A DNA stretch of 64,000 bases from an uncultured Oscillospiraceae bacterium (GTDB taxonomy: Bacteria > Bacillota > Clostridia > Oscillospirales > Acutalibacteraceae), in the NCBI GenBank assembly GCA_900545625.1, contig UQZS01000001.1, positions 62,001 to 126,000 on the forward strand. Reading direction: 5' to 3'. This document shows positions 1 to 64,000 of this stretch, piece by piece (within the stretch, counting starts at the first letter, position 1; each line of letters opens with the position of its first letter). A program made the position numbers and the translations under genes. The notes beneath the pieces were generated by a model. The model had not been told where the DNA came from. It worked only from the letters and a program-made list of their open reading frames with translations, and ran no database searches.

Positions 1-736
1 AATCCTTCGCTTTCAGTGAAGCGCCGCCGATGAGACCGCCGTCCACATTTTCCTTCGCCAGCAGTTCTTCCGCATTGCCCGCATTCATTGAACCGCCGTA
101 TTGCACGGTCAGCGCCTGCGCGGCATCTTCGCCGTATACTTCCGCAACAGCTGCGCGGACAAAGCCGTTGCCCTCGTCCGCTTGTTCCGCGGTAGCGGTC
201 ACGCCGGTGCCGATCGCCCAAACCGGTTCATAAGCAATGATCACATTTTTAAGCTGTTCAGCCGTCACGTTGGTCAGCGCCATTTTGGTCTGGAATTTCA
301 GCAGAGTCTCGGTATAGCCGAGTTCACGCTGTTCAAGCGTTTCGCCGACACAGACGATCGCTTTCAGGCCCGAATTCAGCGCCGCAAGCGTGCGCAGGTT
401 AACGGTCTGATCCGTTTCACCGAAATAAGTTCTTCTTTCGCTGTGCCCGATCACAACGTATTCCACACCGGCTTCCGTAAGCATGTCGGCGGAAACCTCA
501 CCGGTGTAGGCGCCGGACGCCTTGAAGTGTACATTCTCGGCGCCGATCTTAATGTTCGAACCCTTAGCAGCTTCCACAGCAGCAGGCACATCGATAAACG
601 GTACACACAGAACTACATCGCAGCCGGCGTCTTTGACCAGCGGCTTCATCTCTTCAATGAGCGCCTTTGCTTCGGACGGTGTTTTGTTCATTTTCCAGTT
701 GCCGGCGATGACCGCCGCCCGTTTTGCTTTATTCAT
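1..736 (-). CDS. tpiA: Triosephosphate isomerase, C-terminus cut by window edge
   Basis: Interconverts dihydroxyacetone phosphate and glyceraldehyde 3-phosphate in cytosolic glycolysis. About 245 codons are present, so only a few C-terminal residues are missing. Family motifs are visible in order: GNWKMN near residue 12 (substrate lysine), GHSERR (catalytic histidine), AYEPVWAIGTG (catalytic glutamate) and YGGS (phosphate-binding loop). The ATG at 734-736 is preceded by an AGGAGAA ribosome site. It lies 63 bp downstream of pgk on the same strand, the common pgk-tpiA arrangement, so the two are probably co-transcribed. Confidence 0.97.
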   Translation of the reverse strand, partial: MNKAKRAAVIAGNWKMNKTPSEAKALIEEMKPLVKDAGCDVVLCVPFIDVPAAVEAAKGSNIKIGAENVHFKASGAYTGEVSADMLTEAGVEYVVIGHSERRTYFGETDQTVNLRTLAALNSGLKAIVCVGETLEQRELGYTETLLKFQTKMALTNVTAEQLKNVIIAYEPVWAIGTGVTATAEQADEGNGFVRAAVAEVYGEDAAQALTVQYGGSMNAGNAEELLAKENVDGGLIGGASLKAKD

Positions 737-799
737 GTTGTTTTCTCCTTATCAAAAATTGAGATACAGGTGAACGCAAGCGCCCACCTGTATACTGCA

Positions 800-1996
800 T
801 TATTCTTTATCGTCCAACGCGGCAATGCCGGGCAGTTCTTTGCCCTCCAGATATTCGAGAGAAGCGCCGCCGCCCGTAGAAATATGCGACATTTTATCCG
901 CAAAGCCAAGCTTCTGGATCGCAGCAGCGGAGTCACCGCCGCCGATGATCGAGATCGCACCGCTGTCCGCAATAGCAGTTGCAACGGCAATGGTGCCGGC
1001 AGCGAAGTTATCCCACTCGGAAACACCCATCGGGCCGTTCCAAATTACGGTGCCGGCGCCCTTAACCGCATCTGCAAACAGCTTCTGCGTTTCAGGGCCA
1101 ATGTCAAGGCCCATCCAGCCATCCGGGATCTCGTCGGAGTTAACGACTTTCGCTTCTGTATCGGGCTTATATTCCTTACCGACCTTGTTGTCCACGGGGA
1201 TAAGGAACTTCACGCCTTTATCTTTCGCTTTCTGCATCATTTCAGCAGCAAGCTCTACCTTATCCTCTTCCAAAAGAGAATTGCCGATGCTGTGCCCGAG
1301 CGCCTTCATAAAGGTATAAGCCATACCGCCGCCAATGATAAGCGTATCGCATTTGTCGATCAGGTTGGTGATCACACCGATCTTATCCGAAACTTTTGCG
1401 CCGCCGAGAATAGCGACCAACGGGCGCTTCGGATTTTCAAGCGCGCCGCCGATGAATTGAATTTCCTTCTGGATCAGGTAACCGCAGGCAGAGGGCAGAT
1501 AATCAGCAACGCCCGCTGTGGAGGAATGCGCTCTGTGCGCTGAACCGAATGCATCGTTGACATACAGATCCGCCAAAGCCGCAAACTTCTTGGAAAGCTC
1601 GGGATCGTTTTTGGTCTCACCGGGTTCAAAGCGGACATTTTCAAGCAGCAGAACTTCGCCGTCCTGCAGCGAAGCCGCAAGCGCCTGCGCGCTCTCGCCG
1701 ACCACGTCTTTTGCAAGCTTCACGGGCTGACCCAAAAGCTCGGACAAGCGCTCGGCAACGGGCTTCATCGAAAATTCGGGATTAAACTCGCCCTTCGGTC
1801 TGCCGAGGTGCGAGCAGAGAATGACTTTTGCGCCGTTTTTGATCAAGTACTGAATGGTCGGCAGAGACGCAACGATACGCTTGTCGCTGGTGATCACGCC
1901 GTTTTCCATTTTTACGTTGAAGTCACAGCGGACAAGGACGCGCTTGCCCTTAACGTCTAAATCTTCAACGGTTTTCTTGTTCAATGCACTACTCAT
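800..1996 (-). CDS. pgk: Phosphoglycerate kinase
   Basis: ATP-generating glycolytic kinase (1,3-bisphosphoglycerate + ADP to 3-phosphoglycerate + ATP). The 398-residue protein has normal family length. Visible motifs are VRCDFNV near the N-terminus, [32 protein letters not shown] and the C-terminal nucleotide-loop region GGGDSAAAI followed by [14 protein letters not shown]. The reading frame stays open upstream to 2035, but the ATG at 1996 is chosen because AAAGGA lies 8 bases before it; the upstream ATG at 2005 overlaps that site. First gene of a pgk-tpiA pair. Confidence 0.97.
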
Positions 1997-2133
1997 ATTT
2001 TTCATCCTTTCCGATTTATAGCGGCCCTGCCGCAACCTTGATTATTTTATAACAATCTTCCATTTTTTGCAAGTGGCAGACCGAACAATGCGTTAAAATT
2101 CGCAGGGATTTTTTGTGTATTGTGCACAAGCAC

Positions 2134-3129
2134 TTAAATTTTATACACGCTCTCGATCTCCCGTGCCTTTTCAAACAGAAGTTTTTTCAGGCTGTCCGGC
2201 TTCTTGACACGGACTTTTGCACCAAACTGCATGATCCACGCAACTAACCCATCGTTGACAGCAGCCTGCGTTCGTAAACCGAATTTATCCTCACCCGCAC
2301 GGTACAGACGCACATCCTCGCCGAATCGGTCAAGTACCTGCTCCAAGAGGTCATTTTGACAAATCAACTCTACGCTTTCGGGCGTACCCGAAAACATATG
2401 CAAATGCCGTTTGGCATAGTCCGCAGAGTCAAAGGAATTTTTATACGGCGATACCTCAGAGAAATGGCGCGCCCGTTCGTTTTCAAGAATCTCCAACTTT
2501 TTGATGCGGTCGATGCGCAAAACCATTAAATTATCATATTTCGCTTTGTTGCACACCAGATAATAGTGGTCATCCGCCCAAATCATCGCGTATGGGCTGA
2601 CGGTGTGTAAGCGGTCGTCATACTCCACAGCGTTTTGCTCCGTGATCTTGCGGCGGCGGTAAAGCGCCTGTACCTGCCAGCCGTTCTGGATCGCGCGGTT
2701 GAGCTTGTCGATATGATAATAGATCTCCTCGTTGGCAGATTTCGGACGGTTGTCTACGTAGACCTGACTTTTGATCTGGCGCGCCTGCGGGGCACTGATG
2801 AGCGTGAGGATCTTATCGATAAGATGCCGGCTCTTTTTCGGAGAGATGAATCCTGCTGCCTGCACGGCGTCACACAACAGACGGATCTCAGCGACCTCAA
2901 AATCGCGCGAAGCAAGAAAATAACCGCCAGAAGCGCCTTTGCTCAGCAGGATATCCAAGCCAAATTCCTTAAGCACCGTAATATCGCTGTAAATGGATTT
3001 GCGCTCACATTCGATGCTGTGATTGCGGAGATACAAGAGGATGCGTTCCGTATCTATGGGATGTTCTTCATCGCTTTCGTTGTAAAGCAACTCCAAAATA
3101 TACAAAAGCTTCAGCTTGGAATTCGCCAT
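2134..3129 (-). CDS. WYL-domain transcriptional regulator
   Basis: Predicted DNA-binding regulator of 331 residues. The first 60 or so residues resemble the helix-turn-helix of the DeoR/YafY group (KLLYILELLY, then RKSIYSDITVLKEFG). The middle holds a WYL-type sensor region (VSPYAMIWADDHYYLVC, then LRIDRIKKLEIL), followed by a WCX-like C-terminal extension. WYL domains bind ligands such as nucleic acids or nucleotides in known members; the ligand here is unknown. It lies 19 bp downstream of the GH2 glycosidase on the same strand, so they are likely co-transcribed and it may regulate that gene, which is inference. Confidence 0.85.
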   Translation of the reverse strand: MANSKLKLLYILELLYNESDEEHPIDTERILLYLRNHSIECERKSIYSDITVLKEFGLDILLSKGASGGYFLASRDFEVAEIRLLCDAVQAAGFISPKKSRHLIDKILTLISAPQARQIKSQVYVDNRPKSANEEIYYHIDKLNRAIQNGWQVQALYRRRKITEQNAVEYDDRLHTVSPYAMIWADDHYYLVCNKAKYDNLMVLRIDRIKKLEILENERARHFSEVSPYKNSFDSADYAKRHLHMFSGTPESVELICQNDLLEQVLDRFGEDVRLYRAGEDKFGLRTQAAVNDGLVAWIMQFGAKVRVKKPDSLKKLLFEKAREIESVYKI

Positions 3130-3148
3130 ATGCCCCTCCCCTTTTTGT

Positions 3149-4897
3149 TCACAGCGACATCTGACGATTAAGCTCGATTAAAGTCTGCTCGTCGATCTTC
3201 AGTTCCGCGCGGTCATAGGTATAAATGCCGTTGACCTCGTTCTCCACATCGCTCAGCTGGGTATAAATCGTGCCGGAAAGTCCCTGCTCGATGAGCGGGA
3301 TCACCTGCTTTTGCAAAAGACGCACATAGGCGGCGGTCAGCTTTGTTTTGTCCGGGAACATCAGATAGCCGAACGCTTTTTTCGGATTCCAGGTGTGCCC
3401 CGGGGCCTTGCGGGAATAGCCGCCGAATTCCGTAATGACAAAGGCACGGTCATCAAGCTTGCGCATACGAATGGGCAAAATGTATTTGTGCATGCTTTGA
3501 ATATCGCCGCCGCCCTGATCATACCAGCCGCTTGCATGGTCGATCACACGGCTTGCGTCTTGCTTGCGAACGCGGTCGCAGATCTCCAGCGCGTCAAACT
3601 GCCCCCACGCCTCATTAAAGGGAACCCAAGCATACAACGAGACCGTGTTATACAGCAAATCGATCATCTCAGCAAGCTCACGGCGGAAGTCCTCGCGCCA
3701 TTCGGGTTTAGTGCGCTTGAACCGCGCATAATTTTTATTGTCCTTCACATGCAAAATGCCGATGTTCGGCAAAACGCCCGCATAAAAATTGCCGATATAC
3801 TCCCCGCCGCTGACCATATCCTGCCAGACAAGCATGCCGAGCCGGTCACAGTGGTAATACCAGCGCAGGGGCTCTACCTTGATGTGCTTGCGCAGCATAT
3901 TAAAGCCAAGACGCTTCATTTCAGAGATATCAAAAATCATAGCTTCATCCGTCGGAGCAGTAAGCCCGCCGTCGGGCCAATACCCCTGGTCGAGAAGCCC
4001 TTTTTGAAAATAGGGTTTATTGTTTAAGAAAAGCCGTGGCTTGCCCGAAGCATCCCTATCTACGTGGAATTTGCGCATACCGAAATAGCTCGTAACGGTA
4101 TCAGTGCATTTGCCGTCATGGAAAATCTCCAGCTTCATATCATAGAGATTCGGTTCTTCGGGGTTCCACAGCCGAGGCTCCGGGATCGGAACAATCGCCT
4201 CGCATTCAACCTCGCCTTCATACACTGCAGTTCCGTCAAAGGCAACAGACAGCTTCAAAGCAGCGCCCTCGGTATGATTCAACTTTGTTTTGACTGACAC
4301 CGTGCCGTGATCGATATCCGGCAGCAGCTTTAAGCTCTGCACGTAGCAATCGCTGACCGCCTCCAGCCAAACAGTCTGCCAAATGCCGGAGGTCGCCGTA
4401 TACCAAAAGCCGTGCGTTTTTATGACCTGCTTGCCGCGCTGCTGCCAGCCGTTGTCAGTCGGATCATAGACGCTGACGACCAATTCGTTTTCACCGGGCT
4501 GTAAAAAAGCGGTGATGTCAAAGGTAAAAGCACAATACCCGCCTGTGTGCTCCCCTACCAAAGTTTTGTTGATATATACACGGCATTTCCAATCCACCGC
4601 ACCGAAGTGCAGCAGAATAGTCTCGCCTGCCATACGCTCGGGAAGCATAAAGCACTTTCGATACCAAAGCTGTTCGTTCGGGAGCAGCGGCTTTTCCACG
4701 CCGGAAAGCAGAGATTCCACAGCAAACGGAACGAGGATCTCGCCGTCGTATTGTTCGGGCCATGGCTGCGACTGCGGCAGGATCGCGTAGGAAAAGATTC
4801 CGTTTAGATTCATCCAATTTTCGCGCACAAGCTGCGGGCGCGGGTATTCCGGCAGCGGGCAGGTCTTGTCAATCTTGTCTGTCCAGACGGATTTCAC
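3149..4897 (-). CDS. Glycoside hydrolase family 2 (beta-galactosidase/beta-glucuronidase-like)
   Basis: Cytoplasmic retaining glycosidase; no signal peptide is seen. The N-terminal sugar-binding jelly roll (about 30-185), an immunoglobulin-like middle part and a catalytic TIM barrel follow the GH2 order. The probable acid/base glutamate is in VPFNEAWGQ (about residue 429) and the nucleophile in ITEFGGYS (about 490). At about 582 residues it is on the short side and lacks the extra C-terminal domains of LacZ. The exact sugar cannot be told. A GTG at 4906 overlaps the AGAAAGGA site, so the GTG at 4897, 10 bases from it, is preferred as start. Confidence 0.85.
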   Translation of the reverse strand: MKSVWTDKIDKTCPLPEYPRPQLVRENWMNLNGIFSYAILPQSQPWPEQYDGEILVPFAVESLLSGVEKPLLPNEQLWYRKCFMLPERMAGETILLHFGAVDWKCRVYINKTLVGEHTGGYCAFTFDITAFLQPGENELVVSVYDPTDNGWQQRGKQVIKTHGFWYTATSGIWQTVWLEAVSDCYVQSLKLLPDIDHGTVSVKTKLNHTEGAALKLSVAFDGTAVYEGEVECEAIVPIPEPRLWNPEEPNLYDMKLEIFHDGKCTDTVTSYFGMRKFHVDRDASGKPRLFLNNKPYFQKGLLDQGYWPDGGLTAPTDEAMIFDISEMKRLGFNMLRKHIKVEPLRWYYHCDRLGMLVWQDMVSGGEYIGNFYAGVLPNIGILHVKDNKNYARFKRTKPEWREDFRRELAEMIDLLYNTVSLYAWVPFNEAWGQFDALEICDRVRKQDASRVIDHASGWYDQGGGDIQSMHKYILPIRMRKLDDRAFVITEFGGYSRKAPGHTWNPKKAFGYLMFPDKTKLTAAYVRLLQKQVIPLIEQGLSGTIYTQLSDVENEVNGIYTYDRAELKIDEQTLIELNRQMSL

Positions 4898-4932
4898 ACA
4901 AAACACATCCTTTCTAGGATCCTTTTATATGT

Positions 4933-4961
4933 ATTGTATACCATACGGCACAATTTGTCTA
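4933..4961 (-). promoter_or_regulatory. Candidate sigma-A promoter for the GH2-WYL unit
   Basis: Read on the minus strand: TAGACA at 4956-4961, a 17-base spacer, then TACAAT at 4933-4938. This sits about 35 bases ahead of the glycosidase start and is divergent from the tRNA promoter. Confidence 0.5.
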
Positions 4962-4982
4962 TCCATAACTTGGATTTTCATG

Positions 4983-5011
4983 TTGAAAATCGAATGCGGA
5001 TTTGGTATAAT
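4983..5011 (+). promoter_or_regulatory. Promoter of tRNA-Leu
   Basis: TTGAAA (4983-4988), a 17-base spacer and a perfect TATAAT (5006-5011). Transcription would begin near 5018, about 11 bases before the mature tRNA. Confidence 0.8.
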
Positions 5012-5028
5012 AGCTGCGCAAATCATTT

Positions 5029-5111
5029 GCGGATATGGTGGAATTGGCAGACACGCAAGATTTAGGATCTTGTGCGCAAGCGTGCAGGTTCAAGTCCTGT
5101 TATCCGCACCA
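5029..5111 (+). tRNA. tRNA-Leu, anticodon TAG
   Basis: The acceptor stem GCGGATA (5029-5035) pairs with TATCCGC (5101-5107), followed by a discriminator A and an encoded CCA (5109-5111). The anticodon arm is CAAGA-TTTAGGA-TCTTG, giving anticodon TAG at 5063-5065 (reads CUA/CUN leucine codons). A long variable arm typical of leucine tRNAs and a GGTTCAAGTCC T-arm are present. It is a single gene, not part of a cluster. Confidence 0.96.
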
Positions 5112-5112
5112 T

Positions 5113-5157
5113 ATCGAGTGTTCATAACGGATTTGAGTTATGAACACTCGATTTTTT
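5113..5157 (+). terminator. Rho-independent terminator of tRNA-Leu
   Basis: A perfect 16-bp inverted repeat (5113-5128 against 5137-5152, 8-base loop) followed by a T run to 5157, directly after the CCA end. Confidence 0.85.
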
Positions 5158-5160
5158 GTA

Positions 5161-5532
5161 TCAATCGGTATGAAACCAAAGCTTGCTTCCGCAATCAGCA
5201 CAGTAGAGCAAATCGCAGAACATATTTTTTACGGCATTATCCTTTTTCGGCGCTCTGCGCTTTGTTTTTGCTGTCAGCTTTTGCACCTGCTCAAAGGTTT
5301 CACGGTCGGTAATCGGTTCGTGAACATTCTTGAATACCGCCCAATTTTCTCTCGGATTTTCCAAACGGGTTTTGTTCTTGAATGATTTGGAGTAGGTCTT
5401 GAGGTTGATGACATCACCGCAGTATTCCTGCTGAGCGAGTATTTTTGCAACTGTTGTCTTTCCCCATTTGTAAGGGTTCGGCTGCGTTTTCTTGCCGCCT
5501 CTGCCAAGACCTTTTTCGTGCCAATACGCCAT
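5161..5532 (-). pseudogene. Truncated large serine recombinase (middle/C-terminal fragment)
   Basis: The 123-codon fragment matches the Recombinase domain and the beginning of the zinc beta-ribbon of TnpX/TndX-type large serine recombinases. Visible marks are GLGRGGKK, KILAQQEYCGDVINLKTYSKS, VHEPITDRETFEQVQ and the first zinc pair CADCGSKLWFH, where it stops. The N-terminal catalytic resolvase domain with the active serine and the long C-terminal part are missing, so it cannot be a working recombinase. It abuts the tRNA-Leu terminator, consistent with the remains of an integrated element decayed beside a tRNA gene. Confidence 0.8.
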
Positions 5533-5572
5533 TTCCTTTAAAATAATCGAATCTAAACTTTGTATACATAAT

Positions 5573-5609
5573 AGGAACAGGGAAGCCGGTACTCGGCTTC
5601 CCTGTTCCT
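5573..5609 (-). terminator. Strong inverted repeat, probable terminator of the pot operon
   Basis: A 16-bp perfect stem (5573-5588 with 5594-5609) and a 5-base loop lie just beyond the stop of the small gene at 5623. The tract that follows on the minus strand (ATTATG) is not U-rich, so termination is only probable. Confidence 0.5.
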
Positions 5610-5622
5610 ATAAGGTTGTTTT

Positions 5623-5871
5623 TTATTGGGGCTGGTGTTCCGCGATCCAATCCACACAGGATCGCAAACCATCTTCCGAAATCGGGAATTGCGCAGTTTG
5701 TACGTTTTCCGCACATTCGTAGCAGACATCCTGTGTCCAAAAAGAACCGGTAAGTGCGTTCTCTTCTTTTGCTATGCGGAATCGATAGCTTTGACAGATG
5801 CTGCCCGTATAGATGTTTCCGCTCTCAAAAAACGGAAGAGCCGGCACCTGAGGCGTTTGCTTTTGTTCCAT
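5623..5871 (-). CDS. Small conserved-looking protein, function unknown
   Basis: An 82-residue soluble protein without signal or membrane segment. It has three cysteines, two in DVCYECAE, and a tryptophan-bearing C-terminus (SCVDWIAEH). I do not recognise a family. It is judged real because an AAGAGGG site sits 6 bases before the ATG, it follows the potD stop by 21 bp on the same strand, and a strong hairpin closes the unit just downstream. It would be the last gene of the polyamine transport operon. Confidence 0.6.
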   Translation of the reverse strand: MEQKQTPQVPALPFFESGNIYTGSICQSYRFRIAKEENALTGSFWTQDVCYECAENVQTAQFPISEDGLRSCVDWIAEHQPQ

Positions 5872-5892
5872 AAAAAACCCTCTTGGATACCC

Positions 5893-7008
5893 TTAGGCGA
5901 GCTTAACCTGTTCCCAAAGGCGCGAAAGCAGATCCTGCGTATCGCGGTCTAAGTTGTAGAAATACTCGGTCTTGACCTCTTGCTGCGGGTAGAGCACTTC
6001 ATTGTCCCGAAGCGTATAGCGCTCATCTTCGAGCACCGCTGTATGCGGGCAGAGGTAGCAGAGGTACTCGGCGTTTGCGAGGGCGATCTCCGGCTCGCAC
6101 ATGAAGTTGATGAACAGTTCCGCGGCTGCCTTGTTATTAGCATTTGCAGGAATGCACATCGAATCTACAAAGATATTGGTGCCCTCTTTCGGATATACGA
6201 AAGCAAGGTCGGGGTTGATATCCGCCATGGTCAGGTAATCGCCGCCGTAATATGCCGCGATCGCCGCCTCGCCGCTTTCCATTTTGTCGAACACTTCGTC
6301 CATGACATAAGACTGTACAACCGGCTTTTGCTCGATGAGCTTATCCGCCGCAGCCTGCCACTGGGCCGCATCCGTTGTGTTGACGGACTGCCCGAGCAGG
6401 AACTGCGCAATGCCGAATGCGTCACGCGGGTTGTTGAACATCAAAATCTGCCCGGAATACGCTTCGTCCCACATGATCTCCCAGCTGTCCGGCGTACCTT
6501 CAACCATGGTGGTGTTGTAAATAAGACCTACCATACCGCCCGTGTACGGTACGCTGTAAGCGTTATCGGGATCAAAATACAGGTTTTTGAAGTCCTCGGA
6601 AATATAGGAATAGTTGGGGACATTCGCAAAATCGATCGTTTGCAGCATGCTCTCTTCGATCATGCGGGCGATCATATAGTCCGAGGGAATGACCACGTCG
6701 TAGCTTGCGCCGCCGCTCTTCATCTTTGCGTACATATCCTCGTTGGAATCGTACATCGTGTAGTTGACCTGAATACCCGTTACGTCCTCAAACGCCTGAA
6801 TGACGTCGAGCGTGTCCTCAGAACCGTCCGAAACATACTCGCCCCAGTTGTAGACGTTGATCTCCGTGCCGCGCAATTCCGGCACGTCATAATTGCCGAC
6901 AAGTCTGGAAGTATCCAGCTCTACCGTTTGTGTGCCGCCGCAGCCGGACAGTGCAAGGATCCCTGCGCAAAGCGCAAGCGCCAAAACAACAGAAATGATT
7001 TTTTTCAT
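5893..7008 (-). CDS. potD: Spermidine/putrescine-binding lipoprotein PotD
   Basis: Extracytoplasmic binding protein of a polyamine ABC importer, 371 residues. The N-terminus is a lipoprotein signal: KK, a hydrophobic stretch, then LSGC with the acylated cysteine at residue 23. The mature part starts with the PotD-like INVYNWGEYVSD motif and contains VVIPSDYMIARM and NPRDAFGIAQFLLG. Polyamine-binding acidic and aromatic residues are expected from the family. Encoded with PotC, PotB and PotA as the fourth gene of the operon; substrate choice among polyamines is inference. Confidence 0.92.
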   Translation of the reverse strand: MKKIISVVLALALCAGILALSGCGGTQTVELDTSRLVGNYDVPELRGTEINVYNWGEYVSDGSEDTLDVIQAFEDVTGIQVNYTMYDSNEDMYAKMKSGGASYDVVIPSDYMIARMIEESMLQTIDFANVPNYSYISEDFKNLYFDPDNAYSVPYTGGMVGLIYNTTMVEGTPDSWEIMWDEAYSGQILMFNNPRDAFGIAQFLLGQSVNTTDAAQWQAAADKLIEQKPVVQSYVMDEVFDKMESGEAAIAAYYGGDYLTMADINPDLAFVYPKEGTNIFVDSMCIPANANNKAAAELFINFMCEPEIALANAEYLCYLCPHTAVLEDERYTLRDNEVLYPQQEVKTEYFYNLDRDTQDLLSRLWEQVKLA

Positions 7009-7023
7009 GGTTTCATCCCCTTT

Positions 7024-7851
7024 TTAAAGTCTTGCGGACTGCGCCTTTTTTTCTTTCTTTTCGGCGCGCGCCTGCATAATATTCATCAGCACCAACAAAA
7101 GCAGCACAGCAAGGAAAATCAGCGTGGAGAGCGCATACATGTCGGGCTTGACTTTCTTTTTCGTCATCGAAAAAATAACGATCGGCAAGGTTTGGAATTT
7201 TGGGCCGCTCACAAAATAGCTGATGATAAAGTCATCGAGCGACAGCGTGAACGCCATAATAAGACCTGTGATTATTCCGGAGGAAATGTTCGGCAAGATC
7301 ACTTTGAAAAATGCCGTGACCGGCGGACAACCGAGATCCTGCGCGGCTTCACCAAGATGCCGATCCGTTTGCCGAAGCTTCGGAAGCACCGAAAGAATGA
7401 CATACGGCAGGCTAAACGTAACATGCGCGATAAGCAGCGTCGGGAAGCCGAGCACGTCGCTTTTTCCGACCAGCCGCCCGACAAACACGAACAGCAGCAT
7501 CATGGAGACGCCTGTGACAATCTCGGGATTAACCATCGGAATGTTGGTAACGGTAAGCACGGAAGTCTTTATCCATTTTTTCTTCATGGAATGGATGCCG
7601 ACCGCGGCTGCCGTGCCCAGCACCATCGCGATCAAAGACGAGGTGACCGCCAGAATCAGCGTGTTGGAAAGCGCCTGTAAGGTCACGCTGTCTTTTAGAA
7701 GTTCCCCGTACCATTTGGTCGAAAAGCCGTCCAGCACGCCTGTGCTCGAAGTGCCGTTGAAGGAGAACACCACCATTACGAGCATCGGTGCGTACAGAAA
7801 CAGCATGATCAATGCTATATAGATATTCGAGAGTGCGCGCTTCGGTTTCAA
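7024..7851 (-). CDS. potC: Polyamine ABC transporter permease PotC
   Basis: Inner-membrane permease, 275 residues, with about six hydrophobic segments. The cytoplasmic EAA loop that contacts the ATPase is visible as LGEAAQDLGCPPVTAFFKVILP. The N-terminal part (YIALIMLFLYAPMLVMVVFSFN) is typical for PotC. Its start overlaps the end of potB by 4 bp, indicating translational coupling. Confidence 0.92.
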   Translation of the reverse strand: MKPKRALSNIYIALIMLFLYAPMLVMVVFSFNGTSSTGVLDGFSTKWYGELLKDSVTLQALSNTLILAVTSSLIAMVLGTAAAVGIHSMKKKWIKTSVLTVTNIPMVNPEIVTGVSMMLLFVFVGRLVGKSDVLGFPTLLIAHVTFSLPYVILSVLPKLRQTDRHLGEAAQDLGCPPVTAFFKVILPNISSGIITGLIMAFTLSLDDFIISYFVSGPKFQTLPIVIFSMTKKKVKPDMYALSTLIFLAVLLLLVLMNIMQARAEKKEKKAQSARL

Positions 7852-8675
7852 AACAGCATCGCCCCCTCTTCCGAATTGTCAGTAAAGCGATTCATGATCA
7901 GCATACAGATGACGATCATCAACATCAGGACCAGTGACAGTGCCGCACCGAGATTGTAATTGTAGGCGGATTGGAACTGCATTTCGATCGCGTCGCCCAC
8001 CAGCATGAATTTCCCGCCGCCGAGCTTTTGGCTGATATAAAAGGTACTGACCGACGGCACAAAGACCATGGTGATGCCGGAGATAACGCCCGGCAGGCTC
8101 TGTGGAAAAATAACGGTTTTTAACACTGCCCTGCCGTTACAGCCGAGATCCTGCGCGGCTTCGATCAAGCTCTGGTCAAGCTTGGACATGACCGAATAGA
8201 TCGGCAGTACCATATAGGGTAAAAAGTTATAGACCATACCCAAAATGACTGCACCCGGCGTATTGATCATTTGCACGCGGCCGATACCGATCGCTTCAAA
8301 CAGCGTATTGAGAATGCCGGTATTATTAAGTATGGTGATCCACGAATAGGTGCGGATCAGGAAATTCATCCACATCGGCAGCATGATGAGCATCATCAGC
8401 GTGCGCTGCTTGGAGGCTTTCGAGCGCGCCATGATATACGCCAGCGGATACGAAAGGAGCAAACAGATCACAGTGGCAAGGAAAGCGTACCAGATCGAAC
8501 GCCCGAACGTTTCGGCGTAGTTGGAAAGCGAGGTCAAGTTGGACAGCGTAAAATTGCCGTCACGGTCGGTCAGCGCGTAATACACGACCATGATCATCGG
8601 CGCCAAGATGAAAAGAAGCGACCATACGATGTACGGTGCATTGACGAGTTTAGCTGTCAGCGAGGTTTTTTTCAT
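7848..8675 (-). CDS. potB: Polyamine ABC transporter permease PotB
   Basis: Second permease subunit, 275 residues, about six membrane segments. The EAA loop reads IEAAQDLGCNGRAVLKTVIFP. The stretch PMWMNFLIRTYSWITIL is characteristic of PotB. The gene lies 2 bp after potA and overlaps potC by 4 bp, so all four pot genes form one tight transcription unit. Confidence 0.92.
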   Translation of the reverse strand: MKKTSLTAKLVNAPYIVWSLLFILAPMIMVVYYALTDRDGNFTLSNLTSLSNYAETFGRSIWYAFLATVICLLLSYPLAYIMARSKASKQRTLMMLIMLPMWMNFLIRTYSWITILNNTGILNTLFEAIGIGRVQMINTPGAVILGMVYNFLPYMVLPIYSVMSKLDQSLIEAAQDLGCNGRAVLKTVIFPQSLPGVISGITMVFVPSVSTFYISQKLGGGKFMLVGDAIEMQFQSAYNYNLGAALSLVLMLMIVICMLIMNRFTDNSEEGAMLF

Positions 8676-8677
8676 GG

Positions 8678-9823
8678 CTATACCTCCGCCGGAGCATCAT
8701 CGGATGCGTCGGAATCGGGATCCGAAAGCTCATCAAACTCCTCACTGAACGAACTGTAATCGCCGTACAGCCCGGAATATGCACTCTTCTTCATGACTTG
8801 GATCTCATCGGGCTTAATGGAAAGCCCGATCTCATCGCCGACGGCGGCATAACCGGTGGTCTGCACCATCCATTTAAAGCCGTCAATGTCCACGATGATC
8901 TCATAATGTACGCCCTTAAAGGTCACAGAGGTCACAACGCCGCGCAGCATCCCCTCTTCGGGCGGGACAATGTCCACGTCCTCGGGGCGCACGACAACGT
9001 CCACGGGCTCGTCTTTGCCGAAGCCCTTATCCACACACTGAAAACGCATCCCGTGAAACTCTACGGAGAAGTCCTCGTGCATGATGCCGTCTAGGATGTT
9101 GCTTTCGCCGATGAAATCCGCCACGAAAGCATTTTTCGGTTCATTGTAAATGTCGGTCGGCGTACCGATCTGTTGGATCTCGCCGTTGTCCAGCACGACG
9201 ATGGTGTCCGACATGGACAGCGCCTCTTCCTGATCGTGCGTGACATAAATAAACGTTATGCCGAGCCGCTGCTGGATGTTTTTAAGCTCCACCTGCATAT
9301 CCTTGCGCAGCTTCAGATCGAGCGCGCCGAGCGGTTCATCCAAAAGCAGGACGCGCGGCTTGACTGCCAGCGCACGCGCAATGGCAACGCGCTGCTGCTG
9401 CCCGCCCGAAAGTGAGGCGATGCGGCGTTTTTCAAATCCCTTAAGATTGACAAGCGCCAGCATTTCCTCCACCGTCTTGCGGATCTCTGCCTTTGGGAGC
9501 TTTTTCTGTTCCAGTCCGAACGCGACATTGTCAAAGACATTGCGGTTCGGAAACAGAGCATAACGCTGAAAAATGGTGTTGACCTGACGCTTGTGCGCCG
9601 GCACACCATTGATGACTTTTCCTTCAAAAATGACTTCGCCGCTGTCCGGCGCCTGAAAGCCGGCAATGATGCGAAGCGTTGTGGTTTTTCCGCAGCCGGA
9701 GGGACCAAGCAAGGTCACGAACTCCCCGTCGCGGATATACAGATTGATGTTTTTAAGCACCGGTTGCCCGTCAAAACTGACGGAGATGTTTTTCAGGTCA
9801 ATGATCACTGCGTTTTTTTCCAA
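8678..9823 (-). CDS. potA: Polyamine ABC transporter ATPase PotA
   Basis: ATPase subunit powering polyamine uptake, 381 residues. Walker A is GPSGCGKTT, the ABC signature is LSGGQQQR, Walker B is RVLLLDEP and the switch histidine is in YVTHDQ. The C-terminal 130 residues form a TOBE-type regulatory domain, ending in an acidic tail rich in D, S and E. The start is a TTG at 9821-9823, placed 8 bases after AAAGGGG; no in-frame ATG is nearby. First gene of the potABCD operon. Confidence 0.93.
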
Positions 9824-9896
9824 TTATGCAGCCCCTTTCCAACCGATAGATATAGTTGGGATCACGGAAAACCGCGCCCTATTTGGTATGATACAC

Positions 9897-9925
9897 ATAT
9901 TAGAGAAAATTCGCAAAAAAGTCAA
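9897..9925 (-). promoter_or_regulatory. Promoter of the potABCD operon
   Basis: On the minus strand: TTGACT (9920-9925), exactly 17 bases, TAATAT (9897-9902). The leader to the potA TTG start is about 70 bases. Confidence 0.7.
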
Positions 9926-9964
9926 TAATTTTACAAAAATTCGTAAAAGAAATTTCAGCAAAAA

Positions 9965-10190
9965 AGAAGGCGGCTCAAAAGCCACCCTCTGAGCGTGTCA
10001 AAAAAGTACCTTTTGCTCCCCTTGTCAGGGGAGCTATCGAGCGAAGCAGACTGAGGGGTAGTCAGAAACCTTGATATTTTAGGGTTTCTCTCCCTTAAGT
10101 CACGCGCTTCGCGCGCGCCACCTCCCTCGTCAGAGAGAGGAAAAAAGACTTCTTTGACAGTCTGATAGGGTGACTTGAAAGCCACCTTCT
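9965..10190. mobile_element. MITE-like palindromic intergenic repeat, long copy
   Basis: A non-coding element of 226 bp. Its two ends are imperfect inverted repeats of about 45 bases: AGAAGGCGGCTCAAAAGCCA at 9965-9984 matches the complement of the right end at 10171-10190, and TGTCAAAAAAGT (9996-10007) matches the complement of ACTTCTTTGACA near 10148-10159. The inner part has two hairpins with GTCA in the loop (CTCCCC/GGGGAG near 10015-10034, and CCTCCCTCGTCAGAGAGAGG near 10121-10140). The core is repeated at 40449-40611. It fills most of the 381-base gap between potA and the ybaK-type gene, together with the pot promoter. Confidence 0.8.
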
Positions 10191-10204
10191 TGTCAAAATT
10201 TCAT

Positions 10205-10675
10205 TTACCCCCGAGGCTTGCAAACGTCGATCCACGCACGGTAGCCCGAACAGCGTTCCAGCTCCGGGATCGTCAGTTCCACAGCGCTGTTCGCCGTCCC
10301 GCAGGCAGGAAAAACCGTTTCAAAGCGTTTGAGCGATTCATCCAGATAGACTTGCACGCCCTCATTTACCCCAAAGGGGCACACCCCGCCGACGGCATGA
10401 CCGACCAACGCCTCTACCCGGTCGGCCGGCAGCATGACAGCCTTTGTGTGAAACTGCGCTTTGTACTTCGGGTTGTCGATTTTTACATCTCCCGCCGCTA
10501 CAATAAGTACCGGCGCGCCGTCCACCAAAAAGGAGAGGGTTTTGGCAATGCGGGCTTCCTCTGTGCCGAGCGCCTTAGCGGCAAGCTCCACAGTGGCGCT
10601 GGAAACAGAAAATTCCCGGATCCGATCCGCAAAACCGAACTGCGCAAGCCATTTACGCGCTCGTTCCATTGACAT
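10205..10675 (-). CDS. YbaK/EbsC-family aminoacyl-tRNA deacylase
   Basis: Trans-editing enzyme family that hydrolyses mischarged tRNAs (for example Cys-tRNA-Pro). The 156-residue protein is about normal length. The family lysine is in RIAKTLSFLVDG and the glycine-rich motif is GHAVGGVCPFGV. It follows trpS by 15 bp on the same strand, so it probably shares the trpS promoter. Which tRNA it edits cannot be told from sequence. Confidence 0.88.
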   Translation of the reverse strand: MSMERARKWLAQFGFADRIREFSVSSATVELAAKALGTEEARIAKTLSFLVDGAPVLIVAAGDVKIDNPKYKAQFHTKAVMLPADRVEALVGHAVGGVCPFGVNEGVQVYLDESLKRFETVFPACGTANSAVELTIPELERCSGYRAWIDVCKPRG

Positions 10676-10690
10676 GTTTTTCGCCTCCGT

Positions 10691-11695
10691 TTACAGCTGA
10701 TAAAAACCGACTTTACGCATGACTTTGCGCAGCGTTTTATTCGCAACTCGCGCTGCCTGTTCCGCGCCTTTTACCATGCATTCATTCAAATATGCCTTAT
10801 CCGCGATCAAACGGTCAAAAGTCTCTTTGACGGGCGCAAGCTCCGCCACGACCGCCTCGGCAACAGCGGATTTAAAGTCGCCATATCCCTTGCCGGCAAA
10901 TTCTGCCTCGATTTCATCAAAGGTCTTTCCTGTGCAGCAGGCATAGATGCCTATCAGATTGTTTACGCCATCCTTGCCCTCTGCATAGTACACACGTGCC
11001 TCGGAATCGGTCACAGCACTTTTGATTTTACGCACGATTGTATCCTTGTCGTCCAACACGGAAATGAACGCCTTAACGTTGGTGTCGGATTTGCTCATTT
11101 TCTTAGTGGGCTCCTGCAGCGACATCACGCGCGCGCCCGCCTTGCCGATAAAAGGTTCGGGCAGACGGAACGTCTCGCCGTACAACCCATTAAAGCGTTC
11201 GGCAATATCGCGCGTGATCTCCAAATGCTGCTTTTGATCTGCGCCGATAGGCACATAGTGCGCCTGATAGAGCAGGATATCCGCCGCCATAAGCGTTGGG
11301 TAGGCAAAAAGCCCGACGTTGACGTTTTCGGGGTGTTTTTCGCTCTTATCCTTAAACTGCGTCATACGCGCCGCCTCGCCGAACTGCGTATAGCAATTGA
11401 GTACCCAGGCAAGCTGTGCATGCGCATTCACATGGCTCTGCACAAAAACGGTGTTTTTTTCGGGGTCAAGACCGATCGCCAGCAGCAGCGCATACATTTC
11501 AAGCGTCCTGCGGCGCAGCTGTGCGGGTTCGGGCCGCACGGTAATGGAGTGAAGATCCGCTACCGCATAGTAGCAGTCATACTCTTTCGCCATTTCTTTC
11601 CAATTCTTCAGCGCCCCGAGATAATTGCCCAAGGTTGGCGTGCCTGTCGGCTGGATCGCGCTTAATACCACTTTTCTTTCGCTTTGTGTTTCCAT
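10691..11695 (-). CDS. trpS: Tryptophanyl-tRNA synthetase
   Basis: Charges tRNA-Trp. The 334-residue length is normal. The HIGH-like class I motif is PTGTPTLGNYLG near the N-terminus and the second signature is KKMSKSD. The frame stays open upstream, but the ATG at 11695 has GAGGA 8 bases before it. No T-box-like leader is seen; the transcript leader is only about 30 bases. It is the first gene of a two-gene unit with the ybaK-type deacylase. Confidence 0.96.
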   Translation of the reverse strand: METQSERKVVLSAIQPTGTPTLGNYLGALKNWKEMAKEYDCYYAVADLHSITVRPEPAQLRRRTLEMYALLLAIGLDPEKNTVFVQSHVNAHAQLAWVLNCYTQFGEAARMTQFKDKSEKHPENVNVGLFAYPTLMAADILLYQAHYVPIGADQKQHLEITRDIAERFNGLYGETFRLPEPFIGKAGARVMSLQEPTKKMSKSDTNVKAFISVLDDKDTIVRKIKSAVTDSEARVYYAEGKDGVNNLIGIYACCTGKTFDEIEAEFAGKGYGDFKSAVAEAVVAELAPVKETFDRLIADKAYLNECMVKGAEQAARVANKTLRKVMRKVGFYQL

Positions 11696-11729
11696 CAATA
11701 TCTTCCTCTTTTCCATAATACGGAAATAT

Positions 11730-11758
11730 AGTATACCATCATCTGCAAATTTAATCAA
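11730..11758 (-). promoter_or_regulatory. Promoter of trpS
   Basis: On the minus strand: TTGATT (11753-11758), a 17-base spacer, TATACT (11730-11735). Confidence 0.7.
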
Positions 11759-11798
11759 TAAAAACGGATACATATTCTATTGTTTGGCAGATTTTTCA

Positions 11799-11827
11799 TT
11801 GCTTTTACAAAGTTTTGGGTTTATAAT
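11799..11827 (+). promoter_or_regulatory. Promoter of ilvA-ridA
   Basis: TTGCTT (11799-11804), a 17-base spacer and TATAAT (11822-11827), about 40 bases before the ilvA start. Confidence 0.6.
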
Positions 11828-11866
11828 ATCAGTTAAATTGTTTACGGAAAGAAGAGAAATGTGCAT

Positions 11867-13066
11867 ATGCTGACGCTTGATAAGATCTACCACGCCTCCT
11901 ATCAGCTGAAAGACGTGATTCGGCGCACGGACATGATCATGGCACCCGACATCAATCCCGATTGTGAGATCCATCTGAAAACAGAAAATCTGCAGAAAAC
12001 AGGTTCTTTCAAAGTACGCGGCGCAGCATACAAAATTTCACAGCTCTCGGACGAAGAAAAGAAAAAAGGCGTAATTGCCTGCTCGGCGGGCAACCATGCA
12101 CAGGGCGTGGCGCTTGCCGCGACCAAGAACGGGATCAAATCGCTGATCTGCCTGCCTGACGGTGCGCCGATCTCCAAGGTGGAAGCCACGCGCAAATTCG
12201 GCGCGGAGATCTGCCTCGTTCCCGGCGTATATGACGACGCATACAATCGTGCTTTGCAGCTCAAAGATGAAAAGGGATACACCTTTATCCACCCGTTTAA
12301 CGACGAAGACGTCATTGCCGGTCAAGGCACCATCGGCCTTGAGATTTTGGAGCAGCTCCCCGATGTGGACGTCGTGATCGTCCCCGTCGGCGGCGGCGGG
12401 CTGATCTCCGGCGTTGCATATGCTATTAAAGCACTGAACCCGCAGGTCAAAGTCTACGGCGTGCAGGCGGACGGTGCACCCAGCATGCTGCGCTCTATTG
12501 CCGACGGCAAGATCGAGGCGCTCGACGAGGTCTCGACTATTGCGGATGGTATCGCTGTAAAAGAGCCGGGCGATCTCACCTTTGCCCTTTGCCAAAAATA
12601 TGTTGACGGCATTGTTTCGGTTTCTGAGGACGAGATCGCTGCTGCAATTTTGGCACTCATTGAACAGCAGAAGCTGATTGCAGAGGGCGCAGGTGCAGTA
12701 TCTGTCGCTGCTGCTATGTTCAATAAAGTAGATCTTAAAGGCAAAAAGGTTTGCTGCCTGGTTTCAGGCGGTAATATTGACGTGACGATCCTGTCGCGCG
12801 TGATCAAGCGCGGTCTGTTGAAGTCCGGGCGCACATTCTCCATGACGGTGGAATTGCTTGACAAGCCCGGCCAGCTGCAGGATGTGGCGGCGGCGATCGC
12901 CGCTGAAGGCGGAAATGTCATTTCCGTGCATCACGAGCGCGCTTCGGAAGGCTCTGATATCAACGGCTGCTACCTGCGTCTGGTTATGGAAACGCGTAAT
13001 TTTGAGCACATTGAATCCATTAAAAACGCGCTGATCGCGCGCGGATACAAAGTGCAGGCGTATTGA
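11867..13066 (+). CDS. ilvA: Threonine ammonia-lyase (threonine dehydratase)
   Basis: PLP enzyme that turns threonine into 2-oxobutyrate and ammonia. The PLP lysine lies in KTGSFKVRGA (about residue 50), the phosphate loop is VGGGGLISG, and the C-terminal 75 residues form one ACT-like regulatory domain (TVELLDKPGQLQDVAAAI). This one-ACT, about 400-residue layout matches the TdcB/clostridial type rather than the longer two-ACT E. coli IlvA. The ATG at 11867 is favoured over a GTG at 11861 because GAAGAG lies about 10 bases ahead. ridA follows by 30 bp. Confidence 0.93.
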   Translation: MLTLDKIYHASYQLKDVIRRTDMIMAPDINPDCEIHLKTENLQKTGSFKVRGAAYKISQLSDEEKKKGVIACSAGNHAQGVALAATKNGIKSLICLPDGAPISKVEATRKFGAEICLVPGVYDDAYNRALQLKDEKGYTFIHPFNDEDVIAGQGTIGLEILEQLPDVDVVIVPVGGGGLISGVAYAIKALNPQVKVYGVQADGAPSMLRSIADGKIEALDEVSTIADGIAVKEPGDLTFALCQKYVDGIVSVSEDEIAAAILALIEQQKLIAEGAGAVSVAAAMFNKVDLKGKKVCCLVSGGNIDVTILSRVIKRGLLKSGRTFSMTVELLDKPGQLQDVAAAIAAEGGNVISVHHERASEGSDINGCYLRLVMETRNFEHIESIKNALIARGYKVQAY

Positions 13067-13096
13067 TGCAAATTTTTCTCTGAAGGAGTGTTTGAT

Positions 13097-13471
13097 ATGA
13101 TCAAAACTTTACACACGGACAATGCCCCGGCTGCGATCGGGCCGTATTCGCAGGCGAAGATCGTCAACGGTATTCTGTATGCCTCCGGCCAAATTGCGAT
13201 CAATCCTGCTTCCGGTGAAGTAGAAGCAGATACGATTGAGGGACAGACGCAGCAAATCTGTGAGAACATCGGTGCGATCTTAGAAGCGGCAGGCACAGAT
13301 TTTTCCAAAGTGATTAAGACAACTTGTTTTTTAAAAAACATGTCCGATTTTGCCGTGTTCAACGGCGTTTACGGCAGCTTTTTCACCTCAAAGCCCGCTC
13401 GTTCCTGCGTGGCAGCCGCTGCACTGCCAAAGGATGTGCTTGCGGAGATCGAGGTCATTGCCGAAGTATAA
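13097..13471 (+). CDS. ridA: RidA-family enamine/imine deaminase
   Basis: Hydrolyses reactive enamines/imines such as the 2-aminocrotonate released by threonine dehydratase. The 124-residue protein carries the family marks GPYSQA, LYASGQIAINPASG and the arginine in KPARSCVAAAALP (Arg that holds the substrate carboxylate). The ATG at 13097 has AAGGAG 8 bases upstream; a GTG nine bases earlier overlaps that site. Its place directly behind ilvA fits its detoxifying role. Confidence 0.95.
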   Translation: MIKTLHTDNAPAAIGPYSQAKIVNGILYASGQIAINPASGEVEADTIEGQTQQICENIGAILEAAGTDFSKVIKTTCFLKNMSDFAVFNGVYGSFFTSKPARSCVAAAALPKDVLAEIEVIAEV

Positions 13472-13493
13472 GGCAGCTCACGACAACAAAAAA

Positions 13494-13524
13494 CCGACAG
13501 TGCGTTTTGCACTGTCGGTTTTTT
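13494..13524. terminator. Bidirectional terminator between ridA and the amino-acid ABC ATPase gene
   Basis: Stem CCGACAGTGC (13494-13503) with GCACTGTCGG (13509-13518), loop GTTTT, flanked by six A on the left and six T on the right. It serves both converging units. Confidence 0.9.
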
Positions 13525-13542
13525 GTATGGCTTCTGTTGTAT

Positions 13543-14328
13543 TTACAATACCTTAGATAGAAATTCCTTCAATCGGTCGTTTTGCGGATGATTGAAGATC
13601 GCATCGGGCGTGCCTTCCTCTAAAATACGACCGTCGTCCATAAACAAAACGCGATCTGCCACCTCACGCGCAAAGCCCATTTCATGCGTCACAACGACCA
13701 TCGTCATACCGCTTTTTGCAAGATCTTTCATGACTTCCAAAACCTCGCCGACCATCTCGGGGTCGAGCGCCGAGGTCGGCTCGTCAAACAGCATGACCTC
13801 CGGCTGCATGGCAAGCGAACGCACGATCGCTACACGCTGTTTCTGTCCGCCGGATAGCTGCGAAGGATATGCCTCCGCCTTATCGGAAAGCCCGACGCGC
13901 TCCAAAAGCTCCATAGCGTTGGCTTTGGTTTCCTCTTTGATTTGTTTAGCAGACTTGATCTCGGCACCGTCCGATTTCCTGCGCAGTTTTAACTTGCGCA
14001 TCTGCTTTTTTGCAATATACTCGGGCGCAAGGGTGATATTCTCCAGCACGGTTTTATTATTGAACAAATTAAAATGCTGGAACACCATGCCCATTTTCTG
14101 CCGATGGACGTTGATGTCCACTTTCATATCCGTAAGATCCACGCCGTGGAACAGGATGCTGCCGGAGGTGGGATCCTCCATGCAGTTTAGGCAGCGCAAA
14201 AACGTGCTCTTGCCCGAGCCGGACGGCCCGATCACAACGACCTTTTCGCCCTTATGAATGGTGATGTTGATGTCCTTAAGGACATGCAGATCCCCGAAAG
14301 ATTTATTTAAGTTAACGACCTCGATCAC
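13543..14328 (-). CDS. Amino-acid ABC transporter ATPase (GlnQ type)
   Basis: ATPase of a polar amino-acid importer, 261 residues. Walker [10 protein letters not shown], signature LSGGQKQR, Walker B VMLFDEP, switch histidine in VVTHEM. Compared with GlnQ it carries an extra basic stretch of about 25 residues after the Q-loop region ([20 protein letters not shown]), which makes it about 20 residues longer than usual. Its start overlaps the permease gene by 17 bp. Substrate unknown beyond amino acids. Confidence 0.92.
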
Positions 14329-15031
14329 TTTTACGCAGCCTCCTCTCCACGAGTTTAATGAGCGCGGTGATCAGCAGCACCAGCACAATATAGATCAGCG
14401 CCATGACAAGATACGGCACCATGAACTCATAGGTGCTTGTGCCGATTTTGCGGAACGCGACATACAAATCTGTTGCGCCGACGAAGCTGACGACAGAAGT
14501 TTCTTTGACAAGCGTAATAAATTCGTTGCCGAGTGTCGGGATGATGTTCTTGATCGCCTGGGGAATAACGATCTTCATCATCGTCGTACTAAAGCTCAAG
14601 CCGACGGACCGACCGCCCTCCATCTGCCCGGGGTCGACCGACATGATGCCGCCGCGCATGATCTCTGATATGTACGCACCGGAATTCATGCCGAACACGG
14701 TGATCGCGACCGCCACGGAGGAGGCATTTATGTCGAGCAAAGGCAGTGCAACATAATAAAACAGCAAAAGCTGCACCACCATGGGCGTCCCGCGGAAAAA
14801 ACCGACATATACGCCGCAAATGGCGTTAAGCACCTTCGGCAGGCGCTTATATTTCGGCATGACGCGCACAGCGGCAATCAGCGTACCGATAATTATGCCG
14901 ATAATAAGGCCCAGCACTGCGATTTTAACCGTGTTCTGTAAGCCTGTTAAAATATCGGATATATAGGCGTCCGCGCTGCCTCCCTGGAAAAGAGATATAA
15001 ATTTTTCTACCCTTTGACCGAAGTTATCCAT
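14312..15031 (-). CDS. Amino-acid ABC transporter permease
   Basis: Membrane subunit, 239 residues, of the His/Glu/Gln/Arg permease family. Marks: [20 protein letters not shown] at the start of the fold, [19 protein letters not shown] and the ATPase-contact loop [21 protein letters not shown]. It lies between the ATPase gene (17-bp overlap) and the binding-protein gene, separated from the latter by an 83-bp gap that holds a long hairpin. Confidence 0.92.
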
Positions 15032-15052
15032 GATCCAAATCCTTTTGCCGCA

Positions 15053-15096
15053 CGTATAACAATAGCCTCACCGAACGGTGAGGTTATTGTTATACG
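15053..15096 (-). terminator. Long hairpin between binding-protein and permease genes
   Basis: A 20-base stem (15053-15072 with 15077-15096, loop GAAC) with one imperfect pair. It is placed after the binding-protein stop and before the permease start on the minus strand. No clear U run follows, so it is more likely a partial terminator or an RNA-stabilising 3' structure that raises the level of the binding protein over the membrane parts. Confidence 0.6.
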
Positions 15097-15114
15097 CTAT
15101 AGAGCTTTCAAGTT

Positions 15115-15999
15115 TTACGCAACACCGTTGACGGAATCCGCAATAGCCTGCGCGGGAGCTGCGTCGATCACGACATAGTCCAAATTGCCGTTGACCATAG
15201 CCTGTACCGCCAAAGCACCGCTCTGATTATCAATCGGTGTGACATGCAACGCAGTGTACTCATAATCATCGGTAGACTGCACATATTTCTGCCCTGTGGT
15301 GCCGGTCTGGTAGCCGATCCGCACACTTTCGTCAAAGCTGCGAAGGATCTCCAAAACTTCATCCGCCGTAGTGCAGTTGTCAAAGGTCGTATCATCTGCC
15401 GGTACGATCAGCTTCTGCGAAGCCTGATAATACGACTCCGAGAACGTAACGACTTCTTCGCGCTCCTCGCTGATCGTCAAGCCTGCCATGGCGATGTCGC
15501 ATCTCTGTGTACCGACGGAAAGACAAACAGCGTCAAAGTCCATATTCTGAATGACAAGTTCTTTGCCGAGTTCCTGTGCGAGCAGGGCCGCGATTTCCAT
15601 ATCTACGCCGAGGTAGTTGGTGCCTTCCGTGTACTCGAAGGGCGGGAATTCCGCATTGGTCGCGACGACAAGCTGATCCTTGCTCTCGTCAAGCGCAGCC
15701 GAGGTCACAGGAGAAGGCGTACCGTCACCGAAATACTTGTTGAAGATCTCTTCCAGCTGGCCGTTCGCCTTGATCTCCGCGATGAACGCATTGACCTGCT
15801 CAAGGAGTTCGGGCTGGTTCTTATCTACGCCGAACGCATAGTACTCCTCGGTCAATTCAATGTCAATGACTTTTACCAGCGCTGCATTCGCAGCAGGCGT
15901 CGTGGTATCATTCGCTGTGTCGCTCCCACAGGCGGCAAAACAACCGACGACCAGTGCAAGTGCGAGCAAAACAGACAAAGCTTTTGTTACGATTTTCAT
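15115..15999 (-). CDS. Amino-acid binding lipoprotein, apparently circularly permuted
   Basis: Extracytoplasmic binding protein of the importer, 294 residues. A lipoprotein signal ends in FAAC (cysteine 24; VVGC at 20 is an alternative). The canonical start of the family 3 fold (DQLVVATNAEFPPFEYTEG, then LGVDMEIAALLAQELGKE) appears only at about residue 108. The protein ends at the strand DYVVIDAAPAQAIADSVNG, after which relatives normally continue with a last strand and two helices. That missing part (KVIDIELTEEYYAFGVDKNQ through EEIFNKYFGD) sits at residues 43-92, ahead of the fold, joined by a linker GTPSPVTSAALDESK. The gene is intact and first in its operon. Confidence 0.88.
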   Translation of the reverse strand: MKIVTKALSVLLALALVVGCFAACGSDTANDTTTPAANAALVKVIDIELTEEYYAFGVDKNQPELLEQVNAFIAEIKANGQLEEIFNKYFGDGTPSPVTSAALDESKDQLVVATNAEFPPFEYTEGTNYLGVDMEIAALLAQELGKELVIQNMDFDAVCLSVGTQRCDIAMAGLTISEEREEVVTFSESYYQASQKLIVPADDTTFDNCTTADEVLEILRSFDESVRIGYQTGTTGQKYVQSTDDYEYTALHVTPIDNQSGALAVQAMVNGNLDYVVIDAAPAQAIADSVNGVA

Positions 16000-16029
16000 G
16001 GTTTGTTCCCCTTTCTGAGATTATAAGCC

Positions 16030-16058
16030 ATTATACACCCGCTTAAAGCAAAAAGCAA
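16030..16058 (-). promoter_or_regulatory. Promoter of the amino-acid ABC operon
   Basis: On the minus strand: TTGCTT (16053-16058), 17 bases, perfect TATAAT (16030-16035), about 30 bases before the binding-protein start. Confidence 0.7.
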
Positions 16059-16084
16059 GAAAAACGTATATTTATGCAGAGATT

Positions 16085-16579
16085 TTATGTGTCCCCGTGT
16101 GTTTCGCCGGAATCAGACCCTTGAGAACGGCGTTTGCGGAAAATCACAATCTTGCTGAACACGTAATTGGAAAGCACTACAAGGATCTGTGCAACAGTTT
16201 TCGTCAAAAATTCGCCGAGCGGCAAAGTGACTGTAGATAAACTTACGACCCAACGCCCCGCCCCCAGCAGATCCATGCCAACAAACATTACGCCGAGTTC
16301 CAAAACCAAGGAAAACAACCGTGCACCGACAAACAGAATAATTTCACGCAAAACGGCACGCGCGCCGCGGCTTTTGCTTGCAAACACCCACACACGGTTG
16401 ACGATATAGGCGAAGCCGACGGCTACGATCCAGGCGATGACCGTTGCAGGCGAATAGGAAAATCCAACTGTCTTGCAAAGGAAATAAACAACATAGTTGA
16501 CAAGTGTCGTCAGCCCGCCGAAGATCACATATAATATCAATTCTTTATGCTTTTTAAGCAGACTGCGAACTTTTTGCAT
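16085..16579 (-). CDS. GtrA-family membrane protein
   Basis: A 164-residue protein with four hydrophobic segments and the family opening LILYVIFGGLTTLVNYVVYF. The mid-part NRVWVFASKSRG and the end VFSKIVIFRKRR are typical of GtrA, thought to help move lipid-linked sugars across the membrane. GtrA proteins usually pair with a polyprenyl-phosphate glycosyltransferase; such an enzyme is encoded at 35269-36252, some 19 kb away. It lies 17 bp after the sugar symporter gene on the same strand. Confidence 0.85.
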   Translation of the reverse strand: MQKVRSLLKKHKELILYVIFGGLTTLVNYVVYFLCKTVGFSYSPATVIAWIVAVGFAYIVNRVWVFASKSRGARAVLREIILFVGARLFSLVLELGVMFVGMDLLGAGRWVVSLSTVTLPLGEFLTKTVAQILVVLSNYVFSKIVIFRKRRSQGSDSGETHGDT

Positions 16580-16596
16580 ATTTCGTCTTGCCTTTC

Positions 16597-18078
16597 TTAT
16601 GCTTGCACCTTTGTCTCATCCTCGGTTTGTGCGGCGGCGCGGCGTTCGGCGAGCTCGCGCTCGACACGCGCTTTTTGTTCTTTGGAATAGCGGATGCACA
16701 AAAACGGGATCAAATACAATGCGGAGCCGAGCGCAGGCAGCAGCATGAACAGCGGCCACTGTGCGCTGTAAAAAATCTCAGGCTGCCCTGCATCGCCCAA
16801 ATCGGCATTAAAACCGAGCGCGGTGAGCACCAGGCCGCTGGTCATCAGCTTGAGCGCATCCGTCAGCTTGTTGGTGAGGTTCTGCAAAGAGTTGCTGATT
16901 CCCTCCGTGCGCTTACCCGTTTTCCATTCCACATAATCCACCGCGTCACAGAGAATGGAACGCTGAGCAATACCAACCATATTGACGGGGACGGAGGAAA
17001 TGGAGATGAGAAGCACCACCAGCAGCATCTGCGGCAGCGTTTGAAACCCGACAAAATACGCTGCGACGCGGAAAACAATATTCATCAGCTGCGCTAAAAT
17101 TACAATATTCCGCATGCCGCCGATCTTATCCGACAGCTTGACGGCAAAGAACATGCTTACGGCGGACAGCACGCTGACTAAGATCCCGTAGTAAAACTGC
17201 ACGGTCTCGCCGTTGACCACGGTGTCCCCGATCTGCACGGAGACGCAATATTGGAAGAAATAGATCTGCGGCACCGCGCCGTTGAGGAAATTTAAGATCT
17301 GCGCAAGCAGCAGCAGGATCAAGATTTTGTTGTGCCGCAGCAGCGCCAGGTCTTGCAACAGAGACTGCTCGCGGCGGTTCTCCACATAAGCAACGCGTTC
17401 TTTTGTTTTGCTTGCAAGAATCGATAAGCATTCGCCGCCGAAGCCGAATACGATACCGAACAGCAAAAACAGCGTTTTTTCACTGATACCGATCGCTTCG
17501 CGCGCGCCCATGATAAGCGGCACAAGACTCGTAACGCCCCACGCCGCACCGACACCGATATTCAGCCACTGCGAAACGCGGGAACGCTCATGTGGGAGCG
17601 GCGAGATCAGGGACATCATGCCCCAAAGGGCAACATCCTGAAACGAATAGGTCACATCCCATGCAATGTAGACACAAAGCAGGATCACAAGCGCCGCCGT
17701 CTCCCCAACGCCAAAGTCCACGAACATCAGCGCTGTCAGCGCACCGATGGCAAGCGGCAATTTCCCGAGATACGGGTGAAGCTTGTTACCGTCTTTGCAT
17801 TTGCGGCGATCCACTATAGCGCCGACGATGGGATCATTGATCGCATCCCATATACGGGTGAAGCCCGTAAGAAAACCGACGCGTGCAGGCGAAATGCGCA
17901 AAATGTTTGTGCAAAAATAAAACAACCACTGCGAGACGAATACATACGCCATATTTTGCCCCGTCAGCGCGGCGGAATACGCCAGCAGCTCACGGTTCGG
18001 CACACAGCCTTCTTCAGCCTCCTTGCTGAAAGGGTTCCAAAAGCCTTTTTTCGTTTTGGTCGCTTTAGATGATTGCAT
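16597..18078 (-). CDS. GPH-family sugar:cation symporter (MFS)
   Basis: A 493-residue, roughly 12-helix transporter of the glycoside-pentoside-hexuronide:cation group (MelB/XynB-like). Marks: GFTRIWDAINDPIVGAIVDR with the cation-site acidic residues, the LPLAIGA stretch, and DAVDYVEWKTGKRTEGI in the second half. Cytoplasmic basic and acidic tails are present. Probable substrate is a glycoside or oligosaccharide; no glycosidase is adjacent, so the sugar remains unknown. Confidence 0.88.
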   Translation of the reverse strand: MQSSKATKTKKGFWNPFSKEAEEGCVPNRELLAYSAALTGQNMAYVFVSQWLFYFCTNILRISPARVGFLTGFTRIWDAINDPIVGAIVDRRKCKDGNKLHPYLGKLPLAIGALTALMFVDFGVGETAALVILLCVYIAWDVTYSFQDVALWGMMSLISPLPHERSRVSQWLNIGVGAAWGVTSLVPLIMGAREAIGISEKTLFLLFGIVFGFGGECLSILASKTKERVAYVENRREQSLLQDLALLRHNKILILLLLAQILNFLNGAVPQIYFFQYCVSVQIGDTVVNGETVQFYYGILVSVLSAVSMFFAVKLSDKIGGMRNIVILAQLMNIVFRVAAYFVGFQTLPQMLLVVLLISISSVPVNMVGIAQRSILCDAVDYVEWKTGKRTEGISNSLQNLTNKLTDALKLMTSGLVLTALGFNADLGDAGQPEIFYSAQWPLFMLLPALGSALYLIPFLCIRYSKEQKARVERELAERRAAAQTEDETKVQA

Positions 18079-18118
18079 GGCAGCCTCCGTTTCTCCCGTT
18101 TAACCCATAATCTTAACT

Positions 18119-18616
18119 TTAAATAAACTTTATACGCTTGTCGGCTTGCAAAAGGCAGACAGCATGTGCGGCAATCCCCTGCTTTGTCCCCGTAAAACCA
18201 AGCCCCTCTTCCGTCGTTGCTTTTACGCTTACCGCTTCAAGCGGCAATTTGCACACCTGTGCAATATTTTTCCGCATATCTTCTATATAAGGCGCAAGCT
18301 TTGGTGCTTGCGCGAGCACGGTCGCATCAATATTCCCGACCGTAAACCCATTTTTTCTCAATAGACAAATGACTTCCTGCAGGAGCATCAGACTGTCTGC
18401 ATCTTTATATCGCTTGTCTGTGTCGGGGAAATGTTTTCCGATGTCTCCGAGCGCCGCTGCGCCCAAAAGCGCATCCGAAATCGCATGCAGCAAAACATCC
18501 GCATCGGAATGGCCCAAAAGTCCAATATTGCCGTTCGGGATCTCCACGCCGCCAAGGATCAGCTTGCGCCCCTCCACTAATTTATGTACGTCGTAGCCGT
18601 GTCCGATACGCATCAT
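18119..18616 (-). CDS. ispF: 2-C-methyl-D-erythritol 2,4-cyclodiphosphate synthase
   Basis: Fifth step of the MEP isoprenoid pathway. The 165-residue protein has the metal-ligand motif GHGYDVH at the start, [14 protein letters not shown] (second histidine/aspartate) and [11 protein letters not shown] near the end. The ATG at 18616 overlaps the ispD stop (ATGA) and has GGGAGG 8 bases upstream, so the two are translationally coupled. Confidence 0.96.
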
Positions 18617-19356
18617 GGCTGTTTCCTCCCTTCTAAGATCCCTTCGGCGATCCAAATGTCTTCCGGTGTTGTGATTTTGATATTTTCATAGCTGCCTTCG
18701 ACCATGTGCACCGGCACGCCCGCCGCTTCCAGCAGTTTGCAGTCATCGGTAAACAGGGCGCTGTCCGGCACTTCGCGCGAGGCACGCAAATAGATTTCTT
18801 TAGCAAACACCTGCGGCGTGTGTACCGCCCAAAGCGTGCTGCGGTCGGGGGTATCCACGATCACGCCGTTTTCATCCACTACTTTTACGGTATCTTTGAT
18901 ACGAACGCCTGTCGCCGCTGCACTGAACCGAAAAGCCGCCTGAATGGTATCTGTCAATATCCTGTCGGTCACAAGCGGGCGTGCGCCGTCGTGGATGGCA
19001 AGAAATTCGCTTTGTGCGTCGCAGCGCTCTACCGCAGCAAAAACGCTTTCCTGCCGCGTATCGCCGCCGCGCACGATTTCCCTGACCTTACGCGCCCCGG
19101 CGCCGCGCAGCAGCGCTGCCATTTGCGGAATATCCTGCTCACGCGCGGCAATAACGATCTCTTCCACGAGCGCGCATGCTTCAAACGCGCGAACCGTACG
19201 CAAAAGCACAGGGGCGCCGTCAAGCTGCAAAAATTGCTTATTGACGCCGCCCATGCGTGTAGAATTCCCTGCGGCGACCAGAACAGCCGATACAAACGGA
19301 CGCACAGAAGCCGCGGGAATATTCTCTATATTTTGTTTTTTAGGATGCATACGCAT
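18613..19356 (-). CDS. ispD: 2-C-methyl-D-erythritol 4-phosphate cytidylyltransferase
   Basis: Third step of the MEP pathway: CTP + methylerythritol phosphate. Motifs: [13 protein letters not shown] (nucleotide loop), [22 protein letters not shown] and the C-terminal [20 protein letters not shown] then [14 protein letters not shown]. The N-terminus has a short extra stretch of about 20 residues (MRMHPKKQN and on), so the true start is slightly uncertain. Coupled to ispF by a 4-bp overlap. Confidence 0.95.
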
Positions 19357-19405
19357 AGAAAACCCCCGCAGGAAAATTGAGCTACGGGAAAGCCCTATAC
19401 CTATC

Positions 19406-20680
19406 TTATACCTTTTCCGTCATTTTTTCAAGTGTTGCAAGACGAATTGCAAGACAAAGCACCTCGACTGCCTTTTTAAGCTCTTCAATGGATGGATACG
19501 TCGGCGCAATGCGAATGTTGCGGTCTGCTTTGTCCACGCCGTAAGGATAAGTCGCGCCGACGGGTGTGAGCACCACGCCCATTTCCCGGCAAAGCTCGCC
19601 GACGCGCTTCGCACTGCATTTCGTGGTGTTTAGGCTGATAAAGTAGCCGCCGTTGGGTTCCGTCCAGCGTGCCAAATCGTTTTCACGCAGCTCGCGGTCA
19701 AGCGCATCTAGTACAATGCGGAATTTCGGCGCAATGATCGCGGCATGCTTTTTCATATGCGCCTGCACGCCCTCCGCGTTTTTCAAAAACTTTACATGCC
19801 GAAGCTGGTTCATTTTGTCATAGCTGATCGTCTGCATGGCAAGCCGCGCACGGATGGCACGGATATTGTTATCCGATGCGGCAAGTGCCGAAACACCTGC
19901 ACCCGGGAACGTAATTTTGGAAGTCGAGGTAAACTCGACAAACATATCCTCGCTGCCGTAAGGCTTGCACGCCTCAAAGATATTCAGCAGATGATCCGGA
20001 TGGTCGCTGAGATCATGGACAATATAAGCATTATCCCAAATCACGCGGAAATCCTCAGCCGCAGGCTTTAACGCCGCCAGCGCACGGACCGTGTCATCCG
20101 AATAAGTGATGCCGTCGGGATTCGAGTATTTCGGCACGCAGAACATGCCCTTGACGCTTTCATCTTTGACCAATTCTTGGATCTTTTCCACATCGGGACC
20201 GTTTTCGGTCATTTCCACATTGAGCATTTCAATGCCGAAGTGCTCGCAAATGGTGAAGTGGCGGTCATATCCGGGCACATTGCATATAAATTTGATCTTC
20301 CCCTGCTGCATCCAAGGGGTACTGCCCGCCCCCTTCGTCATACACTGGGCAATATAGTCAAACATTAAATTCAGGCTCGAAGCGCCGCCGATGATCACGT
20401 TTTCGGGTGAAACCTCCATAAGCTCCGCAAACAAAGCGCGGCACTCCGGGAGTCCTTCCAAGGCGCCGTAATTGCGGCAATCCGTACCATTTGCGGCTTT
20501 GCAGTCGCAAACACCGATGACCTCTTTCAGCATATCCATAGAAAGATCCAGCTGATCAGGTCCGGGTTTGCCGCGGGACATATCGAGCTTTAAATTCAGC
20601 TTTTTCATTTCCGTGTACGCCGCCTGTGCCGCTTGCTTTTCAGCGAGAAGCTGTTCGGCGTTCATCTCTGCATACTGCAT
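19406..20680 (-). CDS. PLP-dependent aminotransferase, class I/II fold
   Basis: A 424-residue aminotransferase of the less studied group related to MocR-type and aspartate aminotransferases (Aminotran_MocR-like). Marks: LDMSRGKPGPDQLDLS near the N-terminus, CDCKAANGTDCRNYG, VPKYSNPDGITYSD, the aspartate in VIWDNAYIVHDL and the probable PLP lysine in FTSTSKITFPGAGVSA. The ATG at 20680 is chosen because GGAGG lies 8 bases upstream; the longer frame would begin with a TTG inside that site. Amino-donor specificity unknown. Confidence 0.87.
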   Translation of the reverse strand: MQYAEMNAEQLLAEKQAAQAAYTEMKKLNLKLDMSRGKPGPDQLDLSMDMLKEVIGVCDCKAANGTDCRNYGALEGLPECRALFAELMEVSPENVIIGGASSLNLMFDYIAQCMTKGAGSTPWMQQGKIKFICNVPGYDRHFTICEHFGIEMLNVEMTENGPDVEKIQELVKDESVKGMFCVPKYSNPDGITYSDDTVRALAALKPAAEDFRVIWDNAYIVHDLSDHPDHLLNIFEACKPYGSEDMFVEFTSTSKITFPGAGVSALAASDNNIRAIRARLAMQTISYDKMNQLRHVKFLKNAEGVQAHMKKHAAIIAPKFRIVLDALDRELRENDLARWTEPNGGYFISLNTTKCSAKRVGELCREMGVVLTPVGATYPYGVDKADRNIRIAPTYPSIEELKKAVEVLCLAIRLATLEKMTEKV

Positions 20681-20723
20681 GATACGCACCTCCAAAATGC
20701 ATCTTCCATAAATTTACGGATAA

Positions 20724-20752
20724 ATTCTATACCATATCCAACGATTTTGCAA
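20724..20752 (-). promoter_or_regulatory. Promoter of the aminotransferase gene
   Basis: On the minus strand: TTGCAA (20747-20752), 17 bases, TAGAAT (20724-20729). Confidence 0.6.
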
Positions 20753-20843
20753 CCGTCGTTTGCTTTTCCTGCTAAAATTCGATGAAAGAAACAAGGCGGT
20801 ATGCTTTTTTATCCGCTTTTCGTCGAATATTTCCAAAAATCCG

Positions 20844-22181
20844 CTATTTTTTCCGCGTAATTACCGCCGGCAGGATCTTTGGCCTTTCCTCCCCGGCGCG
20901 CTCCATTTCGCGTACAAGCATTTCGCGCAAGTGCGCGCGTTCCTTTTTATACGCAGTACTTCGAACCAGATTATGTGCCTCGATCGGATCTTGTTCAAGG
21001 TCATAGAGGTAGTCCTCAAAATAGACCTTTGCGCTGTGCCGCGTGAGCCCGGAGCCAACGGCGCGCACGGCGTATTTGTAGCGCGCGGTACGAAAGCTTC
21101 TGCCGCACTGGCTTTCACTGATCTGCATAAACACGAAATCCCGTGCCTTTTCTTTCCCTGCGTACTGTGCAACGAGAGAGCGCCCCATATATTCAGGCGG
21201 CACATCCACGCCTGCCAAATCCAAAATCGTCGGCGGCAGGTCAATAAGGCTTACCAGCCGTTCGTCATGTCCGCCGCTTTGGAACGGCCCGCCGCAGATG
21301 ACAAGCGGTGTATGCGTACAGCTGTCATGGCAGCTTCGCTTATACTCCATATTGCGGGTTTTAAAGTGTGAGCCGTGGTCGCTCGTGTATATGAGCACAG
21401 TATTTTCATAAAGCCCTTTTTCTTTTAGCTTGCGCACCAGACGCGCAACATTCTCGTCAAGCGCACGGATCGCCGCCAGATAATCGGGATACATTTTCTC
21501 ATAATCCCCGGACAGAAAGGAAAGATCTTTTGGAATCGGAGCGTCTTTATACTGTGCAAGATACTCTTTTTTCCCCTCGTAACAGCCGTGGTCGTTCTGG
21601 TGGTGCGGCTCAAGCTGTGATACAAAGAGGAAAAACGGCTTATCCGACGTCTTTTGGTCAATGTACTCCAGCGCAAAGTCATTGATACAGTCCGCGCGGT
21701 AGCCCTTAAAATCAATTTGGTTCCCGTCGCCGTCAAACACATAGCCGTCGTAGCCGTGTGAGGTGAATTCCAAAACGTCCGCCGCACGCCAATAGTCCCG
21801 GTAGCCCCCCTGCCGCGTTTTTGGGACGGCGGAATCTTCACAGTGCACCCCGATCCCCGGATAGCGGTCGGAAGCGAGGTGCCATTTACCGACATAAGCC
21901 GTCTCATAACCGGCTTCGTTAAGATGATCCGCAAGCGTTTTGGCGTGCTCCGGCAGCGCAATGCCGTTCCAATAGCAGCCGTTCTGCGTAGCATAAGTAC
22001 CCGTTTGAAGACAGGCACGCGCAGGGCCGCACACCGGCTGGCAGGTAAAAGAATTGTCAAAGATCACGCCGTCGCGCGCGATCTCTGTCAGATTCGGCAT
22101 GCAGTCCGCGTTCAATGTATCCCAGCGCTGCTGGTCGCTGAAATAAAAAATTATATTCGGCCGCGTATCCGTTTTTTTCAT
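20844..22181 (-). CDS. Sulfatase of the alkaline-phosphatase superfamily
   Basis: A 445-residue sulfate-ester hydrolase. The formylglycine signature is CGPAR (residues 51-55, cysteine type) in FTCQPVCGPARACLQTG. The metal-ligand motif is FYFSDQQRWDT near the start and a second is LIYTSDHGSH. No signal peptide is seen, so it may act on imported sugars or other sulfated compounds in the cytoplasm. The ATG at 22181 has AAAGGTGG 7 bases before it; the longer frame adds 29 unlikely residues. No sulfatase-maturing radical enzyme is encoded nearby. Confidence 0.9.
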   Translation of the reverse strand: MKKTDTRPNIIFYFSDQQRWDTLNADCMPNLTEIARDGVIFDNSFTCQPVCGPARACLQTGTYATQNGCYWNGIALPEHAKTLADHLNEAGYETAYVGKWHLASDRYPGIGVHCEDSAVPKTRQGGYRDYWRAADVLEFTSHGYDGYVFDGDGNQIDFKGYRADCINDFALEYIDQKTSDKPFFLFVSQLEPHHQNDHGCYEGKKEYLAQYKDAPIPKDLSFLSGDYEKMYPDYLAAIRALDENVARLVRKLKEKGLYENTVLIYTSDHGSHFKTRNMEYKRSCHDSCTHTPLVICGGPFQSGGHDERLVSLIDLPPTILDLAGVDVPPEYMGRSLVAQYAGKEKARDFVFMQISESQCGRSFRTARYKYAVRAVGSGLTRHSAKVYFEDYLYDLEQDPIEAHNLVRSTAYKKERAHLREMLVREMERAGEERPKILPAVITRKK

Positions 22182-22258
22182 TTTTGTACCACCTTTCGGC
22201 AGATATTTCACACTGCACATTTCATTATGAAAGAAAACAACGTACGATCCTTTTTTGT

Positions 22259-22288
22259 ATTGTAGCATAAAGCATACTGTCGCGGCAA
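22259..22288 (-). promoter_or_regulatory. Candidate promoter of the sulfatase gene
   Basis: On the minus strand: TTGCCG (22283-22288), 18 bases, TACAAT (22259-22264). Confidence 0.55.
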
Positions 22289-22326
22289 GTTTGTGCGGAA
22301 AATTTACGGAACCTTTTTCAACCTTG

Positions 22327-22355
22327 TTGATTTCCCCGGAAAACTTTGCTAAGAT
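22327..22355 (+). promoter_or_regulatory. Candidate promoter of the manA unit
   Basis: TTGATT (22327-22332), 17 bases, TAAGAT (22350-22355), 30 bases before manA. Confidence 0.5.
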
Positions 22356-22385
22356 AGAACAAAAGAATTATAGGGAGACAGCGCT

Positions 22386-23345
22386 ATGCTTTTACAATTA
22401 CAGCCTGCATTCAAAGATTATCTTTGGGGCGGTACTCGCTTAAAGACAGACTTTGGCTTTCAAACAGATATGGATCCCGTAGCAGAAGGCTGGATGCTTT
22501 CCTGCCACAAGGATGGACAGAACACTGTCACAAACGGAAAGCACAAGGGAAAAACACTCACGCAAGTCATTGCCGAAGAAGGTAAGGGCCTGCTCGGCAC
22601 ACACTGCGCAGACAGGGCTGAATTCCCGATTCTGATCAAACTCATTGACGCCAAACAGAATCTATCCGTGCAGGTGCACCCGGATGATGCCTATGCGCGC
22701 CGCGTGGAGGGGGAACCGGGGAAAACGGAATGCTGGTATATCCTGGACTGCGATCAGGGGGCAGAGCTGATCTATGGCTTTAAGCAAAAAATTTCCAAAG
22801 AGGAGTTTCGCGAGCGAATCGAAAACAACACCTTTTTGGAGGTCGTCAACCACGTCAAGGTGCATAAAGGTGACTTTTTCTTCATCGAAGCAGGCACGCT
22901 GCATGCCATCGGCGGCGGGATCCTGCTCGCAGAGATCCAACAGAATTCCAACACGACCTACCGCGTTTACGACTACGGCAGGCTTGGTGCGGACGGAAAG
23001 CCCCGTCCTTTGCACACAGAAAAAGCACTGGACGTAACCGTGACCGCGCCGCCCGACCATGCCTGTAAGCCGGAAGGGGATGTTGTGCACAAAGAAGGCT
23101 TTGCCGAACAGTTGCTGACAGCCTGCGACCTGTTCACCGTACATGCGGTAGAGGTAGAAAGCGCTTACAGCGGTGTTGCGGACAAAACCTCGTTTGTATC
23201 CGTCCTGATCACTGATGGCAGCGGCGAAATCAGCTGTAACGGGGAAACGCTTGCCTTAAAGAAGGGCGACAGCATCTTCATTGCAGCTGACAGCGGCAGC
23301 TTTCAAATCAAAGGCAGCCTTTCCTGTGTCGTGACGAGGATTTAA
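22386..23345 (+). CDS. manA: Mannose-6-phosphate isomerase, class I
   Basis: Zinc enzyme that links mannose 6-phosphate with fructose 6-phosphate. The 319-residue length is that of the short Gram-positive type. Visible: the opening FKDYLWGGTRLK, the zinc motif LSVQVHPDDAYA, GKTECWYIL, and EAGTLHAIGGGILLAEIQQNS with the catalytic-domain histidine and glutamate. AGGGAGA precedes the ATG. The SanA-like gene follows after 3 bp, so they are co-transcribed. Confidence 0.93.
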   Translation: MLLQLQPAFKDYLWGGTRLKTDFGFQTDMDPVAEGWMLSCHKDGQNTVTNGKHKGKTLTQVIAEEGKGLLGTHCADRAEFPILIKLIDAKQNLSVQVHPDDAYARRVEGEPGKTECWYILDCDQGAELIYGFKQKISKEEFRERIENNTFLEVVNHVKVHKGDFFFIEAGTLHAIGGGILLAEIQQNSNTTYRVYDYGRLGADGKPRPLHTEKALDVTVTAPPDHACKPEGDVVHKEGFAEQLLTACDLFTVHAVEVESAYSGVADKTSFVSVLITDGSGEISCNGETLALKKGDSIFIAADSGSFQIKGSLSCVVTRI

Positions 23346-23348
23346 GTC

Positions 23349-24038
23349 ATGCGTAAAAAACGCTTGAAAAAAATTATTTTGGCTTTCATCTGCCTCTGCT
23401 TGCTTGGAGCTGCTGTATTCGGCGGCATCAATGCGGCTGTCATCCTGACAGCACGGCCGCATATTTTAACCGAGGAAGAAGCGTGCAAGCTGGATGCAGA
23501 CTGCATTCTTGTGCTCGGCTGCGCCGTATATGGCAATGATATATTAAGCCCCATGCTCGAAGACCGTGTTCTGACAGGTCTTGCTCTGTATGAAGACGGC
23601 GCTTCGGACAGGCTTTTGATGAGCGGCGACCACGGGCAGAAAAATTATGATGAAGTCAACAGCATGAAACAATATTGTGTAGACAAAGGCATAGAACCAA
23701 ACGTTATATTTTTGGATCACGCCGGGTTTTCCACCTACGATTCTATGTACCGCGCACGTGACATTTTCGGTGTCCGTAAGGTCATTATTGTAACGCAGGG
23801 CTATCATCTTTACAGAGCGGTTTATATTGCGCGTGCATTGGGCTTGGAGGCGTATGGTGTTGCGGCGGACAGGCAGGATTACGCGCTTACAACAGATGTC
23901 CGAAATCAAGTGCGCGAATCGCTTGCGCGCGTGAAGGACTTATTTACATGTATTTTCCTGCCGGAGCCGACGTATCTTGGCGAAGCCATCCCGATCAGCG
24001 GCTCAGCTGAACTTTCCGACGACAAGGAGTATGTTTAA
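23349..24038 (+). CDS. SanA/YdcF-like DUF218 membrane-anchored protein
   Basis: A 229-residue protein with one N-terminal membrane anchor (about residues 8-32) and a DUF218 domain outside. Family marks: DCILVLGCAVYGN, SPMLEDRVLTGLALY, LLMSGDHG, FLDHAGFSTYDSMYRA and VTQGYHLYRAVYIARALG. SanA proteins affect cell-envelope permeability to vancomycin in E. coli; the reaction is unknown. Three bases separate it from manA, and its end lies against the next MFS gene. Confidence 0.88.
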   Translation: MRKKRLKKIILAFICLCLLGAAVFGGINAAVILTARPHILTEEEACKLDADCILVLGCAVYGNDILSPMLEDRVLTGLALYEDGASDRLLMSGDHGQKNYDEVNSMKQYCVDKGIEPNVIFLDHAGFSTYDSMYRARDIFGVRKVIIVTQGYHLYRAVYIARALGLEAYGVAADRQDYALTTDVRNQVRESLARVKDLFTCIFLPEPTYLGEAIPISGSAELSDDKEYV

Positions 24039-24042
24039 TTTT

Positions 24043-25278
24043 ATGCAGCGAACCTACAAAGGTACTACGATCGCCTGCTATGCAGGGTATTTTGTGCAGG
24101 CCATCATCAATAATCTTTCCCCCATCCTGTTTATCGTTTTTCAGGAGGAATTCAGCATTTCGCTGACCCAGATCGGCAGCCTGATCCTCATCAATTTCCT
24201 TTCTCAGACCGTTGTGGACCTGATTTCCGTCAAAGTCGTAGATCGAATTGGATATAAAAAAGTCATCCTTACTTCGCACGCCTGTGCAACGGTGGGACTT
24301 ATTCTGCTCGGCACGCTGCCGCGGTTCGTGTCCGCTCCTTTCCCGGCGCTGGTGCTTGCAACTGTCATTTCCGCCATGGGCAGCGGCATGATCGAAGTGA
24401 CCATCAGCCCGATCGTGGACGCCATCCCGAGCGACAAAAAAGAAGCGGATATGAGCCTTTTGCACTCGTTTTACTGCTGGGGGCAAATGACCGTCGTTGC
24501 GCTTTCCACGCTGTTTGTTTGGTTTGCCGGCAACGAATACTGGTTTTTCCTGCCGTTTGCCTGGGCGTGTGTGCCGTTTGTGAACCTGTTGAATTTTGCA
24601 ACGCTCCCCTTCCCGAAAACACTCAAGGAAGAAGAAAAAATTCCGCTTGGCAAGCTGTTTTCTGAACGAAATTTCCGTATCGCTATGCTGCTTATGCTGT
24701 GTGCAGGCGCTTCGGAGCTTGCGATGTCGCAGTGGTCATCGTTCTTCGCCGAAACGGGGCTCGGCGTCACCAAAGTCATGGGCGATCTGCTCGGCCCCTG
24801 CCTGTTTGCTGTATTTATGGGGCTTGGGCGGCTGCTGTTCGGCATTTACGGCAATCGGCTGGACTTAAAAAAGGCAATGTTTTTCTGCGCGGTATTATGC
24901 ATTATCTGTTATACGACCACCGCTGTCTCGCCGAATCCCCTGCTTGCGCTGTTCGGCTGCGCGCTTACAGGCTTTTCGATCAGTCTGTTTTGGCCCGGTA
25001 CATTCAGTCTGGTTTCTTCGCTTTATCCGAACGGCGGTGCTGCAATGTTCGGCGTGCTTGCCATTCTGGGGGACATTGGCTGCTCGGTAGGCCCCTGGAT
25101 CGTCAGCTTCGTCTCCTCTGCCGCACAGCGCGCAGACGCAAGCCTTACGGACGGCGCTGCGCTGAAAGTCGGGCTGGGCTTCGGCAATCTTTTCCCGCTC
25201 CTTTCCATTTTGGGGCTGGTGCTTTTGGGCGTGTTCCGAAAATCCGCCGGTACACGGGTTGACAAATCAAGATCATAA
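24043..25278 (+). CDS. MFS transporter
   Basis: A 411-residue, roughly 12-helix major facilitator. Marks: NNLSPILFIVFQEEFSIS at the start, SQTVVDLISVKVVDRIGYKK (the loop 2-3 signature), GMIEVTISPIVDAIP and FWPGTFSLVSSLYPNGGAAMFG, similar to fucose/sugar-type permeases. Substrate unknown. The ATG at 24043 is preferred; another at 24031 overlaps the AAGGAG site and the SanA-like stop at 24038. The gene closes the manA unit, and its 3' end contains the next promoter. Confidence 0.85.
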   Translation: MQRTYKGTTIACYAGYFVQAIINNLSPILFIVFQEEFSISLTQIGSLILINFLSQTVVDLISVKVVDRIGYKKVILTSHACATVGLILLGTLPRFVSAPFPALVLATVISAMGSGMIEVTISPIVDAIPSDKKEADMSLLHSFYCWGQMTVVALSTLFVWFAGNEYWFFLPFAWACVPFVNLLNFATLPFPKTLKEEEKIPLGKLFSERNFRIAMLLMLCAGASELAMSQWSSFFAETGLGVTKVMGDLLGPCLFAVFMGLGRLLFGIYGNRLDLKKAMFFCAVLCIICYTTTAVSPNPLLALFGCALTGFSISLFWPGTFSLVSSLYPNGGAAMFGVLAILGDIGCSVGPWIVSFVSSAAQRADASLTDGAALKVGLGFGNLFPLLSILGLVLLGVFRKSAGTRVDKSRS

Positions 25279-25287
25279 GCATATAAT
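25259..25287 (+). promoter_or_regulatory. Consensus promoter of the FMN-riboswitch unit
   Basis: Perfect TTGACA (25259-25264), 17-base spacer, perfect TATAAT (25282-25287). The -35 box is inside the last codons of the upstream MFS gene. Confidence 0.85.
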
Positions 25288-25305
25288 GGCAGTACAAATC
25301 AACAG

Positions 25306-25415
25306 CTGTCTTCAAGGCGGGGTGAAAGTCCCCACCGGTGGTAAAAGTCCACAAGCTCTTTGCTGATCGGGTGCAATTCCCGAACCGACGGTCAAAGTCC
25401 GGATGAAAGAAGATG
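25306..25415 (+). ncRNA. FMN riboswitch (RFN element)
   Basis: The conserved RFN blocks are present in order: TCTTCAAGGCGGGGTGAAAG, TCCCCACCGGTGGT, the variable stem, GGGTGCAATTCCCGAACCGA, CGGTCAAAGTCCGGATG, and the closing GAAGA that pairs with TCTTC. A terminator follows 17 bases later, so FMN binding should stop transcription before ribU. Confidence 0.96.
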
Positions 25416-25431
25416 CTTTTTCTGCACTTTC

Positions 25432-25463
25432 GCCTCGTAAGACTTGTCTTACGGGGCTTTTTC
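25432..25463 (+). terminator. Expression-platform terminator of the FMN riboswitch
   Basis: Stem GCCTCGTAAGAC (25432-25443) with GTCTTACGGGGC (25446-25457) and a run of T after it. It ends about 45 bases before the ribU start. Confidence 0.85.
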
Positions 25464-25508
25464 TTTGGACAGCCGCATTTGAATATTTTTTGAAAGGGAC
25501 GATGTATT

Positions 25509-26138
25509 ATGTCCGCACAAGCTGTCCGCTCCACAAAAAAGCAAAAGGTTTTTACCGGTGTGCGCATCCGTAAACTGACTGTCACTGCGCTGCTTGCTGC
25601 CGTGTCCGCCGTATTGATGTTTTTGGATTTCAGTGTGCCGCTGATGCCAAGCTTTATCAAAATGGATCTTTCCGACTTTCCTGCGCTGATCGCCTCATTT
25701 TCTTTAGGCCCTTTGAGCGGCGTTATGGTCTGTCTGTTGAAAAATCTTATCAATCTGCTGACCACCTCAACAGGCGGTGTCGGCGAGCTTTCCAACTTTA
25801 TTTTGGGCTGTTTTCTGGTGATTCCCGCAGGGCTCATATATAAGCGTAAAAAGAACCGCAAATTTGCTTTTCTCGGCGCGCTTACGGGTGCTTGCTGCAT
25901 GGCTGTATTCAGCCTGTTCACCAACTATTTTATCGTTTACCCGGTCTATACCAATTTCATGCCGATGGATGCCATCCTTGCCGCGTATCAGACGATCCTG
26001 CCTACTGTTGACAATCTTTGGAAAGCGCTCTTGGTCTTCAATGTCCCGTTTACTTTCATCAAAGGTATGCTGTGCACCGTAGTCACATTTATTTTGTATA
26101 AACGCTTATCCCCGGTTTTAAAAGGGAAAGCAGGCTGA
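25509..26138 (+). CDS. ribU: ECF transporter riboflavin-binding subunit RibU
   Basis: Membrane S-component that binds riboflavin and works with a shared ECF energising module encoded elsewhere. The 209-residue protein has about six membrane helices. Marks: LLAAVSAVLMFLDFSVPLMP, IKMDLSDFPALIASFSLGP and LKNLINLLTTSTGGVGELSN, the latter typical of RibU. The FMN riboswitch directly upstream supports the substrate. The long N-terminal basic stretch (about 25 residues) precedes the first helix. Confidence 0.94.
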   Translation: MSAQAVRSTKKQKVFTGVRIRKLTVTALLAAVSAVLMFLDFSVPLMPSFIKMDLSDFPALIASFSLGPLSGVMVCLLKNLINLLTTSTGGVGELSNFILGCFLVIPAGLIYKRKKNRKFAFLGALTGACCMAVFSLFTNYFIVYPVYTNFMPMDAILAAYQTILPTVDNLWKALLVFNVPFTFIKGMLCTVVTFILYKRLSPVLKGKAG

Positions 26139-26151
26139 ACGGAGGAAAACC

Positions 26152-26733
26152 ATGCCGAAAAAGGACGTTCTGTTTTTGGATGCCTGCGTGCGCGCGGACG
26201 CTTCACGCACACTCGATCTCGCCAACCGATTTTTATCCAAATTGGCGGATGCGCAGATCACGCATTTGAAGCTCGACGCGCTCGGGCTGCAGCCCCTCGA
26301 TAAAGCGCGGCTGCACGAACGTGATCGCCTTTTGCATGACGGTCAAACCGATGCGTCCTTTTTTGTGCATGCCAACACCTTCCGAAACGCACAATGGATC
26401 GTGATTGCGGCGCCGTATTGGGACTTTTCTTTTCCGGCGCTGTTGAAGCTTTATGTTGAAAATGTGAGCTGCTCAGGGGTGACCTTTGCTTACGACGAGA
26501 CAGGTCGACCCGTAAGCCTCTGCCGCGCAAAACGGCTGGTTTACATCACAACAGCAGGCGGATACATCGGTGAAAATGACTATGGATTCACTTATATTCG
26601 TGCCGTTATGGAACAGTTTTTCGGCGTAAAGCAGTCGTATCGCATTGCTGCAGAAGGGCTAGATATTATCGGCAATGATCCGCAGACGATCTTAACGGAC
26701 ACTGAATCGCAGTTCTCAGAGGCCCTCTGTTAA
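26152..26733 (+). CDS. Flavodoxin-fold NAD(P)H-dependent oxidoreductase
   Basis: A 193-residue protein of the flavodoxin-like NAD(P)H:quinone/azo reductase group (AcpD/AzoR-like). Marks: the FMN phosphate region DACVRADASRT near residue 10, IVIAAPYWDFSFPALLKLYVE and the glycine pair TTAGGYIGENDYG. It lies 13 bp behind ribU under the same FMN riboswitch, which agrees with use of FMN as cofactor. Physiological electron acceptor unknown. Confidence 0.85.
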   Translation: MPKKDVLFLDACVRADASRTLDLANRFLSKLADAQITHLKLDALGLQPLDKARLHERDRLLHDGQTDASFFVHANTFRNAQWIVIAAPYWDFSFPALLKLYVENVSCSGVTFAYDETGRPVSLCRAKRLVYITTAGGYIGENDYGFTYIRAVMEQFFGVKQSYRIAAEGLDIIGNDPQTILTDTESQFSEALC

Positions 26734-26785
26734 GAAAAAGCATTTTGAAATTGTCAATTTTTTTGCAAAATGTGTCCGTCTGCGG

Positions 26786-26814
26786 TTGACAAGCCCAGCG
26801 TTCCGTTATACAAT
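26786..26814 (+). promoter_or_regulatory. Promoter of the SAM riboswitch-metK unit
   Basis: TTGACA (26786-26791), 17 bases, TACAAT (26809-26814); start of transcription expected near 26821. Confidence 0.8.
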
Positions 26815-26841
26815 GTTTGATACAAACGGATATACCTAATA

Positions 26842-26943
26842 TTCCTTATAAAGAGTGACGGAGGGACAGGCCCTGTGAAGTCCGGCAACCTGCACGCAGT
26901 GCAAGGTGCCAAATCCCACAGCGTTTAGCTGAAAGATAAGGTG
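26842..26943 (+). ncRNA. SAM-I riboswitch (S-box)
   Basis: P1 is CCTTAT (26844-26849) with ATAAGG (26936-26941). Conserved blocks: AAGAGTGACGGAGGGACAGG, CCCTGTGAAGTCCGGCAACC, AAGGTGCCAAATCC and GCTGAAAGATAAGG. A terminator hairpin follows, so high S-adenosylmethionine should reduce metK expression. Confidence 0.96.
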
Positions 26944-26949
26944 ATGAGA

Positions 26950-26983
26950 AAAGCACCGCGGGCCGCGCCCGAGGTGCTTTTTT
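26950..26983 (+). terminator. Expression-platform terminator of the SAM-I riboswitch
   Basis: AAAGCACC pairs with GGTGCTTT around a GC-rich inner stem (GGGC/GCCC), followed by T residues to 26983. Confidence 0.85.
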
Positions 26984-27031
26984 GCAAGGATATGTATCCG
27001 CCTGGATTTTTAAAAGGAGACTGTACAACAT

Positions 27032-28219
27032 ATGACAAAACATCTTTTTACATCCGAATCCGTAACGGAAGGGCATCCTGATAAGGTTTGCGATACCGTT
27101 TCCGATGCGATTTTAGACGCAATTTTGGCACAGGATCCGAACGGTCGTGTCGCGTGCGAGACGACCTGCATCACGAACCGACTGATGGTCATGGGTGAGA
27201 TCACCACGACCGCAAAGGTAGATATTGAAAAAATTGCACGCGATGTCGTATGCGACATCGGCTATGATAATGACGACACCGGCTTCAATGGGCATACCTG
27301 CCGCGTAGAGATCGCCATCGACAAGCAATCGGCAGATATTGCCATGGGCGTGGATGCTTCCTATGAACTAAAAACGGGTAAACAGGATGACTACAACCTG
27401 CATGGCGCGGGCGACCAAGGGATGATGTTCGGATATGCCTGCTGCGAAACGCCGGAACTCATGCCGCTTCCGATCGCCCTGGCGCATAAACTCGCAAAGC
27501 GTCTGACCGACGTGCGCAAGGACGGTACACTGCCGTACCTGTTCCCGGACGGCAAAACGCAGGTTACGGTTGAGTACGATGACAACAAGCCTGTTCGTGT
27601 TGATACAATCGTTGTTTCTGCGCAGCACCGCGCAGAGATCCCGCTTACACAGATCCGCTCAGACATTTTACAGCATGTCATTAAGCCCGTTGTACCTGAA
27701 AATCTGTTTGACGAAGATACGATCATTTATGTCAACCCCACGGGTAGGTTTGTCACAGGCGGTCCTGCAGGGGATTCCGGGCTCACGGGCCGAAAGATCA
27801 TCGTGGATACATACGGCGGCATCGGCCGTCACGGCGGCGGCTGCTTTTCCGGCAAGGATCCGACCAAGGTAGACCGTTCCGCCGCATACGCAGCGCGGTA
27901 TGTTGCAAAAAACATTGTCGCGGCAGGTCTTGCAAGACGCTGTGAGATCCAGCTTGCTTACGCCATCGGCGTTGCGAATCCGGTTTCGGTCATGGTTGAC
28001 ACATTCGGGACGGGTACGCTTTCGGATGACGTATTAAGCGAAATCGTTACCGAGGTGTTTGACTTGCGGCCGGCGGCAATCATCGAATATCTGGATCTGC
28101 GCCGCCCGATCTATCGCCCGCTTGCCGCTTACGGTCACATGGGCAGAACAGATCTGGATCTGACATGGGAGCGAACCGACCGCGTTGACGCATTAAGAAA
28201 AGCGGCCGGCACACTTTAA
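27032..28219 (+). CDS. metK: S-adenosylmethionine synthetase
   Basis: Makes S-adenosylmethionine from methionine and ATP. The 395-residue protein is normal. Marks: [16 protein letters not shown] at the start (ATP histidine and metal aspartate), [32 protein letters not shown] and [28 protein letters not shown] lies about 11 bases before the ATG. Controlled by the SAM-I riboswitch just upstream, which gives product feedback. Confidence 0.97.
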
Positions 28220-28306
28220 TTGGCAGTTTTGTAAAAATTTAGGAATCGTATATCCACGCTGTTTCGAGCTATACTATCAATAAGCATTGATAAGGAGTTG
28301 AGAAAT

Positions 28307-28525
28307 ATGCTGGATAGGATCGCGCTGATTCTGGTCATCATCGGCGGCATCAACTGGGGCTCCATCGGGCTTTTCCAATTTGATATTGTCGGCTGGATCT
28401 TCGGCGGGCAGGACGCCGTAATCAGCAGAATCATTTATACGCTTGTCGCCATTGCGGCGGTTTGGTGCATCTCCCTGCTCTTCCGCGAAAGCGAAGTCCT
28501 TGCACCCGCCGATAACGATGAGTAA
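28307..28525 (+). CDS. DUF378 small membrane protein
   Basis: A 72-residue protein with two hydrophobic helices. DUF378 marks: ALILVIIGGINWGSIGLFQF and DIVGWIFGGQDAVISRIIYT. The family is widespread in Firmicutes and of unknown function. The ATG at 28307 has AAGGAG 9 bases before it; the frame would also allow a TTG three codons earlier. Monocistronic, with a terminator directly after. Confidence 0.87.
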   Translation: MLDRIALILVIIGGINWGSIGLFQFDIVGWIFGGQDAVISRIIYTLVAIAAVWCISLLFRESEVLAPADNDE

Positions 28526-28540
28526 CCGTTAACAAAAGCT

Positions 28541-28575
28541 AAAACGGCGCTGTGTTTTTGCACAGCGCCGTTTTT
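28541..28575. terminator. Bidirectional terminator between DUF378 gene and rqcH
   Basis: Stem CGGCGCTGTG (28545-28554) with CACAGCGCCG (28561-28570), A run before and T run after. Confidence 0.88.
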
Positions 28576-28579
28576 CTGC

Positions 28580-30313
28580 TTAGGATTCTTCTTTCGGCTC
28601 GGCAGGTGTAACATAAATGGTGTTGTAGGTGTTGTAGATCACCTTGCCGGGCTTTGCGCCGACGGGCTTTTTGATATTTTTGACGCGGGTATAATCAACA
28701 GGCACCTTTTGCGCGTCGCGTGCACTGCTGAAAAATGCAGCGATCGCGGCGGCTTCAGAAATGGCTTGGTCAGTGATTTCACGGTTATCAGAAACTAAGA
28801 TCGTATGTGAACCCGCATAATGCTGCGTATGCAGCCACATATCATAATTTTTTGCCGTTTTCAGCGTCAGCTTATCGTTTTGGACGTTGTTGCGCCCGAC
28901 AAGCACCGTAAAGCCCTCGCTCGTCTTGAATTTATGCGGCGGCAGCTCTTTCGGAAGTCTCTGTTTGCCGCCCTTTTTACGCTTCAAATATTTGCCGTCG
29001 ATCAGCTCCTGCCGAATGGCAGCGAGATCGCTTTCTGCTTCGGCGCGGGAAAGCGCGTCCTCCACGGACGCAAAATAACTAAGCTCCTGCTCGTCATGGG
29101 CAATGAGCTCAGCAAGCATTTTCTCTGCCGTAGAGGCTTTCTTATACGCTTTGTAATATTTCTGTGCATTTTGCGACGGCGTCAACGCGGGATCTGCCGG
29201 AATTCGCACCGGCTGGTTGTTATCATAATAATTTTCCAATTCATAAAAGCTCGCGCCTTTTTTGAGAGCGTACTGATTCGCTTGGATAAGTTCTCCGAAG
29301 ATGCGCAGACGATCTTTTTCGGCGCTGTCTTTGAGCTGTGCCTGACGATTTGCCATCTTCCGCGCAGTTCGTTCACGCAGCGTTTGCAGAGTTTTATGCA
29401 AATCCCCTGCCCTTCGCTTGGCACGCAGCAAGCGGTCACGCTCCGCGTAAAAATCATCAAGCAGTGTGCAGAACGAAGCGTATTCGATTCTTTTGCAAAA
29501 GCTGCCGTATTGCAAAATTTCTAAAAAAGAAAAGTCAAAAGGTTTCTCTTCTTCATCGCAAACAACACAGTGCGCCGGGACTTTTTGCAAGCAAGTGCTA
29601 AGATATTCAAGCGCACTTTTTATCCGTTCTTCTCCTGCCTCCCGCACCGTACAGGTGCAGTCGCCTGCTGCGCGAAAAGCGAGTTCGCGGCTGACAATGG
29701 GCGAAATCCCCTCAATATTCTTCATAAGCGCCGCAGGAAGCTGCTGCTCAGGGTTTATAAACAGCCGGGTAAGGCAATTGGAAATGTTGTCATTTGTTAA
29801 CTGTATTTTATCCTGTTGCGGCGGGAGCTGATATGCTACACCGGGAAAGATCTCTCGAAACGCGGATTTAGAGGAATCTACACGCTTGACCGCATCTAAG
29901 ATCATACCATTTCCGTCGATCAATATGATATTGCTATGCTGCCCCATGATCTCTACACAAAGGGACATCCGCACCTTGTCACCGATCTCATTGGTCGCGT
30001 CAAAATCTAAAAACAGCACACGGTCAAGGCCAGATTGGCGCAATCCGACAAGTACAGCCCCGCTTAAATGCTTGCGCAGCAACATGCAGAGCATGGGCGG
30101 ATTCTGCGGATTCTCTCCCGGTCTTTGTGTAATATGGATGCGCGGCGAAGCTGACTCCGCCGAAAGAAGAAGCCGATACGCGCCGCTGCGCGTGCGCATA
30201 TGCAAGGTGAGCTCGCATTTCGCAGGCTGGTGCACTTTTTCTACGCGCGCACCCACAAGCGCTTCTTCCAATTCTGTTTTGATAAAATGCAGCGTAATAC
30301 CGTCCAGTGCCAT
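28580..30313 (-). CDS. rqcH: Ribosome quality-control factor RqcH (NFACT family)
   Basis: Binds stalled 50S-nascent chain complexes and directs C-terminal alanine tailing. The 577-residue layout is NFACT-N (about 1-200; MALDGITLHFIKTELEEALVG and LRKHLSGAVLV), a helical coiled-coil middle (about 290-420) and the NFACT-R domain near the end (TLKTAKNYDMWLHTQHYAGS). Older annotations call such proteins fibronectin-binding. First gene after the terminator in the convergent layout, probably transcribed with or near the Nif3-like gene 12 bp upstream. Confidence 0.93.
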   Translation of the reverse strand: MALDGITLHFIKTELEEALVGARVEKVHQPAKCELTLHMRTRSGAYRLLLSAESASPRIHITQRPGENPQNPPMLCMLLRKHLSGAVLVGLRQSGLDRVLFLDFDATNEIGDKVRMSLCVEIMGQHSNIILIDGNGMILDAVKRVDSSKSAFREIFPGVAYQLPPQQDKIQLTNDNISNCLTRLFINPEQQLPAALMKNIEGISPIVSRELAFRAAGDCTCTVREAGEERIKSALEYLSTCLQKVPAHCVVCDEEEKPFDFSFLEILQYGSFCKRIEYASFCTLLDDFYAERDRLLRAKRRAGDLHKTLQTLRERTARKMANRQAQLKDSAEKDRLRIFGELIQANQYALKKGASFYELENYYDNNQPVRIPADPALTPSQNAQKYYKAYKKASTAEKMLAELIAHDEQELSYFASVEDALSRAEAESDLAAIRQELIDGKYLKRKKGGKQRLPKELPPHKFKTSEGFTVLVGRNNVQNDKLTLKTAKNYDMWLHTQHYAGSHTILVSDNREITDQAISEAAAIAAFFSSARDAQKVPVDYTRVKNIKKPVGAKPGKVIYNTYNTIYVTPAEPKEES

Positions 30314-30325
30314 GTTTCGTGTCCT

Positions 30326-31069
30326 TTATTCGATGTTTTGCATAGGAGATGTCTGCTCGGAAAGCAGGCAGACCGTGTCGGGGAATGCCGCCTGAATTCG
30401 CTTGCAAAGTGCACGGACGGCAGGGTGTTCCGTTTCAAAATGCCCTGCCGTGACAAGAGCGATATCCAGTGCAGCAGCTTCGAACATTTCATGATGCTTG
30501 GCTTCGCCTGTCAATAGCAGGTCTGCCCCCTGCTCTTTTGCCGCCCGCAAAAAAGATGCACCAGCACCGCCGCAAACCGCGACAGTACGCACCTGCTTTT
30601 GCGGCAAAGCGACAAGTACGGGCGCATGCAGCACCGCTTTTGACTTTTGCGCAAAATCCTGTGCCGTTATACACTCGATTCTGCCGATACGGAATTCACC
30701 GCACTCCGACGCGTGTACATCGGTAAGACCGACTTTCTCCGCCAATACATCAGCAACACCGTTCGCTGCAAAATCATAAGATGTATGCGCGCAAATCACA
30801 GAAACGCCGCATTTTGCCGCGATGTAAGCAGGATCGGATTCCGTAAAAGCCTTTACAGCGCTGAATAAGATTGGATGGTGCGTTATAAGCAGCGTGCAAT
30901 CCTTTTGCACTGCTTCCTCGATCACCTGCGGCGTGGCATCGAGTGCAAATAAAATGCGGTCAGCACTCGCGCTCCGTTCTCCAACCAAAAAGCCGCTGTT
31001 GTCCCATTCCGCCTGTCCCGCAAAGGGCGCAATAGAGTCTATGTAGTCGTAAATTTCACCTGCAAGCAT
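30326..31069 (-). CDS. Nif3-like dinuclear metal centre protein
   Basis: A 247-residue member of the NIF3/YqfO family, the short form without the PII-like insert of B. subtilis YqfO. Metal ligands are in LLITHHPILFS (two histidines), VICAHTSYDFAANGVADVLAE and the later GHFETEHP. The family is often called GTP cyclohydrolase I type 2, but the reaction is not settled. Its start overlaps trmK by 14 bp, the same trmK-nif3 pairing as in other Firmicutes. Confidence 0.92.
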   Translation of the reverse strand: MLAGEIYDYIDSIAPFAGQAEWDNSGFLVGERSASADRILFALDATPQVIEEAVQKDCTLLITHHPILFSAVKAFTESDPAYIAAKCGVSVICAHTSYDFAANGVADVLAEKVGLTDVHASECGEFRIGRIECITAQDFAQKSKAVLHAPVLVALPQKQVRTVAVCGGAGASFLRAAKEQGADLLLTGEAKHHEMFEAAALDIALVTAGHFETEHPAVRALCKRIQAAFPDTVCLLSEQTSPMQNIE

Positions 31070-31733
31070 CAGAAACCTCCCGTATGATTTCGTTCAAAGC
31101 CGCAGCCTGCTGATCGCCTTTTTCGCGCAGCGCATCCGCTTTTGTTTGTAGGCGGCGCAATACATTTTGTAAAAACAGACGGTCAGTCTCTACCTCATGC
31201 GGGCGAAGCGCACCGATATAATCGCTGCCCGCCGTTACACGCGACATTTTTGTATCATCCCACGCAGCGGAAATCACCAAATAAATGCGTCTGCCCTCGG
31301 CGACCGTGGTCTCAAACACCTTGGAAAAGCCGTTTTCACGCAAAGCGCGCCGCACGTCCTCGCTGTGTGACATAGGCTGTAAAACAAGCTGAGTGTCTTT
31401 TTTTTGCAGCCATGGTGTAAGATACAGCATTTCGGCGATCTGCTCGCCGCCCATGCCTGCAATTATGATCGTCTGCGCTTCACCCGCACATATGTTTTGA
31501 AGTCCATCGGAAAGACGCAGTTCCACACGATCTTCCAAACCATAGTGTTCCACCGAGCGGCGTGCGTTTTCTAACGGCTGTTTATGAATATCCGCAGCGA
31601 TCGCACGGGATACCTTACCTGCCTGTAAAAGGTAGATAGGCACATACGCATGATCCGTACCGATGTCTGCAACACAATCACATGGCAGCACTAAGTCGGC
31701 GACCGCCGTAAGCCTTGGCGTTAGATGCAGCAT
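31056..31733 (-). CDS. trmK: tRNA (adenine(22)-N1)-methyltransferase
   Basis: SAM-dependent methyltransferase of tRNA position A22. The 225-residue protein begins LHLTPRLTAVADLV and has the SAM loop VADIGTDHAYVP, the acidic binding strand IAADIHKQPLENAR and the motif IIIAGMGGEQIAEML. The ATG at 31733 has AAGGAGAG just before it; 15 extra in-frame residues upstream are not needed. The C-terminus is the usual coiled-coil-like helix. Confidence 0.92.
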   Translation of the reverse strand: MLHLTPRLTAVADLVLPCDCVADIGTDHAYVPIYLLQAGKVSRAIAADIHKQPLENARRSVEHYGLEDRVELRLSDGLQNICAGEAQTIIIAGMGGEQIAEMLYLTPWLQKKDTQLVLQPMSHSEDVRRALRENGFSKVFETTVAEGRRIYLVISAAWDDTKMSRVTAGSDYIGALRPHEVETDRLFLQNVLRRLQTKADALREKGDQQAAALNEIIREVSDACR

Positions 31734-31792
31734 AACTCTCCTTAATAGCACAAGCGGGGCGCGGCTTTTGGCACGCACCCCGAAAGCTCTGT

Positions 31793-31999
31793 TTATTTAG
31801 ACTGCAAAAACGCGTTGATTTTTTCAACCAGCGCATCCGCATCTACGCCATGCACTTCACACGCCTGCTCAAGCGTTTCGCCGCGAGAAGCGGGGCAGCC
31901 AAGACAGTGCATTCCCATTTCCAAAAAGAAAGGAACGGTTTCGCGGTCGGCGTCCAAAATATCGCCGATGGTCATGTCTTTTGTAACTTCTTTTAACAT
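31793..31999 (-). CDS. DUF1858 domain protein
   Basis: A 68-residue protein made only of a DUF1858 domain, marked by MTIGDILDADRETVPFFLEMGMHCLGCPASRGETLEQACEV broken here as TIGDIL, FFLEMGMHCLGC and ETLEQAC. The CLGC pair at about residues 32-35 is the redox/metal motif seen in proteins linked with hybrid-cluster proteins. Function unknown. It lies 12 bp behind ileS on the same strand. Confidence 0.87.
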   Translation of the reverse strand: MLKEVTKDMTIGDILDADRETVPFFLEMGMHCLGCPASRGETLEQACEVHGVDADALVEKINAFLQSK

Positions 32000-32011
32000 A
32001 ATGGTCTCCTT

Positions 32012-35000
32012 TTATGCTTTACAAACCGACAGCGTGACTTTACTGCCGGAAATTTCGGCTTCTTTTACATAGTCCGCCGAGACAAGCGGCGAACCGATGC
32101 AAACCTCTTCGGCAAGCAGTTCGTTTTTCAAATAGTCTGCCTTTTCGGAAAGCGCATCCGTGATTTGCGCATTGTCCGTGCAGATCGAAACACGCACACG
32201 CTGCTCGACCTCATAGCCAGCTTCCTTGCGCGCGATCTGGCACTGACGAACAACGTCGCGCACAAGGCCTTCGCGAATCAGCATTTCGGTCAGCTTCGTA
32301 TCCAGCGCGACCACGGCAGTTCCGTTCGCGAATTCTGCGGAAACGATACCCGTCTTGGTCTTGGTGGAGACGTTAAACAGCCCTGCGTCAAAGCTCCCGT
32401 CAAAGCCCGGGATCGTGACCTCGCCGCCGGCTTCCACGGCGGAAACGACGGCAGCCATATCCGCGTCGGAAAGTGCTTCAAGCGTCTGCTTCATCTTATT
32501 GACATTCTGCTTGAGCACCGCACCCGCCATCTTAAAGTTCACGGTCAGGAATTTGTCCTCCAGCGCATCGGCAGACTCCAAATAGTGAAGCGCCTTGATA
32601 TTGAGCTCGTCGAGAATATTTTTCTCAAAGGTTTTCAGTTTATCCGCAGATGCTTTATCACAGCAGACATACATAGCGGCAAGCGGCTGGCGAACCTTGA
32701 GCTGCTGTTCATTACGAAGCCGCATGGCGACCGCAATGGCTTCACGTGCAAACGCAGTCTGCTCCACGATACCGTTGTCCTCGAAGTCTGCGAGCGGCTG
32801 CGGCCAATCGCTCAAATGCACGGAAAGCGGCGCATTCGGCAGCACCTTGCGCGTAAGCGTCTGCCAGATGTATTCCGTCATAAACGGGATCACGGGCGCC
32901 ATGACCTGAACGGCAGTGTTAAGCGCGTGGAACAGTACCCAATATGCCAGCATCTTATCCTGCTCATCGTCGGCTTTCCAGAAGCGGCGGCGATTGGTAC
33001 GGACATACCAGTTGGAAATATCATCCACGAACACTTCAAAATCTTTGACCAGCAGATAGACCTTATAATCATTGTAGCAAGCCGTGGCGCGCTTCAAAAA
33101 TTCGTTGGTGCGTACGGTGAGCCAAAGATCAGTGGGCGTCATTTTGGATTTGTCAGGCACATAGCCCTCAAAATTCGGTTTGTCGATCTTGGCATACGTC
33201 TCAAAGAACGTATAAATGTTCCAGAAAGAAAGCAGCTTGCGGCGTGCCTCATCGCCCAAAGTATAGCCGAAGCGCACATCGCTTGCAACAGGCGCGCCCG
33301 CATACATATAACGTACGGTGTCGGCACCGATTTTTTCAGCGGCCTCGTCAAACTTGATCATAAATCCGGTTTTGGAGAACTTGGAACCGTCCTCTGCGAC
33401 GACCGCGCTGTTGGTCAGCACGCGCTCATACGGCGCTCTGCCCTCGAGCACGACGCTCATGAACAAAAGCGAATAGAACCACAAACGCACCTGCTCGTGC
33501 ATTTCGGTGACCCACTCGGCGGGGAAATTCTTTTTCCAATATGCCTTATCACTGAAATACTTGAGTGTGGAAAACGGCACGATACCTGCGTCCAGCCATA
33601 CGTCGCCGATCTCGGTCACGCGCGAAACAGGCTTGCCGCAGTGCGGGCATTTGATTTGGATCTCATCCACCCATGGGCGGTGCAGTTCGGGCAGCGCATC
33701 GACCTTTGCAGGGTCTACCGCAAGCTCCCGCAGCTCTTTGCGCGAACCAACCACCGTCACATGCCCGCATTCACACGGATAAAACGGTAGCGGCATGCCG
33801 TAATAGCGTTTGCGTGAAATATTCCAATCGCCCATGTTCGTCAGCCAGTCGTGCATGCGCTTGCCGTTGGAAGCGGGCTCCCATTTGACGGCTGCGGCGG
33901 CTTCGATCAGTTTGGGCTTGACTTCTGCGGTACGGATATACCACGCGGGCACAAGGCGGAACACAACCTCGGACTTGCAGCGCCAGCACACCGGGTAGCT
34001 GTGCTCGTGCGGCTCGACCTTATACAGCTTATTATCCGCTTGCAGGTGCTCAAAAACCTCGTCGGCAATGGTGTGGCTGTCCTTGCCGGTCATCCAGTCA
34101 AAGCCTTCAAGATAAATGCCCATATCGTCGATCGGCATCACCTTTGGAAGGCCAATGCGTTCGCCAAGTTCAAAGTCTTCGATACCGCAGCCGGGCGCAA
34201 TATGTACGACGCCTGTGCCCTCATCCGCGTCTACGTCCTCCCAAGCGACGATCTTATGCTCGATGCCGGCTTGTGCGGGCAGATACGGGAAGCAGGTCTC
34301 AAAATGCAGACCCACAAGTTCGCTGCCCTTAAAAGCACGCAGCACCTCCAGCTTATCGTCCCCGAGATGCCTGATCGCATTTTTCGCAAGGATCAGCGTC
34401 TGCTCGTCGCTTTTGATCTTGACTTCCACATAGTCGATGTCAGGATTGACCGCCAGCGCTACGTTCGAAGAAAGCGTCCACGGCGTAGTCGTCCAGACAA
34501 GGATCTTGCTGTCAAGCTCTTTTACGGGCAGCTTAAAGTAGACGGAATTGTGGGTCATCAGCTTATACGAGCCGGTCATTTCGTGCTCGGAAAGCGATGT
34601 GCCGCAGCGCGGACACCAGGGCATCGGCTTATATTCGCGCTGGATCCAGCCGTGCTCGTCGCACTTCTTTAAGAAGTACCATATCCCTTCGATGTTTTCG
34701 TCGGTATTGGTAAAATAGGAATGGTCCCAGTCCATCCACTGCCCCAGGCGTTTGGACTGCTCGGTGATGATGGAGGAAAAATGCCTCACGCGGTCTTTGC
34801 ACGCTTGCGTGAACTTGTCCATCCCGTAATTTTCAATATCCTTTTTGGTCTGGAAGCCGAGCTGCTTTTCCACCTCGACTTCGACCCAAAGGCCCTGGGA
34901 GTCAAAACCGTTTTGATAACGGCAGTCACACCCGTTCATGGCATGGTAGCGGATAAAAATATCCTTGATGCTTCTGCCCCACGCATGGTGGATCCCCATG

Positions 35001-35149
35001 GGGTTGTTAGCAGTGATAGGGCCGTCTAAAAAGCGGAACATTTTGTTGCCCTTGTTTTTGGCAACCAGCTTGTCAAAGCAGTGCTCCCGCTCCCAAAAAT
35101 CCATGATCTCGTGCTCAAGCTCTACGAACTTGTTTTTTTCGTCAGCCAC
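32012..35149 (-). CDS. ileS: Isoleucyl-tRNA synthetase, atypical signatures
   Basis: Charges tRNA-Ile. About 1045 residues with the class I core, editing domain (LVWTTTPWTLSSNVALAVNP), zinc-ribbon-like cysteine pairs (CPRCG, CWRCK, CECG, CPHCG) and anticodon-binding end. The HIGH motif reads GIHHAWGR (about residues 53-60) and the KMSKS loop reads KFSKT, both divergent. The GTG at 35149 is preferred, 11 bases after AAAGG; a GTG at 35161 overlaps that site. The leader is about 30 bases, too short for a T-box. Downstream is the DUF1858 gene. Confidence 0.93.
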   Translation of the reverse strand: MADEKNKFVELEHEIMDFWEREHCFDKLVAKNKGNKMFRFLDGPITANNPMGIHHAWGRSIKDIFIRYHAMNGCDCRYQNGFDSQGLWVEVEVEKQLGFQTKKDIENYGMDKFTQACKDRVRHFSSIITEQSKRLGQWMDWDHSYFTNTDENIEGIWYFLKKCDEHGWIQREYKPMPWCPRCGTSLSEHEMTGSYKLMTHNSVYFKLPVKELDSKILVWTTTPWTLSSNVALAVNPDIDYVEVKIKSDEQTLILAKNAIRHLGDDKLEVLRAFKGSELVGLHFETCFPYLPAQAGIEHKIVAWEDVDADEGTGVVHIAPGCGIEDFELGERIGLPKVMPIDDMGIYLEGFDWMTGKDSHTIADEVFEHLQADNKLYKVEPHEHSYPVCWRCKSEVVFRLVPAWYIRTAEVKPKLIEAAAAVKWEPASNGKRMHDWLTNMGDWNISRKRYYGMPLPFYPCECGHVTVVGSRKELRELAVDPAKVDALPELHRPWVDEIQIKCPHCGKPVSRVTEIGDVWLDAGIVPFSTLKYFSDKAYWKKNFPAEWVTEMHEQVRLWFYSLLFMSVVLEGRAPYERVLTNSAVVAEDGSKFSKTGFMIKFDEAAEKIGADTVRYMYAGAPVASDVRFGYTLGDEARRKLLSFWNIYTFFETYAKIDKPNFEGYVPDKSKMTPTDLWLTVRTNEFLKRATACYNDYKVYLLVKDFEVFVDDISNWYVRTNRRRFWKADDEQDKMLAYWVLFHALNTAVQVMAPVIPFMTEYIWQTLTRKVLPNAPLSVHLSDWPQPLADFEDNGIVEQTAFAREAIAVAMRLRNEQQLKVRQPLAAMYVCCDKASADKLKTFEKNILDELNIKALHYLESADALEDKFLTVNFKMAGAVLKQNVNKMKQTLEALSDADMAAVVSAVEAGGEVTIPGFDGSFDAGLFNVSTKTKTGIVSAEFANGTAVVALDTKLTEMLIREGLVRDVVRQCQIARKEAGYEVEQRVRVSICTDNAQITDALSEKADYLKNELLAEEVCIGSPLVSADYVKEAEISGSKVTLSVCKA

Positions 35150-35187
35150 GCGGCGCGCCACCTTTCAGAACTTTTATACAGACAAAT

Positions 35188-35216
35188 ATTATATAAAAAA
35201 TCAGCGGTCAATACAA
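35188..35216 (-). promoter_or_regulatory. Promoter of ileS
   Basis: On the minus strand: TTGTAT (35211-35216), 17 bases, TATAAT (35188-35193). Confidence 0.65.
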
Positions 35217-35268
35217 GGCTTATTTTGAATTTTTTTGCACATTGCGGACGGATTTGCAGATACGACAC

Positions 35269-36252
35269 CTATCCGCGCGCGGCAGGATCGTCGTCCGCGC
35301 CGCCTTCTGCTTCTTCCGGAAGGATATCCGTCTCGTCGATGATGTAGTGCGGACGGCGTTTGACCTCCATGTATATGCGGGAAATATATTCCCCCAAAAT
35401 GCCCAAAGAAAGCAGGATCAACCCGCCGATGATCAGAATCGCGCAGATCGTGGACGGATAGCCCGGCACGTCGCTGCCGTAGATCAGCGTGCGCACGATG
35501 ATATAAAGCGCATATGCGATGCCCGCAAGGCTGCAGATCGCACCGCACAGCAGGGATATTTTCAGCGGCGCAGTGGAGAAATTCACGATGCCGTCCACAG
35601 CATAGGAAAACAGTGACCAAAACGACCATTTGGTTTTGCCCGCCGCACGTGCGCGGTTTTCATGCGGGAACCATTTGGTTTTGAAGCCGACCCAGCTGAA
35701 AATGCCTTTGGAAAAGCGGTTGTATTCGGGCACTTGCAGAACGGCATTGACGACCTTACGCTTCATAATGCGAAAATCCTGCGCGCCGGCTTCTATATCG
35801 GCATCGGAAATGCGGCTGATGATCTTATAAAACAGCTTGGAAAAGCCGCTTTTCAGCTTCGCCTCGCCCGTGCGCGTCTCGCGCCGCGCCGCGGCAATGT
35901 CATAGCCTTCCTCCGTCAGTGCGCAAAGCATTTCGGGTAAAAGCTGCGGGGAATGCTGCAAATCGGCGTCCAGGATCCCGACAAATTCCGCAGTTGACGC
36001 GCGCAGCCCCGCAAGCATGGCCGCCTCTTTGCCGAAGTTGCGTGAAAACGAAATATATCGCGCGTTTTCGTGTGATCCGCAAAGCGCGCGCAATACAGAC
36101 AGGGTGTTGTCCGTGCTGCCGTCATCTACAAAAATCAGGCGTGTTTTGGTGTCTGTAAGCTGCAAAAGCACATCCTGCACAGCCGAAAAGAACAGTGGCA
36201 CAGCCTCCTCTTCGTTGTAGCAAGGTACAATTAAATCCAATGTGTGCATCAA
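35269..36252 (-). CDS. Family 2 glycosyltransferase (polyprenyl-phosphate sugar transferase type)
   Basis: A 327-residue enzyme of the DPM1/GtrB group. N-terminal GT-A fold: LIVPCYNEEEAVPLFF, FVDDGSTDNTL, FSRNFGKEAAMLAG and GILDADLQHSP (DxD). Two C-terminal membrane helices (about 232-255 and 268-292) anchor it. Such enzymes make polyprenyl-phosphate sugars for envelope modification and often work with a GtrA flippase; a GtrA-type gene is at 16085-16579. Single gene, 107 bp downstream in space from the ileS start. Confidence 0.9.
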   Translation of the reverse strand: MMHTLDLIVPCYNEEEAVPLFFSAVQDVLLQLTDTKTRLIFVDDGSTDNTLSVLRALCGSHENARYISFSRNFGKEAAMLAGLRASTAEFVGILDADLQHSPQLLPEMLCALTEEGYDIAAARRETRTGEAKLKSGFSKLFYKIISRISDADIEAGAQDFRIMKRKVVNAVLQVPEYNRFSKGIFSWVGFKTKWFPHENRARAAGKTKWSFWSLFSYAVDGIVNFSTAPLKISLLCGAICSLAGIAYALYIIVRTLIYGSDVPGYPSTICAILIIGGLILLSLGILGEYISRIYMEVKRRPHYIIDETDILPEEAEGGADDDPAARG

Positions 36253-36390
36253 AAGCGCCGCCTTTAACCGTTTTTACAATCTGTTATGCTGCCTTTTCAC
36301 CATATCCGTCGGCTCACCGCAAGAGAGAGCGTCGGCAGGCGTAGAAGAGATATCAGTGTTATTGTACCATATTTTTTGCGCGAAGCAAAG

Positions 36391-36428
36391 AAAAAACTGC
36401 GGCCGACAGCATTTTTGCTATCGACCGC
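36391..36428 (-). terminator. Terminator of spoIIID
   Basis: On the minus strand: stem GCGGTCGATAGC (36417-36428) with GCTGTCGGCCGC (36399-36410), followed by AGTTTTTTC. Confidence 0.85.
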
Positions 36429-36441
36429 GACGCTATATTCG

Positions 36442-36702
36442 TTATTTCCGCATTTCTGTCGCTTTGTATTTTTCACGCGTGGCCAGTCCCCCGCGGATAT
36501 GTCTTTGCGCCTTGTTGACGTTAAGCACTTCGCGCACCTCATTATAAAGTCCGGGGCTGATGCGCTGCAGGCGCTGGGCGACATCCATATGTACCGTGCT
36601 TTTGCTGATGCCGAAGACCTTAGCCGCCGCACGGACGGTCGCTTTGTTGTGCACGATATATTCGCCGAGTTCCACGGCGCGATCTTCCACTGTGTCTTTC
36701 AC
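36442..36702 (-). CDS. spoIIID: Sporulation regulator SpoIIID
   Basis: Mother-cell DNA-binding protein acting on sigma-E and sigma-K genes during sporulation. The 86-residue protein matches SpoIIID over most of its length: RAVELGEYIVHNKATVRAAA, the helix-turn-helix VFGISKSTVHMDV and the basic end LNVNKAQRHIRGGLAT. The start is a GTG at 36700-36702 with AAGGAGG 7 bases before it. Monocistronic with its own terminator. Confidence 0.95.
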   Translation of the reverse strand: MKDTVEDRAVELGEYIVHNKATVRAAAKVFGISKSTVHMDVAQRLQRISPGLYNEVREVLNVNKAQRHIRGGLATREKYKATEMRK

Positions 36703-36896
36703 TTCGAGCCCTCCTTACCTATGTCAATAATACATATGTAAGGAGAAAGGCGGATATGCCGCCGTTTTGTCTACAGATTTTAAAACATGATACTGCATTT
36801 TTTTGACAGCTTTAGAATTTATTATCAAGGATATTCCGTTTTACGCGTCGCAGAATAGTACTGCAAACGCAAATACACAGCAAAGGAGTGTTTACA

Positions 36897-37088
36897 GTGG
36901 CAAGCAAAAAGAACGTTGTTCCCGAGGCTCGTGCGGCTCTTGATAAGTTCAAGATGGAGGCTGCTTCCGAAGTGGGCGTGAACCTCAAGCAGGGTTATAA
37001 CGGCGACCTGACCTCGAAGCAGGCGGGTTCTGTCGGCGGCCAGATGGTTAAAAAGATGATCAAGGCCTATGAAGACGGCATGAAATAA
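36897..37088 (+). CDS. Alpha/beta-type small acid-soluble spore protein
   Basis: DNA-saturating protein of the forespore core, 63 residues. Family marks: VVPEARAALDKFKMEAASEV (GPR protease region around MEAASEV), GVNLKQGYNGDLTSKQAGSVGGQMVKKMI broken here as GDLTSKQAGSVGGQMV. The start is a GTG at 36897, 8 bases after AAGGAG. A loose forespore-type promoter (GGATAT near 36829 and GAATAGTA near 36852) may lie upstream; that is weak. Divergent from spoIIID. Confidence 0.95.
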   Translation: MASKKNVVPEARAALDKFKMEAASEVGVNLKQGYNGDLTSKQAGSVGGQMVKKMIKAYEDGMK

Positions 37089-37119
37089 CTTCACGGTTCG
37101 TTCAATTTCTTTCGGACAA

Positions 37120-37160
37120 AAAGGCGGTCTGCCGGGGTGACCCGACAGACCGTCGCTTTT
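37120..37160. terminator. Bidirectional terminator between SASP and aminotransferase genes
   Basis: GGCGGTCTGCCGG pairs with CCGACAGACCGTC across the loop GGTGAC, with A residues before and T-rich sequence after. Confidence 0.8.
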
Positions 37161-37177
37161 ATCTTTTTACTTTTCCC

Positions 37178-38404
37178 TTATGCCTGCGAATAATCTTTCA
37201 GGAAATCGCGCAGCGCGTCCGCCGCATAAGAAAGCTCTTTGACCGTCGGCAGATACACGATACGCACATGGTCAGGCTGCGGATAATTGAACGCTGTCCC
37301 CTGCACAAGCAAAATTTTCTTTTTGCGCAGGAACTCTAAGACAAAGCGCTCGTCATCCTTCAAATTGAATTTATGCATATCAAAACGCGGGAAGATATAA
37401 AACGCCGCTTTCGGCTTGACCGCGGAAACACCGTCAATGGAATTGAGCGCGTTATAAATGAATTCGCGCTGCTCGTACACACGCCCGCCGGGGCACAACA
37501 GCTCGTCCGCGCTCTGATAACCGCCGAGCGCCGTCTGGATGATATGCTGCGCGGGCACATTGGAGCAAAGGCGCATAGAGGAAAGCAGGTTCAAACCTTC
37601 GATATAGCCGCGGATCCGCTTTTTGTCGCCGCTGACGACCATCCAGCCGCACCGAAAGCCTGCCACGCGGTGCGATTTGGAAAGCCCGTTGAAGGTAATG
37701 CACGGCACGTGGGGCGCAAGGGCCGCGATGGAGATATGCTGTAAGCCGTCCATGACCAAACGATCATAAATTTCATCCGAAAACAGAATAAGACCGTATT
37801 TGTCGGCAAGGCGGACGATCTCCTCTAAGATCTCACGCGGATACAGCGCACCCGTCGGGTTGTTCGGGTTAATAAGTACAATGCCCTTTGTATGCTTTGT
37901 TATTTTGCTTTCCATGTCGGCGATGTCAGGGTTCCACTCGTTTTGCTCGTCGCACATATAGTGCACCGGCGTACCGCCCGCAAGGGAGACAGCGGCCGTC
38001 CAAAGCGGGTAGTCGGGCGCAGGCAGCAGAATCTCGTCGCCGTCGTCGAGAAGCCCCTGCATAGACATGGTGATCAGCTCGCTGACACCGTTGCCCGTAT
38101 AGATGTCGTCCACGCCGACATCGGCAATTCCCTTGAGCTGGCAGTACTGCATGATCGCTTTTCGCGCGGAAAAAATACCCTTAGAGTCCGAATACCCTTC
38201 CGCACTGCGCAGCGTATAGATCATATCGCGGATAATCTCATCCGGAGCCGTAAAATGAAACGGCGCGGGATTGCCGATGTTCAGCTTCAATATATCCACG
38301 CCGTTTGCGATCATACGGTCGGCTTCATCGAGCACCGGCCCGCGGATATCATAACAAACATGGTCTAACTTTTTTGATTTTTCAAATGTGCGCACAGCAC
38401 TCAC
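37178..38404 (-). CDS. Alanine/aspartate-type aminotransferase (AlaA-like)
   Basis: PLP aminotransferase, 408 residues, closest in pattern to E. coli AlaA (glutamate-pyruvate aminotransferase). Marks: LDHVCYDIRGPVLDEADRM, LNIGNPAPFHF, YTGNGVSELI, INPNNPTGALYP, the aspartate/tyrosine in LFSDEIYDRLV and the PLP lysine in FNGLSKSHRVAGFR. AlaA versus other class I aminotransferases is judged by the N-terminal motif only. Confidence 0.9.
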   Translation of the reverse strand: MSAVRTFEKSKKLDHVCYDIRGPVLDEADRMIANGVDILKLNIGNPAPFHFTAPDEIIRDMIYTLRSAEGYSDSKGIFSARKAIMQYCQLKGIADVGVDDIYTGNGVSELITMSMQGLLDDGDEILLPAPDYPLWTAAVSLAGGTPVHYMCDEQNEWNPDIADMESKITKHTKGIVLINPNNPTGALYPREILEEIVRLADKYGLILFSDEIYDRLVMDGLQHISIAALAPHVPCITFNGLSKSHRVAGFRCGWMVVSGDKKRIRGYIEGLNLLSSMRLCSNVPAQHIIQTALGGYQSADELLCPGGRVYEQREFIYNALNSIDGVSAVKPKAAFYIFPRFDMHKFNLKDDERFVLEFLRKKKILLVQGTAFNYPQPDHVRIVYLPTVKELSYAADALRDFLKDYSQA

Positions 38405-38421
38405 TCCTTTTGATTATCCCT

Positions 38422-38449
38422 ATTTTAACCATTTTGCAAGGTTTGTCAA
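38422..38449 (-). promoter_or_regulatory. Promoter of the AlaA-like gene
   Basis: On the minus strand: TTGACA (38444-38449), 16 bases, TAAAAT (38422-38427). Confidence 0.6.
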
Positions 38450-38459
38450 TGTTTTTGAC

Positions 38460-38488
38460 TTGCGGAAAACCTACATTTCCAGTATAAT
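38460..38488 (+). promoter_or_regulatory. Promoter of nadE
   Basis: TTGCGG (38460-38465), 17 bases, TATAAT (38483-38488), 38 bases before nadE. Confidence 0.65.
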
Positions 38489-38526
38489 ACCAGCAGATAC
38501 GATAAATCCATTTATGAGGTTTTGCC

Positions 38527-40437
38527 ATGAACAGCGGATTTTTGAAAGTCGCCGCCGTCTCGCCGCGCGTGACGGTAGGCGGTGTAAAACAAAATTTGGA
38601 AAATGCGGTGCTGGAGCTGCAAAAAGCTACGCATGACGGTGTACGTCTTTTGGTTTTTCCGGAACTGTATTTGTCTGCGTACACCTGCGGCGATCTGTTT
38701 TTACAGTGCACCCTGCAGGATGCATGCAAGGACGCCTTGCTCACGCTTTGTAAGGAAACCGAAGGTACCGATATTGTCGTTTGCATCGGCGTACCGCTGG
38801 TTTGGAAAACCAGGCTTTACAACTGCGCCGCCGTTTTGCAAAACGGGCAGATCCTTGCCGTAATTCCAAAAACATATCTGCCGAATTACAATGAATACTA
38901 TGAAAAACGCTGGTTCGCAAGCGGCGACGGAGTTCAGAGTGAACTGAGAATCGGCACGCAGACCGTACCGTTCGGGCAGACGCTTGTGCGCCTGTCAGAG
39001 CACGCCGTGCTTGGCGTAGAGCTCTGTGAGGATCTTTGGGTGCCCGCACCGCCGAGCACCTCGCTGTGCCTTGCGGGTGCAAACCTCATTGTCAATCTTT
39101 CCGCAAGTAACGAAGCTGTTACGAAAAATGACTATCGCCGCAGCATTATCGCCACACAGAGTGCCAAATGCTTTTGCGCGTATGTGTATGCGTCGGCCGG
39201 CGTCGGCGAATCTTCAACCGATCTTGTTTTTTCCGGCGCGTGCACGATTGCCGAAAACGGAACGATCCTCTCGGAGGGCGATCGCTTTGCTTTTGACGGA
39301 AGCCGCACCGTTGCAGATATCGATTTAGATAAGCTCATTGCTGAGCGGCAGCGTGACGGCTCGTTTTCCGACAACGCCGTACACCTTGCCGAGGTTCCAG
39401 CTGTCAGCACATGCGTGCCCGTACCCGAAACGGCTTTTGAAAATATCACACGACTTTTTGACCAGCATCCGTTTGTCCCCTCGGACGAGCGTGAAAAGGA
39501 TGCGCGCTGCCGCGAGATCCTTGCTATCCAAAGCCACGCGCTCGCCAAACGGCTTGCACATACGGGACTTAATAAAGCGGTTGTCGGTATATCGGGTGGA
39601 TTGGATTCCACATTGGCACTGCTTGTGTGCGTGCGCACCATGCAGATTTTAAAGCAGCCGACGGAAAATATCCTTTGCGTCACAATGCCCGGCTTCGGCA
39701 CAACGGATCGCACCTATCACAATGCCTGTGATTTGGTGCGCGCCTTTGGCGCACAGCTTTTGGAGATCCCGATCCGCGACGCGGCACTCGGGCACATGCG
39801 CGACATCGGGCATGACCCAAGCGTGCAGGATGTGACCTACGAAAATACGCAGGCACGCGAACGCACACAGATTTTGATGGATCTTGCCAACAAGCACAGC
39901 GGGCTTTTGGTCGGCACGGGAGACTTAAGCGAACTTGCACTCGGATGGTGCACTTACAACGCGGATCACATGAGCATGTACGGCGTGAATGCAGGCGTGC
40001 CGAAAACGCTGGTGCGCCATCTGGTCGAAAACGAAGCGGAGCATCTGCCCGAGAACGTTGCCAGTATTCTGCGTGACATTCTGGATACGCCTGTAAGCCC
40101 TGAACTTTTACCACCAGACAAAGAAGGAAATATTCAGCAAAAGACAGAAGAAGAACTGGGTCCTTATGAGGTACACGACTTCTTTCTGTATCATTTCCTG
40201 CGATTCGGGACGCGCCCCGAAAAGCTGTTGTTTATGGCACGGCGCGCTTTTTCGGACATCTATACGGACGAACAGCTGTCGCGGTGGCTCAAGCTGTTTC
40301 TGCGCCGCTTTTTTGCCAATCAGTTCAAGCGCTCCTGCCTGCCGGACGGGCCGAAGGTCGGTTCCGTAAGTCTGTCGCCGCGCGGGGACTGGCGGATGCC
40401 CTCTGACGCAGACTGTGCGGATTGGCTGGATTTCTAA
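38527..40437 (+). CDS. nadE: Glutamine-dependent NAD+ synthetase
   Basis: Last step of NAD synthesis, using glutamine as ammonia source. The 636 residues hold an N-terminal nitrilase-type glutaminase (catalytic E46 in FPELYLS, K115 in PKTYLPN, C167 in VELCEDLW) and a C-terminal synthetase with the pyrophosphate loop GISGGLDST (about 354-362) and GTGDLSELALGWCTYNADH. All three glutaminase residues are present, so it should be fully functional. Monocistronic. Confidence 0.96.
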   Translation: MNSGFLKVAAVSPRVTVGGVKQNLENAVLELQKATHDGVRLLVFPELYLSAYTCGDLFLQCTLQDACKDALLTLCKETEGTDIVVCIGVPLVWKTRLYNCAAVLQNGQILAVIPKTYLPNYNEYYEKRWFASGDGVQSELRIGTQTVPFGQTLVRLSEHAVLGVELCEDLWVPAPPSTSLCLAGANLIVNLSASNEAVTKNDYRRSIIATQSAKCFCAYVYASAGVGESSTDLVFSGACTIAENGTILSEGDRFAFDGSRTVADIDLDKLIAERQRDGSFSDNAVHLAEVPAVSTCVPVPETAFENITRLFDQHPFVPSDEREKDARCREILAIQSHALAKRLAHTGLNKAVVGISGGLDSTLALLVCVRTMQILKQPTENILCVTMPGFGTTDRTYHNACDLVRAFGAQLLEIPIRDAALGHMRDIGHDPSVQDVTYENTQARERTQILMDLANKHSGLLVGTGDLSELALGWCTYNADHMSMYGVNAGVPKTLVRHLVENEAEHLPENVASILRDILDTPVSPELLPPDKEGNIQQKTEEELGPYEVHDFFLYHFLRFGTRPEKLLFMARRAFSDIYTDEQLSRWLKLFLRRFFANQFKRSCLPDGPKVGSVSLSPRGDWRMPSDADCADWLDF

Positions 40438-40448
40438 AATACACGCAA

Positions 40449-40611
40449 GTTAAAAAAGTAACTTTTGCTCCCCTTGTCAGGGGAGCTGTCGAGCGAAGCG
40501 AGACTGAGGGGTAGTTAAAAACCCTGATATTTCAAGGTTTCTCTCCCTCCGTCACGCGCTTTGCGCATGCCACCTCCCTCGTCAGAGGGAGGAAAAAAGA
40601 CTTTATTGACA
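40449..40611. mobile_element. MITE-like palindromic intergenic repeat, core copy
   Basis: About 163 bp, clearly homologous to the inner part of the element at 9965-10190: GTTAAAAAAGT, GCTCCCCTTGTCAGGGGAGC, TCGAGCGAAGC, GACTGAGGGGTAGT, CACGCGCTT, CCACCTCCCTCGTCAGAG and GACAGTCTGA occur in the same order and direction. The outermost 30-base ends of the other copy are missing here. It has no reading frame and fills the gap after nadE. Confidence 0.8.
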
Positions 40612-40620
40612 GTCTGAAAA

Positions 40621-40648
40621 AACAGCCCGTTTGAAACGGGCTGTTTTT
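40621..40648. terminator. Bidirectional terminator between nadE and spoVM
   Basis: Stem AACAGCCCG (40621-40629) with CGGGCTGTT (40637-40645), A residues before and T residues after. It closes the long minus-strand gene block at spoVM. Confidence 0.85.
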
Positions 40649-40649
40649 C

Positions 40650-40736
40650 TTATATGTTGGTTTCTTTTTTGATGCGGAACAGCCAGCGCAAGATCCCACC
40701 GAGCACCTTCGGACTTTTGACCACAACGACTTTCAT
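40650..40736 (-). CDS. spoVM: Stage V sporulation protein SpoVM
   Basis: A 28-residue amphipathic peptide: starts MKVVVV, continues KSPKVLGGILRWLFRIKK. This matches the pattern of B. subtilis SpoVM (KLPKFLGGIVR), which sits on the curved forespore membrane and anchors the spore coat base with SpoIVA. AGGAGG lies 7 bases before the ATG. The order thiN then spoVM at the end of the rlmN-prpC-prkC-rsgA block is as in B. subtilis. Too short for most gene finders. Confidence 0.88.
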   Translation of the reverse strand: MKVVVVKSPKVLGGILRWLFRIKKETNI

Positions 40737-40748
40737 ACCATAGCCTCC

Positions 40749-40904
40749 TCAGCAATTTTTGCACAGCAGGATGCCGCTGACGATCAAAGCCAGAGACAGC
40801 GCGACCACTAAAAATCCGGAGGGAAAAACCAGCGCGAGGATCAAACCCGCACCGAGCATGGCAAACATCAGTCCCAGATTGCCGCCTCTTGACCTTCTTC
40901 TCAT
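40749..40904 (-). CDS. Small membrane protein between thiN and spoVM
   Basis: A 51-residue protein: a basic start (RRRSRGG), two hydrophobic segments (LGLMFAMLGAGLILALVF and FLVVALSLALIVSGILL) and a C-terminal CKNC. I do not recognise a family. It is probably real, since it occupies the gap between thiN and spoVM, its stop overlaps the spoVM ribosome site (TGA GGAGG), and AAAGGCGG precedes its ATG. Confidence 0.55.
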   Translation of the reverse strand: MRRRSRGGNLGLMFAMLGAGLILALVFPSGFLVVALSLALIVSGILLCKNC

Positions 40905-40959
40905 GCAGACACCGCCTTTACCGTTGCTATTATCACTATATGCGGCGTCAAAAAATGTG

Positions 40960-41607
40960 TTAATGGTCTTTATCCGTTATAAATATGAGGGCTGTCCCCT
41001 TTTCAACTTCGATCTCCGCTTGCTCGGCTGTTGTCTCATTGCTTACGCCGAGGCCGCTGAAAGGCTCAAATGTGTAATTTTGCAGCGGATAAGCAAAGCC
41101 GCGCAGCGACACGGTACACGGCCCGCCGACGGCGAAAACCGAAACATATTTTCCGGAATCACCGTTTATGGTGCGTGTCTCGTTTTGCAGGGCGAATATC
41201 TCATGGTGATCGTCCACGACCGTCAAACACACGCCCTGTGTTTTGGCATGCGCGCACAAGTCAAAATTTGCAAACGTATGGTCAAGCCGCCCGCCCGTGC
41301 CGCCGAAGAGCACGATGTTCTTGTATCCGTGGCTGACAGCTTTCGCATATGCACAAGCTGTATCGGTATCGTCCTTGACGGGATTTAGGCGGATCACCTG
41401 CATGTTCGGGTTCTCGGAAACGGGTGCGCCTGAATCAAAATCCCCGATCACGAGATCCGGCTCCAAACCGCAGGCGCGGCACAGCTTATATCCCGCATCG
41501 GCAGCAACAATAAATGCATCATCCCGTAAAAATTCCCGTACACGTGTGGGTGAAACGGCGCTGCCTGCGGCAAAGATCGCGCAGTCTGCTTTTATTATGT
41601 TTCCCAT
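40960..41607 (-). CDS. thiN: Thiamine pyrophosphokinase
   Basis: Transfers pyrophosphate from ATP to thiamine, giving the cofactor TPP. The 215-residue protein has the marks VAADAGYKLCRACGLEPD, VIGDFDSG, DDTDTACAYAKA and GGTGGRLDHTFANF. The C-terminal beta-sandwich binds thiamine. Start overlaps rsgA by 13 bp. In B. subtilis rpe lies between rsgA and thiN; it is absent here. Confidence 0.93.
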   Translation of the reverse strand: MGNIIKADCAIFAAGSAVSPTRVREFLRDDAFIVAADAGYKLCRACGLEPDLVIGDFDSGAPVSENPNMQVIRLNPVKDDTDTACAYAKAVSHGYKNIVLFGGTGGRLDHTFANFDLCAHAKTQGVCLTVVDDHHEIFALQNETRTINGDSGKYVSVFAVGGPCTVSLRGFAYPLQNYTFEPFSGLGVSNETTAEQAEIEVEKGTALIFITDKDH

Positions 41608-42500
41608 GCTTTTTTATCCTTTACCGCGTTATACATTTGCACATAGCTTTGGTGGCGGGAGGCGCTGATCTCGCCGCTTTCCACAGCTTCCAAAACCCTG
41701 CACCCCTTATCGCAGGTGTGCGAGCAGGAGGTGAATTTACACTGTCCCAAAAAGGGGCGGAATTCTCGGAAACAATCGGCAAGCTCTTCTTTCGGAATCC
41801 AGTCGGTTTTCTCGGGATCAAGCGCAGAAAAACCGGGCGTATCGACGATATACCCGCCGCAGGTCTTGAAAAGCTCTGCCTGGCGGGTCGTATGCCTGCC
41901 GCGGCCGAGCTTATCGCTCACCTCGCCTGTTGCAAGGGACAAAGAGGGGTCGAGCCGATTGAGAAGCGACGTTTTGCCCACGCCTGAATTGCCCGTAAAG
42001 GCGCTGACTTTGCCTTGTAAGACAGCGCGCACGGCATCCACGCCCTCCCCTGTTTCGTTGGAGACAGCCAAGCAACAGATCCCTGCGGCTTTGTAAATCG
42101 CCGCAAGATCATCCGCGGGCTGCTCGTCCGTTTTGGTGAACACAACGATAGGTTCCATCGCCTTATACTCCGCGATGGCAATGAGCTTGTCGATGAGCAG
42201 TGCCGACGGTCGCGGGACGGACGTCGCCGCTACGATGATCAGATTGTCAATGTTCGCCACAGGCGGGCGAAGCAGAAAATTTTTGCGCGGCTCGATTGTG
42301 TCTATGGTATTTTCCGACCTGCCGTCGGTCACGGTGATGCGCACACGGTCGCCCGCAAGCGGCGTGATCTTCTCCTTGCGAAGCGCACCGCGGGCACGGC
42401 ACACATATACCGCATCGGCGGCTTCCACCGTATAGAAGCCGCCGACGCCTTTCAGCAATATTCCGTTAAGTTGCTTGTTATTCATACTTTTTGCCGTCAT
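41595..42500 (-). CDS. rsgA: Ribosome small-subunit GTPase RsgA
   Basis: Late 30S assembly GTPase. The 301 residues show an N-terminal OB fold and a GTPase domain in permuted motif order, normal for this family: G4 (VFTKTDE), G1 (FTGNSGVGKTSLLN), G3 (VDTPGFSAL). The C-terminal zinc site is CKFTSCSHTCDKGC. Its ATG overlaps the prkC stop (ATGA), so translation is coupled; an in-frame ATG at 42485 is an alternative. Confidence 0.95.
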   Translation of the reverse strand: MTAKSMNNKQLNGILLKGVGGFYTVEAADAVYVCRARGALRKEKITPLAGDRVRITVTDGRSENTIDTIEPRKNFLLRPPVANIDNLIIVAATSVPRPSALLIDKLIAIAEYKAMEPIVVFTKTDEQPADDLAAIYKAAGICCLAVSNETGEGVDAVRAVLQGKVSAFTGNSGVGKTSLLNRLDPSLSLATGEVSDKLGRGRHTTRQAELFKTCGGYIVDTPGFSALDPEKTDWIPKEELADCFREFRPFLGQCKFTSCSHTCDKGCRVLEAVESGEISASRHQSYVQMYNAVKDKKAWET

Positions 42501-44650
42501 CGACGTACTGTAAGCGTAATTTGCGTAGAGGGAACAACTCTTGTACCGCCTACGGGTGATTGTGCGATTACAACACCACTCTGCCCGGAAATCTCATTGC
42601 CGCTTTCATCTACAAGTCTAATATTGGTAAATCCCGCAACCTCCAAATCATCCAACGCATCATCCACCGGTGTATTGTTCGAAACATCCGGCACGGCAAT
42701 AGGATATTCTTTCGTCACGGAAGTAAATGTAGGCGGATTCTGCGTAAAGTCGATCGTGCCGCTTTGGATCTCCGTGTCATCGATCACAACGGAATATGGT
42801 ACGGCACTGCCGGAGCCTTGCAGCGTGATCTGTGTGGTACCGCCGTCAAGACGAACTTCGATTGGGTACCCGTCTACAAGCGCGCCGTCCAGGTAGACGC
42901 GCATGGAAGCGCTTGTGTTGGCGTTTGGGCGCGTTACGGAAATAGCGGCAGACGAAGCCGGTGCTTTGCCCGAGCTGACGACCAGGCTCACTGCACCGCC
43001 CGCGTCGGTCTGCTGATTGGCCTCCGGCGACTGCGAAAGAACGATGCCGGCAGCCTTGTCACTGTCTTGCTCGGTCACATTACCGACCTTCAGCCCCGCA
43101 CTGGTGATCAACTGCTCGGCAACTTCACGGCTGTAGCCGACAACATACGGCACAGTCGTGGCATCCGGGTTTTCATTCGTTGCAACATAAATGGTCACAA
43201 GCGAACCGCTTTCAGCGTAGGAACCCTCAACAGGATAGGTATCATACACGATCCCCTCCTGGGCGTTCGGGTCATAGTTCACAATGGTGTTGACCTCAAA
43301 ACCGCTCTGCTTCAGTTTGGCTTCCGCTTCATCCGCCGTAAGCCCGATGATACCGGTGATCTGGATGCTGTCATCATTATAGGCGACCTCAAGCGTGATG
43401 GTGCTGTGGATACGCACACGCTCCTCCGCCTCGGGATCCTGGGAAAGCACCGTTCCGGGTTCTGCATCCGCACTGTAAACGGGTGTTGTCTCGAAGGTGA
43501 AATTGTCCGTATATTCGGCATTGTTGGCAATCTCATCGTTAAAGTTCAAGCCGACAAAATTCGGCACATCCACACGCCGCGCAGCCACGCCGAAATAGAT
43601 ACCGACAAAGATCGCGACAAGCACCACGACACCCGCCAGCACGCCGAACAGGATCGGCAGCGTTTTGTTGTTTTTCTTGTCTTCCTCTTCCTCGCTGCCC
43701 TCCTCCGGCTTTTCGGGCTGCGCTCTTTCGGGATTCTTAACAGGTGCAGGCGTACCTTTACCGCCGACAAACTTGGTGGGCTCGTTATCTACAAAATAGT
43801 TATAATCAAATTTGATGGAGGGATTTTTGCGGAATTCGTCCAAATCCAGCAGCATTTCCGAAGCGGACTGGTAGCGATTTTTCGGATTTTTCTGCATGGC
43901 GCGCATGGTGATCTGCTCAAGGCCGAGCGGGATCTCGGGATTGATCTCACGCGGACGCTTGGCATCCTGCTGGAGCTGCATAATGGCGACGGAAACAGCG
44001 CTGTCCGACTGGAACGGCAGCTGCCCGGTGAGCATTTCATACATCACTACGCCGACGGAATAAATATCCGCCTTATCGTCGGTGATCTCGCCGCGCGCCT
44101 GTTCGGGACTGATGTAATGCACGGAGCCGATCGCGCTTTCAGTCATGGTGCGCGTATCCCCGCGTGAGAAACGCGCAATGCCGAAATCACTGACCTTAAT
44201 AGTTCCGTCCTGCAAGAGCATGATGTTCTGAGGCTTGATGTCACGGTGAACAATCCCTTTGTCATGCGCGTGCTGAAGCGCTTTTAAGATCTGGTTGACA
44301 AAGTGAACGGCCTCTTTCCAGTTAATGACCTTTTGCTGCTCGATATACTCTTTGAGGGTGATGCCCTCAATGTATTCCATGACGATATACTGCAGCCGGT
44401 CGCCGAAGCTCACATCATAGACCTTGACGATGTTCGGGTGCGACAGGACAGCGATCGCCTTCGCCTCATTTTTGAAGCGGCGGCGGAACTCCTCGTTGGC
44501 AAGAAATTCCTCTTTTAGAATTTTAATGGCGACAATGCGGTCATCGATGTTGTCATAGGCTTTATAGACCACCGCCATACCGCCTACGCCGATGATCTCG
44601 CGGATTTCATATCTGCCGTCTAAGCGTTTGCCACAATAATTTTCCATCAT
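42497..44650 (-). CDS. prkC: PASTA-domain Ser/Thr protein kinase PrkC/Stk1
   Basis: Membrane kinase that senses peptidoglycan fragments, 717 residues. Kinase domain 13-275: glycine loop IGVGGMAVVYKA, K43, HRDIKPQN (D137), DFG 155-157 and the activation-loop threonines TRTMTESAIG. An acidic/basic juxtamembrane part, one membrane helix (about 331-355), then extracellular PASTA repeats at about 360-425, 427-492 and 498-560. A beta-rich segment (about 565-648) separates them from a last PASTA at about 650-717. Coupled to prpC (9 bp gap) and rsgA. Confidence 0.94.
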   Translation of the reverse strand: MMENYCGKRLDGRYEIREIIGVGGMAVVYKAYDNIDDRIVAIKILKEEFLANEEFRRRFKNEAKAIAVLSHPNIVKVYDVSFGDRLQYIVMEYIEGITLKEYIEQQKVINWKEAVHFVNQILKALQHAHDKGIVHRDIKPQNIMLLQDGTIKVSDFGIARFSRGDTRTMTESAIGSVHYISPEQARGEITDDKADIYSVGVVMYEMLTGQLPFQSDSAVSVAIMQLQQDAKRPREINPEIPLGLEQITMRAMQKNPKNRYQSASEMLLDLDEFRKNPSIKFDYNYFVDNEPTKFVGGKGTPAPVKNPERAQPEKPEEGSEEEEDKKNNKTLPILFGVLAGVVVLVAIFVGIYFGVAARRVDVPNFVGLNFNDEIANNAEYTDNFTFETTPVYSADAEPGTVLSQDPEAEERVRIHSTITLEVAYNDDSIQITGIIGLTADEAEAKLKQSGFEVNTIVNYDPNAQEGIVYDTYPVEGSYAESGSLVTIYVATNENPDATTVPYVVGYSREVAEQLITSAGLKVGNVTEQDSDKAAGIVLSQSPEANQQTDAGGAVSLVVSSGKAPASSAAISVTRPNANTSASMRVYLDGALVDGYPIEVRLDGGTTQITLQGSGSAVPYSVVIDDTEIQSGTIDFTQNPPTFTSVTKEYPIAVPDVSNNTPVDDALDDLEVAGFTNIRLVDESGNEISGQSGVVIAQSPVGGTRVVPSTQITLTVRR

Positions 44651-44659
44651 TTCATCTCC

Positions 44660-45385
44660 TTAATATGCAAGCGTTACTGCAGTGACATTGTCACCGCCGC
44701 CGTTATCGAGCGCTCTGGAGACCAGACGCTCCGCGAACTCGTAATAGGTACCTTTGGAAAGCGCACAGATCTCCTCGCTTTCCACGAAGTTGGTCAGCCC
44801 ATCTGTACACAATAGCAGGATGCCGTCATCCGCCATGGCTTGCTCGAAGAAATCAACACGCACCTCCGGGTGAACGCCGAGCGCACGCGTGATAATGTTT
44901 TTGTGGGGATGCCGTTTGGCTTCGGACTGTGTGATCTTGCCCGTCTCCACCATATCCTGCACCATGGAGTGGTCGCGCGTCAGTTGTATCAATTCGCCGT
45001 TTGTGAGCATATACGCGCGGCTGTCACCTGCATGTGCAATGTATGCCATGTGCTCAGTCACGATTGCACATACGACCGTGGTACCCATACCGGTAAAGGA
45101 TGAATTAGCCTGTGCAATATCATACACGCTGATGTTCGCGGCGTTTATGGCAGAGACCAGCAGGTTTTTGATCGATCTGCCGCGCATAGACGTCCGATAT
45201 GCCGATGTAATACGCTCGGAGATCACTTTGACCGCCGTGGTGGCGGCAATGTTGCCGCCCGCGACACCTCCCATGCCGTCGCAAACGACTGCCCACGCGA
45301 CACCTTCGGGCAATTCACCGGTCGCGTATGCATCCTGATTGCTTTCGCGAACCTTGCCGACATCGGTTTTTGCAGCAATTTTCAA
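44660..45385 (-). CDS. prpC: PP2C-type Ser/Thr protein phosphatase PrpC/Stp
   Basis: Metal-dependent phosphatase opposing PrkC, 241 residues. Motifs: DVGKVRESNQDAY (metal aspartate region), VCDGMGGVAGG, AHAGDSRAYML, TRDHSMVQ, LLLCTDGLTNFV and GGGDNVTAVTLAY at the end. Cytoplasmic. Nine bp separate it from prkC, the standard kinase-phosphatase pair. Confidence 0.95.
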   Translation of the reverse strand: MKIAAKTDVGKVRESNQDAYATGELPEGVAWAVVCDGMGGVAGGNIAATTAVKVISERITSAYRTSMRGRSIKNLLVSAINAANISVYDIAQANSSFTGMGTTVVCAIVTEHMAYIAHAGDSRAYMLTNGELIQLTRDHSMVQDMVETGKITQSEAKRHPHKNIITRALGVHPEVRVDFFEQAMADDGILLLCTDGLTNFVESEEICALSKGTYYEFAERLVSRALDNGGGDNVTAVTLAY

Positions 45386-45440
45386 ACCATCACCTTCTTT
45401 GCGGGATGTTTTTATATTGAAATTTGAGATAGTAAAACGG

Positions 45441-46475
45441 TTATGTCTGCATTTTTGCCGCCCGCAGCTGACCGCAGGAGGCGTTGATGTCCTCGCCGAG
45501 TGTGCGGCGCACCGTAACGGTGAGTCCGCGCTTTTGAAGGATCTCGGAAAAACAGCGCAGCCGGTCTGCGCGGCTTTTTTGGTATTGTTTTTCCCGAACG
45601 GTGTTGACGGGGATCAGATTGACGTGACAAAGCATACCGTGAAGCCTTGCGGCAAGTTCTTCGGCGCAGGCATCGCTGTCGTTGACGCCGTCGATCATGG
45701 TATATTCGAATGAAATGCGTCTGGATGTTTCGTTTGTATAAAAGCGGCAGGCACGCAAAAGCTCGTCAATGCCCCATGTGCGGTTCACAGGCATGAGCTT
45801 GGAACGAATTTCATCGTTCGGCGCGTGCAGTGAAACGGAAAGCGTCAGCCCCAGATGTTCTTTTGCAAGGTCATATATGCGCGGGACGACGCCGCAGGTC
45901 GAAAGCGAAATGTGCCGCATGGAAATGTTTAAGCCGCGCTCGTCTGTTACAAGATGCAAAAAGCGCAGGACGTTTTCATAATTGTCCAGCGGCTCGCCCG
46001 TACCCATAAGCACAATATGTGAAATACGTTCCCCGAGATCTGCTTGTGCCGTATAAATTTCCGAAAGCATTTCCGAAGGAAGAAGCTGGCGTCGGAAGCC
46101 GCCGATCGCCGACGCACAAAACGAGCAGCCCATCTTGCAGCCGAGCTGTGTGGAGATGCAGACGGAAAGCCCGTATTTATACCGCATAACGACGCATTCG
46201 GCGTATTCACCGGGCTGTAGCTCGTACAGATATTTGACCGTTCCATCCGATTCGGAACAAAGTTTGGTATCGATCGAGCAGTTATACAGCTTATATTCCT
46301 GCTCCAACGCTTCGCGCAAAGATTTCGGGAGGTTCTGCATCTCCGAAAACGAGCCTACGCCCTTTTCATGCAGCCAGGAATAAATTTGCGCAGCGCGGAA
46401 CTTCGGAAGCCCGCGCGAAGCAATCAGCGTCTGTAATTCTTCAAATGTAAGCGAACGAATATCAGCTTGGTTCAC
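45441..46475 (-). CDS. rlmN: 23S rRNA/tRNA adenine-C2 methyltransferase RlmN
   Basis: Radical-SAM enzyme methylating A2503 of 23S rRNA and A37 of some tRNAs. The 344 residues carry the iron-sulfur motif CKMGCSFC (C113, C117, C120), GTGEPLDNYENV for SAM binding, and the C-terminal resolving cysteine in INASCGQLRAA. Start overlaps rsmB by 4 bp. Loops and length are ordinary. Confidence 0.96.
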   Translation of the reverse strand: MNQADIRSLTFEELQTLIASRGLPKFRAAQIYSWLHEKGVGSFSEMQNLPKSLREALEQEYKLYNCSIDTKLCSESDGTVKYLYELQPGEYAECVVMRYKYGLSVCISTQLGCKMGCSFCASAIGGFRRQLLPSEMLSEIYTAQADLGERISHIVLMGTGEPLDNYENVLRFLHLVTDERGLNISMRHISLSTCGVVPRIYDLAKEHLGLTLSVSLHAPNDEIRSKLMPVNRTWGIDELLRACRFYTNETSRRISFEYTMIDGVNDSDACAEELAARLHGMLCHVNLIPVNTVREKQYQKSRADRLRCFSEILQKRGLTVTVRRTLGEDINASCGQLRAAKMQT

Positions 46476-47752
46476 GGTTCGATTCTCCGAAGCCGCGCGA
46501 TGAAAAAGCCGTCCGTTCCATCCTTATGCGGCAAAAGGGTTTTGTAATCCCCATCCTTTTGATACATGGGGTTTTCGCGCAGAAAGCGGTCGCAAACGCC
46601 TTCGTTTTCGGCGCGGCTGAGCGTACAGGTCGAATAGACCAAAACACCGTCCATACGCAGATATTTTGACGCATGGACTAAAATATTATACTGTATATCC
46701 GTCAAATTGTCAATAAATGTAAGTTCTCGCAGACGGATTTCCGGCTTTCTGCGAAGCACCCCGAGCCCCGAACATGGCACATCGCACAAAACGCGATCTG
46801 CCGTTTTTTCAAGTGCCGCATGGAAAACAGCTGCATCCTGTGTTTGTGCATCAATAATCGATATTCCAAGCCGTTTTGCGCCGTCTGCGATCAGCCGCAC
46901 GCGGTGCTCATGCAGATCGAACGCCAATATTTTGCCGCGATTTTGCATAATTTCCGCCGCAGTAAAGCTCTTGCCGCCGGGCGCGGCGCACATGTCCAAA
47001 AGCGTCTGCCCCGGCTGCAGCTCCAACGCCTGCACACAAAGCATGCTGGCGGTATCCTGCACATGAAATAAACCTTCTTGGTAAGACGAAAGCTGCTCAA
47101 GCGCACCGCCCTTTTGCACGATCAGGACATTTTCTAACGCACCGGGAATCGTTTCTATGCCCTCGGTCTGCAAGCGGTTTTGCAAGTCTTTCGCTGTGGT
47201 TTTCAGCGTGTTGACACGCAAAACCGTCGGCGCGCCGCTGAGAGAAGCCGACAAAATACCTTGGGCATCCGATTCCCCATAGTCCTTTATAAAGTGTTCC
47301 ACAAGCGCCTTTGGGCAGGCGTACCGAATGCTCCAATCGGAAACGAGATCCCCGGTTTTTGGATATGTAAGCGGCGTTTCGGAAATTTTACGCAAAACGG
47401 AATTCACGAGACCCGAAGCGTATGCACAGCCGTTTTTCTTGACCAGCTTTACGCTCTCGTTGACGGCTGCGGACGCGGGTATCTTATCCATAAAATAAAG
47501 CTGCAAAACACCCATGCGCAAGATGACGCGCACCTCGGGGCGCAGCTTACGAAGCGGCTGACGAAGATACTGTTGCAAAACAAAGTCCAGTGTGATCTGC
47601 CGCTCCAAAGCGCCGTAGACGAGCGCTGTCACAAAAGCCGTCGGCGCACCGTTCGCGGAGCGCTTCAATTCCGCATCAAGCGCCAAATTGGAATATGCCT
47701 TTTCCCGTTCTACGCGTAAAAGCACGCGAAACGCCGTTTGCCGTTCATCCAT
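46472..47752 (-). CDS. rsmB: 16S rRNA m5C967 methyltransferase RsmB
   Basis: Methylates cytosine 967 of 16S rRNA. The 426 residues have an N-terminal NusB-like RNA-binding part (AFRVLLRVEREKAYSNLALD) and a C-terminal methyltransferase with SAM loop LLDMCAAPGGKSF. The two catalytic cysteines are in CDVPCSGLG and YSTCTLSRAENE. Lies 3 bp after the metallopeptidase gene and overlaps rlmN by 4 bp. Confidence 0.95.
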   Translation of the reverse strand: MDERQTAFRVLLRVEREKAYSNLALDAELKRSANGAPTAFVTALVYGALERQITLDFVLQQYLRQPLRKLRPEVRVILRMGVLQLYFMDKIPASAAVNESVKLVKKNGCAYASGLVNSVLRKISETPLTYPKTGDLVSDWSIRYACPKALVEHFIKDYGESDAQGILSASLSGAPTVLRVNTLKTTAKDLQNRLQTEGIETIPGALENVLIVQKGGALEQLSSYQEGLFHVQDTASMLCVQALELQPGQTLLDMCAAPGGKSFTAAEIMQNRGKILAFDLHEHRVRLIADGAKRLGISIIDAQTQDAAVFHAALEKTADRVLCDVPCSGLGVLRRKPEIRLRELTFIDNLTDIQYNILVHASKYLRMDGVLVYSTCTLSRAENEGVCDRFLRENPMYQKDGDYKTLLPHKDGTDGFFIARLRRIEP

Positions 47753-47755
47753 AGC

Positions 47756-48436
47756 TTATTTCCTTCGATTGTTGGCAAGCAGCAAAAGCCGCAGCAGATT
47801 CGCGGCGGTCACGGCAAAGGACGCCACATAGGTCATGGCGGCCGCACGCAGCACCTTAACTGCGCCGTCGCGTTCTGCGCCTGCGAGCAAACCGGTTTGC
47901 TCGATCACGGAAACCGCACGGCGGCTGGCATTAAATTCCACAGGCAATGTAATCAGCTGGAACAGCAACACAGCTACATAGAGAACGATGCCGAAAAGCA
48001 CCAAGGGCTGAGAACCGAGGAAAAGTCCGATGATTGCCAGCGGCCAAGCGGCATTGGAACCAATCTGCGCAGGCATAAGCAGCGAATTGCGGATCTTGAT
48101 AGGGCTGTATCCTTGCGCATATTGTGCCGCATGTCCTGCCTCGTGGCAGGCAATGCCTACTGCGGCAACAGAGCAGCTGCCAAAGACACCGTCTGATAAG
48201 CGGATCACATTTTCGCGCGGATCGTAATGGTCGTTAAGCTTCCCGCGGACATGCTCAATGCGTACGCCCTGCACGCCGTAAAACCGCAAAACCGCTTCTG
48301 CCGCCTGTGCGCCCGTAAGCCCGCGCATGTTCTGCACGGCGGAATAGCGACGGTACGCAGAATTCACCCGCGACTGTGCAATTAAGGAAATCAACAGAGC
48401 CGGCACGACCAGCAAAAAGTAATAATATAAATCCAA
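47756..48436 (-). CDS. YugP-family membrane zinc metallopeptidase
   Basis: A 226-residue neutral zinc metallopeptidase of the YugP type with the zinc motif GIACHEAGHAAQYA at about 95-108, a first membrane helix near the start (YYFLLVVPALLISLIA) and two or three more in the second half. The substrate is unknown. Its insertion between fmt and rsmB is seen in many Clostridia but not in B. subtilis, where fmt and rsmB are adjacent. Confidence 0.9.
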   Translation of the reverse strand: MDLYYYFLLVVPALLISLIAQSRVNSAYRRYSAVQNMRGLTGAQAAEAVLRFYGVQGVRIEHVRGKLNDHYDPRENVIRLSDGVFGSCSVAAVGIACHEAGHAAQYAQGYSPIKIRNSLLMPAQIGSNAAWPLAIIGLFLGSQPLVLFGIVLYVAVLLFQLITLPVEFNASRRAVSVIEQTGLLAGAERDGAVKVLRAAAMTYVASFAVTAANLLRLLLLANNRRK

Positions 48437-48454
48437 AAAGGTTCACCGCCTAAA

Positions 48455-49384
48455 TCATTCCAAAATGGTTCCTACGGGCAGCTTGTGTCCGACCAAAAAA
48501 GCGGATGCGGACATGCGCTTTTTCCCCTCAGGCTGCAATTCCGTAATATGGACAAGGTTTCCGTCGCCGCAAGCTACGGCAATATCGCCGTCACAGGACG
48601 TGACCGTGCCGGTGGGAAACGCTTTTTCGGCGGTGCCGCCGAGCTTGCTTTGAAACGCCTTGATGCGCTTTCCCGAAAGCAGAAACGTCGCAGCGGGATA
48701 GGGCGACAGCCCACGGATCTGGTCGTGTACTACCCGTGCCGATTTGGAAAAGTCCAATGGACAAAGCGCCTTTGTGAGCATCGGTGCATAACTGCTTTCC
48801 CCTGTCTGCGGCACTGGACGAAGCGTCCCGTTTTTCAGTGCCGAAACGGTTTCGGAAAGCACCTGCGCGCCGAGTTCTGCCAAAACGTCATGCAGTTCGC
48901 CTGCGGTCATATTTTCTTCGATTTTTGTTGTCTTATGCAAAAGCATGTCGCCTGTGTCGATCCCCTCATCCATCAGCATAGAGGTCACGCCGGTTTCGGT
49001 CTCGCCGCGCAGGATACTCCACTGGATCGGCGCTGCACCGCGGTATTTCGGCAAAAGTGACGCATGGATATTGACCGAATGGTATTTCGGATAATACAGG
49101 ATCTCCTTGGGCAGTATCTTCCCGTATGCCACTACGACGATCAAATCGGGTGCAAGGGAACGGATGATCTTTTCCGCCTCACCGTCACGCAGCGTGGTCG
49201 GCTGAAATACGGAAAGCCCGTGTTCGAGCGCCGCCGTTTTCACGGGCGGCGGTGTAAGTGTATAGCCGCGTCCTTTCGGCTTGTCCGGCTGGGTGAACAC
49301 GCCCACGACCTGCTCACCGTCCGCAAGAAGGCGCAAAAGGCAGGGTACGGCAAAGTCGGGCGTACCCATAAATATGATGCGCAA
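48455..49384 (-). CDS. fmt: Methionyl-tRNA formyltransferase
   Basis: Formylates initiator Met-tRNA. The 309 residues start LRIIFMGTPDFAVPCLL, contain the catalytic SVNIHASLLPKYRGAAPIQW and DEGIDTGDML, and end in an OB-like tRNA-binding part. The start is a rare TTG at 49382-49384: GGAGGGATAATGCC lies just before it, with the site embedded in the last codons of def. The ATG in that stretch is out of frame, and the next in-frame ATG (49369) would remove part of the core strand. Confidence 0.93.
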   Translation of the reverse strand: MRIIFMGTPDFAVPCLLRLLADGEQVVGVFTQPDKPKGRGYTLTPPPVKTAALEHGLSVFQPTTLRDGEAEKIIRSLAPDLIVVVAYGKILPKEILYYPKYHSVNIHASLLPKYRGAAPIQWSILRGETETGVTSMLMDEGIDTGDMLLHKTTKIEENMTAGELHDVLAELGAQVLSETVSALKNGTLRPVPQTGESSYAPMLTKALCPLDFSKSARVVHDQIRGLSPYPAATFLLSGKRIKAFQSKLGGTAEKAFPTGTVTSCDGDIAVACGDGNLVHITELQPEGKKRMSASAFLVGHKLPVGTILE

Positions 49385-49388
49385 GGCA

Positions 49389-49877
49389 TTATCCCTCCGT
49401 TTCGGAATGTTGCTGCCGAATGCGGTCGAGTGCCTCTTTCGGCGCAAGACGCTGGATGTAAAGAATCCCGTCTAAATGGTCGATTTCGTGGCAAAACGCT
49501 CTTGCCAAAAGATCCTCCCCTTCGAATTCACACACATCACCCGCACGATTCTGTGCGCGCACACGCACATACTGCGGACGAAGTGTAATACCGCTCTCGC
49601 CGGGCAGTGAAAGACAGCCTTCGGCTTCCATCTGCTCGCCGCGGGTCTCGATGATTTCGGGATTGATAAGTTCAATCGGACCGTCGCCGACATCGATAAC
49701 GACTACACGCTTGAGAACGCCGACCTGTACGGCGGCAAGGCCGCAGCCATCGGCGCGGTACATCGTTTCCCGCATATCGTCAAGCAAGGTACCAAGCCTG
49801 TCGTCAAAACGCTCCACACGGCGGCTTTTCAGTTTCAGGATCGGGTCACCTTTGACCCGGATATTTCGGATTGCCAT
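49389..49877 (-). CDS. def: Peptide deformylase
   Basis: Removes the formyl group from nascent proteins. The 162 residues show all three signatures: [10 protein letters not shown] (about 45-54), EGCLSLPGE (metal cysteine, about 93) and [10 protein letters not shown] (metal histidines, about 134-138). Four bases separate its stop from the TTG start of fmt, and the pair works in one N-terminal processing path. Confidence 0.96.
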
Positions 49878-49886
49878 AGTCTCACC

Positions 49887-52358
49887 TCAATATATGTTTT
49901 CAGGGTTAATGTCCGCAGTCACCGAAACCGCTTTGGAGAACGCGGACTGTTTTGCAAAATCTTTCAAAAGTGCTGCTATGAACGCACGGAACCGGCGATC
50001 ATTTCTGCCCTTAAGCAGTACACGGAAACGATATTTCCCCGCGGCACGGGCTATGCGCGGTGCAATAGGCCCGAGCGCGATCAGCTGCATATCGGCATAC
50101 TGTTCACGGTGCAGCGCTTTCAAATGCTCTAAAAATACTTGCGCTGCCGACTTTACGCGTGCTTCTTCCTGCCCCGTAAACCCGATCGCACAAAGATCGC
50201 AAAACGGCGGATAGATCATAGAACGCCGGATCTGCATATCCAGTTCAAAAAAAGCGGGAAAATCCTGTTTTTGTGCAAGACGAATGATCTCGTTATCGGG
50301 GAACGCCGTTTGGATCACGGCGCGGCCGCGTTTGTCGCCGCGTCCCGCACGCCCGACGACCTGCGTGAGTAGGTCAAACGTGCGCTCGGCGCTTTTATAG
50401 TCGTCGTTATACAGCATTTGGTCTACGGAGACCACGCCCACAAGCGTGACATTGGGGAAATCCAGCCCTTTTGCCACCATTTGTGTCCCGACCATTATAT
50501 CATACTCGTAATTTGTGAACTTTTTTAGTGCATTTTCAAAAGAATATCTGGAAGCTGTCGCATCTGTATCGAGCCGCAATATGCGCGCGGACGGTAACGC
50601 AGATGCAAGCTCATCTTCAAGCCGTTGTGTACCATAACCGGAATAGGTCACCTGCTTTTCACCGCAGAAGCGGCAAGTTTCCGTAAACGGCTCAGAATAG
50701 CCGCAATAGTGGCACATCAAGCGGTGGTTGCGCGCATGGTAAGTCAGCGAAATGCTGCAATTCGGGCAGGTCATCACCTTTCCGCAGGCAGTGCAAGCCG
50801 CAAAGGTGTTATAGCCACGGCGATTCAAAAGCAGAATAGCCTGTTGCCCTGCGTCAAGCGTGGCATGCAGTTCTTCAAGCAGTTCACCGCTTATCTGTGA
50901 TGCATCACCGTGATGCATCGGCATAGAAACGGTATGTACCTCAGGGAGGACTGCACCGCCATAACGGTTTTGCAATTCATAAAGTGTATACATGCCGTTT
51001 TTTGCACGTGCATAGCTTTCCAAAGACGGCGTAGCAGAGGCAAGCAACAGCAGTGCATGATGCTCTTGAGCGCGGCGGCGTGCCACATCGCGCGCATGAT
51101 AGCGCGGCGTCATTTCGGATTTATAGGTGTGCTCCTGCTCCTCATCAAGGATCAAAAGCCCGATGTTTTCCAGCGGCGCAAACACGGCAGACCTTGTCCC
51201 CAACGCGATTTTCGCCTCGCCCCTTTTCACGCGCTTCCATTCGTCCAGCCGCTCCCCCATGGAAAGCGCGCTGTGAAATACGGCGACCGTACTGCCGTAG
51301 CGTTCATAAAACAAAGTGAGCATTTGCGGCGTAAGCGATATTTCCGGCACCATAACGACAGCGGCACGTCCGCTTGCGATGCAATCATCCAAAAGCTTCA
51401 TATAGATCTGTGTTTTGCCGGAACCCGTGATACCGTATAAAAGCGCTGTACCGGGGTCTTTCCCCTGCATTTGCGCGCACAAGCCGTCGTACACAATAGA
51501 CTGCTCTTCGGTAAGATGAATGGGCTGCACGACCGAGGATGTGCGCTGAAATTGCGGACGGCGGAACACCTCATTTTGAAACAACTCTGCAACGCCTTTC
51601 CCCGCCAACGTGGAAACCACGGCTGGCGTAACGCCTGTAAAATAGCAGATCTCTTTGACCGAAGCCGAGCCGACGTTTTCCAACAGCGCAACGACGTCCT
51701 TTTGCTTTTTGGTCAGCTTGACGGACAGCTCCCGCTGCAAATATGCCTCGGTCAGACGCGCCATTTTGACGGTCGCGTCGCCGACGCGGCGGTGCGCATC
51801 CGTATTGCGCAAGAGGAAGCCTTTGGAAACCATTTCTTCCGGGATACGCGAATCCTGCGGAAGCCCCAGTTCCTCCAGCAGCTTTTCCCGGCGTACATAA
51901 ACCTCTTTTTCGAGCAGATAATCAAAAACCATGCGCTCGTTATCCGACATCGTTGCTTTCGCCTTTTCCGCTTGGATGTCAGGGTTTGCAATATAAGACA
52001 AAACAAAACGAAGCCCTATTCCCGACGGAAGCATCGCTTTTGCCGCCTCAAACAGCGTACAAAAGGTGTGTTCCTTCAGGAATACGGCCAATCGTAAAAG
52101 TTCTGCATTCAGAAGCGGCGCCGGGTCTAAGACCTCGGCGATCGCCTTCAGTTTTTTTTCGGGGTGTTTGTTTTCGCGCAGGGCAAACACAAGCCCCTGC
52201 CGTTTCCGGCTGCCCTTGCCGAAAGGCACGATCACCCGCACACCGGGCTGTACCTGCGCGCGCTGCTCGGGAAGGATCGCGTAATCGAATGCGTCGTCAA
52301 AGCTGTAAGCGGCGTTTTCCACAGCCACTTTCGCAATTAGCTCCGTCACTCGATTCAC
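49887..52358 (-). CDS. priA: Primosomal helicase PriA
   Basis: Replication-restart helicase, 823 residues. N-terminal DNA-binding part (ILPEQRAQVQPGVRVIVPFG), Walker A YGITGSGKTQIYMK, Walker B variant LLILDEEQEHTYKS, zinc-binding cysteines (CTACGKVMTCPNC, CHYCGYSEPFTETCRFCG) and motif V-VI region QVVGRAGRGDKRGRAVIQT. It is about 90 residues longer than E. coli PriA, mostly in the N-terminal and winged-helix portion. coaBC, expected just upstream by analogy with B. subtilis, is absent. Confidence 0.95.
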   Translation of the reverse strand: MNRVTELIAKVAVENAAYSFDDAFDYAILPEQRAQVQPGVRVIVPFGKGSRKRQGLVFALRENKHPEKKLKAIAEVLDPAPLLNAELLRLAVFLKEHTFCTLFEAAKAMLPSGIGLRFVLSYIANPDIQAEKAKATMSDNERMVFDYLLEKEVYVRREKLLEELGLPQDSRIPEEMVSKGFLLRNTDAHRRVGDATVKMARLTEAYLQRELSVKLTKKQKDVVALLENVGSASVKEICYFTGVTPAVVSTLAGKGVAELFQNEVFRRPQFQRTSSVVQPIHLTEEQSIVYDGLCAQMQGKDPGTALLYGITGSGKTQIYMKLLDDCIASGRAAVVMVPEISLTPQMLTLFYERYGSTVAVFHSALSMGERLDEWKRVKRGEAKIALGTRSAVFAPLENIGLLILDEEQEHTYKSEMTPRYHARDVARRRAQEHHALLLLASATPSLESYARAKNGMYTLYELQNRYGGAVLPEVHTVSMPMHHGDASQISGELLEELHATLDAGQQAILLLNRRGYNTFAACTACGKVMTCPNCSISLTYHARNHRLMCHYCGYSEPFTETCRFCGEKQVTYSGYGTQRLEDELASALPSARILRLDTDATASRYSFENALKKFTNYEYDIMVGTQMVAKGLDFPNVTLVGVVSVDQMLYNDDYKSAERTFDLLTQVVGRAGRGDKRGRAVIQTAFPDNEIIRLAQKQDFPAFFELDMQIRRSMIYPPFCDLCAIGFTGQEEARVKSAAQVFLEHLKALHREQYADMQLIALGPIAPRIARAAGKYRFRVLLKGRNDRRFRAFIAALLKDFAKQSAFSKAVSVTADINPENIY

Positions 52359-52365
52359 CTCTCGT

Positions 52366-52575
52366 TCAGATATCGCGGATCTCCTCGGGCTCGACGATCA
52401 CATACTTGCCCTCCACCAGCTCGTCAAGCGCAAGGCTCACGGGCTTTTCGGTCATGATCTCGCCGTCCTCAAGCGCCTTATCGGAGATCTCACGCGCAAG
52501 CTTTGCCGTCGCCGTCACCAGCGAATAGCGGCTGACATGGTCTTTCAAAACATTCTTCAAATCCGGGTTAAACAT
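52366..52575 (-). CDS. rpoZ: RNA polymerase omega subunit
   Basis: A 69-residue RpoZ with the typical SRYSLVTATAKLAREISDKA region and KPVSLALDELVEGKYVI end. It lies between gmk (14 bp gap) and priA (7 bp gap), the standard Firmicutes position. Confidence 0.93.
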   Translation of the reverse strand: MFNPDLKNVLKDHVSRYSLVTATAKLAREISDKALEDGEIMTEKPVSLALDELVEGKYVIVEPEEIRDI

Positions 52576-52589
52576 AACTGTCCCTCACT

Positions 52590-53153
52590 TTATTGTATTG
52601 CAGTTGTATCCAAAATGGTCAAGAACTCGTCTGCAGCGCGTTCCAAGCTATCGTTCACAATGCGATAATCATAGTTTTCGCTTTTGCGGATCTCCTCGCG
52701 CGCGATACGCATACGGCGCGCCAGGTCTTCCTCATCCTCTGTGCCGCGGTCGCGAAGCCTGCGCTCGAGCACTTCCATAGAAGGCGGTAAAATAAATACC
52801 GAAAGCGCCTGCGGATAGAGATGCTTGATCTTTTCCGCACCCTGCACCTCGATTTTCAAGATCACCGTTTTTCCCTCGTGCAGCCACTCATCCACGGGCT
52901 TTTTCGGCGTGCCGTAAAGGTTTTTGCCGTATTGGGCAAATTCCAATACATCTCCGGCGGCAAGCAATTCCTGAAAATGCGCCGGCGTTACAAAGAAATA
53001 ATCCACACCGTCTTTTTCGCCGTTGCGGCGCTGCCGCGTGGTTAAGGAGATCGACCGCTGCAGCTCCGGGCGCTTTTTGGTGAGCACCTCCAACAGCGTG
53101 TCCTTCCCCACGCCCGACGGCCCCGAAAACAACACCAACTTACCGCTGCTCAT
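52590..53153 (-). CDS. gmk: Guanylate kinase
   Basis: Phosphorylates GMP to GDP. The 187 residues start with the P-loop [16 protein letters not shown] and contain [20 protein letters not shown] (GMP-binding) and [12 protein letters not shown]. The start overlaps remA by 14 bp. Confidence 0.96.
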
Positions 53154-53409
53154 TTGCCGCCTCCTGCTCGCCGCCCTCGGAATTGAAACGACTGAGGATC
53201 GTTTCCGTCTGCAAATAAGTCAGGATCACATGATCGCTGTCCGTGACGAGCACCGCGCGGGTGCGGCGGCCTTGTGTAGCGTCTATGAGCAAGTGGCGCT
53301 CGCGCGCCTCCTGCACCATGCGTTTCACAGGGGCGGAATCCGGCGAAACCACCGCCAAAACACGGTCGGCGTTGACCGCGTTGCCAAATCCGATGTTGAT
53401 CAGTCTCAT
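53140..53409 (-). CDS. remA: RemA-family regulator (DUF370)
   Basis: An 89-residue DNA-binding protein that controls biofilm matrix genes in B. subtilis. Marks: [40 protein letters not shown] and [18 protein letters not shown]. Located between yicC and gmk, as ylzA is in B. subtilis. Target genes in this organism are unknown. Confidence 0.93.
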
Positions 53410-53452
53410 ATCTTTATCTTTCGCGCCTTTCCTGCCCGCAATTTGTGCTGCA

Positions 53453-54331
53453 TCACTCGATGTTCTGCACCTGCTCGCGGATCTTTTCGACTTCCGCTTT
53501 GATATCGATCACGGCTTTTGCGATCTCTACATCCTGCGCCTTAGAGCCGATGGTATTGGACTCGCGGTTGATCTCCTGCACAAGGAAATCGAGTTTTCTG
53601 CCGATGGGTTCATCTGCTTCCAAGAAGTCGTGCAGCTGGGAAAGGTGGCTGTGCAGACGGACGGTTTCCTCATCCACGGCAACTTTGTCGGCAAAAATCG
53701 CCGCCTCTGTAAGCAGCCGCTGCTCGTCCACGTTTGCGTCCTCGAGCAATTCCGCCATACGCCGGTGCAGCTTTTCGTTGTATTCGCGCACGGTCTGCGG
53801 CGAACGCGATTCAACGAACGCAACGAGCTGCGCGATGCGGTCGGCGTGTGAAAGGATGTCCGCGCGCAGTTTTTCGCCCTCCGTCTGCCGCATGGCGAGG
53901 AACTGCTCAAGCGCAAGCTGTGCCGTTTGCTGCACGGCGTTCCACACACGCTCTTCATCCGGCTCCGCCTTATGTACGGTCAGCACATCAGGAAATCGCG
54001 ACAACTGCGAGGCGGTCGGTTGTTCGTTTGTGCCGACCAAATCCGAAAGAGATCGGATCGCATCCGCATAGCCGCGTGCAAGCGCCGTATTGACAATAAC
54101 TTCTACCTCGTCGCTGTCGGGATTTTCAATGCCGACAAAACATTCCGTTTTACCGCGCGCGACCGAAGCGTTTACAAAGCCCTTAAGCTTTTCTTCTAAG
54201 AAACCGTAATTGCGCGGCACACGGGCGCTGAATTCAAAATAGCGGTGGTTGACGCTTTTGAGTTCAACGGTAACGGTCATGCCGTCCACCGTCGCCTGCG
54301 CCCTACCGAAGCCGGTCATACTTTTAATCAT
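53453..54331 (-). CDS. YicC-family protein (endoribonuclease type)
   Basis: A 292-residue YicC/YloC protein. Marks: [12 protein letters not shown] at the start, [18 protein letters not shown], and the C-terminal [24 protein letters not shown] (DUF1732). E. coli YicC is reported to act as an endoribonuclease. It heads the block leading to spoVM. Confidence 0.93.
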
Positions 54332-54385
54332 ACGTTTTCACCTTTTTGCAATATCGGTTTATTTTACACCGCTTTTCTTTAGCTG

Positions 54386-54775
54386 TCAACCGTTCTGCGC
54401 CTTACAATGCGCACAGCTCCCCTGTAAAAGGGTCGGGAGCTCGCCAAAGAAATCGCCGTCACGCTCCGTAAAGCCGAGCGTCAGCAGCGTATCTTTATAT
54501 GCAGGCAGCGCACAATGCGCCGAAAAAGCGCCGCGATTAGCGGCAAAGTGCAGCGAAGCGCGCACCAGCAGCTCGCAAAGCAGCGCATCGGAGGACTGCG
54601 TCTCGATCCGAAGAATGCGACAGCTATTTCCCTCAACGCGCGCAAGACTTTTCCCGAGCGGCAGGTCACCCTCCAACGCGGTATATGCCCCGTAGACGCC
54701 TTTTGCATCAAAGTTTTCAGAAGGGAAAAGCGCGCGGATCTCCGCAAGATCCGTATACGGCTTACAAAACAGCAT
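54386..54775 (-). CDS. Possible GNAT-fold protein, function unknown
   Basis: A 129-residue soluble protein. The pattern GDLPLGKSLARVEGNSCRIL then SDALLCELLVRASLHFAA suggests a short acetyltransferase-like fold, but the acetyl-CoA loop is not clear, so this is weak. The C-terminal CAHCKA holds two cysteines. It overlaps rluB by 14 bp, in the same direction, and precedes a 54-bp gap to yicC, which supports it as a true gene. Confidence 0.6.
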   Translation of the reverse strand: MLFCKPYTDLAEIRALFPSENFDAKGVYGAYTALEGDLPLGKSLARVEGNSCRILRIETQSSDALLCELLVRASLHFAANRGAFSAHCALPAYKDTLLTLGFTERDGDFFGELPTLLQGSCAHCKAQNG

Positions 54776-55511
54776 GGCGCTCCCTCCTTTTTTCTGCGGC
54801 GTTCGTAAGCGAACGCACTTCCGTATCGGTCAAACGCCGCCACGAACCGACTTTGAGCATTCCCAGCTTCACAGAACCAACCTTTGTGCGCTTAAGCCGC
54901 GCCACCTCAAGACCTACCGCCTCACACATTTTTCGAATTTGCCGGTTTCTGCCCTCATGTATCACAATTTCCAACACGGCGCCGGTGCTGTTTGCATCGA
55001 GTATACGCACGTCAGCCGGCAGTGTCCGCTTGCCGTCGATCACAACTCCATCAGAGAGAGCTGAAAGCTGCTCACCTGTCACAGCGGAACGCACGGTCAC
55101 ACGATAGGTCTTTGGAACGTGCGACGATGGGTGGGCAAGCAGATTGGCAAAATTCCCGTCGTTCGTCATAAGCAAAAGCCCTTCGGACTCACGGTCAAGC
55201 CTGCCGACGGGGTATACACGCTCAGGAATGTCGCCGATCAGCTGGGCAACGCATTTTCTGCCCTTTTCATCGTGCATGGTCGTGATATAACCACGCGGCT
55301 TGTGGAGCATATAGTACGCATTTTGCCTTTGGGTTCGAAGCGGCTTGCCGTGCACCGTAACGGTATCATCGGGACAGACCTTATCCCCCACACAAGCTTT
55401 TCGGCCGTTGACATACACCGCACCCGAAGCGATCAAATCCTCACATTTTCTGCGGGATGCAACACCGCAGTCCGCCATGAATTTTTGCAGTCTGATTTTT
55501 TCGTCCGCCAT
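54762..55511 (-). CDS. rluB: Ribosomal RNA pseudouridine synthase RluB/RsuA family
   Basis: Makes pseudouridine in 23S rRNA (RluB type, by order behind dacB). The 249-residue protein has an S4 RNA-binding domain (LQKFMADCGVASRRKCEDLI) and the catalytic motif VGRLDRESEGLLLMTNDG with its aspartate. The C-terminal motif is HEGRNRQIRKMCEAVG. The frame is open far upstream, but the ATG at 55511 after GGGAG begins exactly where the family begins. Confidence 0.93.
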   Translation of the reverse strand: MADEKIRLQKFMADCGVASRRKCEDLIASGAVYVNGRKACVGDKVCPDDTVTVHGKPLRTQRQNAYYMLHKPRGYITTMHDEKGRKCVAQLIGDIPERVYPVGRLDRESEGLLLMTNDGNFANLLAHPSSHVPKTYRVTVRSAVTGEQLSALSDGVVIDGKRTLPADVRILDANSTGAVLEIVIHEGRNRQIRKMCEAVGLEVARLKRTKVGSVKLGMLKVGSWRRLTDTEVRSLTNAAEKRRERHAVL

Positions 55512-55512
55512 A

Positions 55513-56679
55513 TTACTCCCGTCCGAATATGCTTTTGATCCGCTCCCAAAGAGAGGGCTTATCCGTTTCCTGAGACGCTTCTTGCTCCGCCGTCGTACAG
55601 GAGACATCGCTTTCTGCAACGAGCGGAACTTCCAAAATCGTTTTCCCTTCCAGCGAATAGCGCACTGAACCGATGCAGTCACCCGCTTTAAGCGGGGCAT
55701 ACAGAAACGGCTGTACAAATACCTGAGCCGTGATCTGCGGCGTGCTTTGCGTCACGTCTATGAAAGGCGTATCGGCGAGCACGGCGCGCACCGACGACGC
55801 GTCCCCGCCGACCACGGGAACGCTCGGCAATTCAGCCGTCAGATCGGTACAGTCCTGCGCTTCGGCCACGGAAAAACCGTAATCCAAGAGCTTTCTGTGA
55901 TCAGCCCAGTCGTTCGGCGCATTGAGCGTTACAGCGATCAGCGTTACGCCGTCGCGCTCGACAGCGGAAACCAAGCACCTGCCGCTCTTTTTGGTATAGC
56001 CCGTTTTAATGCCGAATGCGCCGTCATAGCTTTTCAGCAGACGATTATGATTGGAAAGTGTACGTGCATACGGCGGGTTGCCGTAATATACGCGTTCGCT
56101 TTCGAGCGAACAAATCTGCCGAAACAGCGGATTTTCAATCGCACAGGCCGCCAGAAGCGCCATGTCGTAGGCCGTCGAATAATGGTTTTCGGAATCTAAA
56201 CCCGACACCGTTTCAAAGTGCGTATTCTGCATGCCGATCTCCTGCGCCTTCGCATTCATCAGCTCCAGAAAAGGCTCGATCCCGCCTGCCACGGCATACG
56301 CCGTCACATTGGCGGCATCGTTGCCGGATTCCAACAGCATGCCCGACACAAGCGTCCGCAATGAAATGGTATCGCCCGCAAGAAGACCTATAGAGGTGCC
56401 CTCGACACGCACCATTTCATCAGTCACAACGATCTCTTTTTCGAGCAAGCCGCTCTCGAGCGCCAAAAGCGCCGTCATGATCTTGGTCGTGCTCGCCATG
56501 GAAAGGCGTTCATCCGCCTGCTCGGCGTACAGCACCTCACGCGTCTCGGCAACCATTAAAACACAAGCCTGTGCGGAAAGATCCCCGGGCGAAGCCGCAG
56601 CGCTTTTTACGGGAAAAAGCGAAAACAGCATCGCCGCGCACAAGCAAACGGAAAAGATTTTTACAGACAAATTCACCAC
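55513..56679 (-). CDS. dacB: Penicillin-binding D-alanyl-D-alanine carboxypeptidase (DacB/DacF type)
   Basis: Trims peptidoglycan stem peptides outside the membrane. The 388 residues start with a signal peptide (cleavage near KSAAASP, about residue 30). Catalytic motifs: SMASTTKIM (serine, SxxK), SGNDAAN (SxN) and IKTGYTKKSG (KTG). The C-terminal PBP5-type beta domain follows, ending with a basic tail. Several starts (GTG, GTG, TTG) fit; the outer GTG is given. By neighbours (ytfJ, rluB) it is likely the spore-cortex type, although spmAB are absent. Confidence 0.9.
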   Translation of the reverse strand: MVNLSVKIFSVCLCAAMLFSLFPVKSAAASPGDLSAQACVLMVAETREVLYAEQADERLSMASTTKIMTALLALESGLLEKEIVVTDEMVRVEGTSIGLLAGDTISLRTLVSGMLLESGNDAANVTAYAVAGGIEPFLELMNAKAQEIGMQNTHFETVSGLDSENHYSTAYDMALLAACAIENPLFRQICSLESERVYYGNPPYARTLSNHNRLLKSYDGAFGIKTGYTKKSGRCLVSAVERDGVTLIAVTLNAPNDWADHRKLLDYGFSVAEAQDCTDLTAELPSVPVVGGDASSVRAVLADTPFIDVTQSTPQITAQVFVQPFLYAPLKAGDCIGSVRYSLEGKTILEVPLVAESDVSCTTAEQEASQETDKPSLWERIKSIFGRE

Positions 56680-56691
56680 CTGCCAAAGCTC

Positions 56692-56726
56692 GATTTTCCG
56701 CCCGGCGGCAAACCGAGCGGAAAATC
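56692..56726. repeat. Inverted repeat upstream of the carboxypeptidase gene
   Basis: GATTTTCCGC at 56692-56701 is matched by GCGGAAAATC at 56717-56726 around a GC-rich loop that can itself pair partly. It lies between ytfJ and dacB. No T run follows, so a 3' RNA structure or operator is as likely as a terminator. Confidence 0.5.
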
Positions 56727-56769
56727 AAAGTCTTACTAAGTATATGCAGGCAGGGCAAGTCCTATTTTG

Positions 56770-57219
56770 TTACGCCTCAGGTTTTACAAGCTCTTCCATC
56801 GTGGCGGAAACCAACGCATCGTCTGCCGCGTCCTGCGCCGCCTTGGCTTTTTCTTTCTTTGCCTTGTTGACGACGGAGGTCACCTTATCAAACATTTCGG
56901 GAACGAGGTTGACCACACGTTCAGCCGCGTTATCAAACGCCGTGATGTGTTTAATGGTCACTTCGCCGTCAGAAATGACAAGGAACGCGACCGGCGTGAT
57001 CGTCACGCCTGCGCCGCCACCGCCGCCGAAGATCTCCTGGTTGGTTTTCGAGGGGAAATCAGAACCGCCCGAAGCAAAGCCGTAAGTCACCTTGGAGACG
57101 GGGATGATCGTCATACCTTCGATTTGCATGGGGTCGCCGATGATCGTGCTGACGCTGACAAGGTTCTTGACCTTCTCGATCGTCGTTTCGAGGATCCCAG
57201 CTGCAGATTGTTCTTTCAT
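56770..57219 (-). CDS. ytfJ: GerW/YtfJ-family sporulation protein
   Basis: A 149-residue GerW-type protein. Marks: KVKNLVSVSTIIGDPMQIEG, TIIPVSKVTYGFASGGSDF and FGGGGGAGVTITPVAFLVI. In B. subtilis YtfJ/GerW affects spore germination. It overlaps the DUF2953 gene by 4 bp; ytfI-ytfJ are adjacent in B. subtilis too. Confidence 0.92.
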   Translation of the reverse strand: MKEQSAAGILETTIEKVKNLVSVSTIIGDPMQIEGMTIIPVSKVTYGFASGGSDFPSKTNQEIFGGGGGAGVTITPVAFLVISDGEVTIKHITAFDNAAERVVNLVPEMFDKVTSVVNKAKKEKAKAAQDAADDALVSATMEELVKPEA

Positions 57220-57911
57220 ACAGTTGCACCACCTTGTATGTTTTCAGTATCTTTATTTTCTAAGGCTTTGGGTGCGGGCTTTGCGCGAAGCACCTTCAAA
57301 ACCACTTTGAACAACAATCGTACCGCCAAAACAAGGGCGGCGTTAATGAGAAAAATCGGTCGGATCGACACAGAAAAAGAGAATTGCGCGCTGCTGAACG
57401 TGCCGAGAAAGTCCGGCTCGACCTCTACGTCATATTTTTTAACTTTGAGGTTCGAGCAGATGAAGCCCATGGCGGGAAAAATTTCCCGGCATGCCTCGCC
57501 GTATTCAATCGCCGTGCGCGCGGCGTCATGGTTGTGCGAAACGACCACAAACAGGAAAAGCTCGTCCAAGATCAAGTGCTTTTTCACGCTTTTCATCAAA
57601 GAGCCGAGCGCATCCGCCGTATCACGGATCAACTGCTTGACGCCCTCATACCCCTGATTTTCATAAAAGGTCTTAAAAGGATTCGGCTTTTTGGGCTTGG
57701 GTTCTTCCGGCGCTTTCGGTTCTTCCTCTTTGGGCTTTTCTTCTTTCGGTTTTTTCTCTTTGGGTTTTGTCGGGTACAGGTCAAAAGACAAAAACGCCCA
57801 GCGCAGCTTTGCGCGGAAGCTGTCTATGTACTCCGCGTCCACACGGACTTTCACGCTCAACAGCAAAATCAGCAATGCAATAATGCCGAGAAGAATATAC
57901 AATGCGACCAA
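57216..57911 (-). CDS. DUF2953 membrane-anchored protein (YtfI-like)
   Basis: A 231-residue protein with an N-terminal membrane helix (VALYILLGIIALLILLLSV), a low-complexity run of KPKEE/KPEEPK units (about 50-80) and a DUF2953 region (VKKHLILDELFLFVVVSHND then AIEYGEACREIFPAMGFI). Near its C-terminus is a second hydrophobic stretch. Function unknown; linked with ytfJ by a 4-bp overlap. Confidence 0.88.
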   Translation of the reverse strand: MVALYILLGIIALLILLLSVKVRVDAEYIDSFRAKLRWAFLSFDLYPTKPKEKKPKEEKPKEEEPKAPEEPKPKKPNPFKTFYENQGYEGVKQLIRDTADALGSLMKSVKKHLILDELFLFVVVSHNHDAARTAIEYGEACREIFPAMGFICSNLKVKKYDVEVEPDFLGTFSSAQFSFSVSIRPIFLINAALVLAVRLLFKVVLKVLRAKPAPKALENKDTENIQGGATV

Positions 57912-57950
57912 AAGAACACCTCCTTATCCGAATATCGTCTATTGTACTCT

Positions 57951-58580
57951 TTATTCTGCGGGTGGTTCATCGGGTGATGCCGAAGTCTCAGAAGGCTTGT
58001 CGTCGGAAGCAGTTTCGCCGGCTGTGCCCGCATCGTTAGCAGCCTCTTCCTTGTTCGGGAGCTGCGGGAGCTCGTCGAGCGAAGAAACGGAGAAGCAGCG
58101 GAGAAAATCCGGCGTTGTACCGTACAGAAGCGGCCTGCCGGGCAGGTCGAGCCGCCCTTTTTCTTCAATCAATCTTTTCTGGCAGAGCGTTGCAATAACG
58201 CCGGAACAATCCACGCCGCGCACCTGTTCGACAAAAGATTTGGTAACGGGCTGATTATACGCGATGACCGCGAGCACCTCAAACGCCGCCTGCGACAGCG
58301 GGGCGTTGCGCCGCACTTCTAAAACACTGCGGATCTGTGGTGCGAACTCCGTACGGGAGGCAAGCTGATATTTGGAACCGAGTTTCAAAAGACAGACACC
58401 GCTGCCGCGCTCATCCAGCGCAGCGGATAGGTTCATAAGCACCTGCTCGGTCTGTTCTTCGTCGATCTCCAACGCCTCTGCGAGCCGCTGTATTTCTAAG
58501 GGTTCGCCGACCGAAAACAAAATCGCCTCCGCGGCAGCCTGTAAGGTTTTTGCACGAGCCAAAAGTGCCCTTACCCCCAT
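57951..58580 (-). CDS. scpB: Chromosome segregation/condensation protein ScpB
   Basis: Partner of SMC and ScpA, 209 residues. Two winged-helix regions: AAEAILFSVGEPLEIQRLAE and LSQAAFEVLAVIAYNQPVTK, then VDCSGVIATLCQKRLIEEKG. The C-terminal 40 residues are low complexity (many A, D, E, S). The start overlaps scpA by 10 bp. Confidence 0.94.
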   Translation of the reverse strand: MGVRALLARAKTLQAAAEAILFSVGEPLEIQRLAEALEIDEEQTEQVLMNLSAALDERGSGVCLLKLGSKYQLASRTEFAPQIRSVLEVRRNAPLSQAAFEVLAVIAYNQPVTKSFVEQVRGVDCSGVIATLCQKRLIEEKGRLDLPGRPLLYGTTPDFLRCFSVSSLDELPQLPNKEEAANDAGTAGETASDDKPSETSASPDEPPAE

Positions 58581-59311
58581 TCTTTGGAACCGAAGTCCCC
58601 GAAATCTTCCGTTAAAAGCTCCACATCCGTGGTGTCGCCCTCGCCCTCTATACGCAGTTTTTTGACTTTTGCAAGCTCAAGAACGGCGAGGAAGGTCGCC
58701 ACCAGATCAGACCTGGACTGCGCGTCGGCAAACAGTGCGCGGAAACGCTGTTTTTTGCCTTTACGTTTGAGTGTATAATAAATCGACTTGATTTTGGACT
58801 CGACCGAGACGATCTTGGTCGCCACAATGCCGCGGAACGCCTCCACCGGCGGCGGCAGCTTTCGAAGCCGCTTACCGACCGCGCTCATATACGCCCGTAA
58901 AAGCTCAGAGGGCTCATGCAGCCGCGTGTAGGTGGGGTCAGCTTCAATCTCAGTTGGCTCACGTACAAAGCGGTCAAAGCCCTCCGTTTGAAGTGACAGC
59001 TTTTCCGCCATCAAACGGCAATCCCGATATTCAAGCAGCTCGCCTGTCAGCTCTTTTTTTAATTCTTCCGCTTCTTCATAGACAGGCAGGAGTGAAACGG
59101 TTTTAATATAAACGAGACGTGCCGCCATTTCCAAAAACGCACTGGCGACATACATATCCTCTTCCTGCATACGCTTGACGTAATCGGTATACTGCTCGAC
59201 AAGCGTAAGGATCGGGATATCGTAAATATTCAGCTTGTGTTTGGAAATGAGGTGTAAAAGCAGGTCCATAGGGCCCTCAAACACCTCTAATTTATAAGAA
59301 ATCTCCTCCAT
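58571..59311 (-). CDS. scpA: Chromosome segregation/condensation protein ScpA
   Basis: Kleisin subunit of SMC-ScpAB, 246 residues. Marks: YKLEVFEGPMDLLLHLI then KHKLNIYDIPI at the start, the helical VASAFLEMAARLVYIKTVSLLP and the C-terminal winged helix VATFLAVLELAKVKKLRIEG. Followed by scpB with a 10-bp overlap. Confidence 0.95.
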   Translation of the reverse strand: MEEISYKLEVFEGPMDLLLHLISKHKLNIYDIPILTLVEQYTDYVKRMQEEDMYVASAFLEMAARLVYIKTVSLLPVYEEAEELKKELTGELLEYRDCRLMAEKLSLQTEGFDRFVREPTEIEADPTYTRLHEPSELLRAYMSAVGKRLRKLPPPVEAFRGIVATKIVSVESKIKSIYYTLKRKGKKQRFRALFADAQSRSDLVATFLAVLELAKVKKLRIEGEGDTTDVELLTEDFGDFGSKEWG

Positions 59312-59322
59312 ACAGCGACCTC

Positions 59323-59988
59323 TCAGCGAAACGGATATCCGATGACATAGTCCAAGCCGTTAAAGATCACCGTCTCCAAGTATGCCAGCGGACGGCTGAG
59401 CACGCCGAAAAACAAAAGTGCAAATACGATCAAAACAATATAACGCTCATATTGCAGAAATTTATAATAATATTTGGAAGGGATCAGCAGCTGCAGAACA
59501 CGCGAACCGTCCAGCGGCGGTATGGGGATCAGGTTAAACACGGCAAGACCGATATTGATGATCGCGGCATACGTGAAAAAGAGATACAGTGCCGTCGCCA
59601 ACACATTGGTCGCAGGAAGCAGCCCGACAATATTTTTTAGCAGGATAAAAATCGCCGCCATAAGGAGATTGGATACAGGTCCCGCAAGCGCTGTAAGCGC
59701 CATACCGGCTTTCGGGTTTTTAAAGTTACGCGGGTTGACGGGGACAGGCTTTGCGTACCCGAAGCCGACCAAAATGATCATCAGCGCGCCGATGGGGTCG
59801 ATGTGCTTCATGGGATTAAGCGTCATACGTCCGGACAGGCGCGCTGTACCGTCGCCGAGTTTGTTGGCAACAAACGCATGTGCGCACTCATGCACAGGCA
59901 TAGTGCAAAAAACCACGAATACGGAGGCAAACAAGCCCGCGATCAAAGCGATCGGATCAAATCCGCCTCGCAGAATATCTAAAAGCAT
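59323..59988 (-). CDS. Site-2-type zinc protease (M50B family)
   Basis: A 221-residue intramembrane metalloprotease with about five helices. The zinc motif is VHECAHAF (HExxH-like, about 30-34), and the third ligand is in NLIPIPPLDGSRVL. FGYAKPVPVNPRNFKNPKAG is typical of the ywhC/peptidase M50 group. Substrate unknown. It precedes scpA-scpB in the same direction, a common clostridial order. Confidence 0.92.
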   Translation of the reverse strand: MLLDILRGGFDPIALIAGLFASVFVVFCTMPVHECAHAFVANKLGDGTARLSGRMTLNPMKHIDPIGALMIILVGFGYAKPVPVNPRNFKNPKAGMALTALAGPVSNLLMAAIFILLKNIVGLLPATNVLATALYLFFTYAAIINIGLAVFNLIPIPPLDGSRVLQLLIPSKYYYKFLQYERYIVLIVFALLFFGVLSRPLAYLETVIFNGLDYVIGYPFR

Positions 59989-60020
59989 AACAGAACTCCC
60001 AAAACATCTTTGAAATAGTA

Positions 60021-60857
60021 TTATACATGGATTTCCACGAATCTGTCAACATGATTTGTATCATAATGCACACGGCTTCGCGCACAATCCGAAAAAAGTA
60101 AAGCGATCGCTTCACCCTGCCCGTCACCGCACTCGAACCACAGGCGTCCGCCCGTGCGTACACAAGGCAGCCAAAATTCTTTTATGGCGCGATAAAAATC
60201 CAAGCCGTCGGCACCGCCGTCGAGCGCTGTGCGCGGCTCACAGAGCACTTCGGATTGAAGCGAATTGATCTCTCCTGCCGGGACATAGGGCGGATTGGAG
60301 ACGATCATATCAGGTATAGGAAGCCCCTTAGGCGGCGGCAAAAGCACATCCGCCTGTACGATCACAGCATTCTGCGCGCTGAACTTCTTTTGATTTGCGT
60401 TCAAAAAGTACAGGGCGGCATCGTATTTTTCGAGCATTACGACCTGCAATTCGGGAGCATTCAACGCCAACGTAAGGCCCAAACAACCCGAACCTGCGCA
60501 AAGATCCCAAACTACGGCATATCCGTTTTCCCGCACGGCTCGGGAAGCATGCTCTGCAAGTTCTTCCGTCTCAGGACGCGGAATCAGAACACCCTTGCCG
60601 ACTTGGAATTCCCTGCCGCAGAATGTCCATTTTCCCAGTATATATTGCAGCGGCTCGCCGGAAGCCCTGCGGTGGATATACGAAAAGAACTGTATTTCAG
60701 CCTCCGGCTCTAAAACGTCGTGTGCATGCGCGATGCGTGCCGCGTGCGCATATCCGCAGGCCGCTTCAAACAGACAGCCGCAGTCAAAAGCTATATCCTC
60801 TATTCCGTTTGCGAGCAAAAACCGCTCGCCGTTTTGAAACGCTTCTAAAACTGTCAT
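60021..60857 (-). CDS. prmC: Release factor glutamine methyltransferase PrmC
   Basis: Methylates the GGQ glutamine of peptide release factors. The 278 residues contain VLIPRPETEELAEH, the SAM loop VWDLCAGSGCLGLTLA and the active-site motif VSNPPYVPAGEI. Its ATG overlaps the stop of the DUF1385 gene by 4 bp. Confidence 0.95.
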   Translation of the reverse strand: MTVLEAFQNGERFLLANGIEDIAFDCGCLFEAACGYAHAARIAHAHDVLEPEAEIQFFSYIHRRASGEPLQYILGKWTFCGREFQVGKGVLIPRPETEELAEHASRAVRENGYAVVWDLCAGSGCLGLTLALNAPELQVVMLEKYDAALYFLNANQKKFSAQNAVIVQADVLLPPPKGLPIPDMIVSNPPYVPAGEINSLQSEVLCEPRTALDGGADGLDFYRAIKEFWLPCVRTGGRLWFECGDGQGEAIALLFSDCARSRVHYDTNHVDRFVEIHV

Positions 60858-61879
60858 TGCGCGTTTTCTTCGCCGAGGGCAGGCGGATCGCTGTCAGGTT
60901 TCGGCGTCTCCGTTTTAACCGTTTTTCCCTCGCCGAGCGCTGCTTTTAAGGATGCGATTCCGACCTCAATGATGTCATCGGTCGGCTCCTTCGTGGTAAT
61001 ACGCTGCATCCAAAGCCCGGGTGCAGCAAGGATTTTCACGAACAGGTTGTCGTGCCGCCCCGCATAGCGGATAAACTCATAGCCGAGCCCCATGACGACC
61101 GGCAAAATCAGGAGCTTCACAATGATCCACAGAATTCGATTGACCTCGGCAAGACCGGGGAAAATCAGCACCAGCGCAGATGAAAGCAGAATGCTCAGTA
61201 AGATCATCACGAACATAAAGCTCGTGCCGCAGCGCGGGTGAAAGCGGCTTTGCTTGCGGACATTTTCCACGGTCAGTTCCAGCCCGTGTTCATAGCAGAA
61301 AATGGATTTATGCTCCGCGCCGTGGTACATGAACACACGGTGGATATCTTTCATCTTGGAGACCAGCACCATATACAAGACAAAAATGATAACGCGGATA
61401 ACGCCTTCAAATAAGGCGTGAAACTTCAAAAGCGTACCGCGCGTCACAACATCGACCAGAAAAGTCGGCAGCCACATAAACAGGAAAAAGGCAAGCCCGA
61501 AGCCGAGTACAGCGGAGATAATACCAATGATATTCATCATTTTCTCGCCGAAATGGTCGTTGATCCAGCGGTCGAGCTTCGATAGGTCTTCCGTATCCTC
61601 CTCGAGCCCCTGCGTGGATTTTTCGGCTGACTCCATTAAGTAGCCGTAGCCCGTTACAAGGGATTCGACAAAGCCGACGATGCCGCGGATAAGCGGGATC
61701 GAGAAAAACTTGCACTTTTCGCGCCATGGTTTTGTTTCCTTATATTCCGTTTCGATCTCGCCGCTCGGCAGCCGCACGGACATCGCCGTTCCGCTCGGCC
61801 CACGCATCATAACGCCCTCAATGAGCGCCTGCCCACCGACCGAGCTGTATTTACATGGTTTTTTCTGCTTTTTTGCCAA
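60854..61879 (-). CDS. DUF1385 membrane protein (YqhQ family)
   Basis: A 341-residue membrane protein. Family marks: GGQALIEGVMMRGPSG near the start, the helix pair of LGFGLAFFLFMWLPTFLVDVV, VFMYHGAEHKSIFCYE (conserved HGAEHK) and RFHPRCGTSFMFVMILLS. The exact role is unknown; older annotations call it a metal-dependent enzyme. Coupled to prmC by a 4-bp overlap. Confidence 0.92.
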   Translation of the reverse strand: MAKKQKKPCKYSSVGGQALIEGVMMRGPSGTAMSVRLPSGEIETEYKETKPWREKCKFFSIPLIRGIVGFVESLVTGYGYLMESAEKSTQGLEEDTEDLSKLDRWINDHFGEKMMNIIGIISAVLGFGLAFFLFMWLPTFLVDVVTRGTLLKFHALFEGVIRVIIFVLYMVLVSKMKDIHRVFMYHGAEHKSIFCYEHGLELTVENVRKQSRFHPRCGTSFMFVMILLSILLSSALVLIFPGLAEVNRILWIIVKLLILPVVMGLGYEFIRYAGRHDNLFVKILAAPGLWMQRITTKEPTDDIIEVGIASLKAALGEGKTVKTETPKPDSDPPALGEENAQ

Positions 61880-61881
61880 TT

Positions 61882-63360
61882 TTATTCTCCTTTCGGCAAA
61901 GCCGCTTGCGTTTCTATAGGAAAGCGCAGGGTAACGGTCGTCCCCTCGCCGGGTGCGCTGTCGATTTGCAATTCGCCGCCGTGCATGGTTACGATCTCTG
62001 CAACTACTGCAAGTCCGATTCCTGAACCGCGCACAGCCGTGTTCGCCTTATAAAATTTTTCGGTCACGTGCGGGAGATCCGCTTGTGAAATACCGCAGCC
62101 GCAGTCTTGGATTGAAATCCGTACCGTGCTTTGGTCGAGAAATGCCTGCACTGAAATGCTGCCGCCCTGCTCGGAATATTTGAACGCGTTATCCAAAACG
62201 TTTACAAACACCTGCTTGATTCGGTTGCGGTCGCCATACATGACCGCATTTGCAGATGAGATCTCATATGTCAGTGTGATCGCCTCGCGGCGAGCGCGCT
62301 CATTAAACAGCAGGATCGCCTCACGCAGCGCACCGAAGACATCAAATCGCTCCATCTGCATCGAAAGATTGCCGCTTTCCATACGGGAGAAGTCTAAAAG
62401 TTCCTCCACAAGCTGTGAAAGACGTTCCGACTCGCCGATAATGACCTTCAAGCCCCTGCGCGTAAGTGCCGCATCCTCATTTGGGGAATCCAGCAGCGTT
62501 TCGCCCCAGCCCTTGATTGCCGTCAACGGCGTGCGCAGCTCATGTGAAACCGTAGAAATAAATTCATTTTTCAGGCGATCCGTCTCATTGAGCTCACGTG
62601 CCATATCATTGATCGTTGAGCTCAAGCGTCCCAGTTCATCCTCATATTCGCTGTCCTCAATGCACACACTTAAATCCCCGTCAGCAATGCGCTGTGCAGT
62701 TTCGGTGATCCGCTTAACGGGCTGCACGATCGAACGCACAAAATAAAGACCCGAAACGGATACTAAAATCAAAATCACCCCGCACAGTGCAAACAGCACT
62801 ACGGCAAGCGTACGAAGCTGCGCGTCAATATCTGCAAGAGAGATGATATATCGTACTGCGCCGCCCTCTCCGTTTTGCGGGACGAGCATAAAGCTTAGCG
62901 CCATAACATGCTCACCCGATGAGGTATAGCCCGTCCAAAACGCCTTGCCGTTTTCTGAAACAAGCGCTTCCTCGTAATCTGGGAAAGGCTCGCCTGCCAC
63001 CGAAAAGCCGCTGGAGGAGACTACGACGCTGCCGTCGCTGCCGATTACCCAAACCTCCATAAGCGTTTTGTCGTTAAAATTCTCTACATACTCATTGGCG
63101 CGCATATTGAAAGTCTCTTCAGTTGGTGTGCCGGATGAAAAAGAAAAATAGGAGCGCACAAGACCGGTTGCACGCGCATCCAGAGTTGCGCGCACTGCAC
63201 CATAATACTGCTCGCGAAACAGCAGCAGCGAGACCAACGTAACGCCGATCAGGACCACGACGATCACGCAAAGCGTATTGACAACCCAGCGCTTTGTGAT
63301 GCTGCTCTTGCCACGCGTCAAACGACTCGCTCCTTTCCGGCCGCGACTTAAACGATCCAC
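61882..63360 (-). CDS. Membrane sensor histidine kinase
   Basis: A 492-residue PhoR/ResE-type kinase. First membrane helix about 27-48, an extracellular sensor (about 50-185, containing SYFSFSSGTPTEETF), second helix about 188-212 and a HAMP region (VRSIVQPVKRITETAQRIAD). Phospho-acceptor histidine is in FISTVSHELRTPLTAIKGW; ATP-binding motifs are NVLDNAFKYSEQ, IQDCGCGI and GSGIGLAVV. Its start overlaps the response regulator by 13 bp. Signal unknown. Confidence 0.94.
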   Translation of the reverse strand: MDRLSRGRKGASRLTRGKSSITKRWVVNTLCVIVVVLIGVTLVSLLLFREQYYGAVRATLDARATGLVRSYFSFSSGTPTEETFNMRANEYVENFNDKTLMEVWVIGSDGSVVVSSSGFSVAGEPFPDYEEALVSENGKAFWTGYTSSGEHVMALSFMLVPQNGEGGAVRYIISLADIDAQLRTLAVVLFALCGVILILVSVSGLYFVRSIVQPVKRITETAQRIADGDLSVCIEDSEYEDELGRLSSTINDMARELNETDRLKNEFISTVSHELRTPLTAIKGWGETLLDSPNEDAALTRRGLKVIIGESERLSQLVEELLDFSRMESGNLSMQMERFDVFGALREAILLFNERARREAITLTYEISSANAVMYGDRNRIKQVFVNVLDNAFKYSEQGGSISVQAFLDQSTVRISIQDCGCGISQADLPHVTEKFYKANTAVRGSGIGLAVVAEIVTMHGGELQIDSAPGEGTTVTLRFPIETQAALPKGE

Positions 63361-64000
63361 TTATATCCCATGCCCCAGATCGTCACCAAGTGCTTTGGCT
63401 GCGCGGGGACATCCTCGATCTTGCTGCGCAGACGGTGAATGTTGACGTCAATGACCTTGTCATCTACATAACAGTTTTCGCCCCAAACCTCATTTAGGAT
63501 CGATGCGCGCGTCAGAACGGTGTTCGGATTTCGGAACAAATATTCTAAGATCTGAAATTCAATTTGCGTCAATTCAACCGATCTGTTCCCGATATACAGC
63601 AGCCGTTCGTTGAGCTGTAAGGTAAAGTCGCCAAGACGAATGCTCTGCTCGGACTGCGTTTGTGCGTGCCGCGCTTTGACAAGCGCCACACGACGGAAAA
63701 TCGCATCGACACGCGCCATCAGCTCGGAGGGCGAAAAAGGCTTGGTAATATAGTCATCTGCACCGTTCATCAGCCCCGTGACCTTGTCGATCTCCTGTGA
63801 TTTTGCCGAAAGCATCAGAATCCCGATCTCCGCACTTTTGTCGCGGAAATAACGGCAAACCTCCATGCCGTCTTTCTCCGGCATCATAATATCCAAAATC
63901 GCAACATCGATCTGCCCATCGTAATCGTCAAACAGAGCTATCGCCTGCGCACCGTTTTCCGCTTCAAGAACCTCATAGCCGCTTCTTTGCAGATTGATGA
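63348..64000 (-). CDS. OmpR-type response regulator, N-terminus beyond window
   Basis: Partner of the adjoining kinase. The visible part holds most of the receiver (phospho-aspartate in VAILDIMMPEKDG, threonine/serine switch in MLSAK, lysine in YITKPFSPSEL) and a winged-helix DNA-binding domain (VELTQIEFQILEYLFRNPNT, then VWGENCYVDDKVIDVNIHRL). The first 15-20 residues lie outside. The final residues MGYKWIV are typical. Confidence 0.95.
   Translation of the reverse strand, partial: INLQRSGYEVLEAENGAQAIALFDDYDGQIDVAILDIMMPEKDGMEVCRYFRDKSAEIGILMLSAKSQEIDKVTGLMNGADDYITKPFSPSELMARVDAIFRRVALVKARHAQTQSEQSIRLGDFTLQLNERLLYIGNRSVELTQIEFQILEYLFRNPNTVLTRASILNEVWGENCYVDDKVIDVNIHRLRSKIEDVPAQPKHLVTIWGMGYKWIV

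Follow-up and report, generated by a model that had tools for sequence, protein, structure and literature searches.

The window analysed here, 64,000 nucleotides of a contig from an uncultured Oscillospiraceae bacterium, contains a gene at positions 15115-15999 whose product the initial annotation had described as the binding protein of an amino-acid ABC importer with its segments in circularly permuted order. This raises the questions of whether such an order is genuine, how it may have arisen and what it changes for the receptor. Our results indicate that the gene very probably encodes a working, lipid-anchored polar amino acid receptor that was circularly permuted, most likely by duplication and trimming.

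To describe the order, the segments of family 3 binding proteins were given letters, such that the canonical order is N-M-C and that of the window protein, termed CP1, is C-linker-N-M (Table 1). The SBP_bac_3 profile (PF00497) matches the protein in two stretches, with 115.5 bits against a gathering cut-off of 26.4. In a phmmer comparison with the canonical arginine binder AncQR (4zv1), query residues 109-286 align with residues 11-174 and query residues 40-92 with residues 181-233, i.e. the canonical C-terminal part is placed first. By homology the protein is a permuted relative within SBP_bac_3, reading C-N-M and not the usual N-M-C. Segment C comprises the last strand of lobe 2, the return hinge and two lobe-1 helices; the N-terminal strand corresponds to residues 109-126. 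Custom-built segment profiles, whose training sets contain the window protein itself, score 90 (C), 36 (N-strand) and 80 bits (M) on it, as compared to best scores of 7.0, 4.0 and 13.8 bits in 2,000 shuffles. Thus, the lipobox ending at Cys24, the C-terminal-type segment at residues 41-92 and the linker at about 93-108 followed by the N-terminal strand are all found where the initial annotation had placed them. Nothing follows segment M, as it also stated, although the last residues are DYVVIDAAPAQAIADSVNGVA and the chain runs seven residues beyond the end it quoted.

Table 1. Features of the permuted receptor gene and its operon (positions in the window).
Feature	Position	Strand	Size or basis
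Family 3 substrate-binding lipoprotein, circularly permuted (CP1, C-linker-N-M)	15115..15999	-	294 aa
Signal peptide and lipobox, residues 1-24	15928..15999	-	sequence; model helix 3-21; Cys24 putatively lipidated
Disordered spacer after the lipid Cys, residues 25-40	15880..15927	-	residues 25-30 pLDDT <50
Segment C, residues 41-92, C-terminal part in canonical proteins	15724..15879	-	AncQR alignment; pLDDT blocks 96-98
Linker, residues ~93-108, old C-terminus to old N-terminus	15676..15723	-	similar linkers in CP1/CP2/CP4 relatives
Segment N, residues 109-200, N-terminal part of lobe 1 in canonical proteins, plus the first hinge strand; Arg180 conserved	15400..15675	-	
Segment M, residues 201-294, lobe 2, new C-terminus; conserved Gln231, Thr234, Thr235, Asp279	15118..15399	-	
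Hairpin and T-rich run between receptor and permease genes	15066..15083	-	possible attenuator; consensus match only
Permease, polar amino acid type (GlnP/EhuC-like)	14312..15031	-	239 aa; TIGR01726 77 bits, cut-off 42.2
ATP-binding subunit, GlnQ-like	13543..14328	-	261 aa; NF007027 310 bits

Arg180 and Asp279 align with the Arg and Asp of 4zv1. In amino-acid binders, the conserved Arg is carboxylate-binding and the conserved Asp amine-binding, and an amino acid would be expected to bind between these two residues of the window protein. Together with Gln231, Thr234 and Thr235 they are invariant in 59 chosen CP1 rows, and their counterparts are invariant in 26 chosen rows of the differently permuted forms CP2 and CP3 described below. 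The receptor gene is under purifying selection; for the linker, dN/dS was 0.03-0.07 in three of seven comparisons and not computable in the other four. Cys159 and Cys167 (CLSVGTQRC, window 15499-15525) are the majority residues in the 59 CP1 rows and may form a disulfide in lobe 1.

The gene heads a receptor-permease-ATPase operon of the polar amino acid type, in which the gene of the ATP-binding subunit overlaps the end of the permease gene. The equivalog cut-offs were reached neither by the receptor for GlnH (NF007029, 108.1 bits versus 303) nor by the ATP-binding subunit for NF007027 (cut-off 379). The hairpin downstream of the receptor gene possibly lowers permease expression; terminator-like patterns occur six times in the region as compared to 3.3 in its shuffles, and Rfam gave no match at gathering thresholds in window 11000-20000. 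Profile annotation conceals the segment order of such genes: the source names seen are plain transporter substrate-binding names.

That the order results from misassembly, a frameshift or a decaying gene fragment has a practically negligible probability. It is common to all 120 listed homologues (the best of 7,977) and occurs in independent genomes, including those of the isolates Dorea sp. 5-2, Blautia sp. Marseille-P3201T and Cuneatibacter caecimuris DSM 29486, and therefore is not an assembly error; intact operons and purifying selection likewise speak against an artefact, including the sequencing error that the initial annotation had considered. A split CP1 frame was seen at one locus (L052:5929-6887, Lachnospiraceae bacterium IMSAGC_019), where a frameshift or sequencing error has left the gene in two frames; the window gene lends this reading no support. 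Together with the two-stretch Pfam match and the AncQR alignment, the 120 homologues support the natural circular permutation that had been proposed.

The frequency of the foreign C-to-N join was assessed with a profile of the C-linker-N junction (A4; 19 chosen rows, 73 positions) in genomes sampled around G001, a Clostridia bacterium genome that carries L001, a close relative. In the class of G001, 51 of 341 sampled genomes matched at 1e-12, about one in seven, all over at least 70 of the 73 positions and without a stop. The frames of 49 of these matches are at most 317 aa long and thus too short for a tandem; ten matches were read, including both longer frames, and all ten are permuted. Within the order of G009, 61 of 396 genomes match the join profile (59 with the full join), and 26 of 150 genomes from the family of G001 have a CP1 match of nearly full length. 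A phylum-wide draw gave two matches in 398 genomes, the centre genome counted, under strict settings (1e-40, no more than six candidates being scored in the genomes shown); the class draw with the join profile is the wider count.

The AlphaFold2 monomer model of the window protein is confident (pLDDT 91.8, pTM 0.80). By homology, residues 47-92 and 109-200 should together form lobe 1, while the new chain ends should belong to lobe 2, at a point between the last helix of that lobe and the strand VKVIDI. This assignment is based on sequence homology, the model and a sequential structure alignment of residues 103-294; the structure search of the model used sequential aligners, which leave the placement of residues 41-92 outside their reach. 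Of the earlier proposal that segment C completes the N-terminal lobe together with the C-terminus, the first part agrees with this assignment, whereas the C-terminus would belong to the other lobe. An exchange of residues 41-92 with a second molecule, in place of a chain closing on itself, is very unlikely given the monomer model, the high pLDDT of the segment and a 16-residue linker that makes a swap unnecessary. We expect the usual two-lobed trap with both hinge crossings kept, which would close normally and deliver its ligand to the permease. Since the new ends would be in lobe 2, the lipid anchor would shift there from lobe 1, the lipid Cys reaching lobe 2 via about 17 residues; this tether is what the permutation would change.

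A search for relatives with the same order and their placement on trees, as had been suggested, not only recovered this order but also revealed further openings: the Clostridia relatives have at least four distinct opening points, CP1 to CP4. CP2 reads M-C-L-N, where L is the linker, starts at the strand IGVQxGTTG and ends after the first lobe-2 helix (L057, L058, L069 and others); a search with L058 gave the order M-C-N in all 120 listed matches (the best of 1,821). L124 also belongs to CP2, its gene being truncated where the contig ends. CP3 is opened nearby, with ends that differ from those of CP2, starting at DDLxGKxIGVQ and ending at the first hinge QVIIVKK (L132-L134, L137-L143 and others); at CP3 locus L140 neither a permease nor an ATPase match was found within 1.5 kb. 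In CP4, n2-M-C-L-n1, the first strand has moved to the C-terminus, which ends QLVVLTNVPFSPFEYLA (L157, P0241, P0242). The 120 listed of 741 matches to L157 comprise 116 CP1, two CP4, one N-M fragment and one canonical protein. Among the loci collected, repeats included, 242 frames carry the N profile: 117 CP1, 53 CP2 or CP3, 60 canonical, two CP4 (one gene counted twice), two tandem and eight partial or odd.

Permuted receptors (CP1 or CP3) were also found fused to the permease (L132-L134, L222, L242, L243), a fusion that suspends the receptor from the transporter at an unusual point. At L076 and L079, tandems of two and three canonical units, with other linkers, are fused to a permease; L079:533-3532 encodes three binding domains of high mutual similarity, together with the permease, in one uninterrupted frame of 1,000 codons. 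In a Lachnospiraceae genome, a second, very divergent binding protein (L027:8067-8906) lies about 1.7 kb from a CP1 gene; its order is M-C-N and its chain stops at the first hinge, similar to CP3, the M part having been recognised by eye without a profile. Borkfalkia-type CP1 proteins (L056, L062, L067, L159) are joined by long stretches, which reach 67 residues in CP1, and some have a weak C segment; the join of L056 contains a DYDGDG stretch that resembles a calcium site.

Phylogenetic trees were calculated from separately aligned receptor segments (199 columns). Rows were thinned by identity from 205 to 145 and 68, and from 224 to 65; eight rows were left out by name for the 68-row tree and ten names for the 65-row tree as long, gappy or truncated. 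These trees require 14 (145 rows), 12 (68 rows) and 15 (65 rows) changes of order, with L157 labelled CP4 in the 65-row tree and its AU tests and counted as canonical in the other two; support for the deep branches is weak. On the 65-row tree, AU tests of groups chosen after the trees had been seen rejected single clades of all permuted (p 5e-34), all CP1 (2e-74) and all CP2 rows (6e-5), and of CP1, CP2 and CP4 of the window's side of the tree (6e-7). A single clade of all CP3 rows was weakly rejected (0.012; 0.035 on the 68-row tree). No rejection was obtained for the side-group CP1 rows L161, L247 and L249 as one clade (p 0.17) or, on the 68-row tree, for CP2 without L136 (p 0.17). A permease tree, for which no receptor residue was used, requires 16 changes over 135 rows; L161 and L136 are again found among canonical genes, and L123 and L164, canonical receptors that lie inside a group with three CP1 rows on the receptor tree (100/99), again beside CP1 genes. 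Canonical genes thus stand between permuted ones on both kinds of tree, which argues for permutation, or permutation and reversal, having occurred several times. As the changes may include reversals, we claim several events and no number.

The linkers bear on how these forms arose. The pattern GDGTPxxVxSAxxDxSKxQLVVATN is shared by many CP1, CP2 and CP4 linkers from the window's side of the tree. In a test with 48 CP1, 13 CP2 and one CP4 linker, which omitted rows whose joins exceed 25 residues (five CP1, four CP2), similarity was 15.6 between CP1 and CP2 (4.5 shuffled, sd 0.8) and 23.6 between CP1 and CP4 (4.4 shuffled, sd 3.2), values reached in none of 200 shuffles in either case, the shuffle statistics ignoring kinship. 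The linker type is not uniform among the CP1 and CP2 rows. CP3 linkers show a weaker likeness (7.7 versus 3.6), and the only side-group CP1 linker tested, that of L161, shows none (1.0 versus 2.4). Unexpectedly, the linkers of the side-group CP2 rows L136 and L144 resemble the other CP2 linkers (14.6 versus 4.3), which speaks against the separate origin placed by the trees. The canonical L123 and L164 carry a C-terminal tail where canonical genes have a median of three residues. This tail matches the linker in six CP1 neighbours (40.2 versus 4.6, 0/200 shuffles), whose linkers in turn are only weakly like those of CP2 (5.6 versus 3.6, 5/200 shuffles). The gap between M and C is of similar length in CP2 (median 7) and canonical genes (8). 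Between N and M, the CP1 median of 27 exceeds the canonical one of 18 overall, and the canonical L055, L060, L123 and L164, near CP1, have gaps of 24-31. Each permuted form therefore has a single foreign join without a clear second scar, which is what would be expected when one unit's length is cut from N-M-C-L-N-M-C.

In the origin that we favour, an in-frame tandem N-M-C-linker-N-M-C would have been trimmed at both ends down to one unit, so that a linker of about 16 residues came to connect the former C-terminus with the former N-terminus and a new opening was made in lobe 2. Differing trims would yield C-L-N-M (CP1), M-C-L-N (CP2, with CP3 nearby) and n2-M-C-L-n1 (CP4), and a canonical N-M-C gene with leftover linker as its tail would be another trim of such a tandem. 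The similar linkers, the unscarred M-C seam and the order changes on the trees are in line with the initial suggestion of a gene duplication followed by loss of the outer parts. No tandem with a CP1-type linker was found among the matches of 20, 396, 11 and 341 genomes, which were judged by frame length and in part read; existing fused tandems are nearest to canonical genes. The mixed linker types and the longer N-to-M gap of CP1 also count against this origin. Similar linkers would likewise be expected had a CP1 ancestor come first and had CP2, CP4 and the tailed canonical genes followed by later duplications of the permuted gene, and both the prevalence of CP1 among the loci collected and the position of L123 and L164 within a CP1 group agree with such a sequence. 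From a CP1 ancestor, however, the M-C seam of CP2 would have to be re-formed across a signal peptide, whereas it carries no length scar. We therefore regard this sequential route as unlikely.

That permuted forms were selected because an anchor on lobe 2 frees lobe 1 or suits docking appears somewhat unlikely to us. Permutation recurs across the relatives, the anchor of CP1, CP2 and CP3 would sit on lobe 2 or at the first hinge, and a lipobox, detected by a custom pattern, is present in 103 of 104 CP1 and 48 of 51 CP2/CP3 proteins. However, CP4 is opened in lobe 1, and canonical relatives share both the lipobox (52 of 57) and the kind of operon, their spacer being similar as well (median 14.5 versus 11), which leaves room for neutral drift. 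A broader reading, in which the position of the chain ends is mobile, tandems being repeatedly trimmed to at least four permutants and canonical returns with hanging from lobe 2 kept for tethering, is quite conceivable, if still short of an even chance.

As compared to known systems, the window protein shares segments, Arg and Asp positions and operon type with family 3 binders (PF00497: GlnH, ArgBP, ArtJ, HisJ), from which it differs in its order, C-N-M versus N-M-C, and probably in having its anchor on the other lobe. Among the papers listed in a literature search, read at the level of titles and abstract beginnings, no naturally permuted family 3 protein was seen. Like the window protein, TpMglB-2 (Tp0684) of Treponema pallidum is a lipid-tethered ABC binding protein with a naturally permuted chain, and tethering is proposed by the authors as one possible reason for the permutation (PMC4990184). 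According to that report, however, it is a sugar binder, termed 'Type Ic / Cluster Bc', of the Type I / Cluster B class, with a fourth hinge crossing and one described opening; the sequence and fold matches listed for the window protein are to family 3 amino-acid binders. The glycine betaine binders OpuAC and ProX are described as permuted binding proteins, with less than 24% identity among the proteins of that paper (PMC2395249), whereas here proteins of differing order share 57-72% in the pairs compared. The OpuAC Pfam family is absent among the matches of the window protein up to E 1, and the resemblance to OpuAC lies solely in the fold order of the CP3 model. Fusions of the GlnPQ type (6h30, with two binding domains; here L076, L079 and L150) provide tandem or fused domains, the kind of precursor that is needed, albeit in canonical order, unlike the permuted receptor-permease fusions found here.

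Whether natural circular permutants originate by duplication and trimming or by fission and fusion is described as still debated in PMC3320104, and the origin proposed here is permutation by duplication as defined there. This single family contains genes of canonical order, receptors opened at four points, linkers that resemble one another, tails that may be fossils, tandem fusions and fusions to the permease, and its operons permit an independent tree. It thus provides a natural setting in which to test how circular permutation comes about. Furthermore, the tethering idea put forward for TpMglB-2 becomes testable in a second fold.
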